In this document: piece after piece, positions 1 through 43,390 of the stretch
Position numbering within the stretch: position 1 is the stretch's first letter
Layout: each line of letters opens with the position of its first letter
DNA from: Thermodesulfobacteriota bacterium
Lineage (GTDB): Bacteria; Thermosulfidibacterota; Thermosulfidibacteria; Thermosulfidibacterales; B14-G1
DNA length: 43,390 nucleotides
Direction of reading: 5' to 3'
Assembly (NCBI GenBank): GCA_024274915.1
Contig: JAJSAC010000036.1
Coordinates: 1 to 43,390 of the forward strand
Translations under genes and position numbers: made by a program
The notes under the pieces: generated by a model
The model's database searches: none
Told to the model about the DNA's origin: nothing
What the model saw: the letters and a program-made list of their open reading frames with translations, nothing else

Positions 1-440
1 AGGGCCCGGGCGATGACCAGTAGTTGTTGCTCTCCTCCGCTCAGGTGACCCGCCTTGCGGTGGCGGAGGTTGTCTAGCATGGGGAAGACCTCCAGGATGC
101 CTTTCACCGACCACTTGCCCTTCCTTCGGGAGGCGATCTGGGCCACTTCCAGGTTCTCCTCTACGGTGAGATCGGGGAATACCCGGCGGTCTTCAGGCAC
201 GTAGGCCATGCCTTTCCATACCATCCTGTGGGGGGGTAGCCCCGTGGTCTTTTTCCCCATGAAGATGATGGTCCCCTGGCGAGGGGGTACCAGGCCTATA
301 ATACTCTTTATAGTGGTGGTCTTGCCTGCCCCGTTTCTGCCCAATAGACATACCACTTCCCCCTTGTGGACCTCCAGGCTTACCCCCTGGAGGACATGGC
401 TGTCGCCGTAGTAGGTGTGGATCTCCTTCACCTCAAGCAT
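1..440 (-). CDS. livF: Branched-chain amino acid ABC transporter ATP-binding protein LivF (3' part beyond window)
   Basis: Partial gene: the start is inside and the C-terminus lies beyond the left edge. I translated it by hand. It begins MLEVKEIHTYYGDSHVLQG, carries a Walker A GRNGAGKTT near residue 37, and reaches the ABC signature LSGGEQQLLVIARA just before the edge. The text between them (LPPHRMVWKGMAYVPEDRRVFPDLTVEENL is seen in pieces) is characteristic of LivF ATPases, which power uptake of branched-chain amino acids or related amides at the inner membrane. The ATG at 440 overlaps the end of livG (ATGCTTGA, 8 bases), so the two are probably translationally coupled. It is the last gene seen of the minus-strand liv operon. 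Substrate could be leucine/isoleucine/valine, but this transporter class also takes urea, amides and aromatic acids. Confidence 0.93.
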   Translation of the reverse strand, partial: MLEVKEIHTYYGDSHVLQGVSLEVHKGEVVCLLGRNGAGKTTTIKSIIGLVPPRQGTIIFMGKKTTGLPPHRMVWKGMAYVPEDRRVFPDLTVEENLEVAQIASRRKGKWSVKGILEVFPMLDNLRHRKAGHLSGGEQQLLVIARA

Positions 441-1197
441 CCAGGCTTCCTCCTAAATAGGCTTCCCGAACTCGGGGATTGTTGCGGATCTCCTGGGGAC
501 TTCCCTGGGCCAGGAGGCACCCCTGGTGGAGGACCAGAATTTTGTGGGCTATGGAAAAGACTACCTTCATGTCATGTTCCGTGATGAGGAAAGTGATGCC
601 CGTTTTTTGAAAGAGCTTCTGGACCATCTTCACCATGCGCTCTGTTTCTTCGGGAGTCATGCCCGCTGTGGGCTCGTCCAGCATGATCATTTTTGGATGA
701 CTGGCCAGGGCGATGCCGATCTCCACCAGCCGCTTGTCGCCGTAAGCCAGGTTCTTGGCTACCTCTTGGGCATGGGCGGCTAGGCCCAACATCTCCAGGA
801 TACGGTGGGCTTCTTCCCTGAGGGCCCTGTAGGAGCCCAGGCCTTTGAAGAGGCTGAGGCCCTTTCTATGGTAGGCCACCAAGGAGGCCAGAATGTTTTC
901 CTCCACGGTGTTCTCCTGGAAGATGTTGGTGATCTGGAAGGATCGGCACAGACCCAGCCTGGCAACCTTGTGGGCGGGCAGGCTCGTGATGTCCCGACCC
1001 TCGAATACCACCCTTCCCGTAGTGGGTCTGTATTTGCCCGTAATCACGTTGTAGAAGGTAGTCTTGCCCGCTCCATTGGGACCGATGAGGGCTGTGATCT
1101 CTCCTTTCTTCACATCCACGGAGACGTCTCTGAGGGCGTAAAACTTGCCGAAGGATTTGGAAAGGCCCTTCACCGAGAGGATGACATCATTCTCCAT
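433..1197 (-). CDS. livG: Branched-chain amino acid ABC transporter ATP-binding protein LivG
   Basis: A 254-residue ABC ATPase, full family length. Walker A GPNGAGKT is at residues 39-46, a LivG-type signature LAYGDKRLVEI is near 150-160, Walker B is MIMLDEPTAGM, and the switch histidine is in ITEHD. The phrase GLCRSFQITNIFQENTVEEN is typical of LivG rather than LivF. It would form the nucleotide-binding pair with LivF and drive the LivH/LivM channel. The start overlaps the end of livM by 11 bases and the stop overlaps livF, so it sits inside a compact operon. A second, divergent livG-like gene occurs at the other end of the window. Confidence 0.95.
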   Translation of the reverse strand: MENDVILSVKGLSKSFGKFYALRDVSVDVKKGEITALIGPNGAGKTTFYNVITGKYRPTTGRVVFEGRDITSLPAHKVARLGLCRSFQITNIFQENTVEENILASLVAYHRKGLSLFKGLGSYRALREEAHRILEMLGLAAHAQEVAKNLAYGDKRLVEIGIALASHPKMIMLDEPTAGMTPEETERMVKMVQKLFQKTGITFLITEHDMKVVFSIAHKILVLHQGCLLAQGSPQEIRNNPRVREAYLGGSLDA

Positions 1198-2161
1198 GGC
1201 CCTCCCTCCTTATCAATCGTTGTGCCCAGGCGATAAGGGTGCCCAGAACCCCCTGGGGGAAGAAGATGACGATTGGCACCAGGATGGCCCCCAGAAAGAT
1301 CATCCAGGATTGGGTGTACTGGGTGATGAAGTGTTCCAGGAGATAGAAGATGAGGGCTCCAAGGGCTGGGCCGAGGAAGACTCTTGGGCCTCCCAGTATA
1401 GCCATGAGGACGGGCTTAGCGGACATGGTCCAATGGACCATGCTGGGGGAGGCCATGCGGTCGTAGAGGGCGAAGAGGGCCCCCGCAACTCCCGCCATGA
1501 GCCCCGCTGCGGTGAAGGCGATCCATCGATAGAGCTTGATATCAATCCCCACGAAGGAGACCCTTTCTGGGTTTTCCCTCATGGACCGTAGGATTAGGCC
1601 AAAAGGTGAGAGGGTGAGGCGCCACAGGAGGATGGCGCCCAGGAGGCACACCACCAGGCTGAAGTAGTAGTAGGCCCAGGGTGAAAAAAGAGAGAGCTTT
1701 TTCACCAGGAGGTCCAAGACGGGTACCTCGAAGCCTGTAATGCCGTCGCTGCCCCCTGTGAGGCTGCGCCACTGGTGTACCAGGGTGAAGATCATCATGC
1801 CAAAGCCCAGGGTGAGCATGGCGAAGTAGATCTCGTCTCTCCTGATGGAGAAGAAGCCGATGATAGCGGCTCCCAGGGCAGCCACTATAGTGGAGATGGC
1901 CAGGGCGGGTAGCATGGAAAGGTGGAAGTGCTGAACCATAAAGGCCATGGCATAGCCCCCCAAGCCGAAGAAAGCCGCGTGGCCAAAGGAGAGGAGACCC
2001 GTGTAGCCAAAGAGGAGGTTGAAGCTCAGGGCGAAGAGGGCGAAGATGAGGATTTCTGTGAGGAGGAGAACGGCGAAGACCCCGGCGAAGTGGGGAAAGA
2101 TGAAGAGAAAGAGGGCCCCTGCCAGCAGAGCAGCCAGTTTGAGGCTTTTGCCCTTCTCCAT
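1187..2161 (-). CDS. livM: Branched-chain amino acid ABC transporter permease LivM
   Basis: A 324-residue, very hydrophobic permease with about eight to ten membrane segments. The stretch GYTGLLSFGHAAFFGLGGY is the hallmark of LivM, and GLILRSMRENPERVSFVGID near residue 190 is the conserved cytoplasmic loop that docks to the ATPases. LivM and LivH form the heterodimeric inner-membrane channel of the HAAT transporter family. Its ATG follows directly on the livH stop, with no gap, and its end overlaps livG. The N-terminus starts with a short charged MEKGKSLK followed by a membrane segment, which supports the start chosen. Confidence 0.95.
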   Translation of the reverse strand: MEKGKSLKLAALLAGALFLFIFPHFAGVFAVLLLTEILIFALFALSFNLLFGYTGLLSFGHAAFFGLGGYAMAFMVQHFHLSMLPALAISTIVAALGAAIIGFFSIRRDEIYFAMLTLGFGMMIFTLVHQWRSLTGGSDGITGFEVPVLDLLVKKLSLFSPWAYYYFSLVVCLLGAILLWRLTLSPFGLILRSMRENPERVSFVGIDIKLYRWIAFTAAGLMAGVAGALFALYDRMASPSMVHWTMSAKPVLMAILGGPRVFLGPALGALIFYLLEHFITQYTQSWMIFLGAILVPIVIFFPQGVLGTLIAWAQRLIRREGHGE

Positions 2162-3019
2162 CTATTCACTCCCAAAAAGGCCTCTAGGCCTCACCAGTAG
2201 GATAAGGGCCAGGAGCAGATAGGGCAGGGCCATTTGGATCTGGGGCACAAACTGGATGCCCAGGGCCTCCACCAGTCCCAGGATGATGGCCCCTATGAAG
2301 GCCCCCAGGAAGCTGCCCAGTCCCCCTACCACCACAACGATGAAGGCGGCGATGATGATGTTGTCGCCCATGGCGGGACCTATAGCCCTCAGGGGAGCAG
2401 CCAGGACCCCTGCCATGCCTGCCAGGAGGGTCCCGAAGAAGAAGACGGCGGTGAAGAGGAGGGGCACGTTGATACCGATGGCCGAGGCCATCTCCCGGTC
2501 CATGGCCGCCGCCCGGATCATCTTGCCCCAGGCCGTCTTGTGGAAGAAGAACCACAGGGCTGTGGCGATAACGGGCCCCAGGAGGGCGATAAAGAGGCTA
2601 TAGACGGGGTAGGTGCTCCCCAGGATTTGCACGGTGCCTGATAAGGCCTTGGGGGCCTCTATGCTGTGGTAACCCGGTCCCCAGATGAGCTTCACGGCGT
2701 CGTCCAGAATGAGGAGGATACCGAAGGTGAGAAGGAGCTGGAAGGAGATGTCCCTGCCGTAAAGGGGGCGCAAGAGGGCCATTTCTGAGAGGGCTCCAAG
2801 GGCTCCCACCAGAAAGGGGGCTATCAGGAGGGCCAGCCAGAAGTTGTGGATATGGGGGGCCAGCCATAGGCAGAGGTAGGCCCCCAGCATGTAGAAGGAG
2901 CCATGGGCAAAGTTGAGAACCCCCATGACTCCGAATATGATGGTGAGGCCCATGGAGATGATGAAGAGGAGCATGCCGTAGCACAAGCCGTTGAGAATGT
3001 TAATCAGTAGGGTGTCCAT
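2162..3019 (-). CDS. livH: Branched-chain amino acid ABC transporter permease LivH
   Basis: A 285-residue membrane protein. The ATG at 3019 (MDTLLINILNGLCYGML) is preferred over an upstream start at 3049, because AGGAGGAG lies just upstream of 3019 and known LivH proteins begin here. The segment ILNGLCYGMLLFIISMGLTI and the motif VMGVLNFAHGSFYMLGAY are diagnostic of LivH. It pairs with LivM to form the channel. Its leader contains a 15-base-pair hairpin (3033-3067) that ends only 13 bases before the ATG, so expression relative to the upstream binding-protein gene may be tuned at this point. Confidence 0.94.
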   Translation of the reverse strand: MDTLLINILNGLCYGMLLFIISMGLTIIFGVMGVLNFAHGSFYMLGAYLCLWLAPHIHNFWLALLIAPFLVGALGALSEMALLRPLYGRDISFQLLLTFGILLILDDAVKLIWGPGYHSIEAPKALSGTVQILGSTYPVYSLFIALLGPVIATALWFFFHKTAWGKMIRAAAMDREMASAIGINVPLLFTAVFFFGTLLAGMAGVLAAPLRAIGPAMGDNIIIAAFIVVVVGGLGSFLGAFIGAIILGLVEALGIQFVPQIQMALPYLLLALILLVRPRGLFGSE

Positions 3020-3032
3020 CTCTCCTCCTGCA

Positions 3033-3067
3033 CATGTAAGGGAGGACATTGAGTCCTCCCTTACATG
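3033..3067 (-). promoter_or_regulatory. Perfect 15-bp hairpin between binding-protein gene and livH
   Basis: The arms at 3033-3047 and 3053-3067 are perfectly complementary, with a 5-base loop. The hairpin is in the livH leader on the minus strand and lacks a following T tract, so it is not a classical terminator. Such stems after a periplasmic binding-protein gene commonly protect the upstream mRNA and lower expression of the permease genes. The 3' arm contains TCCTCC, which could alternatively pair with the livH ribosome-binding site GGAGGA. The function is inferred. Confidence 0.75.
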
Positions 3068-3134
3068 ACTTTATCGGAACACCGGGGCAAAGGCACGGTC
3101 TTTTCTGCACAAATTTTGTGTTGATGTGTTCCTG

Positions 3135-3204
3135 GGGTGGGGCATTCCCCCTTCGTGGTCTCTTGGGGCCCAGGCATGCCCTGCCATTCAGTACTGCCCC
3201 ACCC
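3135..3204 (-). other. Intercistronic region with a second long-range stem
   Basis: The roughly 200 bases between the binding-protein stop (3220) and livH (3019) hold no gene. Besides the hairpin at 3033-3067 there is a 10-bp inverted repeat, GGGTGGGGCA at 3135-3144 and TGCCCCACCC at 3195-3204, with a 50-base interior, and a short palindrome CACAAATTTTGTG around 3115-3127 (one base bulged). Together they suggest a structured intercistronic RNA. No recognised riboswitch class was seen. Confidence 0.4.
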
Positions 3205-3219
3205 GTTTGCCTGGCATCT

Positions 3220-4443
3220 CTATCGCATCTTGCAGCCTGTGGCTGACACCGGGGGTGTCACCTCCTCACCTTTGAAGATGACCATGGGCTTCAAAATGCG
3301 AATGGGGTATTTGGGATCGGCTGCCGTCTTGCCCCAAGTGACATTGAGGACGGCTTGATGGTCGCCCGGGCGGATGTGAATCTTACCTGCTGGGACTTCC
3401 ACGGTGAGACCTTCCAATGCCTTGATGACCGCCATCTTGTCCGTGGTTCCCGCCTTCTCGATGGCAGCCTTCAGGGCGTACACGGCGGCGTAGGCGTTCT
3501 GAGCGTTGTAGCTGGGATAGACGCCGTAGCGGGCCTTGTAGGCCTCGACAAAGTGCTTGTTTACGGGGGTGTCGTTGGCCAGGAACCAGTACCGGGTGCC
3601 TACCCAGAGACCTGTGGGCATCTGGTCTTTGAGGGCGTAGAGAACCTCGGTGGCTGCACCCAGGGACATGAGAACGGTGTATCCCTGTTTGAAGAAGCCC
3701 ATCTTGTTGGCCTGTTTCACGAAGTTCACTAGGTCACCCGACCACAGGGAGATAAAAACCCCATCGGGTTTGGCTGCCATGATGGAGGTGATATAGGGGG
3801 AGTAGTCCTCTGTGGCGATCTTGGGGAAGGCCACGGTTTTCATAAACTTGGCCTTGGGATTGAGCTTGCTCAGGTACTTCTGGAAGTACTCCCAGGACTG
3901 GTGGCCGAAGGCGTAGTCGGGGCCCACAGTGGTCCACTTCAGCGCCTTGGTCTGGGCGGCGATCTTGGCGGCGGCCATGACGTTCTGGTTGATGTTGACG
4001 CTCACCCTGAAGGTGTACTTGTTGCACTGGGAGCCCGTTACATCTGGAGTGGCAGCGTGGGTGATGATGAGGGGAACCTTGAGCTCTTTGAGGTAGGGGA
4101 CCACGCCCTTGGCCACACCGCTGCTGTCAAGGCCGATGAGGAAGTCCACGTGCTTCTCGTAGACCAGCTTTCTGATGGCCCGAAGGGCTATGGGGGGCTT
4201 GGCGTGAGAGTCTTCGAAGTAGACTTCCAGTTTCTTGCCCAGGATGCCTCCCGACTTGTTGATCTCGTCCACGGCCAGAAGTAACCCTTGCTTTGCGAAC
4301 TGGCCATAGGTGGCTGCAAAGCCCGAGAAGATGTAGACGGAGCCAATCTTGATTTTACCTCTGCCGGCCCTGGCCTGGCCGGGTACGAAGAGGAACCCCA
4401 CCATAGTGCATGCTACCACCAGTGACAAAAATGCCTTTCTCAT
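3220..4443 (-). CDS. ABC transporter substrate-binding protein, LivK-like
   Basis: A 407-residue periplasmic binding protein. The first 26 residues form a signal peptide: MRK, then a hydrophobic core, then QARA as a likely cleavage site, with no lipobox cysteine. The mature part starts IKIGSVYIFSGFAATYGQF and continues with GLLLAVDEINKSGGILGKKLEV, the usual opening of the Peripla_BP_6 (LivJ/LivK) family. It delivers ligand to LivHM. The ATG at 4443 is preceded by GAGGAGGGG. As first gene of the liv operon it would be the most highly expressed. The ligand cannot be read from sequence: amino acids, amides and short aromatic acids are all known for this family. Confidence 0.93.
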   Translation of the reverse strand: MRKAFLSLVVACTMVGFLFVPGQARAGRGKIKIGSVYIFSGFAATYGQFAKQGLLLAVDEINKSGGILGKKLEVYFEDSHAKPPIALRAIRKLVYEKHVDFLIGLDSSGVAKGVVPYLKELKVPLIITHAATPDVTGSQCNKYTFRVSVNINQNVMAAAKIAAQTKALKWTTVGPDYAFGHQSWEYFQKYLSKLNPKAKFMKTVAFPKIATEDYSPYITSIMAAKPDGVFISLWSGDLVNFVKQANKMGFFKQGYTVLMSLGAATEVLYALKDQMPTGLWVGTRYWFLANDTPVNKHFVEAYKARYGVYPSYNAQNAYAAVYALKAAIEKAGTTDKMAVIKALEGLTVEVPAGKIHIRPGDHQAVLNVTWGKTAADPKYPIRILKPMVIFKGEEVTPPVSATGCKMR

Positions 4444-4675
4444 GACACCCCTCCTCTCTAACGATGGTTGTTTGATAGTAGAAATCTATACAGGAGATGG
4501 CAGAGGGTCAAGGATGGAGAGGCAAGGTATCCCTCTGGAAGATGGGTCTTTATGTGAAAGCAGGTTTTTTAGTGAAGATGATTTAACCGGTTTGTAGTCC
4601 ATGCTTTAGATTACATTCTCCTTGGACAAGGCACTTCCCTTGTGTCAGAATTTTCCCACTCTTTGGAGGGATACG
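4444..4675. promoter_or_regulatory. Divergent intergenic region between liv operon and truD
   Basis: About 230 bases without a gene. On the minus strand a possible promoter for the liv operon is TTGACC (4506-4511 read in reverse) with TATAGA (4485-4490), but the 15-base spacer is short, so this is weak. Close to truD there is a purine-rich tract with two possible ribosome-binding sites, GGAGGG before the TTG at 4676 and AGGAGGG before the TTG at 4697. Confidence 0.3.
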
Positions 4676-5683
4676 TTGAGGAGGGTAACGGATTTTTTGC
4701 CCGGTATAAGGGGGCGGATAAAAGATGCTCCCCGGGACTTTGTGGTGGAGGAGGTGCCCCTCTATCCTTTCTCCGGGGATGGGGAGCATCTTTTGGTGAA
4801 GGTGGAGAAGGTGAATGCCACCACCTTGGATGTGGTGGGTTTTTTTTGCCGGGCCTTGGGGTTGAGTCAGAAGGAGGTGGGCTATGCTGGGATGAAAGAC
4901 CGCGCGGCCGTCACCCTCCAGTGGTTTTCTCTGCCGGGGGCCAAGGTGGACGAGAAGAGGCTGTCAGCTTTGGAGACTCGGGGTTTTAGGATCCTGGAGG
5001 TGATCCGTCACACAAACAAGCTCAGGGTAGGCCATTTGAGGGGTAATCGCTTTAGGGTGGTGGTTCGAGACGTTGTCCCAGATGCTCTGGAACGGGTCAG
5101 GGCCAAGCTGGAAGTTCTTGCCACCCAGGGTATGCCCAACTACTACCATGGCCAGAGGTGGGGCAGGGATGCCAGAAATGTCCGGCAGGGGCTGGAACTT
5201 CTCAAGAGGGGCAGGCGGAGGAGGTTGTCGCCCTATAAAGCTCGGCTCCTGGTTTCAGCGGTGGGGGCTTGGCTCTTCAACGAGTATCTGGACTGGCGCA
5301 TAGACCATGGGTTCTTTCTAAGGGCGTTGAAAGGGGACATCGCCAAGAAGCGGGAGACGGGGGGCCTCTTCACGGTGGAGGATCCAGAGACCGACTCCCG
5401 CCGGTTGGAGGCCGGGGAGATAGACATCACCGGTCCCATATACGGTAGCAAACTGTGGATGGCCCAGGGGGTGCCGGGGGAGAAGGAGAGGGCCCTTCTG
5501 GAGGAGGAGGGCCTCACCCTGGAGGTCTTCAAACCCTTCAGGAGCCCGGGCACCCGCCGTCTTTTGAGAGTGACACCCCGGGAGGTGGAAGTGGACCAGG
5601 AGGGTGATTCCCTGATCCTCTCCTTCTTCCTGCCCGCAGGCTCTTACGCCACGGTGTTGCTGGAGGAGCTAATGGGGCCGTGA
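4676..5683 (+). CDS. truD: tRNA pseudouridine(13) synthase TruD
   Basis: TruD converts U13 of certain tRNAs to pseudouridine in the cytoplasm. The family signature is clear: IKDAPRDFVVEEVPLYPFSG at the N-terminus, then GYAGMKDRAA with the catalytic aspartate (D75 when counted from 4676), and NYYHGQRWG around residue 150. The length of 335 is close to the family norm. No ATG fits. TTG at 4676 follows GGAGGG with a 5-base spacer and is my choice. TTG at 4697 with AGGAGGG upstream, or TTG at 4622, are alternatives. The gene is monocistronic as far as can be seen and is followed by an IS remnant. Confidence 0.93.
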   Translation: MRRVTDFLPGIRGRIKDAPRDFVVEEVPLYPFSGDGEHLLVKVEKVNATTLDVVGFFCRALGLSQKEVGYAGMKDRAAVTLQWFSLPGAKVDEKRLSALETRGFRILEVIRHTNKLRVGHLRGNRFRVVVRDVVPDALERVRAKLEVLATQGMPNYYHGQRWGRDARNVRQGLELLKRGRRRRLSPYKARLLVSAVGAWLFNEYLDWRIDHGFFLRALKGDIAKKRETGGLFTVEDPETDSRRLEAGEIDITGPIYGSKLWMAQGVPGEKERALLEEEGLTLEVFKPFRSPGTRRLLRVTPREVEVDQEGDSLILSFFLPAGSYATVLLEELMGP

Positions 5684-5879
5684 GGCCTAGTTGAGAGTCA
5701 CATGCAATTTTGGATATTGGTGGCAGGGCCACGGAATCTTGGTGTTTCTTATCGGGGCTTATGGTCCTTGTTCACTTTTATCCCCTGTTCGGAGTCAGTT
5801 ATGTAGACAGATGCCTTTTCTTTTTCTGGAAAGTGGAGTTGACCCGTTTTAGTGGACACCTGCGTACTAACTACAGGAG

Positions 5880-6242
5880 GTGTTCACTATGCCAAGGACA
5901 CGAAAGCCTTACCCGCCGGAGTTCAGGCGGCGAATAGTGGAGCTGGTGAGAGCCGGTAGAAGTCCTGCCGAGCTAGCAAGGGAGTTTGAGCCCACGGCCC
6001 AGACCATTGCCACCTGGGTGGCCCAGGCCGATTTGGACGAGGGTATCAGCAACAACGGCCTCACCACTCCCGAAAAAGAGGAGCTCAATAGGCTCCGCAA
6101 AGAGAACAGGCGGCTGCGCCTGGAAAGAGAGATTCTGGCAAAAGCCGCGGCCTGGTTTGCACGGGAGACCGAATCCATACCTCCCAAATCTTCGGTTCGT
6201 GAAAGCCAACCAGGCCAAATATCCCGTGGCCCTTATGTGTAG
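5880..6242 (+). CDS. IS3-family transposase OrfA (helix-turn-helix subunit)
   Basis: Wait-free start: the ATG at 5889 gives MPRTRKPYPPEFRRRIVELV; the reading frame opens at 5880 with MFT, and AGGAGG at 5875-5880 favours the ATG at 5889. Residues 10-55 form the DNA-binding helix-turn-helix seen in IS3 OrfA proteins (GRSPAELAREFEPTAQTIATW), followed by a leucine-zipper-like helix EELNRLRKENRRLRLEREIL that mediates multimerisation. Length is normal for OrfA, although the last residues after WFARETESIP may simply be read-through into sequence that encodes OrfB in another frame. Its partner OrfB is truncated, so the protein is probably relic. Confidence 0.85.
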   Translation: MFTMPRTRKPYPPEFRRRIVELVRAGRSPAELAREFEPTAQTIATWVAQADLDEGISNNGLTTPEKEELNRLRKENRRLRLEREILAKAAAWFARETESIPPKSSVRESQPGQISRGPYV

Positions 6243-6486
6243 CCTGCTTTTTGTCTCCAGGAGCGGGTACTACGCTTGGCTCCGTCGCTCTCTATCCAGG
6301 AGAGCCACCCAAGACAGAAGACTCAAGGGCCTTATACGAGAGATCCATGCGAACCCCAAAGGAACCTATGGTGCTCCCAGGGTCCATGCCGAGTTGGTAG
6401 ACATGGGCATTGAAATTGGCAGAAAAAGGGTGGCCAGGCTCATGGTGGAGATGAGGGCTGCTCCCTCGGATTTTTCAGGCGTATAG
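6199..6486 (+). pseudogene. IS3-family transposase OrfB, N-terminal fragment
   Basis: Starting at a GTG (6199) the frame reads VKANQAKYPVALMCSLL and continues with VSRSGYYAWL and GTYGAPRVHAELVDMGIEIG, the conserved N-terminal region (HTH_21-type) of IS3 OrfB. It ends after KRVARLMVEMR with unrelated residues and a stop, so the whole DDE integrase core (about 180 residues) is missing. The frame is +1 relative to orfA, whereas IS3 elements normally fuse OrfA and OrfB by a -1 shift. This suggests an additional one-base indel, or independent initiation of OrfB. Non-functional as a transposase. Confidence 0.85.
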
Positions 6487-6531
6487 TGCTGATTCTATTG
6501 TAGTTTTTAGGTTTCTCCGTGTTCTCCCCAA

Positions 6532-8646
6532 TTATCCCGCATCTATGAGTTCCAGGCCCCGGTGGTAGCCCTTTCTTTTGAGCATCTCCCGGATTCCCCG
6601 GTGTTGGGGATCTTCCAGCCTTGGGTCTCCCTTCACCAGGGCGAAGGCTGTCTCTCGAGCCTCTTGAAGGATGGCAGCGTCCCTCACCAGGTCAGCCACC
6701 TTGAAAGGAGGGAGTCCCGACTGGCGTACCCCTAGGAACTCTCCGGGGCCCCGGATTTTCAGGTCTTCTTCGGCGATGCGGAATCCGTCGGAGGTCTCTT
6801 CCATCACCTTTAACCTGGCTCGGGAAACATGGCTGGGGCCGTTACTCGCCATGAGGAGGCAGTAAGAGGCGTGGCTACCCCGGCCCACCCGGCCTCGGAG
6901 CTGGTGGAGCTGGGAGAGGCCGAACCTCTCGGCCCCTTCGATCATCATCACTGTGGCGTTGGGCACGTCTATGCCTACTTCAATGACGGTGGTGGAGACC
7001 AGGAGATGGATCCTCCCTTCCTTGAACTCCCTCATGATTCGCTCTTTCTCCTCCCGGGACATACGGCCGTGGAGGAGGCTCACCTTGTAGGGAGCAAAGG
7101 CCTGAGCGATTTTGGGATACATCTCCAGGACCGAGGGGAGCTGGAGCTTCTCCGACTCTTCGATGAGGGGATAGACGATGTAGGCCTGGCGCCCTGCCCC
7201 TAACTGCTCTCGAATGAACTGGTACACCTTCTCCCGTTGGTTTTCTTGAACCACTTTGGTTTTGACGGGTTGGCGTCCCAGGGGCATTTCGTCGATGACG
7301 GACACATCCAGGTCGCCGTAGAGGGTGAGGGCCAGGGTCCGGGGAATGGGGGTGGCAGTCATGACCAGCAGATCTGGCCTTTCCCCTTTGGCCCTAAGGG
7401 TGGCCCTCTGGAGGACGCCGAAGCGGTGCTGCTCGTCTATAACCACCAGCCCCAATCTCTTGAACTCCACGTCTTCCTGAATGACGGCGTGGGTGCCCGC
7501 CACCACGTCCAGCTCCCCAGAGCCCAAGGCTGAGAGGACCATCTCCCTCTCCCGCCTGGATAGACCGCTCACCAGGAGGGCGCACTTGATGCCCAGAGGG
7601 GCCAGACGTTCCCTCATGCCCAGGAAGTGCTGCTCCGCCAAAATCTCCGTGGGGGCCATCATGGCCACCTGGTAGCCCGAGTCCACGGCCACGGCCATGG
7701 CCAGGAAGGCCACGATGGTCTTGCCGCATCCTACGTCTCCCTGGAGAAGGCGGTTCATAGCGTGGGGGGAGGCCATGTCCCCCCGGATCTCTTCCAAGGT
7801 CCGTTTTTGGGCCTCTGTGAGGGTAAAGGGCAGGGATTCGAGGAGCTTTTTAAACTTAGGCCCCGTTACCTGGAAAACTATGCCCCGTTCCTTGGCCACC
7901 TCACCCTTTTTTAGGGCCAGGGCTAGTTGGAAGAAGAAAAACTCTTCAAAGATGAACCGTCGCACGTGGGGACTTTTCCTGTTCCTCAAGTGCTGGGGCT
8001 CTTCTTCCAGGGGGTAGTGGATCTCCCGGAGGGCCTTGTAGAAGGTGGGGAACCCCTTCTCTTTTAAGAGCTCAAGGGGCAAGTATTCCGCCCTCACCTC
8101 TTTTAGATCTTTTAGGGCCTGGACCTGGATCCTTCTTAGCTCTCGCTGGCCTAGTCCTTCGGTGAGGGGATAGACGGGGAGCACGTGTCCTTTCTTCTTT
8201 TCTCCTTCCTTGACGAAGTCGACCTGGGGGTGGATCACTTCCAGGCAGTGTTCGTAGCGGTTGAGCTGGATGTCTCCAAAGACCAGAACGTTTCTGCCAG
8301 GTTGATAGGTCTTCTCCATCTGATCCCGGCGGAAGTGGAACCACTTGCCTTTCACGATGCCCGTGGCATCCTTGAAGACCACTTCGAAGATGGGTTTGCG
8401 GGTCCCTGTCACCCGGGCGCTCCATACTTGGGCCATGAAGAGGCCTTTCATTCCCGGCTTCAGCTGATGGATGGAGAGGATGGTTCTTCGGTCTTCATAC
8501 TCCCTGGGCAGGAGGAAGAGGAGGTCCTCCACGGTGGCAATGCCCAGGCGGGCCAGGATCTTTGCCCGCTTGGGGCCTACCCCTTTCACATACTGGATGG
8601 GGCGGTCTAGGAACTCCAGAAGTCTTTTGATTCCATCAGCTTCCAT
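6532..8646 (-). CDS. recG: ATP-dependent DNA helicase RecG
   Basis: RecG remodels stalled replication forks and Holliday junctions. The 704-residue protein has the expected order: an N-terminal helix-hairpin-helix-like region (QYVKGVGPKRAKILARLGI), the OB-fold wedge domain at about 60-170, the helicase core with Walker A GDVGCGKT at 303-310 and the family-specific DEQH box at 404-407, motif TATPIPRTLALT, and a C-terminal half with QLRGRVGRG and the RecG TRG region (GPGEFLGVRQSGLP). The ATG at 8646 has AGGGAAG upstream. It is the last gene of the minus-strand block, but a terminator upstream (8706-8749) suggests its own promoter or partial read-through from aroA. Confidence 0.97.
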   Translation of the reverse strand: MEADGIKRLLEFLDRPIQYVKGVGPKRAKILARLGIATVEDLLFLLPREYEDRRTILSIHQLKPGMKGLFMAQVWSARVTGTRKPIFEVVFKDATGIVKGKWFHFRRDQMEKTYQPGRNVLVFGDIQLNRYEHCLEVIHPQVDFVKEGEKKKGHVLPVYPLTEGLGQRELRRIQVQALKDLKEVRAEYLPLELLKEKGFPTFYKALREIHYPLEEEPQHLRNRKSPHVRRFIFEEFFFFQLALALKKGEVAKERGIVFQVTGPKFKKLLESLPFTLTEAQKRTLEEIRGDMASPHAMNRLLQGDVGCGKTIVAFLAMAVAVDSGYQVAMMAPTEILAEQHFLGMRERLAPLGIKCALLVSGLSRREREMVLSALGSGELDVVAGTHAVIQEDVEFKRLGLVVIDEQHRFGVLQRATLRAKGERPDLLVMTATPIPRTLALTLYGDLDVSVIDEMPLGRQPVKTKVVQENQREKVYQFIREQLGAGRQAYIVYPLIEESEKLQLPSVLEMYPKIAQAFAPYKVSLLHGRMSREEKERIMREFKEGRIHLLVSTTVIEVGIDVPNATVMMIEGAERFGLSQLHQLRGRVGRGSHASYCLLMASNGPSHVSRARLKVMEETSDGFRIAEEDLKIRGPGEFLGVRQSGLPPFKVADLVRDAAILQEARETAFALVKGDPRLEDPQHRGIREMLKRKGYHRGLELIDAG

Positions 8647-8705
8647 AGGGCTTCCCTGTTAGATGGTATCCTCTGGGCTGGAAGGCTGCAAGGCGGTCCC
8701 GGAGT

Positions 8706-8749
8706 AGAATAAAAATAAAAAGTGAGGGACCCCAGAAGGAAGGGTCCCT
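8706..8749 (-). terminator. Rho-independent terminator after aroA
   Basis: Read on the minus strand, AGGGACCC and GGGTCCCT form a perfect 8-bp stem with a 9-base loop, followed within two bases by TTTTTATTTTTATT (plus-strand A-rich 8706-8720). This is a convincing intrinsic terminator between aroA and recG. A second small hairpin, GGCCTTT and AAAGGCC around a TTCC loop, lies at 8774-8791 but lacks a T tract. The rest of the 260-base gap 8647-8906 shows nothing else. Confidence 0.85.
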
Positions 8750-8906
8750 TGGGAGGAGGGGATGGGTATCTTGGGCCTTTTTCCAAAGGCCAAAAGGCAA
8801 TATAGACCCTTTTATGGTTTTTGCAATGGTTATGAGGGCCAGTGCGTTCCTCCCTCCCCTTTCCATTACCTGGGAGACGGGGGACGATGGGGTTGGGGGG
8901 CCCATT

Positions 8907-10214
8907 TCAGCGGTGGCAGGTGCCCCTCTCAATACCCAGGTCTGTGAAGAAGGAAGGGAAAGAGACATCCACGGCCCCGGACCCTTCCAAGACCACCCCC
9001 TTTTGGGACACCAGTCCCGCCAGGGCCAGGAGCATGGCCATGCGGTGGTCCCCGTGACTGTGGACCCTGCCTCCTTTAAGCTCCACAGGCCCCTTGACTG
9101 CGAATCCGTGGGGCAGCTCCTGGATCTGGGCTCCCAAAGCCGCCATCTGGGAGACGGTGACGGCGATTCTGTCGCTCTCCTTCACTCTCAGTTCCTGGGC
9201 CTCCTCCAGGCGGGTCTCGCCCCGGGCTAGGCTCCCCAGGAGGGCCAGAAGGGGCAACTCATCTATGGCCAGGGGGATATCTGCTGGGTCTACCCGGATG
9301 CCTGCCAGGTTAGGTGAGTATTCCACCTCCAGGTCTCCCACGGGTTCGCCTCCCTCCGTCCATTCCTGGAGGATTTTCACCCGTCCCCCCATTTCCCAGA
9401 TCATCTTGAGGAAGGCCGTGCGGGTGGGGTTGAGATTCGCCCCCAGGATACGGATGTGACTTTCGGGGATGATGAGGGCGGCGGTGACGAGAAAGGCCGC
9501 CGAGGAGAAATCCCCGGGCACTTTCACGTTCATGGCTTTGAGCTCCCCTGGTTTTATGGTGATGCGGTCTCCCTCTTTCTCCAGGGCCGCCCCCCGGGCC
9601 GCCAGCATCCTCTCGGTGTGGTCCCGGGTTTGGCGGGGCTCTATCACCACGGTCTTCCCCTTGGCTGTGAGACCTGCCAAGAGGAGGGCCGACTTCACCT
9701 GGGCGCTGGCCACCTGGAGGGTATGGACTGTGCCCTTGAGTTTGCCCCCCTTCACGGCCAGGGGGAGGAGGTTTCCTTCCTGGCGTCCCAGGATTGTGGC
9801 GCCCATCTCCCTCAAGGGGTTCACCACCCGGGCCATGGGACGTCGGCGCAGAGAATCGTCCCCGGTGATGACGGAAAGGAAAGGTCGCCCTGCCAGGACC
9901 CCCAGCATGAGGCGGGCCGTGGTTCCAGAGTTGTGGGCCATGAGCACGTCTTGGGGTTCCCGGAGGCCTTCCATCCCGTTGCCTTCCACCATGTATGAGC
10001 CCTGGGAACCTTCTATTTCCACTCCCAGGTGGCGGAGGATCTCCAAGGTGGCCATGGTATCCCTGCTCTCCAGGAGCCCCTCTATCCTGGACTTCCCCCG
10101 AGCCAGGGCAGAAAGGATGAGGGCTCTGTGGGAGATGGACTTATCCCCCGGCACCCGGAAGGTGCCCGTGAGGGGTGTGGTTCTAGGTGATATGATAACT
10201 GTGGAATTATCCAA
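8907..10214 (-). CDS. aroA: 3-phosphoshikimate 1-carboxyvinyltransferase (EPSP synthase)
   Basis: AroA joins phosphoenolpyruvate to shikimate-3-phosphate, the penultimate step to chorismate. The 435-residue protein has the family landmarks in order: VPGDKSISHRALILSALA (residues 22-39), NSGTTARLMLG near 95, RRRPMARVVNPLR near 125, RVKESDRIA near 345 and HGDHRMAM near 385. Both halves of the inside-out alpha/beta barrel are complete. The start is a TTG at 10214 preceded by AGAGGACGG; no ATG fits upstream of the conserved VPGDKS. It lies downstream of tyrA and a hisC-like gene on the same strand, separated from tyrA by a HEPN/MNT pair, and ends in a terminator. Confidence 0.97.
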   Translation of the reverse strand: MDNSTVIISPRTTPLTGTFRVPGDKSISHRALILSALARGKSRIEGLLESRDTMATLEILRHLGVEIEGSQGSYMVEGNGMEGLREPQDVLMAHNSGTTARLMLGVLAGRPFLSVITGDDSLRRRPMARVVNPLREMGATILGRQEGNLLPLAVKGGKLKGTVHTLQVASAQVKSALLLAGLTAKGKTVVIEPRQTRDHTERMLAARGAALEKEGDRITIKPGELKAMNVKVPGDFSSAAFLVTAALIIPESHIRILGANLNPTRTAFLKMIWEMGGRVKILQEWTEGGEPVGDLEVEYSPNLAGIRVDPADIPLAIDELPLLALLGSLARGETRLEEAQELRVKESDRIAVTVSQMAALGAQIQELPHGFAVKGPVELKGGRVHSHGDHRMAMLLALAGLVSQKGVVLEGSGAVDVSFPSFFTDLGIERGTCHR

Positions 10215-10280
10215 TTGTTCCGTCCTCTGCTCCCGATAAAGGCTTTTCCCCCATCATTTGCTGGCAATGAGTAGTTTGGG

Positions 10281-10604
10281 CTAGACGTTTATCCCCACCG
10301 GTTTTATTTCGTCCCCGACGAAGGTTCCCTTACCCTGGGAAGCTATTTCCTCTGGGGTGTAGGGTTTGATTTCTATGGGCTCCCATATCTTGGCCTTGGC
10401 CATAGCGGTTCCTATGGTCTCAAGCCGCTCCAGGAGGTTCATCCCCTGGAAGTCTCTAGAGACAACGGCAAGGTCAATGTCGCTGTGTGGCTTTGCCGTG
10501 CCCTTTGCCCGGGATCCGAAGAGAATGATCTTTTCTACACGGATTCCCTGATCCTCCAGGGCCGCCTTCACTCTTTTTATGACTAGAAGGAGTTTCTCAT
10601 CCAT
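10281..10604 (-). CDS. MNT-type nucleotidyltransferase (putative antitoxin MntA-like)
   Basis: A 107-residue minimal nucleotidyltransferase. The motif GSRAKGTAKPHSDIDLAV matches the GSX10DXD signature exactly: G30-S31, ten residues, then D42 and D44, which bind the nucleotide-metal complex. A third acidic residue is likely in WEPIEIKPY. In characterised HEPN/MNT modules (type VII toxin-antitoxin) the MNT protein adds AMP groups to the HEPN toxin and silences it. The ATG overlaps the end of the HEPN gene by 22 bases, so the pair is coupled. It sits in the aromatic amino acid gene block, where it looks like an insertion. Function as antitoxin is inferred from family and neighbour. Confidence 0.88.
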   Translation of the reverse strand: MDEKLLLVIKRVKAALEDQGIRVEKIILFGSRAKGTAKPHSDIDLAVVSRDFQGMNLLERLETIGTAMAKAKIWEPIEIKPYTPEEIASQGKGTFVGDEIKPVGINV

Positions 10605-10963
10605 GCAAAGATCTCCTTTGTTTTATCGAGGTATTCACGGGCAACGTCTCTGTGGTAGCTGGTGATGAGCCTATCAAAATCTTCCGGGTACCTGGTGGGA
10701 ACGCTTATGTCGCTGAGTTTGCTTATGAATATCAACTTGTCCTCTGGTAGCTCCGTTCCACTTAACTTTACCAGGTACCTCGGATTGTGGGTCTTGGGGG
10801 GGGTCTTCTCACTGCTCTCCTGGATTTTTGCCTTTAGTACCTTTTCTAAAGCAAGGTGACACATGAAGATGGTGTAGATGTACCGCCCGGCCCTAAACAT
10901 ATGCTCGGCGGTTTCCAGGTCATATCGAGCAGATTCCAGCCAGTTTTTGACAGATTTTTTCAT
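10583..10963 (-). CDS. HEPN domain protein (putative toxin partner of MNT)
   Basis: A 126-residue all-helical HEPN protein. The segment RAGRYIYTIFMCHLALEKVL (residues 24-43) is the classic HEPN core helix with the alternating aromatic and CHLALEK pattern. Near the C-terminus R98 and H104 (RLITSYH) fit the RX4-6H spacing of HEPN ribonucleases, though I cannot be sure that they align with the catalytic helix, as many COG2250-type HEPN proteins lack it. The gene precedes and overlaps the MNT gene, the usual order. It follows tyrA after a 135-base gap that holds an imperfect stem (GTCACGT 11053-11059, ACGTGAC 11078-11084) but no convincing terminator. Confidence 0.87.
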   Translation of the reverse strand: MKKSVKNWLESARYDLETAEHMFRAGRYIYTIFMCHLALEKVLKAKIQESSEKTPPKTHNPRYLVKLSGTELPEDKLIFISKLSDISVPTRYPEDFDRLITSYHRDVAREYLDKTKEIFAWMRNSF

Positions 10964-11098
10964 ACTTAATCAAATACATCATTTCCCGGTGGATATAAAG
11001 CCGCTTTGTAATGGGACCGTTGGCCTTTTCTATGAGAGGTGTGCCGGCGGTCGTCACGTAACTGGGCCTTTGGGGAGACGTGACAGGAGGGGGCCCTT

Positions 11099-11962
11099 TC
11101 AGTCCAGCCCCCTCCTGATCCAGCGGGCCTCTTCCATGATGGCCTCCAGGGCATTCCAGTCCTCTTCTTCCAAAAGCCTTTCCATCTCTTCCAGGGTGGT
11201 GTGGAAGCGGCGCAGAAAGGCCAGGACCTGATCTCTGTTGAGGCGGAAGATCTCCCGCCACATCCAGGGATTACTGGCGGCAATGCGGGTGAAGTCTTTG
11301 AAACCGCCTCCTGAGTAGCGCAGGAGGTCTCCCAGCTCTTTTTCGGCGTCGCCCATGGTTTTGACCAAGGCGTAGGTGGCGGCATGAGGCAGGTGGCTTA
11401 CAGCGGCGAAGACAGTGTCGTGATGTTGGGGGTCCATCTCTTCTACTCTGGTCCCTAAGGCCTGCCAGAACCTCCTCACCAGCTCTAGGGCTTCCCGCGG
11501 GGTTTCGGGTGTGGGGGTGAGGATCACCCGGGCACCTGCAAAGAGGTCCTTTACGCTGTTTTCCACCCCCGACTTCTCCGTGCCCGCTATGGGGTGTCCT
11601 CCTACGAAGGGGATGTTCCGGGTGGCCAAGATGGGTGATAATTCCTCCACCACAGCCTCTTTCACACTGCCAACGTCGGTGATCACCACCTCATCTGGTA
11701 GGTGGGGCAGAAGCTCTTCTGTCATTTCCCGGAAGGCGTCCAGGTGGGTGGCCAGGATGGCCAGTGTTCTACCCGGGGGAACCTCCCGGGCCTGGGTGAA
11801 GCCTTCGTGGATGATGCCCATGGCCAAGGATTTCCTCACCGTGTCGGGATCCCTATCGATCCCCAAGCGCCTCTTGGCCACGCCTGCCTCCCGGGCGGCC
11901 TTAAGGATGGATCCCCCCATGAGACCCATACCTACCACTAGGAGGTTGTCTATCAGTTTCAT
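11099..11962 (-). CDS. tyrA: Prephenate dehydrogenase
   Basis: TyrA oxidatively decarboxylates prephenate to 4-hydroxyphenylpyruvate for tyrosine synthesis. The ATG at 11962 gives a 287-residue protein starting MKLIDNLLVVGMGLMGGS, with the Rossmann glycine motif GMGLMGG at residues 11-17. Further family marks are DVGSVKEAV, the substrate-binding HPIAGTEKSG, and SHLPHAATYAL. An upstream in-frame start at 12040 would overlap hisC by about 75 bases and adds residues unlike the family, so I reject it. The start lies one base after the hisC-like stop, implying coupling. No ACT domain follows, so feedback control by tyrosine, if any, is not through an ACT module. Confidence 0.94.
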   Translation of the reverse strand: MKLIDNLLVVGMGLMGGSILKAAREAGVAKRRLGIDRDPDTVRKSLAMGIIHEGFTQAREVPPGRTLAILATHLDAFREMTEELLPHLPDEVVITDVGSVKEAVVEELSPILATRNIPFVGGHPIAGTEKSGVENSVKDLFAGARVILTPTPETPREALELVRRFWQALGTRVEEMDPQHHDTVFAAVSHLPHAATYALVKTMGDAEKELGDLLRYSGGGFKDFTRIAASNPWMWREIFRLNRDQVLAFLRRFHTTLEEMERLLEEEDWNALEAIMEEARWIRRGLD

Positions 11963-11963
11963 T

Positions 11964-13142
11964 TCATTGACCGTTAGTGCTAAAGGCTCGGTGGCAAAGG
12001 TGAACACCCTTTTCGCCGGGGAGCCCATGGGGTAGACCATAGCGCTCCCGGTGTTCCATGAGGACCTTCAATTCTTTGATGAAGATGGCGTTTTCTTCCG
12101 GTGTTCCCACGGTGACCCTAATGTACTGGGGCAGGCCATAGCCCGCCATGTTCCGCACGATGACACCCCTTTTCAGGAGGTCTTGGTACACCCTTTTCCC
12201 ATCGCCCACGTGGATGAGGAAGAAATTGGTCTCTGAGGCCACATACTCCAGCCCCAGGCCTTTGAGTTCCCCATAGAGGAATCTCTTTCCCTCTTGGACC
12301 ATTTTTCGGGAACGTTCCACGTGTTCGTCGTCGTCCAGGGCCGCCAGGGCTGCTGCTTGGGCCAGGGAGTTGACGTTGAAGGGCTGGCGTACCCGGTTCA
12401 TGTAGTTGATCATCTGGGTAGGGGCGATGCCGTAACCTATGCGTAGGCCCGCCAGGCCGTAGATCTTGGAGAAGGTGCGCATGAGTACCAAGGGGCGGTC
12501 TTCTTTCAGTACTAGGGGGAGGAGCTTGGGGAACCTCTCCTGGTCCTCCACAAATTCTATGTAAGCTTCGTCGAAGACTACTATGACGTCCCTTGGGATA
12601 ACCTCCAGAAAAGCCATGACCTCTTGGTGGGTCACCATGGTGCCTGTAGGGTTGTTGGGGTTGGCCACAAAGACCATCTTGGTGTCACCATCTATGGCCT
12701 GGGCCATGGCTTCTAGGTCGTGGGTTAGATACTTTAGAGGGATGCCCACGCCCTTTATGTCCATGGCTAGGGAGATGAGTTTGTAGACGATGAAGGCGGG
12801 TTCTCCATAAACCACCTTGTCTCCTGGACGGAGGTAAGTTCGCATGAGGAGCTCTATCACTTCGTTGGAGCCGTTGCCGAAGATGAGGTGCTGGGGGGAT
12901 ACTCCCAGTTTCTCGGCCGCTTTGTTTTTCAAGTAATAGCAGCTGCCGTCGGGGTAGCGGTGGATTTCCGATAAGGATTTCTCTAGGGCTTCCAGGGCCC
13001 TGGGAGATGGACCGAGGGCGTTTTCGTTGGAGGCCAGCTTGATGACTCGCTCCAGGCCCATTTCTCTTTGGAGTTCTTCTATGGGTTTCCCCGGATCGTA
13101 GGGCACCAGTTTCTCTATGCCTTGATGGACTTTGGGCTTCAC
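11964..13142 (-). CDS. hisC: Histidinol-phosphate/aromatic aminotransferase (HisC family)
   Basis: A 392-residue PLP-dependent class I/II aminotransferase. It reads [18 protein letters not shown] at residues 36-53, [27 protein letters not shown], and the lysine motif [16 protein letters not shown] that binds PLP. This matches HisC. HisC-family enzymes often also transaminate prephenate, phenylpyruvate or hydroxyphenylpyruvate, and the position directly before tyrA, with aroA further on, suggests an aromatic amino acid role rather than, or in addition to, histidine synthesis. The C-terminus carries an extra tail of about 30 residues after the usual end. It overlaps gatB by 4 bases (ATGA). Confidence 0.93.
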
Positions 13143-14590
13143 TGCTGTTCCCCTTTCTCTTGGAGTTTCTTGATGAGAATCTTATTCACCACCTGGGGAT
13201 TGGCCTTGCCTTTGGTGGCTTTCATGATCTGTCCCACAAAGAAGCCTACAATCTTGGTCTTACCCGCCAGATATTTCTCCACCTCTTTAGGGTTGTCCTC
13301 CAGGACCTTCTCCACGATGGCCTCCAGCTCCGATTCGTCACTGAGCTGGACTAGACCCTCTTCCTCCACGATCTGCTGGGGATCTTTGCCTGTCTGATAG
13401 GTCTTGGCCAAGACCTCTTTGGCCATCTTGCCGCTAATGGTTCCCTTGTCCACCAGGGCCACTAGTTGGGCTATTTGCTGGGGAGTCACGGGGGCTTCCA
13501 GGAGGCTCTTGTTTTCAGCGTGGAGGCGGCCCAGGAGTTCCACCATGACCCAATTGGCTAGGGCCTTGGGGTTGTCGGGATGGGCCTTTACGGCCGCTTC
13601 GTAGAAGTCAGCCATCTCTCGGGCGGAGGTGAGGACCTCGGCATCGTAGGCTGAGAGGCCGTATTCTTCTATGAACCTGGCCTTCTTTTCGTCGGGTAAC
13701 TCGGGCAGGGAGGCCGCTACCTCTTCCAGCCACTCTTGGCTCACCTCCAAGGGGACCAGGTCAGGTTCGGGGAAGTACCGATAGTCGTGGGCCTCTTCCT
13801 TGGAGCGCATGGTCTCGGTGGCCCCTAGCTGGGGGTTCCAAAGAAGGGTTTCCTGGACAATGATTCCCCCTTCTTCCAGGACCTTCTGTTGGCGTTTTAT
13901 CTCGTACTCTAGGGCCTTCTGGACGTGGCGGAAAGAGTTCATGTTTTTCAGCTCTGTCTTGACGCCCAGGCGGGTTTCCCCTTTGGGCCGGATGGAGATG
14001 TTGGCGTCGCAGCGGAGCTCCCCTTTTTCCATGTCGGCGTCGGAGACCTCGATGTAGCGCATGATGGTGCGCAGTTTTTGGAGGTAGAGGCGGGCTTCTT
14101 CAGGGGTGCGGATGTCAGGTTCGCTCACGATTTCGATGAGGGGCACCCCGGTGCGGTTCAGGTCTACGTAGGAGTGGGGATCGCCGAACTCCCCGTGGAC
14201 GTTTTTACCGGCGTCTTCTTCCATGTGGACGCGGGTGATTCCTATCCGCCTTTTGCCCTGGGGTGTCTCGATCTCTAGATAACCGTGCTCTGCCAGAGGG
14301 AGTTCGTATTGGGATATCTGGTATCCTTTGGGTAGGTCGGGGTAGAAGTAGTTCTTACGGGCAAAGACTGAAAGAGGATTTATCTGGCAATTGAGGGCCA
14401 AGGCCGCTTTGATGGCGTACTCTGCCACCCTTCGGTTGAGCACAGGCAGGACCCCTGGCATGCCCTGGCACACGGGACAGGTGTGGGTGTTGGGCGGGGC
14501 TCCAAATTCCGTGGAGCAGGAGCAGAAAACCTTGGAATTGGTCTTAAGCTGTACGTGCACCTCCAAACCTATGACGGCTTCGTACTCCAC
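13139..14590 (-). CDS. gatB: Asp-tRNA(Asn)/Glu-tRNA(Gln) amidotransferase subunit B
   Basis: GatB binds misacylated Glu-tRNA(Gln) or Asp-tRNA(Asn) and, with GatA and GatC, amidates it. The 483-residue protein is full length: IGLEVHVQL (residues 7-15), the zinc-binding pair CSCSTEFG and [26 protein letters not shown], and the C-terminal YqeY-like tail ([25 protein letters not shown]). The start is GTG at 14590 with GAGGAGGATTAGCG upstream. gatA and gatC are not in this window. It sits between a DUF3467 gene and the hisC/tyrA pair in one compact transcription unit. Confidence 0.97.
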
Positions 14591-14606
14591 CGCTAATCCT
14601 CCTCGT

Positions 14607-14873
14607 TCAAGTCATCTTGTCCTTGGGGATGAAGGTTATCTCCCCGTATTTTTGCTCGTATTTGGCCACGTTTTCCGTTAGGGCCATGAGGATGGCCTTG
14701 GCGTGGCGGGGGCTGGTGATGATGCGGGAAACCAGCTTCCCCTCGTTTTCTACCACCAGGAAGAAGTCCATGACGAACTCGTCTTCCGTATGACGAAAGG
14801 TGGCCAGGTTGGTATAGCAGCCGGAGAAATCCTCCCCTGATACCACCAGGTTCAGTTTTTTGTCTTGACCCAT
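14607..14873 (-). CDS. DUF3467 family protein
   Basis: An 88-residue protein with the pattern of DUF3467: a short N-terminus, then [21 protein letters not shown], a linker, and [29 protein letters not shown]. The family is widespread and uncharacterised. It has no signal peptide or membrane segment, so it is probably cytoplasmic. The ATG at 14873 has a very strong AGGAGGTG site 7 bases upstream. It is the first gene of the minus-strand gatB operon; gatB starts 16 bases after its stop. No function is known to me. Confidence 0.85.
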
Positions 14874-15087
14874 TTAGACACCTCCTGATTTGGAGAGTAT
14901 TACCAGATTGGGGAGGTAGAGGCAAAAGGGGGAAGGAGAGGATGGGTTAATGAGTTTGTGAGTGGATGGGTCGGTAAGTTAACCAGAAGAGGAGGGGGGT
15001 ACAACTCCCAATGCCTTTTGTTTCTCATCTACCCATTTACGCCACGCATTTGCCTTTCTTCCCATCCACTTCATCAAGGAGGAGGCT
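14874..15087. promoter_or_regulatory. Divergent intergenic region, DUF3467/gatB operon and THEP1 gene
   Basis: About 214 bases between divergent genes must hold both promoters, but I see no clear -35/-10 pair. A G-rich tract near 14910-14950 is followed by GGTTAA (14945-14950) and GTTAACC (14978-14984), a loose inverted repeat. The plus-strand gene has the site GGAGGAGG just before its ATG. Confidence 0.3.
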
Positions 15088-15687
15088 ATGGGTACTGGAG
15101 AGAGGGGACCATCCTTCGGCATTGATCCGTCGTCCGGGATCCCTGCTTCCAAGCTGCTTCTCACGGGGTTTCCGGGGGTGGGCAAGACCACCGTGGTGAT
15201 GAGGGTACTGGAAGTCCTGGGGAACAGGACCCTGGGATTTTATACCCTGGAGGTGAGAGAAAAGGGCAGGAGGGTGGGTTTTCGACTGGTGACCACCTGG
15301 GGAGATGAGGGTTGGCTGGCCAGGGTGGGGCTGGCCTCTCCATTTAGGGTCTCTCGGTACGGGGTGGATCTCACCTTCCTGGAGGCAGTGGTGGCCCGTC
15401 TTCGAGAGGAGTGGGCCCCTGGCAAGGTCCTGGTGGTGGATGAGATCGGCAAAATGGAACTCTTGTCTTCCAAATTCAGGGCCTGGATAGAAGAAGTGGC
15501 CCTGGACCCGGGGGTTCCCTTTCTGGCCACCATAGCCTTGAAGTCTCGGGACCTCCTGGTGGCCAGGCTCAAGGAGAAGCTGTCCCTCTGGCAAGTGACT
15601 TTGGAGAATCGGGGCGATCTGCCCCAGAGGGTGGTGGAGTTATTCTCCAGGGGGGCTTCTCCCTCCACTGGCCACGGCCGGAGTTGA
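15088..15687 (+). CDS. Nucleoside-triphosphatase, THEP1 type
   Basis: A 199-residue P-loop NTPase of the THEP1 family (also known as DUF265). Walker A GFPGVGKT is at residues 27-34, the family signature GFYTLEVREKGRRVGFRLV follows at about 50-68, and Walker B VVDEIGKMEL has its acidic pair at D118-E119. THEP1 enzymes hydrolyse NTPs and are common in archaea and thermophilic bacteria; their cellular role is unsettled. ATG at 15088 is preceded by GGAGGAGG. The first 20 residues are an unusual addition ahead of the core, and MGTGERGPS may be non-native. It converges on the APC permease gene with only 16 bases between stops. Confidence 0.9.
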   Translation: MGTGERGPSFGIDPSSGIPASKLLLTGFPGVGKTTVVMRVLEVLGNRTLGFYTLEVREKGRRVGFRLVTTWGDEGWLARVGLASPFRVSRYGVDLTFLEAVVARLREEWAPGKVLVVDEIGKMELLSSKFRAWIEEVALDPGVPFLATIALKSRDLLVARLKEKLSLWQVTLENRGDLPQRVVELFSRGASPSTGHGRS

Positions 15688-15703
15688 AGCGCCCGGCCCC
15701 TAT

Positions 15704-17011
15704 TCACCTTTCCTTGACAAATGTGGGCTGGAGTTTTCTGCCCGTGAGGACCCTGTAGCCGGCCTCTATGGCGAAAGAGAGACCCACCATAATCGCCAGG
15801 ACCCACAGCTCTTTGGGGTGGGTGGTGGCCCTTTGCCACACTAGGGCTGCCAGGGCCAGGAGGCACATCGCTAGCCCCAAGAGGGCCACCCAAGGCTTGC
15901 TCCCTGTTTTGGTTGCCAGCCTGTAGTTGGAGGCGTTGACGGCGGCGAAGATGAGGAGGAACCCCGCGCTTCCCATCATGGAGATGCTGGACAGATCGAA
16001 CAGGTTGGCCACGAGGAGGGTGAGTGCCGATGTGATGATGAGGCCCTCCAGGGGCTTGCTCCAAACCCGCTTTTCCAGAAATTCGGGCAGTTCCCCTTCT
16101 TTGGCTATGATATAGCTAACCCGGGCGGTGCCATAGAGGGTGGCGTTTATGGCCGAGCCCGTGGAGAGGAGGGCAGCGATGGCTATGAGGGTGAAGCCAA
16201 AGGCCCCCAGGAAAGGCCTGGCAGCAGCGGCTAGGGCATAGTCTTTGGCGGCTACGATTTGGCTGAGAGGCAGGTTACCCACGGTGACCAGGGCCACAAT
16301 GACGTAAAGGGCGATAACAAAGATGACCGCCGTGTAATAGGCCCGGGGGAGGGTCTTGGTAGGGTTCTTCACGTCCCGGGCGGTATTGGCAATGAGCTCA
16401 AAGCCCTCGTAGGCCAAAAAGATTATCATGCCCCCTGTGATGAGTTCCAGGGGCGGAGACCAGGATGAGGGGACCAGTCGGCTTGGGTCTACACTCCAAA
16501 GCCCTACGCCTACGAAAAATAGAAGGATGACCACCTTGAAAGCCACGATCCACTCTTCAGCCTTACCCACCACCTCGGCGTCCAGGGCATTGAGACCCGT
16601 GAGTGCCACTATTATGGCTGTAATGAGGGTGTGTCTCCAGAAAGGCTGGGTGGCTTTGGAGAAAAGGCTAGCCCCGTAGCTGCCGAAGGCGTAGGCATAG
16701 AGGGAGAGCATGACGATGTAGCTGAGCCACAGGAGGACGTTGAGACCGCCGGTGAAGAGGCTGGGACCGAAGGCCTGGTTGATGAACTCCACCGTTCCCC
16801 CTTCACTGGGGAAGGCAATGGACAGCTTCACATAGGAGTAAGAAGTTACGAGGGCTACCAATCCTGCCATCAGGAAGGCCAGGGGAGTTCCTCCCTGGGC
16901 CAGCTGCACCGCCAGTCCCAGGACGGCGAATATCCCCCCTCCTACCATGCCCCCTATTCCAATGGCCACCACAGGCCAGAAGCCTAAGGGGCCTTTTCTG
17001 CCTATGGCCAT
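15704..17011 (-). CDS. APC superfamily amino acid permease
   Basis: A 435-residue inner-membrane protein with about twelve membrane segments. The N-terminal GIGGMVGGGIFAVLGLAVQLA is the hallmark of the amino acid/polyamine/organocation superfamily, and AYEGFELIANTARDVKNPTKTLPRAYY, seen in mid-protein, is the conserved cytoplasmic loop. Substrate is not predictable; amino acids or amines are likely. It starts 3 bases after the stop of the flavodoxin-like gene and lacks a strong ribosome-binding site, so it is probably coupled to it. Together with the CI-like regulator it forms a three-gene minus-strand operon. Confidence 0.92.
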   Translation of the reverse strand: MAIGRKGPLGFWPVVAIGIGGMVGGGIFAVLGLAVQLAQGGTPLAFLMAGLVALVTSYSYVKLSIAFPSEGGTVEFINQAFGPSLFTGGLNVLLWLSYIVMLSLYAYAFGSYGASLFSKATQPFWRHTLITAIIVALTGLNALDAEVVGKAEEWIVAFKVVILLFFVGVGLWSVDPSRLVPSSWSPPLELITGGMIIFLAYEGFELIANTARDVKNPTKTLPRAYYTAVIFVIALYVIVALVTVGNLPLSQIVAAKDYALAAAARPFLGAFGFTLIAIAALLSTGSAINATLYGTARVSYIIAKEGELPEFLEKRVWSKPLEGLIITSALTLLVANLFDLSSISMMGSAGFLLIFAAVNASNYRLATKTGSKPWVALLGLAMCLLALAALVWQRATTHPKELWVLAIMVGLSFAIEAGYRVLTGRKLQPTFVKER

Positions 17012-17014
17012 AGT

Positions 17015-17881
17015 TCACTCTTTTCCGGGGGAGGGTGGAGAGAATTGGCGAAAAGGGGCGGTCCTTTCCCGGATCTCCCGTCTCCTCTCTATGAATTTTG
17101 GGCCAGAGGGCAGGACCTGGTATTCGAAATGGCGGATCACCTCTTCTTCTGTCCAGCGGTCAGGGGTGGGTGCCCATTCCACGGAAATCCCTTTGGCTGT
17201 GGTTTTGATGTTTCCTACAATTCCACAATTGGGACATTTAACCGTTGCACTACTGCCAAGGAGTAGAAGGGAGTTATGGCAGTATGGGCAGCTGGTGGGG
17301 CCCTCCTCTCCCAGGTACTCCACCTTCCCCTGGGAGATCTGCTCCACCATAGCCCTTCCCTTCTCCCTGGCTCGTTCCAAAGTTTCTTGATGGTATACAG
17401 CCTCTCCAGGGCCCTGGCCGTATACCATGAACTGGTCCACTATGGTGTAACCTAGAGCCCTGAGGAAAAGGGCGTTCAATGGCAGGGCGTAGGTTTCCCA
17501 TCCTGGGATACCCGCTGTGGCCATGGACAGGGCGGGGCGCCCCTCCAGCCTCCGGCCGTAGCCGTACATAAAGCCCATTCCCCTGTCCAGCAGGGTTTTC
17601 AGGAGACCTGTGGGTCCCAGTATGTAGGTGGGTGCTCCCAGGATAAGTCCGTCGTATTCCAGGAGGGTGTTGTAGACCTGGTGGGCCTGGTCTTGGATGG
17701 GACAGGGTGCTTTCTTGAAAACGCAGGTCATGCAGCCTCGGCACGGTTCAATCTTATAATCGGTGAGACGCATCATGGCTACGTAGGCTCCGGCCTCTTG
17801 GGCCCCTGTGAGACCTGCCTTTACAGCTATCTCTGTGTTCCCCATTTTGCGGAAACTACAAACCATGCCCAGAATTTTCAT
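17015..17881 (-). CDS. Flavodoxin-like NADPH-dependent FMN reductase family protein with zinc-ribbon-like tail
   Basis: A 288-residue protein. The first 190 residues have the flavodoxin-like fold of iron-sulfur flavoproteins: KILGMVCSFRKMGNTEIA (phosphate loop for FMN), the cysteine cluster CRGCMTCVFKKAPC at about 49-62, YDGLILGAPTYILGPTGLLK and a dimer-like C-terminal helix. The cluster CX2CX2CX4-7C is the pattern that ligates the [4Fe-4S] centre in iron-sulfur flavoproteins. A second pair, CPYCHN and CPNCGIVG (near 197-220), looks like a small zinc ribbon, which is not usual in this family. The ATG lies inside the end of the regulator gene (26-base overlap). The partner permease follows. 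Substrate and electron donor are unknown. Confidence 0.88.
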   Translation of the reverse strand: MKILGMVCSFRKMGNTEIAVKAGLTGAQEAGAYVAMMRLTDYKIEPCRGCMTCVFKKAPCPIQDQAHQVYNTLLEYDGLILGAPTYILGPTGLLKTLLDRGMGFMYGYGRRLEGRPALSMATAGIPGWETYALPLNALFLRALGYTIVDQFMVYGQGPGEAVYHQETLERAREKGRAMVEQISQGKVEYLGEEGPTSCPYCHNSLLLLGSSATVKCPNCGIVGNIKTTAKGISVEWAPTPDRWTEEEVIRHFEYQVLPSGPKFIERRREIRERTAPFRQFSPPSPGKE

Positions 17882-18413
17882 CTTCCTCTCCTTCCTTTCT
17901 CTTCTCTTTTTCCTGGGCCCGGAGGGCTATCTCCAGGGCCATGAGGTAAGCTTCTAAAGTTTCCTTCTGAGAGGGGTCTGTTTTGAAGAGTTTGTGCAGG
18001 ATCTGGACCAGTTCTGGTTGTTGAAAGAGCTTTTTCACCACTTCTTCTAAAGCGGCGTCCTCCCTGCCTCCGGCACTGTAGAGGATACCTTCTTCTTCCA
18101 CCCCTTTAAAGTACTGGGGGCCTCTTCCAGTAATGAGCCACGCTGGGTTTACCCCGAAGTTATCTAAAAGCAGTTTAATAGCTGAGGCTTTGGGCTCATT
18201 TTTGCCGCTAATATACCGATTAAGTGCCGATTTTGAAACCCCCAGGGAGCGGGCAAAGGCTTCTTGGCTGAGTCTCGATTGTTTACATATTTCTTTTATC
18301 CTGGAACCAATCTCTTTCCTTAGAGATTTCAGGTGGTTACCGTCAGGGACGGGTGGGGTTGCCAAGGATTTATGGGTTGCCTTTTTCTCCCCATTGTTAT
18401 AGAAATTTCCCAT
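17856..18413 (-). CDS. XRE/CI-type helix-turn-helix transcriptional regulator
   Basis: A 185-residue regulator. Residues 30-90 form an HTH: RIKEICKQSRLSQEAFARSLG, then KSALNRYISGKNEPK, followed by NFGVNPAWLITGRGPQY, the hallmark ending of phage CI repressor-like N-terminal domains. There is no peptidase (LexA/S24) domain; the rest is a charged, possibly coiled-coil helix. It is cytoplasmic and probably controls its own operon with the flavodoxin-like and APC genes, since several palindromes lie directly upstream (18446-18459, 18495-18515). ATG at 18413 has CAGGAG upstream. A prophage origin for the DNA-binding domain is possible but no phage genes are nearby. Confidence 0.88.
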   Translation of the reverse strand: MGNFYNNGEKKATHKSLATPPVPDGNHLKSLRKEIGSRIKEICKQSRLSQEAFARSLGVSKSALNRYISGKNEPKASAIKLLLDNFGVNPAWLITGRGPQYFKGVEEEGILYSAGGREDAALEEVVKKLFQQPELVQILHKLFKTDPSQKETLEAYLMALEIALRAQEKEKRKEGEEDENSGHGL

Positions 18414-18445
18414 AAAAAATCTCCTGCAAAAGGCCCATTTTTGGG

Positions 18446-18515
18446 TTGACTTATGTCAAAAATGGTGCTAAATGCTTAGTAACACTGGGTTTTCGCATGT
18501 GGGTTTTATACATGC
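18446..18515 (+). promoter_or_regulatory. Promoter and palindromic candidate operators in the regulator/receiver divergent region
   Basis: On the plus strand TTGACT (18446-18451), a 17-base spacer and TAAATG (18469-18474) make a plausible sigma-70 promoter towards the receiver gene at 18611. The -35 overlaps the palindrome TTGACTTATGTCAA (18446-18459); CTAAATGCTTAG spans the -10; and GCATGT/ACATGC (18495-18500 and 18510-18515) make a third dyad. Dyads around a promoter next to a CI-like gene suggest operators. Binding is inferred only. Confidence 0.5.
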
Positions 18516-18610
18516 AAAGACTGGGGGTAGCAATGGAGCCCGAGGGATTGTTGAAGGGCCAGCCATATTGAAAAGGCGGCCCAGTTTTGGGGGAAGATGG
18601 GGGCATAAAT

Positions 18611-19018
18611 ATGGGGGACGAGAGGGTCGTAGTAATAGCCGATGACGAGGAGATGGTCAGGGACTTTTTGAAGGCTGTTTTCTCACGGACTCACTGTCGT
18701 ATCCTGGAGGCCAGTGATGGAGAGGAGGCGGTGGAGCTGGTGCGCAGGGAGGGGGACAGGATAGCCCTGGTGATGCTAGATGCGGTGATGCCCAGAAAGG
18801 GGGGAATCGAGGCCCTTCCTGAGGTGGTGAGGGAAGTTCCCCATGCCCATGTGGTTCTATTTTCGGGGAACCCTGAGCCCTACAGGAGGAAAGCCCTGTC
18901 CTTGGGGGCCCATAGGGTTCTTTCCAAGCCTTTTAGGGTGAAGGAACTGGTTCACCTTCTGGATGAGGCCCTGGCTCATGCCAGCCAAGAGGCCATGACC
19001 CCTGCAAAGGCGTTGTAG
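18611..19018 (+). CDS. Single-domain response regulator (CheY-like receiver)
   Basis: A 135-residue receiver domain without an output domain. It shows the acidic pocket in VIADDEEMVRDF, the phospho-acceptor aspartate in VMLDAVMPRKGG, the conserved serine in VVLFSGNPE and the lysine in VLSKPF. Such proteins pass a phosphoryl group to partner kinases or bind targets directly. No kinase is adjacent, so it is an orphan; a hybrid kinase elsewhere is likely the partner. I take the ATG at 18611 rather than a TTG at 18587 because the receiver fold starts right after it. Its last 43 bases overlap the convergent macro-domain gene. Confidence 0.88.
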   Translation: MGDERVVVIADDEEMVRDFLKAVFSRTHCRILEASDGEEAVELVRREGDRIALVMLDAVMPRKGGIEALPEVVREVPHAHVVLFSGNPEPYRRKALSLGAHRVLSKPFRVKELVHLLDEALAHASQEAMTPAKAL

Positions 19019-19509
19019 GCCTCTTTGCCAAAGAGGCAGAATACCACTTCTTCTAGGCTTGTGTCAGGGTGGTCCTGAAGGAACTTCCCTACGGCCTGGT
19101 ACATGATTTTTGCGGCTGATTCCAAGGAGAACCCTCCTACGCCGGTGCCCAGAGCGGGAAGGGCGATGGATTTCAATCCCAGTTCGTGGGCTCTAAGGAG
19201 GGCGTTGTAGGTAGCAGCCTGAATCTTTTCTGCGTCGGTGGCCAGGTCTTGCCCCATGACAGCGGCGTGGATGACATAACGGGCCTTAAGCCTGCCTGCG
19301 CTGGTCACGATGGCCTCACCTACTGGCCTGGGGCCTTGAGTCACAGCCTCTATTTCTATCTCCTCTCCGCCTCTCCTTTTGATGGCTCCAGCAACTCCCG
19401 CTCCCATCCAGAAGTGGTTGTTGGCGGCGTTTACTATGGCATCGGTGGCCAGCTCGGTGATGTCTCCTTCCTCCAATTTCACCACCACTTTTCCCAGCTT
19501 CTTTTCCAT
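18976..19509 (-). CDS. Macro domain protein (ADP-ribose binding / deacylase)
   Basis: A 177-residue stand-alone macro domain. The signature ATDAIVNAANNHFWMGAGVAGAI (residues about 22-44) with NAAN and the glycine loop, and IALPALGTGVGGFSLESAA further on, identify the ADP-ribose pocket. Family members hydrolyse O-acetyl-ADP-ribose or remove mono-ADP-ribose from proteins or nucleic acids. ATG at 19509 is preceded by AGGAGG with a 5-base gap; an upstream GTG at 19515 is too close to that site. The gene overlaps the receiver gene end to end by 43 bases and follows the HD-domain gene by 37 bases, so it may be co-transcribed with the latter. Confidence 0.92.
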   Translation of the reverse strand: MEKKLGKVVVKLEEGDITELATDAIVNAANNHFWMGAGVAGAIKRRGGEEIEIEAVTQGPRPVGEAIVTSAGRLKARYVIHAAVMGQDLATDAEKIQAATYNALLRAHELGLKSIALPALGTGVGGFSLESAAKIMYQAVGKFLQDHPDTSLEEVVFCLFGKEAYNAFAGVMASWLA

Positions 19510-19546
19510 GTGCACCTCCTTTTGTACGGGGGAGCCCCAAGAGTTT

Positions 19547-20092
19547 TTAAAGGCCCAGCTCCTGGGAGATGCTTTTCATGGCCTCTAAAGAAATGTCCAG
19601 AAACTCTTCCAGGGAGAGTCCTAGTTCATGGCAGGCCTGGATCTGTTCCCTGTTTGCTCCTCGGGCGAAGTGCTTTTCTTTGAATCGGTTCATGAGGAAA
19701 TTCACATCCAGAGGTTCCAGCTTTTTGGAGGGGTGGATGAGGGCGGCGGCCACGATGAGTCCCGTTACGGGGTCGGCGCAATACAGGGCCTTGTCCAAAA
19801 GGCTTTCCCTGGGCACATGACCAGGGTGGGCTAGGATGGCGTGGAGAATCTCCTGGGGCAGATCTTTGTCCTGGAGAAGCTCCACAGTCCGAAAGCCGTG
19901 ACGGGCCATGTTCTTGGCCGTCTCGTCGTAGTCCAGATCGTGGAGGAGTCCTGCCATACTCCAAAGCTCTTCGTCTTCTCCAAAATGGCGGGCCAGCTCC
20001 CCCATGACGGCCTCCACGGCCAGGCAGTGTTTTTGGAGGTTTCTGTTTTTTACCCGCTTTTTGAGCAGGGCCAAGGCCTCTTCTCTTTCCAT
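19547..20092 (-). CDS. HD domain-containing phosphohydrolase family protein
   Basis: A 181-residue HD-superfamily protein. The metal-binding set appears as H22 (LQKHCLAVE), H51-D52 in GLLHDLDYDE, histidines in ARHGF and AHPGH, and a distal aspartate in ALYCADPVTG. This matches predicted HDIG-type hydrolases of about 180 residues found widely in anaerobes. They act on phosphate esters, often nucleotides, but the substrate here is unknown. ATG at 20092 has GGGAGAGG upstream. Next gene on the strand is the macro-domain protein. A nucleotide-metabolism link between the two is suggestive only. Confidence 0.85.
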   Translation of the reverse strand: MEREEALALLKKRVKNRNLQKHCLAVEAVMGELARHFGEDEELWSMAGLLHDLDYDETAKNMARHGFRTVELLQDKDLPQEILHAILAHPGHVPRESLLDKALYCADPVTGLIVAAALIHPSKKLEPLDVNFLMNRFKEKHFARGANREQIQACHELGLSLEEFLDISLEAMKSISQELGL

Positions 20093-20170
20093 TTTGAACC
20101 TCTCCCTTGATATGGATTTCTGAAGTTGTTATAAGCACTTCTGCTCCTATGCACAAGGTACAAGGAATTG

Positions 20171-20232
20171 GGGTGACATCATGCAAAGGGGCGGTGAGGG
20201 GCGCAAGGAGGTTCTCTGAATAAATGTCACCC
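20171..20232. other. 62-base element bounded by 9-bp inverted repeat
   Basis: GGGTGACAT (20171-20179) and ATGTCACCC (20224-20232) are perfect inverted copies flanking a purine-rich interior with two GGGGCG-type runs. The element lies in the divergent region between the HD gene and rpsU, upstream of the likely rpsU promoter. It may be a paired operator or a structured leader of the HD gene on the minus strand. No known riboswitch consensus was recognised. Confidence 0.45.
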
Positions 20233-20249
20233 TTGGGCCGGGAAAAGGC

Positions 20250-20278
20250 TTGACTTAGCAATTTACATAATTTACGTT
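20250..20278 (+). promoter_or_regulatory. Likely sigma-70 promoter of rpsU
   Basis: TTGACT (20250-20255), then a 17-base AT-rich spacer, then TACGTT (20273-20278). The -35 matches five of six consensus bases, and the -10 keeps the key T, A and T. The surroundings are much more AT-rich than the genome. Transcription would begin about 45 bases ahead of the rpsU ATG at 20330. Confidence 0.6.
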
Positions 20279-20329
20279 ATTTATGCTTGCCTTTACCAAT
20301 CTGGCATGGAAAGGGGGGATGGGGCCCGT

Positions 20330-20548
20330 ATGGCTAATGTAGTGAACGCCTTTGTTAAGGTGGAGAATGATCTGGATGCTGCGCTGAAAAAGCTTCGGAA
20401 GAAAATAGAGAAAGAAGGACTTATTAAGGAGATTAAAAAGAACATGTATTATGAGAAGCCCACTCAGCGCAGGCGCAGGAAGATGCTGAAGGCTAGAAAG
20501 AAGATGCGCAAGATGCAGGAGAAGATGGCCCGGCTAGACCGCTATTGA
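20330..20548 (+). CDS. rpsU: 30S ribosomal protein S21
   Basis: A 72-residue, very basic protein. NAFVKVENDLDAALKKLRKK, MYYEKPTQRRRRK and a lysine/arginine-rich tail match bacterial S21, which aids initiation by stabilising the mRNA pairing on the small subunit. Start at 20330 (MANVVN) fits the family; an upstream in-frame ATG at 20306 would add 8 untypical residues. A run of G's upstream (GGGGGG near 20314) may be the ribosome-binding site. It has its own promoter and terminator, a monocistronic unit. The tail (RKKMRKMQEKMARLDRY) is slightly longer than in E. coli. Confidence 0.93.
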   Translation: MANVVNAFVKVENDLDAALKKLRKKIEKEGLIKEIKKNMYYEKPTQRRRRKMLKARKKMRKMQEKMARLDRY

Positions 20549-20574
20549 AGTTTTGGAACCTCTGCATAACGACC

Positions 20575-20602
20575 GGGGGAGCTTCAAGAGGCTCCCCCTT
20601 TT
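20575..20602 (+). terminator. Rho-independent terminator of rpsU
   Basis: GGGGGAGC (20575-20582) and GCTCCCCC (20591-20598) form a perfect 8-bp stem with an 8-base loop, followed by TTTT. It lies 26 bases after the rpsU stop. It has no T tract on the other strand, so it serves rpsU only. Confidence 0.9.
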
Positions 20603-20645
20603 AGTTTGCCCCTCTTTGCTCCCTCCTTTAGCTTTTTCACTGCCC

Positions 20646-21656
20646 TTAGCCCTTTTCCCCCAGCACCTTCTCCACCTCTTCCCATACCTCTTCCACGGTG
20701 ATGGCTTCCAGGCAAGGGGGTCGGTTCTCTTGGGCTGGTTGGCACTCTCTGAAGAACCTCTCTCGGCAGGGAGAGCAGGGGAAAGCGTTCCAGATGTGAT
20801 GGGCCTTTTCTCCCCGGGGACCGGTGAGGTGGGGGGCTGTGGATCCATGGATGGTGATGGTGGGAGTGCCCACGGCGGCCGCTAGATGGCCGGGGCCACT
20901 GTCGTTGCCTATGAAAAGGGAAGCCTTTTCCAAGAGAACGGCCATTTCCCCTAGGCCCAGGTCTAGGGTTGTGATATCTATGACCCCTTTCACTCCCGCT
21001 ACCAGGTCTTGGGCCTTCTTCCTTTCCATGGGGCTCCCCAGGAGGAGGACCCTGAGACCCTTTTTGGCGAGACGCTGAATGATTTCCTGGAATCTGCTGG
21101 GGAGCCAGGTCCGGGGCTCTTTGGAAGAGAAGGGATGGACCACCAGTGTCTCTTCTCCTTCTAGGCCTTCCCTTTCCCATAATTCTTGGGCTTTCTCCCG
21201 GGCCCGGTGGGGAGGATGAATGAGGGGTCCTTCCCAGGGGCGGTATAGGCCAGCATTTTCCAGGATGTGGCGGTAGACTTGGGACTGGTGAAGGGGGCCT
21301 TGGGGGAGGGTCACCTTCCTGTGGAGGAGGAAGCCTCGGCCGTCGGTGGGGAGTCCCCAGGTCCGGGGCACCCCTCCCAACAGGCACATAAGGGCCGACA
21401 GGAAGCTATTGGGCAGTAGCGTTGCCCTGTCCACAGGTCTGGTGAGGAGGAGACAGGCTCCTTGGAAGACTTTTCCCCATCCTTTTTTGGTTAGGGCAAG
21501 GTAGGTGTCCGGGGGATATCGCCCTTCCAAGAGGGAATAGAAGGGCCCGGGCCCCAGTAGAAGGAGTATCCCCTCCTCTAGGGAGCCCAGGAGGGAGGGT
21601 AAGGCCATGATAAAATCTCCCAGCCAGTTGGGTAGAACAACCACTGCCTTCTTCAT
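20646..21656 (-). CDS. waaF: Lipopolysaccharide heptosyltransferase II-like, glycosyltransferase family 9
   Basis: A 336-residue GT9 enzyme that would transfer heptose to the LPS inner core at the cytoplasmic face of the inner membrane. Start at 21656 gives MKKAVVVLPNWLGDFIMALPSL, and PNWLGD is the WaaF hallmark; a longer frame from 21755 adds 33 untypical residues. Further marks are VVHPFSSKEPRTWL, FIGNDSGPGHLAAAVGTPTITIHGST and the C-terminal cysteine set CSPCRERFFRECQP with a later CLEAIT, common in heptosyltransferase II. It stands alone on the minus strand between rpsU and lysS. WaaC or another GT9 enzyme cannot be excluded. Presence implies an LPS-bearing outer membrane. Confidence 0.85.
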   Translation of the reverse strand: MKKAVVVLPNWLGDFIMALPSLLGSLEEGILLLLGPGPFYSLLEGRYPPDTYLALTKKGWGKVFQGACLLLTRPVDRATLLPNSFLSALMCLLGGVPRTWGLPTDGRGFLLHRKVTLPQGPLHQSQVYRHILENAGLYRPWEGPLIHPPHRAREKAQELWEREGLEGEETLVVHPFSSKEPRTWLPSRFQEIIQRLAKKGLRVLLLGSPMERKKAQDLVAGVKGVIDITTLDLGLGEMAVLLEKASLFIGNDSGPGHLAAAVGTPTITIHGSTAPHLTGPRGEKAHHIWNAFPCSPCRERFFRECQPAQENRPPCLEAITVEEVWEEVEKVLGEKG

Positions 21657-21710
21657 GGCACCCTTATAGCTTCTGAAAAGGGATTGCTCAAAGGGGAAAA
21701 CCTTTACCCT

Positions 21711-21739
21711 TTGACAACCTGGAGACCAGGGGCTATTCC
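21711..21739 (+). promoter_or_regulatory. Possible lysS promoter
   Basis: TTGACA (21711-21716, perfect -35) with TATTCC (21734-21739) at a 17-base spacing, about 90 bases ahead of the lysS ATG. The spacer contains a small dyad, CCTGGAGACCAGG. The -10 is poor, so this is tentative. Confidence 0.4.
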
Positions 21740-21828
21740 ATAACCCATTCTTCAATGTGTGGATGTGTTGAGGTGAAAGTGCGTGGATGCGCTGGCGCGC
21801 ATTCTGTTGCTAGGGAGGAAGAGAAACC

Positions 21829-23346
21829 ATGGCGGAAACCCTGGACAAGATCCGACAGGACCTGATGAGAAAGGTGGAGGCCTTCCGGGAGATGGGGATA
21901 AATCCCTATCCCAACCGCTTCAAGGTGAGCCACACCCTGGGAGAGGTGGTGGAGGCTTATGGGGAAGAGCAAGATGATACCGAGCTAGAGAAGGCTGGGG
22001 TGTTCACTCTAGCGGGGCGCATGATGTCCCTCCGGATCCATGGGCGTATAGCCTTTGCCCACCTGAGAGACTACACGGGCAGGCTCCAGATTTTGGTGGA
22101 ACGAGACGTGGTGGGTAGGGATTTTTACAACAAGGTCTTCAAAAAGCTGGACGTGGGGGACTTTTTGGGGGTAAAGGGTACCCTTTTTAGGACCCGCACA
22201 GGGGAGCTCACCCTTAGGGTTCAGGGGGTGACCCTTCTCTCTAAGGTTCTGCGTCCCCTGCCGGAAAAGTGGCATGGGCTCAAAGATGTGGAACTCCGCT
22301 ACCGCCAGCGTTACCTGGATCTCATAGCTAACGAGGATTCCCGCAGGGTCTTTGTGGTTCGGAGCCAAGTTATCCGCAAGATCCGGGAATTCCTGGTGAG
22401 CCGGGGTTTCATGGAGGTGGAAACCCCCATGATGCAGCCCATTCCCGGTGGTGCTGCCGCCAGACCCTTTGTCACCCATCACAACGCTTTGGATATAGAT
22501 CTCTATCTCCGTATAGCTCCAGAGCTGTATCTAAAGAGGCTGGTGGTAGGGGGATTTGATAGGGTGTTTGAGTTGGGCAAGTGTTTCCGCAACGAGGGCA
22601 TCTCCACGGAGCACAACCCCGAGTTCACCATGGTGGAGTTTTATATGGCCTATGCCGATTATATGGACCTTATGGACCTCACCGAAGGGCTTGTCTCTAC
22701 CCTGGCCAGGGAGATTTTGGGTACCACCCAGGTGGAATACGGGGATTACGTTCTGGACCTGAGTCCTCCCTATAGGCGCATTACTTTTCGCAGGGCCCTC
22801 TTGGAGTTGGGAAAGGTGCCTCCCAAAGTGCTGGAGGAGGAAGCCAAGGCCCGGGAGTATGCCCGGGAATTGGAGATTGACGAGGAGAAATTGGCCACTT
22901 TCGGCAAAGTGCTGGGCGAGATTTTCGAGCGGAGGGTGGAGCCCATCCTGGTGCAGCCCACATTTGTGTACGATTACCCCAGGGACGTCTCTCCCCTGGC
23001 TAAGAGCAAGGAGGATGACCCTTCAATGGTGGAGCGTTTCGAGTTCTTCATGGCCTGCAAAGAGGTGGCCAATGCTTACACGGAGCTCAACGATCCCGTG
23101 GACCAAAGGGAGCGCTTTTTGGAGCAGATTAAGGAGCGGGCCAGGGGAGATGAAGAGGCCCATCGTATGGATGAGGACTACATCCGGGCTTTAGAGTATG
23201 GTCTTCCTCCTACGGCGGGGGAAGGCATTGGTGTAGATCGCCTGGTCATGATTCTTACGGACTCTCCATCCATCCGGGATGTTATCCTCTTCCCCACTTT
23301 GAGGCCGGAAGGCGGTGTAGAGGGAGACAGGGATGGGAAGGCTTAA
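21829..23346 (+). CDS. lysS: Lysyl-tRNA synthetase (class II)
   Basis: A 505-residue class II aminoacyl-tRNA synthetase. The N-terminal OB-fold (residues about 60-160) includes [19 protein letters not shown]. Motif 1 is [16 protein letters not shown], motif 2 is [20 protein letters not shown] and motif 3 is [15 protein letters not shown]. Length and order match bacterial LysRS. ATG at 21829 follows AGGGAGGAAG. It is the first gene of a plus-strand run that continues with a LolC/E-type gene, a DUF47 protein and a Pit transporter. Confidence 0.97.
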
Positions 23347-23401
23347 GGTCAGGGGCCAAAGGCAAAGGGCCAAGGGCGGGGGCCTCTTTTGACTTTTGAG
23401 C

Positions 23402-24622
23402 ATGGCTAGACTGGAGACCTTCGTCGCCCTGCGTTACCTGCGCCCCCGTCGGGGCAGGGGCCTTCTTTCCCTCACTTCTGGCATTTCTGTCATGGGCATT
23501 GCCCTGGGAGTGGGAGCCCTGATAGCCGTCATAGCTGTCATGACGGGCTTTGACACCCACCTGAGGGAGAAGATCCTGGGGACCAACGCCCACCTAGTGG
23601 TCTTGAGCTACCAGGGTCGGGTGAAAGAACCCCACAAGGTGATGGAGGCTGCCAAAGAGGTGGAGGGTGTGGTAGCCGCTGCCCCCTTCGTCCTTTCCCA
23701 AGGGTTGCTCAAGACAGATCTGGGGACTCAGGGCGTGGTGATCAGGGGAGTGGATCCAGCCCTGGAAGGAGAGGTGACCATCCTCCCCACTTCTGTGATC
23801 CAGGGAGATTGGAAGGCCCTGTCTTTAAAAGGGTACGTCGCTGTAGGGAAGGTTCTTGCCCAGAGAATGGGCCTTATGCTGGGGGACTCTATCACCTTGG
23901 TCTCCACCGAGGGACGTATTACGCCCATGGGGCTTATTCCCCGTTTTGGGAATTTCCGGGTGGGGGCCATCTTTGACACCGGGATGTATGACTTCGACGC
24001 CAACTTGATCCTTCTCTCTATAAAAGATGCCCAGCGTCTTCTGGGTTGGCAGGGCGGGGTTACGGGGGTGGAGCTCAGGCTGAAGGATATTTACGAGGCC
24101 AAAGAGGTGGGTCAGCGCCTGGTCGCCCGTTTAGGCTATCCCTTCTATGCTCGGGACTGGATGACCATGAATCGCAACCTCTTTTCGGCCCTGAAACTGG
24201 AGAAGGTGACCATGTTTCTCATCCTCACCCTTATAATCGTGGTGGCTGCCTTCAATATCGTCTCTACCCTCTCCATGATGGTTATGGAGAAGAAGAGGGA
24301 AATCGGCATCCTCAAGGCCATGGGATGTACCACAGGGATGATCACCCGCATCTTTCTTCTTCAGGGGATTATCATGGGTACTGTGGGTACCTTGGCGGGG
24401 ACCCTCCTGGGTTTGGGGATCTCTTTGTTACTTAAAAAGTACCATTTCATTCAGTTGCCCAGTGATGTCTATTACGTCACTACCCTCCCGGTGAAGATCG
24501 TTCCCAGGGATGTGATGATCATTGCTCTGTCGGCTATGATCATCACTCTGATTTCCACGGTCTATCCCGCCCGTCAGGCGGGTAGACTGGATCCGGTGGA
24601 GGCGCTGAGGTATGAAGGGTGA
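23402..24622 (+). CDS. Lipoprotein-releasing ABC transporter permease, LolC/LolE family
   Basis: A 406-residue permease with the MacB/FtsX topology: a membrane segment at residues 22-45 (SGISVMGIALGVGALIAVIAV), a large periplasmic domain, and three membrane helices at about 265-395. Conserved text includes MTGFDTHLREKILGTNAHL, VRGVDPALE-like, and PARQAGRLDPVEALRYEG at the C-terminus, which defines LolC/LolE. It would extract lipoproteins from the inner membrane for LolA. I take ATG at 23402 over TTG at 23396. The ATPase gene lolD, which is usually next, is absent here; a different gene follows. LysS upstream is a common neighbour. Confidence 0.92.
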   Translation: MARLETFVALRYLRPRRGRGLLSLTSGISVMGIALGVGALIAVIAVMTGFDTHLREKILGTNAHLVVLSYQGRVKEPHKVMEAAKEVEGVVAAAPFVLSQGLLKTDLGTQGVVIRGVDPALEGEVTILPTSVIQGDWKALSLKGYVAVGKVLAQRMGLMLGDSITLVSTEGRITPMGLIPRFGNFRVGAIFDTGMYDFDANLILLSIKDAQRLLGWQGGVTGVELRLKDIYEAKEVGQRLVARLGYPFYARDWMTMNRNLFSALKLEKVTMFLILTLIIVVAAFNIVSTLSMMVMEKKREIGILKAMGCTTGMITRIFLLQGIIMGTVGTLAGTLLGLGISLLLKKYHFIQLPSDVYYVTTLPVKIVPRDVMIIALSAMIITLISTVYPARQAGRLDPVEALRYEG

Positions 24623-24699
24623 GCCCCCGGGGACAGGGTGGTTGCGTGGAGTTCTATTCTGAGATAAGGGAGGCACAGAACCCATCTTGGAGGTGAGAA

Positions 24700-25371
24700 G
24701 TGAGGATTTTTAATATCTTCCGTAAGTCTCCTTTTGAGCCTCTTCAAGAGATGATGGCCAAGGTGAAGGAGTGCGCCTTTGAAGTTAAACCCCTCTATGA
24801 GGCTCTTTTGGATGGGGACAGGGAGAAGGTGAGGAGGATGGCGGAGCGGATCTCCCATTTGGAGTTTGAAGCCGACCAGATCAAGAACAGGCTGAGGGCC
24901 TCCTTGCCCCGGGGGATCCTTATGCCTGTGGCCAGGGCCGACATCTTGGAGATCCTGGCCAATGAAGATGCCATTGCTGACGCTGCAGAGGACGTGGCCG
25001 TCCTCATGACCCTGAAGGAGGACCTTACCGTCACCTCTCAACTTAGGGAATGCCTCCTCAGTTTGGTGGACAGTGTGTTGGAGGTGGTGGAGCTGGCCTC
25101 AAAGGTGATAGAGGAGCTGGATCTCCTGGTGGAGACGTCTTTTAGTGGTCCAGAGGCCCAAAGGGTTATTTCCATGATAGATGAGGTGTGCGATGTGGAG
25201 CACCATGCCGATGAGGTGCAGCGGGAGGTGACCCGGAACTTCTTGTCCCACGAGGTCAAATTCAGCTCGGGCGAGCTGTGGCTGTGGTTGAAGATTGTGG
25301 CCAAAACGGGGGATATAGCCAACTACGCCGAAAGGATGTGTAACAGGGTCCGCTTGTTCCTCTCTAAGTGA
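24700..25371 (+). CDS. DUF47 / PhoU-like phosphate transport regulator (TIGR00153 type)
   Basis: A 223-residue all-helical, PhoU-like protein. [25 protein letters not shown] opens the protein, and the two acidic helices [22 protein letters not shown] and [20 protein letters not shown] correspond to the metal-binding repeats of the family. Such proteins are encoded next to Pit phosphate transporters and are thought to regulate them. It begins with GTG at 24700 after GGAGGTGAGAA, and its stop lies 10 bases before the Pit gene, so both are one unit. It is cytoplasmic with no membrane segment. Confidence 0.9.
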
Positions 25372-25381
25372 GGAGGTTTCC

Positions 25382-26626
25382 ATGGTGAACACTGTCATTC
25401 TGGGGATAGCTCTGGCCGGTGGGCTGTACATGGCCTGGAACATAGGAGCCAACGATGTGGCCAATGCGATGGGTACATCGGTGGGCTCCCGGGCGTTGAC
25501 TCTGAAGCAGGCCATATTGGTTGCTGGACTTTTTGAGTTCTTGGGGGCGGTGCTGGTGGGTTCCCACGTCACCCAGACCATCAGCAAGGGGATAGTTGAT
25601 CCCCGCCTCTTTGCTGGAGTCCAGGGGGAGTTCGTTCTGGGGATGCTGGCTGCCCTGCTTTCGGCGGGGATCTGGCTTCAGTTGGCCACTTATATGGGTC
25701 TGCCCGTTTCCACCACCCATTCCATTGTGGGGGCTGTGGTGGGCTTTGGACTGGTTTCCTATGGGGTTTCAGCCGTGGAGTGGGGAAAGCTGGCCAAAAT
25801 TGTGGCCAGCTGGGTGATCTCCCCCATCATGGGAGCCCTCATCTCCTTTCTCCTTTTCCGGCAGCTTTCCAAAAGGATTCTGGAACAGCCTTATCCATTG
25901 AAGGCCACCCGGCGATACGCCCCCTTTCTGGTGATGCTGGTCTTCGTCATTCTCACCCTATCCTTTACTTATAAGGGGTTGAAGAACCTGAGGCTAGATC
26001 TGTCCCTCACCAGGGCCTTACTGGTGGCTTTCGTGGTAGGCCTTGGAGGAATGGTCTTCACTGCTTACGCCATGGGGCATTTCAAGATCCAACCGGGGGC
26101 CAAGATCCGGGAGAGACTCAGGGAGGTGGAAGGTATCTTCAAGTACCTCCAAGTGATGACTGCCTGCTATATGGCTTTTGCCCATGGTGCCAACGATGTG
26201 GCCAATGCTACAGGACCTCTGGCGGCCATCTTCAGCACCATGAAAGCGGCTTCTGTCCAGGTCAGGGTTGCCGTGCCTTTGTGGGTGCTCTTTTTGGGTG
26301 GCCTGGGGATCGTGGTGGGGCTGGCCACCTGGGGCTACAAGGTGATAGAGACGGTGGGGAGGAGAATCACCGACATCACCCCCAGCAGGGGGTTTTGTGC
26401 CGAATTCGGTTGTGCCACCACCGTGTTGGTCTGTTCCAAACTGGGCATGCCCATCTCCACCACCCATACCCTGGTGGGCTCCGTGGTGGGGGTGGGACTG
26501 GCCAGGGGTATAGGGGCTCTCAATTTGAGGATACTAAAGGATATCTTCTTGTCCTGGATAGTCACTCTCCCCTTCACTGCGGGTCTGGCAATGCTCCTCT
26601 ATGTCTTTCTAAGAGCTGTGTTTTAG
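25382..26626 (+). CDS. Inorganic phosphate transporter, Pit family
   Basis: A 414-residue membrane protein with about ten to twelve segments in two related halves. The family-defining motifs occur twice: [12 protein letters not shown] at residues 22-33 and [12 protein letters not shown] from residue 269; [14 protein letters not shown] and [15 protein letters not shown] are the second repeated signature. These proteins are proton or sodium coupled phosphate (metal-phosphate) symporters of the inner membrane. ATG at 25382 follows GAGGAGG-like AGTGAGGAGGTTTCC. The upstream DUF47 gene is its likely regulator. Sulfate permease-like members exist but the PhoU-like neighbour argues for phosphate. 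Confidence 0.94.
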
Positions 26627-26840
26627 GATGCTTGGGCGATGGGGATGGCACACACTCTAATGGTTCTTCTACCTTGAAACCAGACTCTTTCTGAGAAAAT
26701 TTCTGTGGAAGTGGGCGGTTTTTTCTAGGAGCCCTTTTGAACAGATTTTGCAGGGGTGAAGGGATCGCGGTGGAGATTTGTCTCCATGTTGACTTTCCAA
26801 CAGTCTGAGTCCATCATTCTTTTTGGAGGTGGAGGCGTCC

Positions 26841-28493
26841 ATGGAGAAGTGCTGGCTTAAGGGTGTATTGGAGTGTGGAGAGTGTCCCAATATAGATCCC
26901 GATACGGAGGCCCACCTTTTGAGGGATCCCAATGCCAGGATGAGAGAGAAGTGTGTGGAATGCCCCAAGCTCATGGTAGACCTGATGAGTTGCGAGGCCC
27001 CCCATCAAGTGGCCATGAAGCTTTTACCCAGGGTGATGGAGGGGGACCAGGGAGAGATTCAGCGTCTCAAAGAAAAACTGGATCATGGAAAGCGCAGAAT
27101 AAAGGCCCTGAGTGAGGTGACGTCCCTCATCAGGGATTCTACTGATCTTGAAAAGATCATTTACACCATCCTCACCTATCTCACGGCAGGGGATGGTTTC
27201 GGTTACAACCGGGCCTGGGTCTTACTGGCAGAAGGGGATGCTTTGAAGGGTTATTGGGCCATAGGTCCCAGGGATTATCGCGAAGCCATGGAGATATGGC
27301 GTTGTATGGGAGAAGAGGGCTGTTCTATCAGGGACCTTTTACGTAGAAGGGAGGCCCTCCTCAAGGACAAGGATAAGTTCCGTCCCGTATTGGAGAAACT
27401 GGTCTTTCCCCTTGATCCCCGGGAGCCTCTGGTTAGGCTTTTGGAGGCTAGGAAGGCGGCCCTGGTGGATAGGGACACCTGTCCGGAGCTGGCTAGCCTT
27501 CTGGATTTGCTGAATGTGAGGACCCTTTTGGTGTTGCCCCTATGGAGCGGAGAGGCGCTCCTGGGCTGCATTTTGGTGGACAATGTGGTCTCCAATGATC
27601 CCTTCCACCCCGTGGAGGTGAGGGCCCTGGAGACTTTTGCCGTCCAGGCGGCCTTGGCTATAGAGAGGGCCCGCCTGTACCGCCAGCTGGAGGAGAAGGT
27701 CCGGGAGCTGGAAAAGAGCAGCTGGGAGAAGGAGTGCCGTCACGATTCCATCACCAAGCTGGAGAAGATGTCAGCGGTGGGCTCTATCACCTCAAAGATG
27801 GCCCATGAAATCAGGAATCCTGTGACGGCCATCGGTGGCTTGGCTAACTACCTGTTGAAGACTGGCAAGAGTGATGAGAAGGTGCTGAGAACCATTGTCG
27901 AAGAGTCCAGACGGTTGGAGGAGTTGGTGAGGGATCTCATTGCCTTTGCTGACACCATCTGTCCCTCCAAGACCCGGCTGGACCTCAGGATGGTGGTTAA
28001 GAAGGCTGTTCAGGAGGCTGAGGAGACTTTGGAGAAAGGAGATCACACCTTCCACCTATTCCTTGATGACGAGCCCCTCATGCTCCGGGTAGATCCAAGA
28101 CATGTAAGGACCCTTGTCTGGCACCTGTTGAAGAACGCCATAGAGGCTATGCCTGAAGGTGGGGAGATCAAGGTTTCTTTGAAAAGGGTGGAAGATGCGG
28201 CCCTTCTTGAGGTGGAGGATAAGGGTAACGGCATCCCTTCACACGTGATGGAGGAGGTGACTCGCCCCTTCTTTAGCACCAAAGGGGGTACGGGCATGGG
28301 GTTGCCCATATGTGTCACTGCGGCCAAGGAATATGGAGGGGAGCTGGAGATCCTTTCATCTTCTCGGGGAACTGTGGTGAAGGTGAGACTTCCTTTGAAG
28401 GATGGAGAGGAAGAGGCTGGCGAGGGCTATGGGAATAGACACCGCTCTTGGAGAGAAGGGAACGGGATGCTTAATGGGGGAAGGGAGGGGTGA
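26841..28493 (+). CDS. GAF-domain sensor histidine kinase with cysteine-rich N-terminus
   Basis: A 550-residue soluble kinase with no membrane segment. The N-terminus has C4, C12, C15, C38, C41 and C51 (CGECPN, CVECPKL), a pattern that could bind a metal or Fe-S cluster. A coiled-coil helix (65-85) is followed by a GAF domain (about 90-270), a linker helix, then HisKA with the phospho-histidine H322 in KMAHEIRNPVTAIGG, and HATPase_c with LLKNAIEAMPEGG, DKGNGIP and TGMGLPICVTAAKEYGG. ATG at 26841 follows GGAGG with a 5-base gap; a TTG at 26823 is less likely. The partner is probably the receiver gene 67 bases downstream. The sensed signal is unknown; redox or metal is plausible from the cysteines. 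Confidence 0.93.
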   Translation: MEKCWLKGVLECGECPNIDPDTEAHLLRDPNARMREKCVECPKLMVDLMSCEAPHQVAMKLLPRVMEGDQGEIQRLKEKLDHGKRRIKALSEVTSLIRDSTDLEKIIYTILTYLTAGDGFGYNRAWVLLAEGDALKGYWAIGPRDYREAMEIWRCMGEEGCSIRDLLRRREALLKDKDKFRPVLEKLVFPLDPREPLVRLLEARKAALVDRDTCPELASLLDLLNVRTLLVLPLWSGEALLGCILVDNVVSNDPFHPVEVRALETFAVQAALAIERARLYRQLEEKVRELEKSSWEKECRHDSITKLEKMSAVGSITSKMAHEIRNPVTAIGGLANYLLKTGKSDEKVLRTIVEESRRLEELVRDLIAFADTICPSKTRLDLRMVVKKAVQEAEETLEKGDHTFHLFLDDEPLMLRVDPRHVRTLVWHLLKNAIEAMPEGGEIKVSLKRVEDAALLEVEDKGNGIPSHVMEEVTRPFFSTKGGTGMGLPICVTAAKEYGGELEILSSSRGTVVKVRLPLKDGEEEAGEGYGNRHRSWREGNGMLNGGREG

Positions 28494-28560
28494 TATCCCC
28501 ACCTGGCGGCTGTCTAGAGAGGGCGAAGGTCTTTAAAAGGTTCTGTGAGGGGGGTGATCC

Positions 28561-28941
28561 ATGGGAAAAGCGAAGCTTCTCATAGTAGACGATGAAGAGA
28601 GCATCCGGCTCCTCTATCAGCAGGAATTCACCGATGAAGGCTATGATGTGGTGCTAGCTTCTTCTGGAGAGGAGGCCTTGAAGGTCCTGAATAGGGAGCC
28701 TGTGGACTTGGTGATCTTGGACATTCGTATGAAGGAGATGAGCGGTCTGGAGGCCCTCCAGCATATCGTCAAGGAGAAGAAGAACCTGCCCGTGATCCTC
28801 TGTTCCGCCTACTCTTCTTATCAAGATGATTTCTCCAGCTGGCTGGCCGATGCTTATGTCATCAAGTCCTCGGATCTCACCGAACTTAAAGAAGAGGTGA
28901 GGAGGCTTTTGGAGAAGTATTACGGAGGAGGGAAAGTGTGA
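28561..28941 (+). CDS. Single-domain response regulator (receiver only)
   Basis: A 126-residue receiver domain. The acidic pocket is in LLIVDDEESIRLL, the phospho-acceptor is the aspartate in VILDIRMKEMSG, the conserved hydroxyl is in LCSAYSSY and the lysine in YVIKSSDL. There is no DNA-binding output. It follows the histidine kinase on the same strand and ends with GTGTGA, in which the GTG (28938) starts the next gene. Translational coupling with a sugar-nucleotide enzyme makes a direct metabolic target thinkable, but a phosphorelay intermediate is also possible. ATG at 28561 has GGGGGTGAT upstream. Confidence 0.92.
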   Translation: MGKAKLLIVDDEESIRLLYQQEFTDEGYDVVLASSGEEALKVLNREPVDLVILDIRMKEMSGLEALQHIVKEKKNLPVILCSAYSSYQDDFSSWLADAYVIKSSDLTELKEEVRRLLEKYYGGGKV

Positions 28942-31460
28942 GAGCTGTAATAATGGCAGGGGGCTTTGGTACCAGGATCAGGCCCCTCACCTCTTCCATC
29001 CCCAAGCCCATGCTCCCCCTGGTGAATCTTCCCATAATGGAACATATCGTGCGTCTTCTGAGGCGCCACGGTTTCTTAGATCTGGTGGTTCTCCTGTATT
29101 ATCAGCCTCAGGTGATTCGGGACTACTTCGGCGACGGATCCGACTGGGGAGTCAGGATGACCTATGTCACCCCTACCAAGGACCTGGGCACCGCCGGGGC
29201 GGTGAAGGCCGCGGCCATTTATCTGGATGCCCCTTTCCTGGTCATCTCTGGAGACCTTCTTACGGACATGGACCTGACCGCTATGAAGGACTTTCACGAG
29301 GAGAAGGGTTCCTGGGCCACCTTGGGGCTGGTTTCGGTGGTGAATCCCCTTCAATTTGGAGTGGTTATCACCGATAAAGGGGGCAGGGTCGTCAAATTTT
29401 TGGAGAAACCAGGCTGGGGGGAGGTCTTCAGTGACACAATAAACACAGGGGTCTACATGCTGGAGCCCCAGGTTCTGGACCGGATCCCCAAGGATGAGGA
29501 GTTCGACTTTAGTAAGGACTTGTTCCCCAAGCTTCTGGCTGAGGATAAGCCCCTGTACGGTTTTCACACCAAGGACTACTGGAGGGATATCGGTGATCCA
29601 GAGTCTTATCAAGAGGCCCACCACGATATCTTTGACGGCTTGGTGAGGGTGGAGATCCCCGGAACCAAACTGGACCTGGTGGGTAGGGACGTTAGGGTGG
29701 GCCACGAGGTGGAGATAGCGGATGAGGTCCGGTTTGAAGGGGCCGTCATTTTGGGCAATAACACCCGAGTAGGTGGAGGTTGTTATCTCAAGAACTGTGT
29801 TCTGGGAAGTAATTGCGCCCTGGCTCCCCGGGCCCGGGTGGTGGATTCCGTCATATGGGACAATGTGCTGGTGGGTGAGAATGCCCAGGTGAAGGGGGCG
29901 GTCATTTGCAACAGCGTGAAGCTTGGAGCCGGGGCTATGGTGGAGAAGGGAGCAGTGGTGGCCGAGGGATGCACCATTGGCGCTGGTGCTGTGGTGAAAG
30001 AGGGGGTGATGATTTGGCCCAGCAAGGTTCTGGAAGAGGGGGCCGTTCTCACCGATAACCTTATATGGGGGGAGAAGTGGAAGAAACGCCTCTTTGAGAG
30101 TTCCATGGTGACAGGTATCACCAATATGGACCTCACCCCCGAGTTTGTAGCCAAGCTGGGGGTGGCTTACGGGTCCACTCTGCCGAAAGGCTCCTATATT
30201 TTGACGGGCCGGGATTCTTTCAGGGCCTCCCGGATGCTCAAGCGGGCCTTCATCGGGGGGGTCCTCTCGGCGGGGGTCAATGTAAAGGACTTGCGCCTGG
30301 TTCCAGAGCCTGTTCTCCGGTATAAGCTCCAGTCCTTCGGTGAGGTGGGGGGCGTTGTCTTCCGCCAGTCCAGGGAGAACCCCTCGGTGACAGAGATCTG
30401 TTTCTATGACACCGAGGGCCTGGACATCTCCACCAGTCAAGAGAAGGGAATCGAGAGACTCTTTGCCCGGGAAGATTTCCGCAGGATTCACTATTCTGAG
30501 CCCGGGGGTATTTCCGATATGCCCAGGGTGGTGGATTTTTATCGGGAGGGCTTTCTTAAGGCCTTGGACAGAGAAGCGGTGAAGGGGGCCCGGTTCAGGA
30601 TCGTGGTGGACTTCGCCCATGGTCCTGCCAGCATCCTCCTGCCGGAGCTTTTGGGGGAGTTAGGATGTGATGTGGTGGGGATAAACGCTTACATGGAGGA
30701 GAAGGCCCTTTCCGATGAGGGGAGATTGGCCCATTCCCTGGAAAGCCTCTCCAAAATAGTGACAGCTTTGGGGGCCCACGGAGGATTCCGCATCTCTCCT
30801 TCAGGGGAGGAACTGATCCTGGTGGATGAGGGGGGGCAGGTGTATCAGGGTATGGAAGCCCTTGTGGTGGTCTCTTCCCTGGTTCTGGCGTCCCAGGGGT
30901 CGGGTACCCTGGTGGTGCCCGTGGCGGCCCCTGGGGTCTTGGAGGACATGGCTGTTCAAAAGGGATTCTCCTTGCGACGGGTGCCTCATGGCTCCAGGAG
31001 TATCGCTGAGGCCTGCCGGAAGGGGGGTGTGGTTATGGGAGCCTCCATGGAGGGGGGGTTTGTATTCCCCCGGTTCCACCACGTCTTTGACGCCATGTTC
31101 GCTTTGGCTAAGGTGTTGGAGATGATGGCCAGGGGCGGGGTCTCCCTGGGTTGGGCTTGGGAGACGGTGCCTTCCACCGTCTTTCTCCGCCGGGATCTTC
31201 ACTGCCCATGGGAGCTTAAAGGAACCATTATGAGGCGTCTCAGCGAAGAAGCGGCTGACAAGGAGGCTTCCTTTGTGGATGGCATCAAGATATTCTTTCC
31301 CGACGGGGCGTGGGTCCTTCTTTTGCCCCATCAAGTTAAGCCCCTCTTTCATCTCTATGCCGAGGCCCAGGTAGAGGAGAGGGCGAGAGAGCTCTTGGAC
31401 CACTACCAGAGGTTGGTGGAGGAGTGGAAAGGGGAGGCCAAGGGTGGGGTCAAGGACTGA
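28938..31460 (+). CDS. Sugar-phosphate nucleotidyltransferase fused to a degenerate phosphohexomutase-like domain
   Basis: An 840-residue fusion. Residues 1-240 are an NTP_transferase domain: IMAGGFGTRIRPLT with the signature loop, SIPKPMLPLVN, and the metal-binding DLLTDMDL. Residues 250-370 hold left-handed beta-helix hexapeptide repeats (GGCYLKNCVLGSNCALAPRA). Residues 380-830 resemble phosphomannomutase/phosphoglucomutase, but the expected catalytic loops are changed: TASHNP reads RQSRENPS, the DGDxDR metal loop reads SPSGEEL, GEESGH reads ASMEGG, and the RPSGTEP phosphate loop reads LPHQVKP. The N-terminal half looks competent (mannose-1-P or glucose-1-P as substrate); the C-terminal half is probably non-catalytic. 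GTG at 28938 overlaps the receiver stop; its end overlaps the GH57 gene by 17 bases. Confidence 0.9.
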   Translation: MRAVIMAGGFGTRIRPLTSSIPKPMLPLVNLPIMEHIVRLLRRHGFLDLVVLLYYQPQVIRDYFGDGSDWGVRMTYVTPTKDLGTAGAVKAAAIYLDAPFLVISGDLLTDMDLTAMKDFHEEKGSWATLGLVSVVNPLQFGVVITDKGGRVVKFLEKPGWGEVFSDTINTGVYMLEPQVLDRIPKDEEFDFSKDLFPKLLAEDKPLYGFHTKDYWRDIGDPESYQEAHHDIFDGLVRVEIPGTKLDLVGRDVRVGHEVEIADEVRFEGAVILGNNTRVGGGCYLKNCVLGSNCALAPRARVVDSVIWDNVLVGENAQVKGAVICNSVKLGAGAMVEKGAVVAEGCTIGAGAVVKEGVMIWPSKVLEEGAVLTDNLIWGEKWKKRLFESSMVTGITNMDLTPEFVAKLGVAYGSTLPKGSYILTGRDSFRASRMLKRAFIGGVLSAGVNVKDLRLVPEPVLRYKLQSFGEVGGVVFRQSRENPSVTEICFYDTEGLDISTSQEKGIERLFAREDFRRIHYSEPGGISDMPRVVDFYREGFLKALDREAVKGARFRIVVDFAHGPASILLPELLGELGCDVVGINAYMEEKALSDEGRLAHSLESLSKIVTALGAHGGFRISPSGEELILVDEGGQVYQGMEALVVVSSLVLASQGSGTLVVPVAAPGVLEDMAVQKGFSLRRVPHGSRSIAEACRKGGVVMGASMEGGFVFPRFHHVFDAMFALAKVLEMMARGGVSLGWAWETVPSTVFLRRDLHCPWELKGTIMRRLSEEAADKEASFVDGIKIFFPDGAWVLLLPHQVKPLFHLYAEAQVEERARELLDHYQRLVEEWKGEAKGGVKD

Positions 31461-33447
31461 AGTGGCCCTCCTCTTCGGTGTCCACGGTCACCAGCCCGTG
31501 GGTAACTTTCCCTGGATCTTTGAAGAGGCCTTTGAGAAGGCCTATAGACCCTTCATGGAGGTGGTGAGGGATTTTCCTTCCTTCTCCTTTACCCTCCACT
31601 ACACAGGTCCTCTGTGGGAGTGGATTGAGAGGGAGCGTTCCTGGTTCATGGAATGGGTGGGGGAGATGGTGGATAGGGGTCAGGTGGAGATCCAGGTTAG
31701 CGGCTTCTATGAGCCTGTACTGGCTGCCATCCCTGTCCGGGACCGTCTCGGCCAAATAGAGATGGCCAGGGAATATGTGAAATCCCGATGGGGCGTGGTG
31801 CCCCGGGGCCTTTGGCTCACGGAGAGGGTGTGGGAACCCCAGATCCTTCCCCAACTGCTGGAGGCAGGGATAGAGCACGTGGTGGTGGACGATTATCACT
31901 TTCTTTGTGCTGGCAGGGAAGAGGGGGAGTTGGGAGGTTATTTCCTCACCGAAGACGAGGGTGAAACCCTGGCCGTTTTTCCCATCAGCGAGAGGCTCCG
32001 GTACCTTATACCCTTTCGCCCTGTGGACCGGGTGATGGACTATTTGCGGGACCATCCCGGCCCCGGGGCTATTATCCACGATGATGCCGAGAAGTTTGGT
32101 ATATGGCCGGGGACCCACGACTGGGTCTATAGGAAGGGATGGCTCAGGAGATTTTTGGAGGCGGTGGAGGGGGAACCCCGGGTGAAGACCCTCACCTTCT
32201 CCCGGTTCATGGAGGAGTTCCCTCCCCAGGGTCGGGTCTATCTACCCACGGCTTCATATTTTGAAATGGGTGAGTGGAGTTTGCCTCCTGAGTTGGCCAG
32301 GGAGTTTCACCGTTTGGTGGAAGATCTCAAGGCCAAGGGTGAGTGGGAGCTATACAGGCCCTTCTTCAGGGGGGGTATCTGGAGAAACTTTCTGGTGAAA
32401 TACCCTGAGGCCAACCACATGCACAAACGGATGGTGTGGGTGAGCAAGAGGGTTTCTGGCGTCGACCTGGAGGCTAAGAAAGCCCTTTACAGGGCCCAGT
32501 GCAATGATGCCTACTGGCATGGTATTTTTGGTGGTCTCTATCTACCCCACCTCCGGAGGACTGTCTACTCTCACTTGCTGGAGGCCGAGGCCCAGGCTGG
32601 GGTAGGGTTGGAGGGAGCCTGGGTAGAGGATCTGGATGCCGATGGTCATGAGGAGCTGATTCTTTCCAATAAGGAGTATCTGGTGGTGATAAAGCCCTCC
32701 CAAGGAGGATCGTTGGTGGAGCTGAGCTCCAGGGTGGAGGGGGTGAATATCACCGACACGTTGGCCCGGCGTTTCGAGCACTACCACCGGGAAGAAGAGA
32801 TCCACCGCCGGGGGGGAGATGGGGCCCCCAGTATCCATGAGTATGCCAAGGCCCCTCCCAGGGAGGGGTTGGTTTACGATCCGTTGCCTCGATACAGTTT
32901 TGTGGATTACCTGGTGCCGGAAGGGTTTTCTATGGGGGATTGGGAGGAGGGCCGGTGGGAGGGGGTGAGGCTTTTGGGTTTCCAGGGCTACCACCTATCC
33001 CTTGGAGGTGGTGGTTGGACGCTCCTCTGGGAGGAGGGAGACACCAGGTTGGAGAAGACCTACCGGCTTTTGCCCCGGGGATTGGAGGTGAGCTATGCCT
33101 TTTCTCTACCTCAGGAGGTGGCTTTGGCTGTGGGGATAGACCTCCACCTGCCCTGGGCTGATAATGCTTGGGTAGAGGTGGCCGGGAGGAGGGTGGCGGC
33201 TACGGGCAGGAAGTGTTGGGGAAAGATCGGAGGATGGGTCTGTAGAGATCCTTCCCTTTCTTCTCCCTTTGTGGTGACTTTGGGGAAGGAGGAGGAGGTT
33301 TGGCAGGTGCCTTTCTTCACCCTTTCCCAGTCAGAACAGGGCTTAGATGAGATATATCAGGGAACGGGGTTTTTGGTTGTGGTGGAAGGGGGAGGAGGTG
33401 TCACTTTCTCCCTTGGTCTAAAGCGGGAGGAGATGAGCGATGCCTGA
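31444..33447 (+). CDS. Glycoside hydrolase family 57, 4-alpha-glucanotransferase type
   Basis: A 667-residue GH57 enzyme. The first 300 residues are the (beta/alpha)7 barrel: FGVHGHQPVGNFPW (motif 1), GFYEPVLAAIP (motif 2), GLWLTERVWEPQILP (motif 3, catalytic nucleophile E127) and IIHDDAEKFGIWPGT (motif 4, acid/base aspartate at 213-214). The remainder, with YLPTASYFEMGEWSLP and two beta-rich domains (DUF1925/DUF1926 type), matches the Thermococcus 4-alpha-glucanotransferase group. It would rearrange or shorten alpha-1,4-glucans in the cytoplasm; no signal peptide is seen. GTG at 31444 has GGGGAGG 6 bases upstream. It overlaps both neighbours, so it is tightly coupled. Alpha-amylase activity is a possible alternative. 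Confidence 0.92.
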   Translation: MGSRTEVALLFGVHGHQPVGNFPWIFEEAFEKAYRPFMEVVRDFPSFSFTLHYTGPLWEWIERERSWFMEWVGEMVDRGQVEIQVSGFYEPVLAAIPVRDRLGQIEMAREYVKSRWGVVPRGLWLTERVWEPQILPQLLEAGIEHVVVDDYHFLCAGREEGELGGYFLTEDEGETLAVFPISERLRYLIPFRPVDRVMDYLRDHPGPGAIIHDDAEKFGIWPGTHDWVYRKGWLRRFLEAVEGEPRVKTLTFSRFMEEFPPQGRVYLPTASYFEMGEWSLPPELAREFHRLVEDLKAKGEWELYRPFFRGGIWRNFLVKYPEANHMHKRMVWVSKRVSGVDLEAKKALYRAQCNDAYWHGIFGGLYLPHLRRTVYSHLLEAEAQAGVGLEGAWVEDLDADGHEELILSNKEYLVVIKPSQGGSLVELSSRVEGVNITDTLARRFEHYHREEEIHRRGGDGAPSIHEYAKAPPREGLVYDPLPRYSFVDYLVPEGFSMGDWEEGRWEGVRLLGFQGYHLSLGGGGWTLLWEEGDTRLEKTYRLLPRGLEVSYAFSLPQEVALAVGIDLHLPWADNAWVEVAGRRVAATGRKCWGKIGGWVCRDPSLSSPFVVTLGKEEEVWQVPFFTLSQSEQGLDEIYQGTGFLVVVEGGGGVTFSLGLKREEMSDA

Positions 33448-34474
33448 ACTGAGGATGGATCCCATAAAGGAGAGGTGGGTGATAATAGCGGTAGAAAGGG
33501 CTAGGAGGCCTGAGGACTTTCAGATTCCGCCTGAGGAGACGAGGCTTCATGCCTGCCCCTTCTGTTACGGCAATGAGGACAAAACCCCTCCGGAGGTTTT
33601 TGCCATCAGGCCTCCGGATTCTCCCCCCGACACCTCGGGGTGGCGGGTGAGGGTCACTCCCAACAAGTATCCCGCCCTGCGTATAGAGGGAGATCTGGTG
33701 CGGGAAGGTGTGGGAGTTTTTGATCGGATGTCGGGTATAGGGGCCCACGAGGTGGTGATAGAGAACCCTGACCACAACCGTTCTCTGGCGGATCTCTCCA
33801 TAGAAGAGATAAGAGATGTACTCTTGGCCTATAGGGAGCGGATAAAGGACTTAAGGAAGGACCAGCGTTTCCGCTATGTGCTGGTCTTCAAAAACCACAG
33901 GTCGGCGGCTGGGGCCTCCCTCTCCCACTCCCACAGCCAGATCATAGCCACCCCCGTCACCCCTTTCATAGTGATTCAGGAGTTGCGGGCGGCCCAGGAG
34001 CACTACCTCAAGAAGGAGCGGTGCATTTTCTGTGACATCATAAAGCAGGAACTGGTCATAGGCAGAAGGGTGGTGAAAGCTGACGAGGACTATTTGCTTT
34101 GGGCTCCCTTTGCCTCTTGTTTCCCCTTTGAGACCTGGCTTTTTCCCCTGAAGCACCGTCACGACTTCACCCTTCTGGCTGATGATGAGTTGCTGGTCTT
34201 GGCCAGGGCCATGAAGGAGATGCTATTGAGGATGAAGCTGGTCCTCAATGATCCCCCCTACAACTTCGTTCTCCACACCAGTCCTTCCCTCACTCCCAGG
34301 CCGGGTAAGCCTCAATATTGGGGTACCATCGAGTACGATTACCATTGGCACCTAGAGCTGGTTCCCCGTCTCACCAAGATCGCCGGCTTTGAGTGGGGCA
34401 CAGGGTTTTACATCAATCCCACGCCCCCTGAGGTGGCGGCGGAGGAGCTTAGAAAGATAGAGATAGAGCTCTAG
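33440..34474 (+). CDS. galT: Galactose-1-phosphate uridylyltransferase (HIT superfamily)
   Basis: A 344-residue GalT. The first zinc-site cysteines C39 and C42 are in CPFC, a further pair in CIFCDII, and the catalytic histidine motif is HSHSQ at residues 163-167 (family HxHxQ; HSHSQ is seen in thermophile and archaeal-type enzymes). NKYPALR, GAHEVVIENPDH and FVLHTSP also fit. The enzyme transfers UMP between glucose and galactose phosphates; some relatives act as ADP-glucose phosphorylases, which would suit the glucan-linked neighbours. ATG at 33440 overlaps the GH57 stop by 8 bases, with GGGAGGAG upstream. A terminator follows. Confidence 0.92.
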   Translation: MPELRMDPIKERWVIIAVERARRPEDFQIPPEETRLHACPFCYGNEDKTPPEVFAIRPPDSPPDTSGWRVRVTPNKYPALRIEGDLVREGVGVFDRMSGIGAHEVVIENPDHNRSLADLSIEEIRDVLLAYRERIKDLRKDQRFRYVLVFKNHRSAAGASLSHSHSQIIATPVTPFIVIQELRAAQEHYLKKERCIFCDIIKQELVIGRRVVKADEDYLLWAPFASCFPFETWLFPLKHRHDFTLLADDELLVLARAMKEMLLRMKLVLNDPPYNFVLHTSPSLTPRPGKPQYWGTIEYDYHWHLELVPRLTKIAGFEWGTGFYINPTPPEVAAEELRKIEIEL

Positions 34475-34493
34475 GTTTCGTTTTGGTTGGGGA

Positions 34494-34536
34494 TAAAAAA
34501 GAAGGGGGGACCGCAGGGCCGCAGAGGTCCCCCCTT
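34494..34536 (-). terminator. Terminator between galT and the symporter gene (both directions)
   Basis: AAGGGGGGACC (34502-34512) and GGTCCCCCCTT (34526-34536) form a perfect 11-bp stem with a 13-base loop. On the minus strand it is followed by TCTTTTTTATCC, a good T tract, so it ends the symporter transcript strongly. On the plus strand only TTATCGTTTTC follows; it probably still ends the galT operon. The convergent genes are 81 bases apart. Confidence 0.9.
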
Positions 34537-34555
34537 ATCGTTTTCGGGTTTCTCT

Positions 34556-36178
34556 TTACTCCTCTTCGTGGAGTTCCACGCAGTACTTCTGGACGGTCTC
34601 CTCGGCGGGAGGCTTGGTCACCAGTGAGATGAGGATGAAGAGGATGAAGCCCACAAAGATCCAGTAGAACTGGTGAGGTGTGATGATCTTCTTGTTGAGG
34701 AAGAAGAAGTGGGGTTTACCAAAGTGCATCTTGGCGTAGAGCCAGGTGAAGAAGGTGGCAGGAGCCATGAGGAAGGCTGTCCAGATGGCTGCGGCCTTGG
34801 TGGCCCGTTTCCACCAGATGCCCAGGACCATGGAAGGGCCGATGGAAGCCAGGATCACCACGAAGGCCCATCCCGACAGGTCTATGATGAGGGCGGGGGG
34901 ATTGAGGGCAATAAGTCCACAGAAGACCAGGATGACTACAGTCCAGACCCTGGCGGAGAGGACGGGCTGCTCCTCGGCGAACTTAGATCCGAGGACCTTG
35001 CCCATCCAGTCGCGGGAGATGAGGGAGTTGAGGACCATGATCCAGCCCGCCACGGTGGACATGGCGATGGAGAGACCACCAGCCACGATGATGGCCATGA
35101 GGGCTGAGGACCCGATGGATTCCATGGCGGCGATGAGGGCGTAGTCCGTCACCTTTCCGATGCCAAAGGTTTTCTTTATGAGGACCAGGATAATAATGGC
35201 CAAAGGCTTACCCTTGGCGGCGGCGATGGGAGCTGCCTTGGCAGCCAACGGGTGGAATTTCTCCATGATGGCCCGGGCGCCGGAACCAATGAGCATCAGG
35301 CCCACGTAGAGGGAGCCGCCCATGAATGTGGCCCAGAAAATGGACTTTCTGGCCGTTTTCACGTCCATGGTGGTGAAAAATCTCACCACGGTGTAGGGCA
35401 TGGCGGCGAAGCCGTAGTGCCAGGTGAAGTAGAATCCAATGACGCCCAGCCACATGGCCATGAAGGGATGCTGAACCCCGGCAGGATTGGAAGGCATGTT
35501 AAAGAATTTGGGGCTGGTGGCCATGATGGTCTGCCAGAAGGCACTCCAGCCTCCCATCTTGGCGATCATTGCTACGGCACCGATTAGGGCTGCTATGACC
35601 ATAAGGCAACACTGGAAGGCAGCATTCCAGGTGGTGGCGTACATGCCACCCAGCACCGTGTAAAGAAGAACGATGATAGCAGCGATCAGGATGCTCAGCT
35701 TGTAAGGTATGTGGAGCAGGGCCACCATGAAGAGGGCTGTACCCACCAGGGAGAGAACCACATAAAGAATACCGGCTATAAGGGTGGGGATGCCGGCCAC
35801 GAAACGCCCTGCTGTGGGCATCTCATAACGGTCGCAATAATAGTCGGTAAAGGAGACGGGGGCGTACTTCCTTAAAGGTCCCGCTGTCAGGAGGGCCGCT
35901 ATGGGAAAGCCGGCAATGATGCCCACCAGAGCCCACCAGAAGGGATAACCCAGGATAAAGATGAAGCAGGGTAGTCCCAAGAAACTGGCCGGGGAGAGGT
36001 AGGTAGCAGCCAGGGCAGCCCCGTTGGTGAATGCACCCACAGACCTGCCCGCTACGTAGTAGTCGGCAGCGCCTGCGGTGAGCTTCCTGGAGTATATTCC
36101 TACTGCAATGATAATGGCGAAATATAGAACTGCACCGATGATTACGACTGGGTCAACGCCAACTCCATAAGGATGCAT
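34556..36178 (-). CDS. Sodium:solute symporter family permease (acetate/monocarboxylate type)
   Basis: A 540-residue member of the SSS family with about thirteen membrane helices. YYVAGRSVGAFTNGAALAATYLSPASFLG is the family signature, found in ActP-like permeases for acetate and other short monocarboxylates. ATG at 36178 (MHPYGVGVDPVVIIG) has GGGAGGTGG upstream; a longer frame from 36277 would overlap the small upstream gene by 86 bases. The adjacent 66-residue membrane protein is probably its accessory subunit, as in several two-part SSS systems. It is divergent from an operon with a cNMP/CBS/DUF294 protein, a protein class often met next to acetate uptake or activation genes. Substrate is inferred. 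Confidence 0.9.
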   Translation of the reverse strand: MHPYGVGVDPVVIIGAVLYFAIIIAVGIYSRKLTAGAADYYVAGRSVGAFTNGAALAATYLSPASFLGLPCFIFILGYPFWWALVGIIAGFPIAALLTAGPLRKYAPVSFTDYYCDRYEMPTAGRFVAGIPTLIAGILYVVLSLVGTALFMVALLHIPYKLSILIAAIIVLLYTVLGGMYATTWNAAFQCCLMVIAALIGAVAMIAKMGGWSAFWQTIMATSPKFFNMPSNPAGVQHPFMAMWLGVIGFYFTWHYGFAAMPYTVVRFFTTMDVKTARKSIFWATFMGGSLYVGLMLIGSGARAIMEKFHPLAAKAAPIAAAKGKPLAIIILVLIKKTFGIGKVTDYALIAAMESIGSSALMAIIVAGGLSIAMSTVAGWIMVLNSLISRDWMGKVLGSKFAEEQPVLSARVWTVVILVFCGLIALNPPALIIDLSGWAFVVILASIGPSMVLGIWWKRATKAAAIWTAFLMAPATFFTWLYAKMHFGKPHFFFLNKKIITPHQFYWIFVGFILFILISLVTKPPAEETVQKYCVELHEEE

Positions 36179-36191
36179 CTGTCCACCTCCC

Positions 36192-36392
36192 TTACACTGT
36201 TCCCACCATCCAGGCGACAAAGAGGTTAACCAAGTAGAGGCCGCCCAGCCAGCAGTACCATACAGGTGCAGGTGCACCGGCGATCATCTTCGTGGTGATC
36301 CCTGGGTTGGCAGCCTCAATGATCCACCAGCCAAAGGCGTATACATACATAATGATAAAGGCAAATATCAACTGCTTTGGGGGTTTAATCAT
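36192..36392 (-). CDS. Small two-helix membrane protein, symporter accessory subunit
   Basis: A 66-residue protein with two predicted membrane helices: residues 8-27 (LIFAFIIMYVYAFGWWIIEA) and 44-64 (WYCWLGGLYLVNLFVAWMVG). The linker has NPGITTKMIAGAPAP. The gene lies 13 bases ahead of the symporter gene and has a strong AGGAGG-like site, so both are probably made together, like YjcH with ActP or the DUF4212 or DUF997 partners of other SSS proteins. Sequence alone does not tell which family, and I leave it unnamed. ATG at 36392 follows GGAGATG-like AGGTAGAAGGAG. Confidence 0.8.
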   Translation of the reverse strand: MIKPPKQLIFAFIIMYVYAFGWWIIEAANPGITTKMIAGAPAPVWYCWLGGLYLVNLFVAWMVGTV

Positions 36393-36431
36393 CTCCTTCT
36401 ACCTCCTTTTCGAATGATAAAGATAGTTTGA

Positions 36432-36572
36432 AAATAGGACCCTATTTCGTGGAGCTGTCTCACCTCCTTTCGCCTTTAGTTCACCCCCTTACCCATGAGA
36501 GAGCAAACACTTTTTGTTATGAAGTAGCCAAGGACTTTAGCCTTGTCAAGAAAAATTTTTTGTCTCTAAACT
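36432..36572. promoter_or_regulatory. Back-to-back promoters of symporter operon and TIM-barrel operon
   Basis: Plus strand: TTGTCA (36543-36548), 18-base spacer, TAAACT (36567-36572). Minus strand: TTGACA (36549-36544), 17-base spacer, TACTTC (36526-36521). The two -35 boxes overlap, so both promoters cannot be occupied at once. A palindrome AAATAGGACCCTATTT at 36432-36447 sits in the symporter leader and may be an operator. The minus -10 is weak. Region 36393-36617 holds no gene. Confidence 0.5.
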
Positions 36573-36617
36573 AACAAGACCCTGGTCTGAAGCGGGGTTT
36601 TAAGTTATAACCTCCCC

Positions 36618-37412
36618 ATGGCTGCCATGGGGGTGTTCCTATCAACGGGCTCTCTTTACATCTTTCCCCTGGAGAAGAGCTTCTATCTGGCCAGCAGGGC
36701 GGGTTTCGATGGTGTAGAGCTTGTGGCTAACGAGATATACAGAAAACCCAGGGTGGAGGCCTATTTGCGGGATCTTTCCAGGATAGCTCCCATAAGGGTC
36801 ATTCATGCCCCCTTTTTGGTGAAGGGAGGTGGTAGGGAAAAGATCCGTTCCCTTTTAAGGTCTGTAGAGCTAGCCCAGGAGTTGGGGATTTCAAGGGTGG
36901 TTTTCCATCCTCCCAGGAGGTTTCCTCCTGAAGTTAGGTATCTTAGATGGTTCAAGAGGACCAGGGACTTTTCTCAGGTGGGGCGAGGGGTGGAGCTTTC
37001 CTTGGAACTCATGCCTGCCTTCCCTTTGGGGGGGATAAAGGTGAACCTTTTTTCCACCAACTCGAGGGAGGGGCTGGTGGCCTTTGCCGAGGAGAGGGGT
37101 CTGGGCATCACTATGGACACCACCCATGCAGGTACCTGGGGCTGGGATTTGGTGGAGACTTACTGTATACTTAATACCAATGGCCGGGTTAACCACATTC
37201 ACTTCAGTGACTTTGCCCCCTGGAAGGAGCATCTTTGGCCTGGTAAAGGGTGTTTGAAATTGGAAACGTTTGTCAGTTTTTTAAAAGAGGAAGGGTTTGC
37301 GGGATCCATCACTTTGGAGGTGGATCCCCGGGAGTTGCCCCAGGACGACCTGGCCAAGATCAGGGTTTTTAAGGAGATTATCTCCTGGGTAAGGGAGAAA
37401 GATCATGGATAA
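36618..37412 (+). CDS. Sugar phosphate isomerase/epimerase family protein (AP_endonuc_2 TIM barrel)
   Basis: A 264-residue xylose-isomerase-like TIM barrel. It reads FYLASRAGFDGVELVANEIYRKP, IRVIHAPFL, GISRVVFHPP, TLGITMDTTHAGTWGWD-like text (GLGITMDTTHAGTWG), NHIHFSDFAPWKEHLWPGKGCL and ITLEVDPREL; the histidines, glutamates and aspartates that bind a divalent metal in this fold are in those strands. Substrate unknown; relatives act on sugar phosphates or inosose. The ATG at 36618 has no clear ribosome-binding site; the promoter gives a leader of about 40 bases. Its last 8 bases overlap the start of the cNMP/CBS gene, so they are coupled. Confidence 0.83.
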   Translation: MAAMGVFLSTGSLYIFPLEKSFYLASRAGFDGVELVANEIYRKPRVEAYLRDLSRIAPIRVIHAPFLVKGGGREKIRSLLRSVELAQELGISRVVFHPPRRFPPEVRYLRWFKRTRDFSQVGRGVELSLELMPAFPLGGIKVNLFSTNSREGLVAFAEERGLGITMDTTHAGTWGWDLVETYCILNTNGRVNHIHFSDFAPWKEHLWPGKGCLKLETFVSFLKEEGFAGSITLEVDPRELPQDDLAKIRVFKEIISWVREKDHG

Positions 37413-39309
37413 GCTCGATTTTTTGAGAGAAGTTAGACCTTTTGACAGGATCCCCCCCGAGGATCTGGAAGGGCTCTTGCAAGGTCTTTATGAGATGAGG
37501 TTTGAGCCAGGAACCCTAATTGTCAGGAAGGGGGATGAGCCGAGGCCAGCCCTCCTTCTCATTCGGTGGGGCTTGGTGAAGGTCTTCCTCGAAAAGGAAG
37601 ATAGGGAGGTGGTCCTGGGGTACCGGGGAGAAGGGGAGGTGCTGGGAGAGGAGACCTTCATCACCCGTGGTCTTTACCCTTATTCGGCCCAGGCTGTGGA
37701 GGAGACCCTGATTTACTGTCTTCCCTGGGATGGCCTCTCCCGTCTCATGGACAAGTACCCCGAGCTCTATCAGAAGCTGAGTAAACTCATAGGCAGGCGT
37801 ATGGCCCATATCTACGAAGATCTGCCCAGGGTGATGCCTGGGGAAGGCCAGACAGGAATCTTGGACACTTCCCTCCTGCGCCGCCGGGTGGGAGAGATTC
37901 TTCGGGAGAAGCATTTGGTGGTGGCTGGCGAGCACCTTTCGGTGGTGGAAGCGGCAAAGCTCATGAAGGAAAAGGGGGTAGATTCTCTGGTAGTCGTGAA
38001 GGATGACCGTCCTGTGGGCATTGTCACTGACAGAGACATGGTGACCAGGTATCTGGCCAGGGACTTAAATGGGGCCACCTTGGGGGAGATCATGACCCCC
38101 CACCCCTTGACGGTGAATATCAATGACTTTGCCTATCAAGCCCTTCTTATCATGCTGAGACACGGGGTTCGTCATCTCATAGTGGTGGAGGAGACGGGTA
38201 GACCCTTGGCCATTCTTACCCAGAGGGAGCTTCTGCGGTCTAAAACCGAAGACATTCTGGAGCTCACCGACAGGACCGCTGGTGCTGTTTCCATAGAGGA
38301 GCTGAAGGATAGCTATAATCAGGTGCCCGTCATCATTGAGGCCCTCATGGCTGACAATGCCTCGGTAAGGGAGATTTGCGAGGTGGTGAGCGAGTTCAAT
38401 GACCTGGTCACCTCCCGGGTGGTTGAGATCTGTTTGAAGGAGCTGGAGGCAGAGGAAGGGCCACCCCCAGCCCCGTTCTGTTTCATGGTCTTCGGTAGCG
38501 GTGGTCGCAGGGAGCAGACTTTGAGAACGGACCAGGACAACGGCATGGTCTTCGTCGCTCAAGGGAAGGGTAAGGAGGTGAACCACTTCTTTGAGGCCTT
38601 GGCAGACAAGGTGGTTCCGGCCCTGGAGGCCTGCGGTTTTCCCTTGTGTCCAGGCAATATGATGGCCACCAATCCCCAGTGGAGGAGGCCTTTGGGGTCC
38701 TGGGAGGAGGAGCTGGAGGAATGGTTTCTCCATCCCACCAGAGGGGTGATGCTCAAGTGTAGCATGTTCTTTGATTTGAGGGGCATTTACGGCGACAAGG
38801 GACTGGTGGATCGGCTGTGGGAGGTGGTTTTCAGGTATGTCAAGTCTTACCCCGGTTTCGTGGCCCGTATGGGCAAGTCTTCGGCGGAGATCAAGCCCCC
38901 CATAGGCCTCTTTGGTCGTTTCATTGTAGAGAAGTCGGGAGAACACAAGAATGCCATTGACATTAAGCTCAGGGGATGTCTGCCCATAGTGGAGGGGGTG
39001 AGGTCTCTGGCCTTGGTGGAAGGGATAAGGGATACCAACACCTTCGATCGTATAGAGGCCCTGGCCCAAGTAGGTACCTTCACAAAGGATCAGGCCGATG
39101 AGCTTAACTATACCTACCAGTTCCTCCTCACCTTGAGAATCAGAAGCCATATCCAACTCCTCAAGGAGGGGAAAAAGTTGCACAACCATGTTGATCCCTC
39201 CCGTCTTACCAAGCGGGAACGACAGATCCTCAAAGACTGCTTTGCTTCCATTTACCGCCTCCAACAGTTGGTGATGGCCAAGACGGAGGCGGTGTTTTTG
39301 CCTGATTGA
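37405..39309 (+). CDS. cNMP-binding/CBS/DUF294 nucleotidyltransferase signalling protein
   Basis: A 634-residue, soluble, three-part protein. Residues 1-135 are a cyclic-nucleotide-binding (cupin-like) domain: FEPGTLIVRKGDEP, GEVLGEETFITRGLYPYSAQAVEETLI. Residues 165-285 are a pair of CBS motifs (VDSLVVVKDDRPVGIVTDRDMV and RHLIVVEETGRPLAILTQREL), probably binding adenine nucleotides. Then the DUF294 nucleotidyltransferase with GSGGRREQ at 364-371 and TDQDNGMVF, related to GlnD, and the DUF294_C domain with an all-helical end. Predicted to sense energy charge or cNMP. Family members are frequently next to acetate permease or acetyl-CoA synthetase genes. It overlaps the gene before by 8 bases. 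Confidence 0.9.
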   Translation: MDKLDFLREVRPFDRIPPEDLEGLLQGLYEMRFEPGTLIVRKGDEPRPALLLIRWGLVKVFLEKEDREVVLGYRGEGEVLGEETFITRGLYPYSAQAVEETLIYCLPWDGLSRLMDKYPELYQKLSKLIGRRMAHIYEDLPRVMPGEGQTGILDTSLLRRRVGEILREKHLVVAGEHLSVVEAAKLMKEKGVDSLVVVKDDRPVGIVTDRDMVTRYLARDLNGATLGEIMTPHPLTVNINDFAYQALLIMLRHGVRHLIVVEETGRPLAILTQRELLRSKTEDILELTDRTAGAVSIEELKDSYNQVPVIIEALMADNASVREICEVVSEFNDLVTSRVVEICLKELEAEEGPPPAPFCFMVFGSGGRREQTLRTDQDNGMVFVAQGKGKEVNHFFEALADKVVPALEACGFPLCPGNMMATNPQWRRPLGSWEEELEEWFLHPTRGVMLKCSMFFDLRGIYGDKGLVDRLWEVVFRYVKSYPGFVARMGKSSAEIKPPIGLFGRFIVEKSGEHKNAIDIKLRGCLPIVEGVRSLALVEGIRDTNTFDRIEALAQVGTFTKDQADELNYTYQFLLTLRIRSHIQLLKEGKKLHNHVDPSRLTKRERQILKDCFASIYRLQQLVMAKTEAVFLPD

Positions 39310-39321
39310 TTGGAGGAGGTC

Positions 39322-40524
39322 ATGGACGTGGATGCCAGAGTGAAGGAGCTAGTTGAACTGGCCTGGAAGAAGAGCCCGGCTTTCAGAAGGCGGATGGAGG
39401 AGGCAGGGCTCACACCCCACCAGATCCGTGGTGTTGATAACCTGGTTCTTGTTCCTGTCCTCAAGAAGGAAGAGCTGGCCCATCTCCAGGCCCAGGCCCC
39501 ACCCTTTGGCGGTCTCCTGGCCGTGGATGTGAAGGAACTGGCCCGGATTTTTGTCTCCCCGGGTCCCATCTTCGATCCCCAGGGGGCTGTGAAAGACTAC
39601 TGGCGGCGGGCCCAGGCATTGGAGGCGGCGGGTTTCGGTCCAGGGGATCTGGTGGTGAACACCTTTTCTTACCATTTAACACCAGCAGGCTTCATGTACG
39701 ATGAAGGCCTAAGGAGTCTTGGGGTTGTGGTGGTGCCTACAGGGGTGGGCAACAGGGAGTTCCAGGTGGAGATCATCACTCGATTAGGGATTACAGGCTT
39801 TGTGGGCACCCCCAGCTTTTTGGCGGCTTTGCTGGAGGTGGCCAGGGAGAAGGGCCATGGTCCTGGGGCTTTCCCCCTTAAAAAGGCCCTGCTCTCTGCC
39901 GAGCCCCTACCCCCTTCTCTCCGACGCATGTTTCAGGAGGAGTGGGGTATAGATACCTACCAGTGTTACGGTACCGCCGATGTGGGTACTATAGGTTTCG
40001 AGTGCTTCTGCAAGGAGGGTCTCCACGTAGCCCGGGACATGGTGGTCCAGATCTGTGATCCCGCTACGGGGAAGCCCCTGCCTCCCGGGGAGGTGGGAGA
40101 GGTGGTGGTCACCCTGCTGAGCCACGTCTGTCCCCTCATTCGCTTTGCCACGGGGGATCTCTCCAGGTTCCTGGAGGAGCCCTGCCCCTGTGGTCGCTGG
40201 GCCGCTCCCCGACTGGCAGGCTTTCTGGGTCGGGTGGGGGATGCCGTCAAAGTGAGGGGCCTCTTTATCCACGGCCATCAGGTGAGGGCCCTGGCTGGAG
40301 AGTTTCCATGGATAAAGGCCCTCCGGGTAGTGGTGGAGCGGGAGGGGGTGCGGGATACCCTCGCCCTCCTGGTGGAAGGAGAGGGTGTGGCCCCTGGGGA
40401 TTTAGAGACCCTGCAGAGACGGGCTGGGGACCTCTTCAGGTTGAGAATAGATACCATTGAGCTTTTGGAGCCCGGGCGGTTGGGCCAGGGGAAGGTTTTG
40501 GAGGATAGGCGGAGATGGGATTGA
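39322..40524 (+). CDS. Phenylacetate-CoA ligase (PaaK)-like AMP-forming ligase
   Basis: A 400-residue member of the adenylate-forming PaaK family. Text such as AFRRRMEEAGLTPHQIRGVDNL, NTFSYHLTPAGFMYDEGLRSLG, CYGTADVGTIGFEC (adenylate-binding region), GEVGEVVVTLLSHVCPLIRFATGDLS, and a C-terminal DAVKVRGLFIH subdomain matches PaaK and related ligases. It would activate an organic acid to its CoA thioester with ATP. ATG at 39322 follows GGAGGAGGTC. Its end overlaps the BioF/Kbl-type gene by 10 bases; a supply of acyl-CoA for that enzyme is plausible. The acid substrate is unknown; phenylacetate is not implied by the neighbours. Confidence 0.88.
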   Translation: MDVDARVKELVELAWKKSPAFRRRMEEAGLTPHQIRGVDNLVLVPVLKKEELAHLQAQAPPFGGLLAVDVKELARIFVSPGPIFDPQGAVKDYWRRAQALEAAGFGPGDLVVNTFSYHLTPAGFMYDEGLRSLGVVVVPTGVGNREFQVEIITRLGITGFVGTPSFLAALLEVAREKGHGPGAFPLKKALLSAEPLPPSLRRMFQEEWGIDTYQCYGTADVGTIGFECFCKEGLHVARDMVVQICDPATGKPLPPGEVGEVVVTLLSHVCPLIRFATGDLSRFLEEPCPCGRWAAPRLAGFLGRVGDAVKVRGLFIHGHQVRALAGEFPWIKALRVVVEREGVRDTLALLVEGEGVAPGDLETLQRRAGDLFRLRIDTIELLEPGRLGQGKVLEDRRRWD

Positions 40525-41702
40525 GAGAGGAGTTGGACGCCTTACTCTCCCGGGAGCTGGAGGTCATAAAGGCGGCGGGCAGGTACCGATTCTTGAGGAC
40601 CATAGAGACGGCCCAGTCTCCCAGGGTGATCCTAGACGGCCGGGAGGTGGTCCTCATGTGTTCCAATAACTATTTAGGGTTGGCGGATCATCCCCGTCTA
40701 AGGGAGGCGGCCAGGAAAGCCATAGACCGCTACGGCACCAGTGCGGTGGCCTCTCGGCTGGTATCAGGCACCATGGCCCTCCATGAAGAGCTGGAGGAGA
40801 CCCTGGCCCGCTTCAAGGGTACGCCGGCGGCCCTGGTCTTCAACTGTGGTTACATGGCCAACGTGGGAGTCATCTCGAGCCTTCTTGGGCCAGAGGATGT
40901 GGTCTTCTCCGATGAGCTGAACCATGCCTCCATCGTTGACGGCTGTCGCCTCTCCCGGGCCAGGACCGTGGTCTTTCCCCACAAAGACATGAGTGTCCTT
41001 GAAGATCTCCTGAAAAAGGAGAAGGGAAATCGCCGCATGATAGTGGTGGATGGGGTTTTCAGTATGGATGGGGACATTGCCCCCCTGCCCGACATGGTGG
41101 ATCTGGCTGAGAGATACGGAGCCGTCCTCATGGTGGACGAGGCCCATGGCACAGGGGTTCTGGGAGAGAGGGGAGCGGGTACCGTTGAGCATTTTGGTCT
41201 CACTGACAGGGTGCCCGTTCAGATGGGAACCCTGGGAAAGGCCCTGGGAGGGTTCGGCGCCTATGTGGCAGGTAGCAGGGTTTTTAGGGAGTATCTCATC
41301 AATAAGGCCAGGAGTTTCATCTTCACCACGGCCTTGCCCCCTGCCGATATGGCAGTGGCCCTGGAGGCTGTTAAGATGGTTCAGGGGGAACCCCAGCGGC
41401 GCTACCGACTCCATGAGAACGTGGCCTATCTGGTGGATGGGTTGAGTTCCTTAGGTTTCCAGGTCACCAACCAGGGCACGGCCATTATCCCTGTTATCAT
41501 TGGCCCCGAGGGCAAGACCATGGAGATGAGCAACAAGCTCTTGGAATACGGGGTCTTCGTGGCAGGCATCAGGCCCCCCACGGTCCCCCCAGGCACCAGT
41601 CGTCTACGGGTGACGGTCATGGCCACCCACAGCCGGAGGGATTTGGATTTGGTACTGGAAGCCTTTGAGCGGGCAGGCAAGGAAGTGGGAGTGATAGCGT
41701 AA
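40515..41702 (+). CDS. Alpha-oxoamine synthase: 8-amino-7-oxononanoate synthase or glycine C-acetyltransferase
   Basis: A 395-residue PLP enzyme of the alpha-oxoamine synthase family. It has SNNYLGLADHPRLREAA, YGTSAVASRLVSGTMALHEELE, DELNHASIVDGCRLS, MVDEAHGTGVLGERGAG and the PLP lysine K242 in GTLGKALGGFGAY. The C-terminal GIRPPTVPPGTSRLRVT favours BioF (7-keto-8-aminopelargonate synthesis), while the ending GKEVGVIA recalls Kbl. It condenses an amino acid with an acyl-CoA. The overlap with the PaaK-like ligase suggests joint use of an acyl-CoA; no other biotin genes are here. I leave the symbol blank because BioF and Kbl cannot be separated from this sequence. Confidence 0.87.
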   Translation: MGLREELDALLSRELEVIKAAGRYRFLRTIETAQSPRVILDGREVVLMCSNNYLGLADHPRLREAARKAIDRYGTSAVASRLVSGTMALHEELEETLARFKGTPAALVFNCGYMANVGVISSLLGPEDVVFSDELNHASIVDGCRLSRARTVVFPHKDMSVLEDLLKKEKGNRRMIVVDGVFSMDGDIAPLPDMVDLAERYGAVLMVDEAHGTGVLGERGAGTVEHFGLTDRVPVQMGTLGKALGGFGAYVAGSRVFREYLINKARSFIFTTALPPADMAVALEAVKMVQGEPQRRYRLHENVAYLVDGLSSLGFQVTNQGTAIIPVIIGPEGKTMEMSNKLLEYGVFVAGIRPPTVPPGTSRLRVTVMATHSRRDLDLVLEAFERAGKEVGVIA

Positions 41703-41943
41703 GCCCTGCAGGATCGGGTATCATTCTCGTGGCTCCATAAGTCCTTTCTTTATGCCGCTAGTCGGCCAGAATGGGGAGTGTTTGTGGGTAGTGAGTCTGG
41801 GCGGCTGAGATGGTTTTCCTTTTCAAAGGGGCTGAGCCGGGCGTTCTCAAAGAAGGTTTTAAGAAATCTGAAAGAGAGCAGCCTTCCAGAATGACAGCTT
41901 GATAGCTGGGTATACTCGAGAGTGCGTGGTGGAGCCGGAGGGG
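41703..41943. other. Non-coding stretch before the second liv-type locus
   Basis: About 240 bases with no recognised gene (about 370 if the small ORF that follows is not real). TATACT at 41911-41916 could be a -10 box, but no good -35 is found at the right distance. The segment near 41840-41890 is A-rich with short repeats (TTTTAAGAAA, CTTCCAGAA). No terminator for the upstream operon was seen. Confidence 0.3.
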
Positions 41944-42084
41944 ATGGACGTAAAGTCACGAGCAGAGGGTGTTTTTACATTTAAACCTGATTATATTGCT
42001 AAAACCTTCGGGTTGGATTATAAGGGACCTTCCATGGGTTGCAAAGACGAGGACAAAGCAAAAGCGAGGGTGTTCATTGCTTAG
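41944..42084 (+). CDS. Possible 46-residue protein overlapping the livG-like start
   Basis: An ATG at 41944 opens a 46-codon frame that ends at 42084, 8 bases inside the next gene. Ending in ATTGCTTAG, its stop overlaps the TTG start of the ABC gene, as expected for coupling. The peptide is charged (DVKSRAEGVFTFKPDYIAK, GCKDEDKAKARVF) and has no membrane helix. A GGAGG-type site lies immediately upstream. I do not recognise it. It may be a leader peptide or chance, so this is a weak call. Confidence 0.35.
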   Translation: MDVKSRAEGVFTFKPDYIAKTFGLDYKGPSMGCKDEDKAKARVFIA

Positions 42085-42838
42085 GGTAGAGAACCTTTTT
42101 CTCAGTTTTGGAGCGGTCAATGCCCTTTACGATGTGAGCTTGAGTATTAGGGAAGGCGAGATCTTCTCCATAATTGGCCCCAATGGGGCGGGGAAGACCA
42201 GTCTTCTCAATTGCATAAGCAGATTTTACGTTCCCCAGAAGGGAAAGATCGTATTTCAAGGTAAGGACATCACCAGGGTACCTGCCCATGAGATTGCCTT
42301 ACTGGGGATAGCCAGAACCTTTCAGAACATAGAGCTCTTCAGGGGTATGACGGTGTTGGACAACATCAAGTTGGGAGCTCACATACACATGAAGTCAGGA
42401 TTTTTCTCAGGGGGCCTTTACTGGGGCAAGGCCCAAAAGGAAGAGATCGCCATAAGAAAATGGATAGAGGAGGAGATCATAGACCTGCTGGAGATTCAAC
42501 CCATTCGTAACAAGGTTGTGGGGGTTCTTCCCTATGGCCTGCAAAAAAGGGTGGAAATGGCCCGGGCATTGGCCATTAGACCCAAAATCCTCCTTTTGGA
42601 TGAGCCCATGGCTGGCATGAATTTGGAAGAGAGGGAGGATATGGCTCGCTTTATCCTGGACGTTCATGACGAGTGGGGCGTCACCATTGTCCTAATAGAA
42701 CATGACATGGGGGTTGTAATGGATCTCTCTGATAGGGTGGCTGTCCTGGATTTCGGGCAGAAGATCGCCGAGGGCACCCCTGAGGAGATACAAAGGGACC
42801 CCAAGGTGATCAAGGCGTACCTTGGAGAAGAGGCCTAG
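42077..42838 (+). CDS. Liv-type ABC transporter ATP-binding protein (LivG family, second copy)
   Basis: A 253-residue ABC ATPase starting at TTG 42077 (LLRVENLFLSFGAVNALYD), with GAGGG 6 bases upstream; a longer frame from 41969 adds 36 untypical residues. Walker A is GPNGAGKT (residues about 33-40), then GIARTFQNIELFRGMTVLDN as in LivG, the signature VLPYGLQKRVEMARAL, Walker B ILLLDEPMAGM and switch histidine IEHD. It is only loosely similar to the LivG at 433-1197 and lies directly before an acyl-CoA synthetase gene, an arrangement common in deltaproteobacteria, where liv genes and AMP ligases form one cluster. The transported compound may be an organic acid rather than an amino acid; that is inference. 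Confidence 0.92.
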   Translation: MLRVENLFLSFGAVNALYDVSLSIREGEIFSIIGPNGAGKTSLLNCISRFYVPQKGKIVFQGKDITRVPAHEIALLGIARTFQNIELFRGMTVLDNIKLGAHIHMKSGFFSGGLYWGKAQKEEIAIRKWIEEEIIDLLEIQPIRNKVVGVLPYGLQKRVEMARALAIRPKILLLDEPMAGMNLEEREDMARFILDVHDEWGVTIVLIEHDMGVVMDLSDRVAVLDFGQKIAEGTPEEIQRDPKVIKAYLGEEA

Positions 42839-42839
42839 A

Positions 42840-43390
42840 GTGCAGGCTGCTCAGAAGATGATAAGGGGAGAAGAACCTGGGGTCCAGATTGGTACAAATC
42901 CCCTGGAGCGCACCCTTCCAGGCCTGTTGGTTAGAAATGCCCGTAAATACGGGGATGGGAAGGTGGCCCTTAGGGAGAAGGAGTTCGGTATTTGGCAATC
43001 CGTCACGTGGGGTAGGTATCTGGAGCACGTGAAGCATTTTTCTCTGGGACTTATCTCTTTGGGGCTTAAGAAGAACGATAAGGTGGCCATCATAGGCGAT
43101 AACAGGCCGGAATGGGTCTATGCAGAATTGGCAGCGCAGTCTGCAGGTGCCATTCCTTTAGGTATTTACCAGGATTCCATCCTTACCGAGGTGGCTTATG
43201 TGATCGACCATTCTGATGCCAAGTTCGTGGTGGCTGAGGATCAGGAGCAAGTTGACAAGATCCTGGACATGAAGGAGAGACTGCCCAAGGTTAGGAACAT
43301 CATTTACACTGACCCTAAGGGCATGCGCGCCTATAGCGACCCTGCCCTCCTGTACTTCCCTGACGTGGAGGAGATGGGGAGAAGGCTGGA
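42840..43390 (+). CDS. AMP-dependent long-chain acyl-CoA synthetase (partial, cut by window end)
   Basis: The first 183 residues of an AMP-forming ligase, translated by hand from GTG 42840 (one base after the livG-like stop). Text such as TLPGLLVRNARKYGDGKVALREKEFGIWQSVTW, KKNDKVAIIGDNRPEWVYAELAAQSAGAIPLGIYQDS and EVAYVIDHSDAKFVV matches the N-terminal region of long-chain acyl-CoA synthetases of the FadD15/AAS type (quoted here in part). GGAGAAGAGG precedes the GTG; an ATG 18 bases later is an alternative. The catalytic P-loop and the AMP-binding core are beyond the window. It probably activates acids taken up by the neighbouring ABC system. Confidence 0.9.
   Translation, partial: MQAAQKMIRGEEPGVQIGTNPLERTLPGLLVRNARKYGDGKVALREKEFGIWQSVTWGRYLEHVKHFSLGLISLGLKKNDKVAIIGDNRPEWVYAELAAQSAGAIPLGIYQDSILTEVAYVIDHSDAKFVVAEDQEQVDKILDMKERLPKVRNIIYTDPKGMRAYSDPALLYFPDVEEMGRRL

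What the first reader, a model, noticed from the sequence alone, without database searches (positions are those of the whole stretch)
30120..31460. Mutase-like half of the nucleotidyltransferase fusion looks catalytically dead
In the C-terminal part of the 840-residue protein, all four loops that define phosphohexomutases are altered: TASHNP is replaced by RQSRENPS, the metal-binding DGDxDR by SPSGEEL, GEESGH by ASMEGG, and RPSGTEP by LPHQVKP. The overall order and spacing are kept, so this is a mutase fold that may have become a sugar-phosphate sensor or scaffold. The N-terminal nucleotidyltransferase loop is intact. The gene is coupled to a receiver gene (GTGTGA overlap), which hints that signalling and this domain could meet.
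Basis: partly seen in the sequence, partly recalled or inferred. Interest (0 to 1): 0.72.

Follow-up and report, generated by a model that had tools for sequence, protein, structure and literature searches.

The report
Dead mutase fused to a nucleotidyltransferase
This protein joins an apparently working enzyme that activates sugars to a second enzyme-shaped half that has lost the parts needed for its old reaction yet is kept by natural selection in bacteria of several phyla; it mostly occurs where the usual glycogen-pathway enzyme GlgC is missing, so it may be a stand-in for GlgC with a built-in regulatory part.

Summary
The 840-residue ORF (28938-31460, +) is NTP_transferase + left-handed beta-helix + a full four-domain alpha-phosphohexomutase fold (AlphaFold mean pLDDT 87; Z 44 to a solved archaeal mutase). 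The metal, phosphate and acid/base residues of a mutase are gone; only the serine position is nominally kept. This is no local accident: all 132 distinct full-length relatives found (window phylum, Desulfobacterota, Aquificota, Campylobacterota, Actinomycetota) lack TxSHNP, DGDxDR and RxSGTEP. The dead domains form one clade (100/100), are under strong purifying selection and share 16 newly fixed residues. The genome keeps three separate mutases with catalytic motifs.

New here: the gene sits in an alpha-glucan operon (HK - receiver - fusion - GH57 - GalT-like, often GlgA). Among GlgA-bearing Desulfobacterota it is almost mutually exclusive with GlgC (7 both; 38 fusion only; 183 GlgC only). 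The window genome has an ADP-glucose-type GlgA and no GlgC above cut-off.

Best reading: the N-terminal half substitutes for GlgC, and the pseudomutase half regulates or scaffolds it. Loss of catalysis is well supported; the glycogen role is inferred; ligand, sensor-versus-scaffold and receiver contact are untested. New variant of a known kind.

The parts
28938..31460 (+). nucleotidyltransferase - LbH - pseudomutase fusion, 840 aa
   Evidence: ORF; domains; 132 distinct family members
28938..29630 (+). NTP_transferase domain, residues 1-231; GGFGTR, K23, D106, EKP 156-158 and D217 invariant in the 46-sequence alignment, so predicted active
   Evidence: best solved relative 8x7s (tlr0611, UTP-glucose-1-P uridylyltransferase)
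29700..29999 (+). left-handed beta-helix / hexapeptide repeats, about residues 255-354
   Evidence: beta pattern in model
30087..31427 (+). pseudo-phosphohexomutase, residues 384-830, all four domains of the fold
   Evidence: 9du5_A Z 44.4, rmsd 2.5, 443 residues aligned
30363..30380 (+). former phosphoserine loop, RQSREN (476-481), instead of TASHNP
30795..30812 (+). former metal loop, SPSGEE (620-625), instead of DGDADR
31041..31058 (+). former sugar-binding loop, ASMEGG (702-707), instead of GEENGG/GEESGH
31323..31343 (+). former phosphate-binding loop, L-PHQVKP (796-802), instead of R-ASGTEP
28561..28941 (+). single-domain response regulator receiver, 4-base overlap with the fusion
   Evidence: adjacent in 53 of 63 loci
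26823..28493 (+). GAF-HisKA-HATPase histidine kinase with an N-terminal Cys cluster
31444..33447 (+). GH57 alpha-amylase / 4-alpha-glucanotransferase
   Evidence: GH57 downstream in 57 of 61 loci
33440..34474 (+). GalT-like (HIT superfamily) nucleotidyltransferase with HSHSQ motif
   Evidence: downstream in 54 of 61 loci

Best explanation
The protein is a sugar-1-phosphate nucleotidyltransferase whose fused mutase half is an ancient pseudoenzyme. SHOWN: the mutase half keeps the complete fold but has lost the metal-binding aspartates, the acid/base residues and the phosphate-binding residues; the same holds in every relative found, the dead domains form one clade, and purifying selection on them is strong. 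INFERRED: the N-terminal half makes the nucleotide-glucose (most likely ADP-glucose, possibly UDP-glucose) used by GlgA, standing in for the missing GlgC; the operon partners (GH57, GalT-like, GlgA) are the other alpha-glucan enzymes. INFERRED AND UNTESTED: the pseudomutase half sets the activity or assembly of the enzyme, by binding a sugar phosphate it can no longer convert and/or by docking a partner such as the receiver. This would replace the hexose-phosphate allostery that canonical GlgC carries.
For: Fold and alignment. Loss: 0/132 members keep TxSHNP, DGDxDR or RxSGTEP; median about 1 of 11 ancestral catalytic residues kept, at most 5; 24 positions conserved in active mutases are lost, including those aligned to the three-residue metal loop, S-H-N-P, K488, R796, S798, T800 and R805; no DxD anywhere in residues 384-840. 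Selection: window vs L008 dN/dS 0.048 for the mutase half, 0.026 for its domain I, 0.038 for the NTase. One clade, 100/100 support. 16 newly fixed residues, including R432, R436, R461, R515, R516, R766. Separate motif-bearing mutases in the genome. Operon. GlgC exclusion: within GlgA+ Desulfobacterota 7/38/183/27, Fisher p 9e-21; Aquificota 0/136 GlgC, and fusion in 22 GlgA+ and 1 GlgA- genomes, p 4e-9. Window phylum: GlgA in 8/9, GlgC above cut-off in 0/9, and the only match to the GlgC model in the window genome is the fusion itself. Own GlgA passes TIGR02095, 'ADP-glucose type', at 567.7 bits vs 328.45. NTase catalytic residues invariant.
Against: No activity, ligand or product was measured. 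The NTase half fails every curated specific family cut-off (best: Man-1-P guanylyltransferase 278 of 440 bits, GlgC about 119 of 425), so the substrate could be mannose-1-P or another sugar. Co-occurrence counts are not corrected for phylogeny, and 35 GlgA+ Aquificota and 27 GlgA+ Desulfobacterota have neither GlgC nor fusion, so other routes exist. In the window genome GlgA lies on another contig (C2). Actinomycete and Sulfuricurvum copies are not next to glycogen genes. The four old loops are not more conserved than the rest of the domain (entropy 1.81 vs 1.84 bits), which weakens a sensor using exactly the old pocket.
Confidence: 0.6

Rival explanations
1. The mutase half is purely structural: an oligomerisation or folding platform for the NTase/beta-helix core, without ligand sensing.
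For: The old loops are only as conserved as the domain background; the newly fixed residues cluster on domain I helices and the last domain (432, 436, 461, 503, 512-516, 762-770), as an interface would; full fold kept.
Against: Many of the newly fixed residues are Arg/Lys, and members keep new loop consensus within lineages (P797 in 132/132, D798 in 123/132), more than plain packing needs; but this does not exclude it.
Confidence: 0.3
2. The mutase half still catalyses a different reaction with a rebuilt active site.
For: New conserved residues (R425, D426, R432, R436, E512, D558, K761, P797-D798-Q799) could form a new site; some members keep Asp at position 620 and Glu at 624.
Against: No conserved metal triad or nucleophile: position 478 is Ser or Ala, 622 is Asp in 3 of 132, 624 is never Asp; no DxD in the half; conserved residues are spread over domain I and the last domain rather than over all four former loops.
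Confidence: 0.07
3. The NTase half makes GDP-mannose or another NDP-sugar for surface polysaccharide; the glycogen linkage is coincidental.
For: Best NCBIfam match is Man-1-P guanylyltransferase, although below cut-off; solved GMPP/VTC1 structures are close; the actinomycete relative SCO1388 is discussed as a GDP-mannose pyrophosphorylase candidate (PMC5982138).
Against: Operon with GH57, GalT-like and GlgA in two phyla, near-exclusion with GlgC, closest solved NTase is a glucose-1-P uridylyltransferase. In PMC5982138 disruption of SCO1388 added no phenotype to other GMP mutants.
Confidence: 0.25
4. The altered loops are a sequencing, assembly or frameshift artefact, or a decaying pseudogene.
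For: The window comes from a fragmented 77-contig assembly.
Against: 88, 79 and 76% identical full-length orthologs with the same altered loops in independent genomes; dN/dS about 0.05.
Confidence: 0.01

Closest known systems
Archaeal-type GlmM / PMM-PGM mutases (TIGR03990; solved 9du5, 1wqa)
   Same: Complete four-domain fold, about 30-32% identity over 443-446 residues
   Different: The four catalytic loops and the residues binding metal and phosphate are lost; fused to an NTase
Streptomyces SCO1388-type NTase-mutase fusions
   Same: Same architecture; the actinomycete relatives examined (L089-L091) are 36-38% identical over nearly the full length and also lack the motifs
   Different: SCO1388 is described as apparently bifunctional (PMC5982138), which the loops of the relatives examined here do not support; SCO1388 itself was not examined. 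No receiver or glycogen operon next to the actinomycete copies seen
GlgC, ADP-glucose pyrophosphorylase (TIGR02091)
   Same: NTP_transferase plus beta-helix; proposed same step before GlgA; mostly complementary distribution
   Different: The fusion scores about 119 bits against a cut-off of 424.9; it carries an extra pseudomutase half
Cyanobacterial tlr0611 UTP-glucose-1-phosphate uridylyltransferase (8x7s)
   Same: Best solved match to the NTase half, 35% structural-alignment identity
   Different: No mutase domain in the 401-residue chain
PGM5 (aciculin), a PGM-family protein without known mutase activity (from general knowledge); structure 6y8x
   Same: Non-enzymatic member of the alpha-phosphohexomutase fold (Z 36.2)
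   Different: Eukaryotic, stand-alone, adhesion-related; not fused to an NTase
eIF2B gamma/epsilon and GMPPA
   Same: NTase-beta-helix proteins in which one sugar-enzyme module became regulatory; eIF2B has a sugar-phosphate-bound structure (7kmf title)
   Different: There the NTase is the dead part; here the NTase is intact and the attached mutase is dead

Membership tests
alpha-D-phosphohexomutase fold | four-domain fold, PGM_PMM_I to III plus C-terminal domain | tested here: met
   Pfam I/II/III above cut-off; Z 44.4 to 9du5_A over 443 residues
catalytically competent phosphohexomutase | phosphoserine loop TxSHNP | tested here: not met
   RQSREN; 0 of 132 members
catalytically competent phosphohexomutase | metal loop DGDxDR with three Asp | tested here: not met
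   SPSGEE; 0 of 132 members
catalytically competent phosphohexomutase | sugar loop GEESGH | tested here: not met
   ASMEGG in the window; 3 of 132 members have GE.[SN]GG
catalytically competent phosphohexomutase | phosphate loop RxSGTEP | tested here: not met
   L-PHQVKP; 0 of 132 members
catalytically competent phosphohexomutase | measured mutase activity | not testable with these tools
   needs an assay
sugar-1-phosphate nucleotidyltransferase | GGxGTRxxPLTxxxPKPM, catalytic Asp, EKP motif, second metal Asp | tested here: met
   residues 8-25, D106, E156-K157-P158, D217 invariant
GlgC equivalog (TIGR02091) | score above curated cut-off 424.9 bits | tested here: not met
   118.9-119.8 bits
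functional GlgC substitute | complementary distribution with GlgC among GlgA-bearing genomes | tested here: met
   7/38/183/27, p 9e-21, not corrected for phylogeny
functional GlgC substitute | makes ADP-glucose from Glc-1-P and ATP | not testable with these tools
   needs an assay
mannose-1-P guanylyltransferase (NF052502) | score above cut-off 440 bits | tested here: not met
   278.1 bits
regulatory pseudoenzyme domain | fold kept under purifying selection after loss of catalysis | tested here: met
   dN/dS 0.048; single dead clade
regulatory pseudoenzyme domain | binds a ligand or partner and alters NTase activity | not testable with these tools
   needs binding and kinetic data

The most novel reading that the evidence does not exclude
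In several phyla GlgC has been displaced by a nucleotidyltransferase that carries its own allosteric module made from a dead phosphohexomutase, which senses hexose phosphates and, in the window phylum and Geobacterales, is additionally controlled by contact with a dedicated single-domain receiver, giving a two-component input directly into glycogen synthesis at the enzyme level.
Probability: 0.2. Interest if true: 0.82.

Novelty: new variant of a known kind. Interest (0 to 1): 0.58.

Why it matters
Glycogen synthesis in bacteria is normally gated by GlgC and its hexose-phosphate allostery. Many Geobacterales, other Desulfobacterota, Aquificota and the window phylum have GlgA without a recognisable GlgC. 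If this fusion fills the gap, it explains who makes the glucosyl donor there and offers a case where a neighbouring pathway enzyme, the mutase, was recruited as a regulatory part after losing its chemistry. It also warns that 'bifunctional' annotation of such fusions (for example SCO1388) may be wrong for the mutase half.

Tried and rejected
Artefact or decay: rejected by orthologs and dN/dS. Fusion born from an adjacent archaeal-type glmU-glmM pair: not supported, as the plasmid-borne archaeal pairs have the order glmM then glmU, opposite to the fusion. Old loops as a conserved new ligand site: not supported family-wide, 2255 of 5000 random windows in the half are as conserved. Residue-level mapping of the new residues on the model was not possible because coordinates are not given to the Python box. 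Cyanobacterial fusions known from memory (for example sll1496) could not be reached with the collections available and were not tested. Literature: no paper found in the held library describing this family as a pseudoenzyme or GlgC substitute, but subscription papers are not held.

Full report
WHAT IS THERE. The window contains an 840-residue ORF at 28938-31460 (+), GTG start, overlapping the receiver gene's stop in GTGTGA. Pfam places NTP_transferase at residues 3-231, beta-helix/hexapeptide repeats at 255-354, and PGM_PMM I, II and III at 384-515, 534-633 and 651-738. phmmer aligns residues 384-829 end to end with solved archaeal mutases: 9du5 at 4.1e-63 and 1wqa at 1.9e-59 for the C-terminal half alone. 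The loops fall in register: TASHNP to RQSREN, DGDADR to SPSGEE, GEENGG to ASMEGG, R-ASGTEP to L-PHQVKP. One nuance is that the phosphoserine position is still a serine (S478) in this protein, but alanine in 54 of 132 relatives.

STRUCTURE. AlphaFold2 with a 46-sequence family alignment gave mean pLDDT 86.7 and pTM 0.57; the linker 372-382 is poorly predicted, so the relative placing of the two halves is uncertain. The C-terminal half matches 9du5_A at Z 44.4, rmsd 2.5, 443 residues, and the N-terminal half matches eIF2B subunits, GMPP/VTC1 and tlr0611. The fold is complete.

THE LOSS IS FAMILY-WIDE AND OLD. A scan of species genomes gave 80 loci, in Geobacteraceae/Desulfuromonadales and MAGs labelled Aquificota. 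Further full-length relatives were found in 7 of 9 genomes of the window's phylum, 53 of 395 Desulfobacterota, 23 of 136 Aquificota, a Sulfuricurvum plasmid and actinomycete replicons. Of 132 distinct sequences, none has TxSHNP, DGDxDR or RxSGTEP; three have a GE.[SN]GG third loop. Against ten motif-bearing mutases, 24 positions conserved in the active set are lost, among them H479, N480, P481, K488, D622, D624, R796, S798, T800 and R805 by ancestral residue, while 16 positions are newly fixed: R432, R436, D451, R461, D491, K503, E512, R515, R516, L648, P661, P745, G762, M765, R766 and E770. A maximum-likelihood tree puts all 41 sampled dead domains on one side of a branch with 100/100 support; the root is not fixed by an outgroup, so one loss is the simplest but not the only reading. 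A small Desulfobacterota group (L123, L125, L128-L131) keeps 4-5 of 11 ancestral residues and lies near the base of the non-actinomycete part, as expected for stepwise decay.

SELECTION. Between the window and L008 (88% identical), dN/dS is 0.038 for the NTase, 0.048 for the mutase half and 0.026 for its domain I (NG86, dS above 1, so rough). The half is kept, not decaying. However, averaged over the family the four old loops are as variable as the rest of the half (1.81 vs 1.84 bits; 2255 of 5000 random windows as low), unlike an active mutase. The strong new constraint lies mainly in domain I and in the last domain.

THE NTASE IS INTACT. The GGFGTR...PKP loop, D106, EKP and D217 are invariant in the alignment. 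Specificity is open: Man-1-P guanylyltransferase 278 bits (cut-off 440), archaeal GlmU 201, GlgC 119 (cut-off 425); the nearest solved chain is a UTP-glucose-1-P uridylyltransferase.

CONTEXT. In 63 loci with enough upstream DNA the receiver is directly upstream in 53 and the GAF histidine kinase in 62; in 61 with enough downstream DNA a GH57 is present in 57, a GalT-like gene in 54 and GlgA in 18. Pfam confirms GH57, GalT-like and starch-synthase GlgA in Geobacter. Two Aquificota contigs have fusion - GH57 - GH57 - GalT-like - GlgA in a row, without the receiver. In two Desulfobacterota genomes (G318, G279) GlgA abuts the fusion.

GLGC. Among 395 Desulfobacterota, 246 have a GlgC match (E <= 1e-90) and 255 have GlgA; within GlgA-bearing genomes, 7 have fusion and GlgC, 38 fusion only, 183 GlgC only, 27 neither (Fisher p 9e-21). 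In 136 Aquificota no GlgC was found at E <= 1e-60; the fusion occurs in 22 GlgA+ and 1 GlgA- genomes (p 4e-9). These p-values ignore shared ancestry. In the window's phylum GlgA is present in 8 of 9 genomes, no GlgC reaches cut-off, and the single GlgC-model match in the window genome is this fusion. The window genome's GlgA passes the 'ADP-glucose type' model, 567.7 bits vs 328.45. The same genome has a separate GlmM, two PMM/PGM-like mutases with catalytic motifs, and GlmU, so a working mutase is supplied elsewhere.

HOW IT PROBABLY WORKS. Step 1 (inferred): the NTase half makes nucleotide-glucose from Glc-1-P for GlgA. Step 2 (inferred, weaker): the pseudomutase half, derived from the enzyme of the preceding step in such pathways, regulates or holds the NTase. 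Step 3 (hypothesis): the adjacent receiver, whose identity to the window exceeds that of the fusion in all 66 distant loci and whose alpha4-beta5-alpha5 face is nearly invariant, docks on a conserved partner, possibly this protein. Nothing here tests steps 2 or 3 directly.

COMPARISON AND NOVELTY. By fold it is a phosphohexomutase relative; by catalytic criteria it is not a phosphohexomutase. NTase-mutase fusions are known (SCO1388, described as apparently bifunctional, PMC5982138; its disruption added no phenotype there). What seems new is the family-wide, ancient loss of catalysis, its maintenance, and the glycogen/GlgC link; no paper in the held library was found that states this, which is not proof of absence. 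Rated a new variant of a known kind, interest 0.58.

Noticed in passing
window 26823-28493: The histidine kinase has an N-terminal cysteine cluster CW-x(7-12)-C-x(20-40)-C-x2-C before its GAF domain, present in 65 of 67 orthologs; a possible metal or redox input.
   Followed up: partly
window 28561-28941: Single-domain receiver unusually conserved, more so than the neighbouring fusion and kinase, with a nearly invariant Y-x-DDFS-x-WLAD segment on the predicted output face.
   Followed up: partly
window 33440-34474: GalT-like protein with HSHSQ (HAHSQ in 6 of 61 sequences), where GalT has HPHxQ from general knowledge; may be an NDP-glucose phosphorylase rather than a true GalT.
   Followed up: no
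window 24697-26626: DUF47/PhoU-like plus PHO4-family phosphate transporter pair just upstream of the kinase, also in the close relatives L008-L010.
   Followed up: no
L123, L125, L128-L131: A Desulfobacterota subgroup keeps more ancestral mutase residues (4-5 of 11; GE-x-SGG loop in L125, L130, L131), possibly an intermediate stage of the decay.
   Followed up: partly
window 37393-39306: cNMP-binding - CBS - DUF294 putative nucleotidyltransferase protein, a separate signalling-type gene.
   Followed up: no
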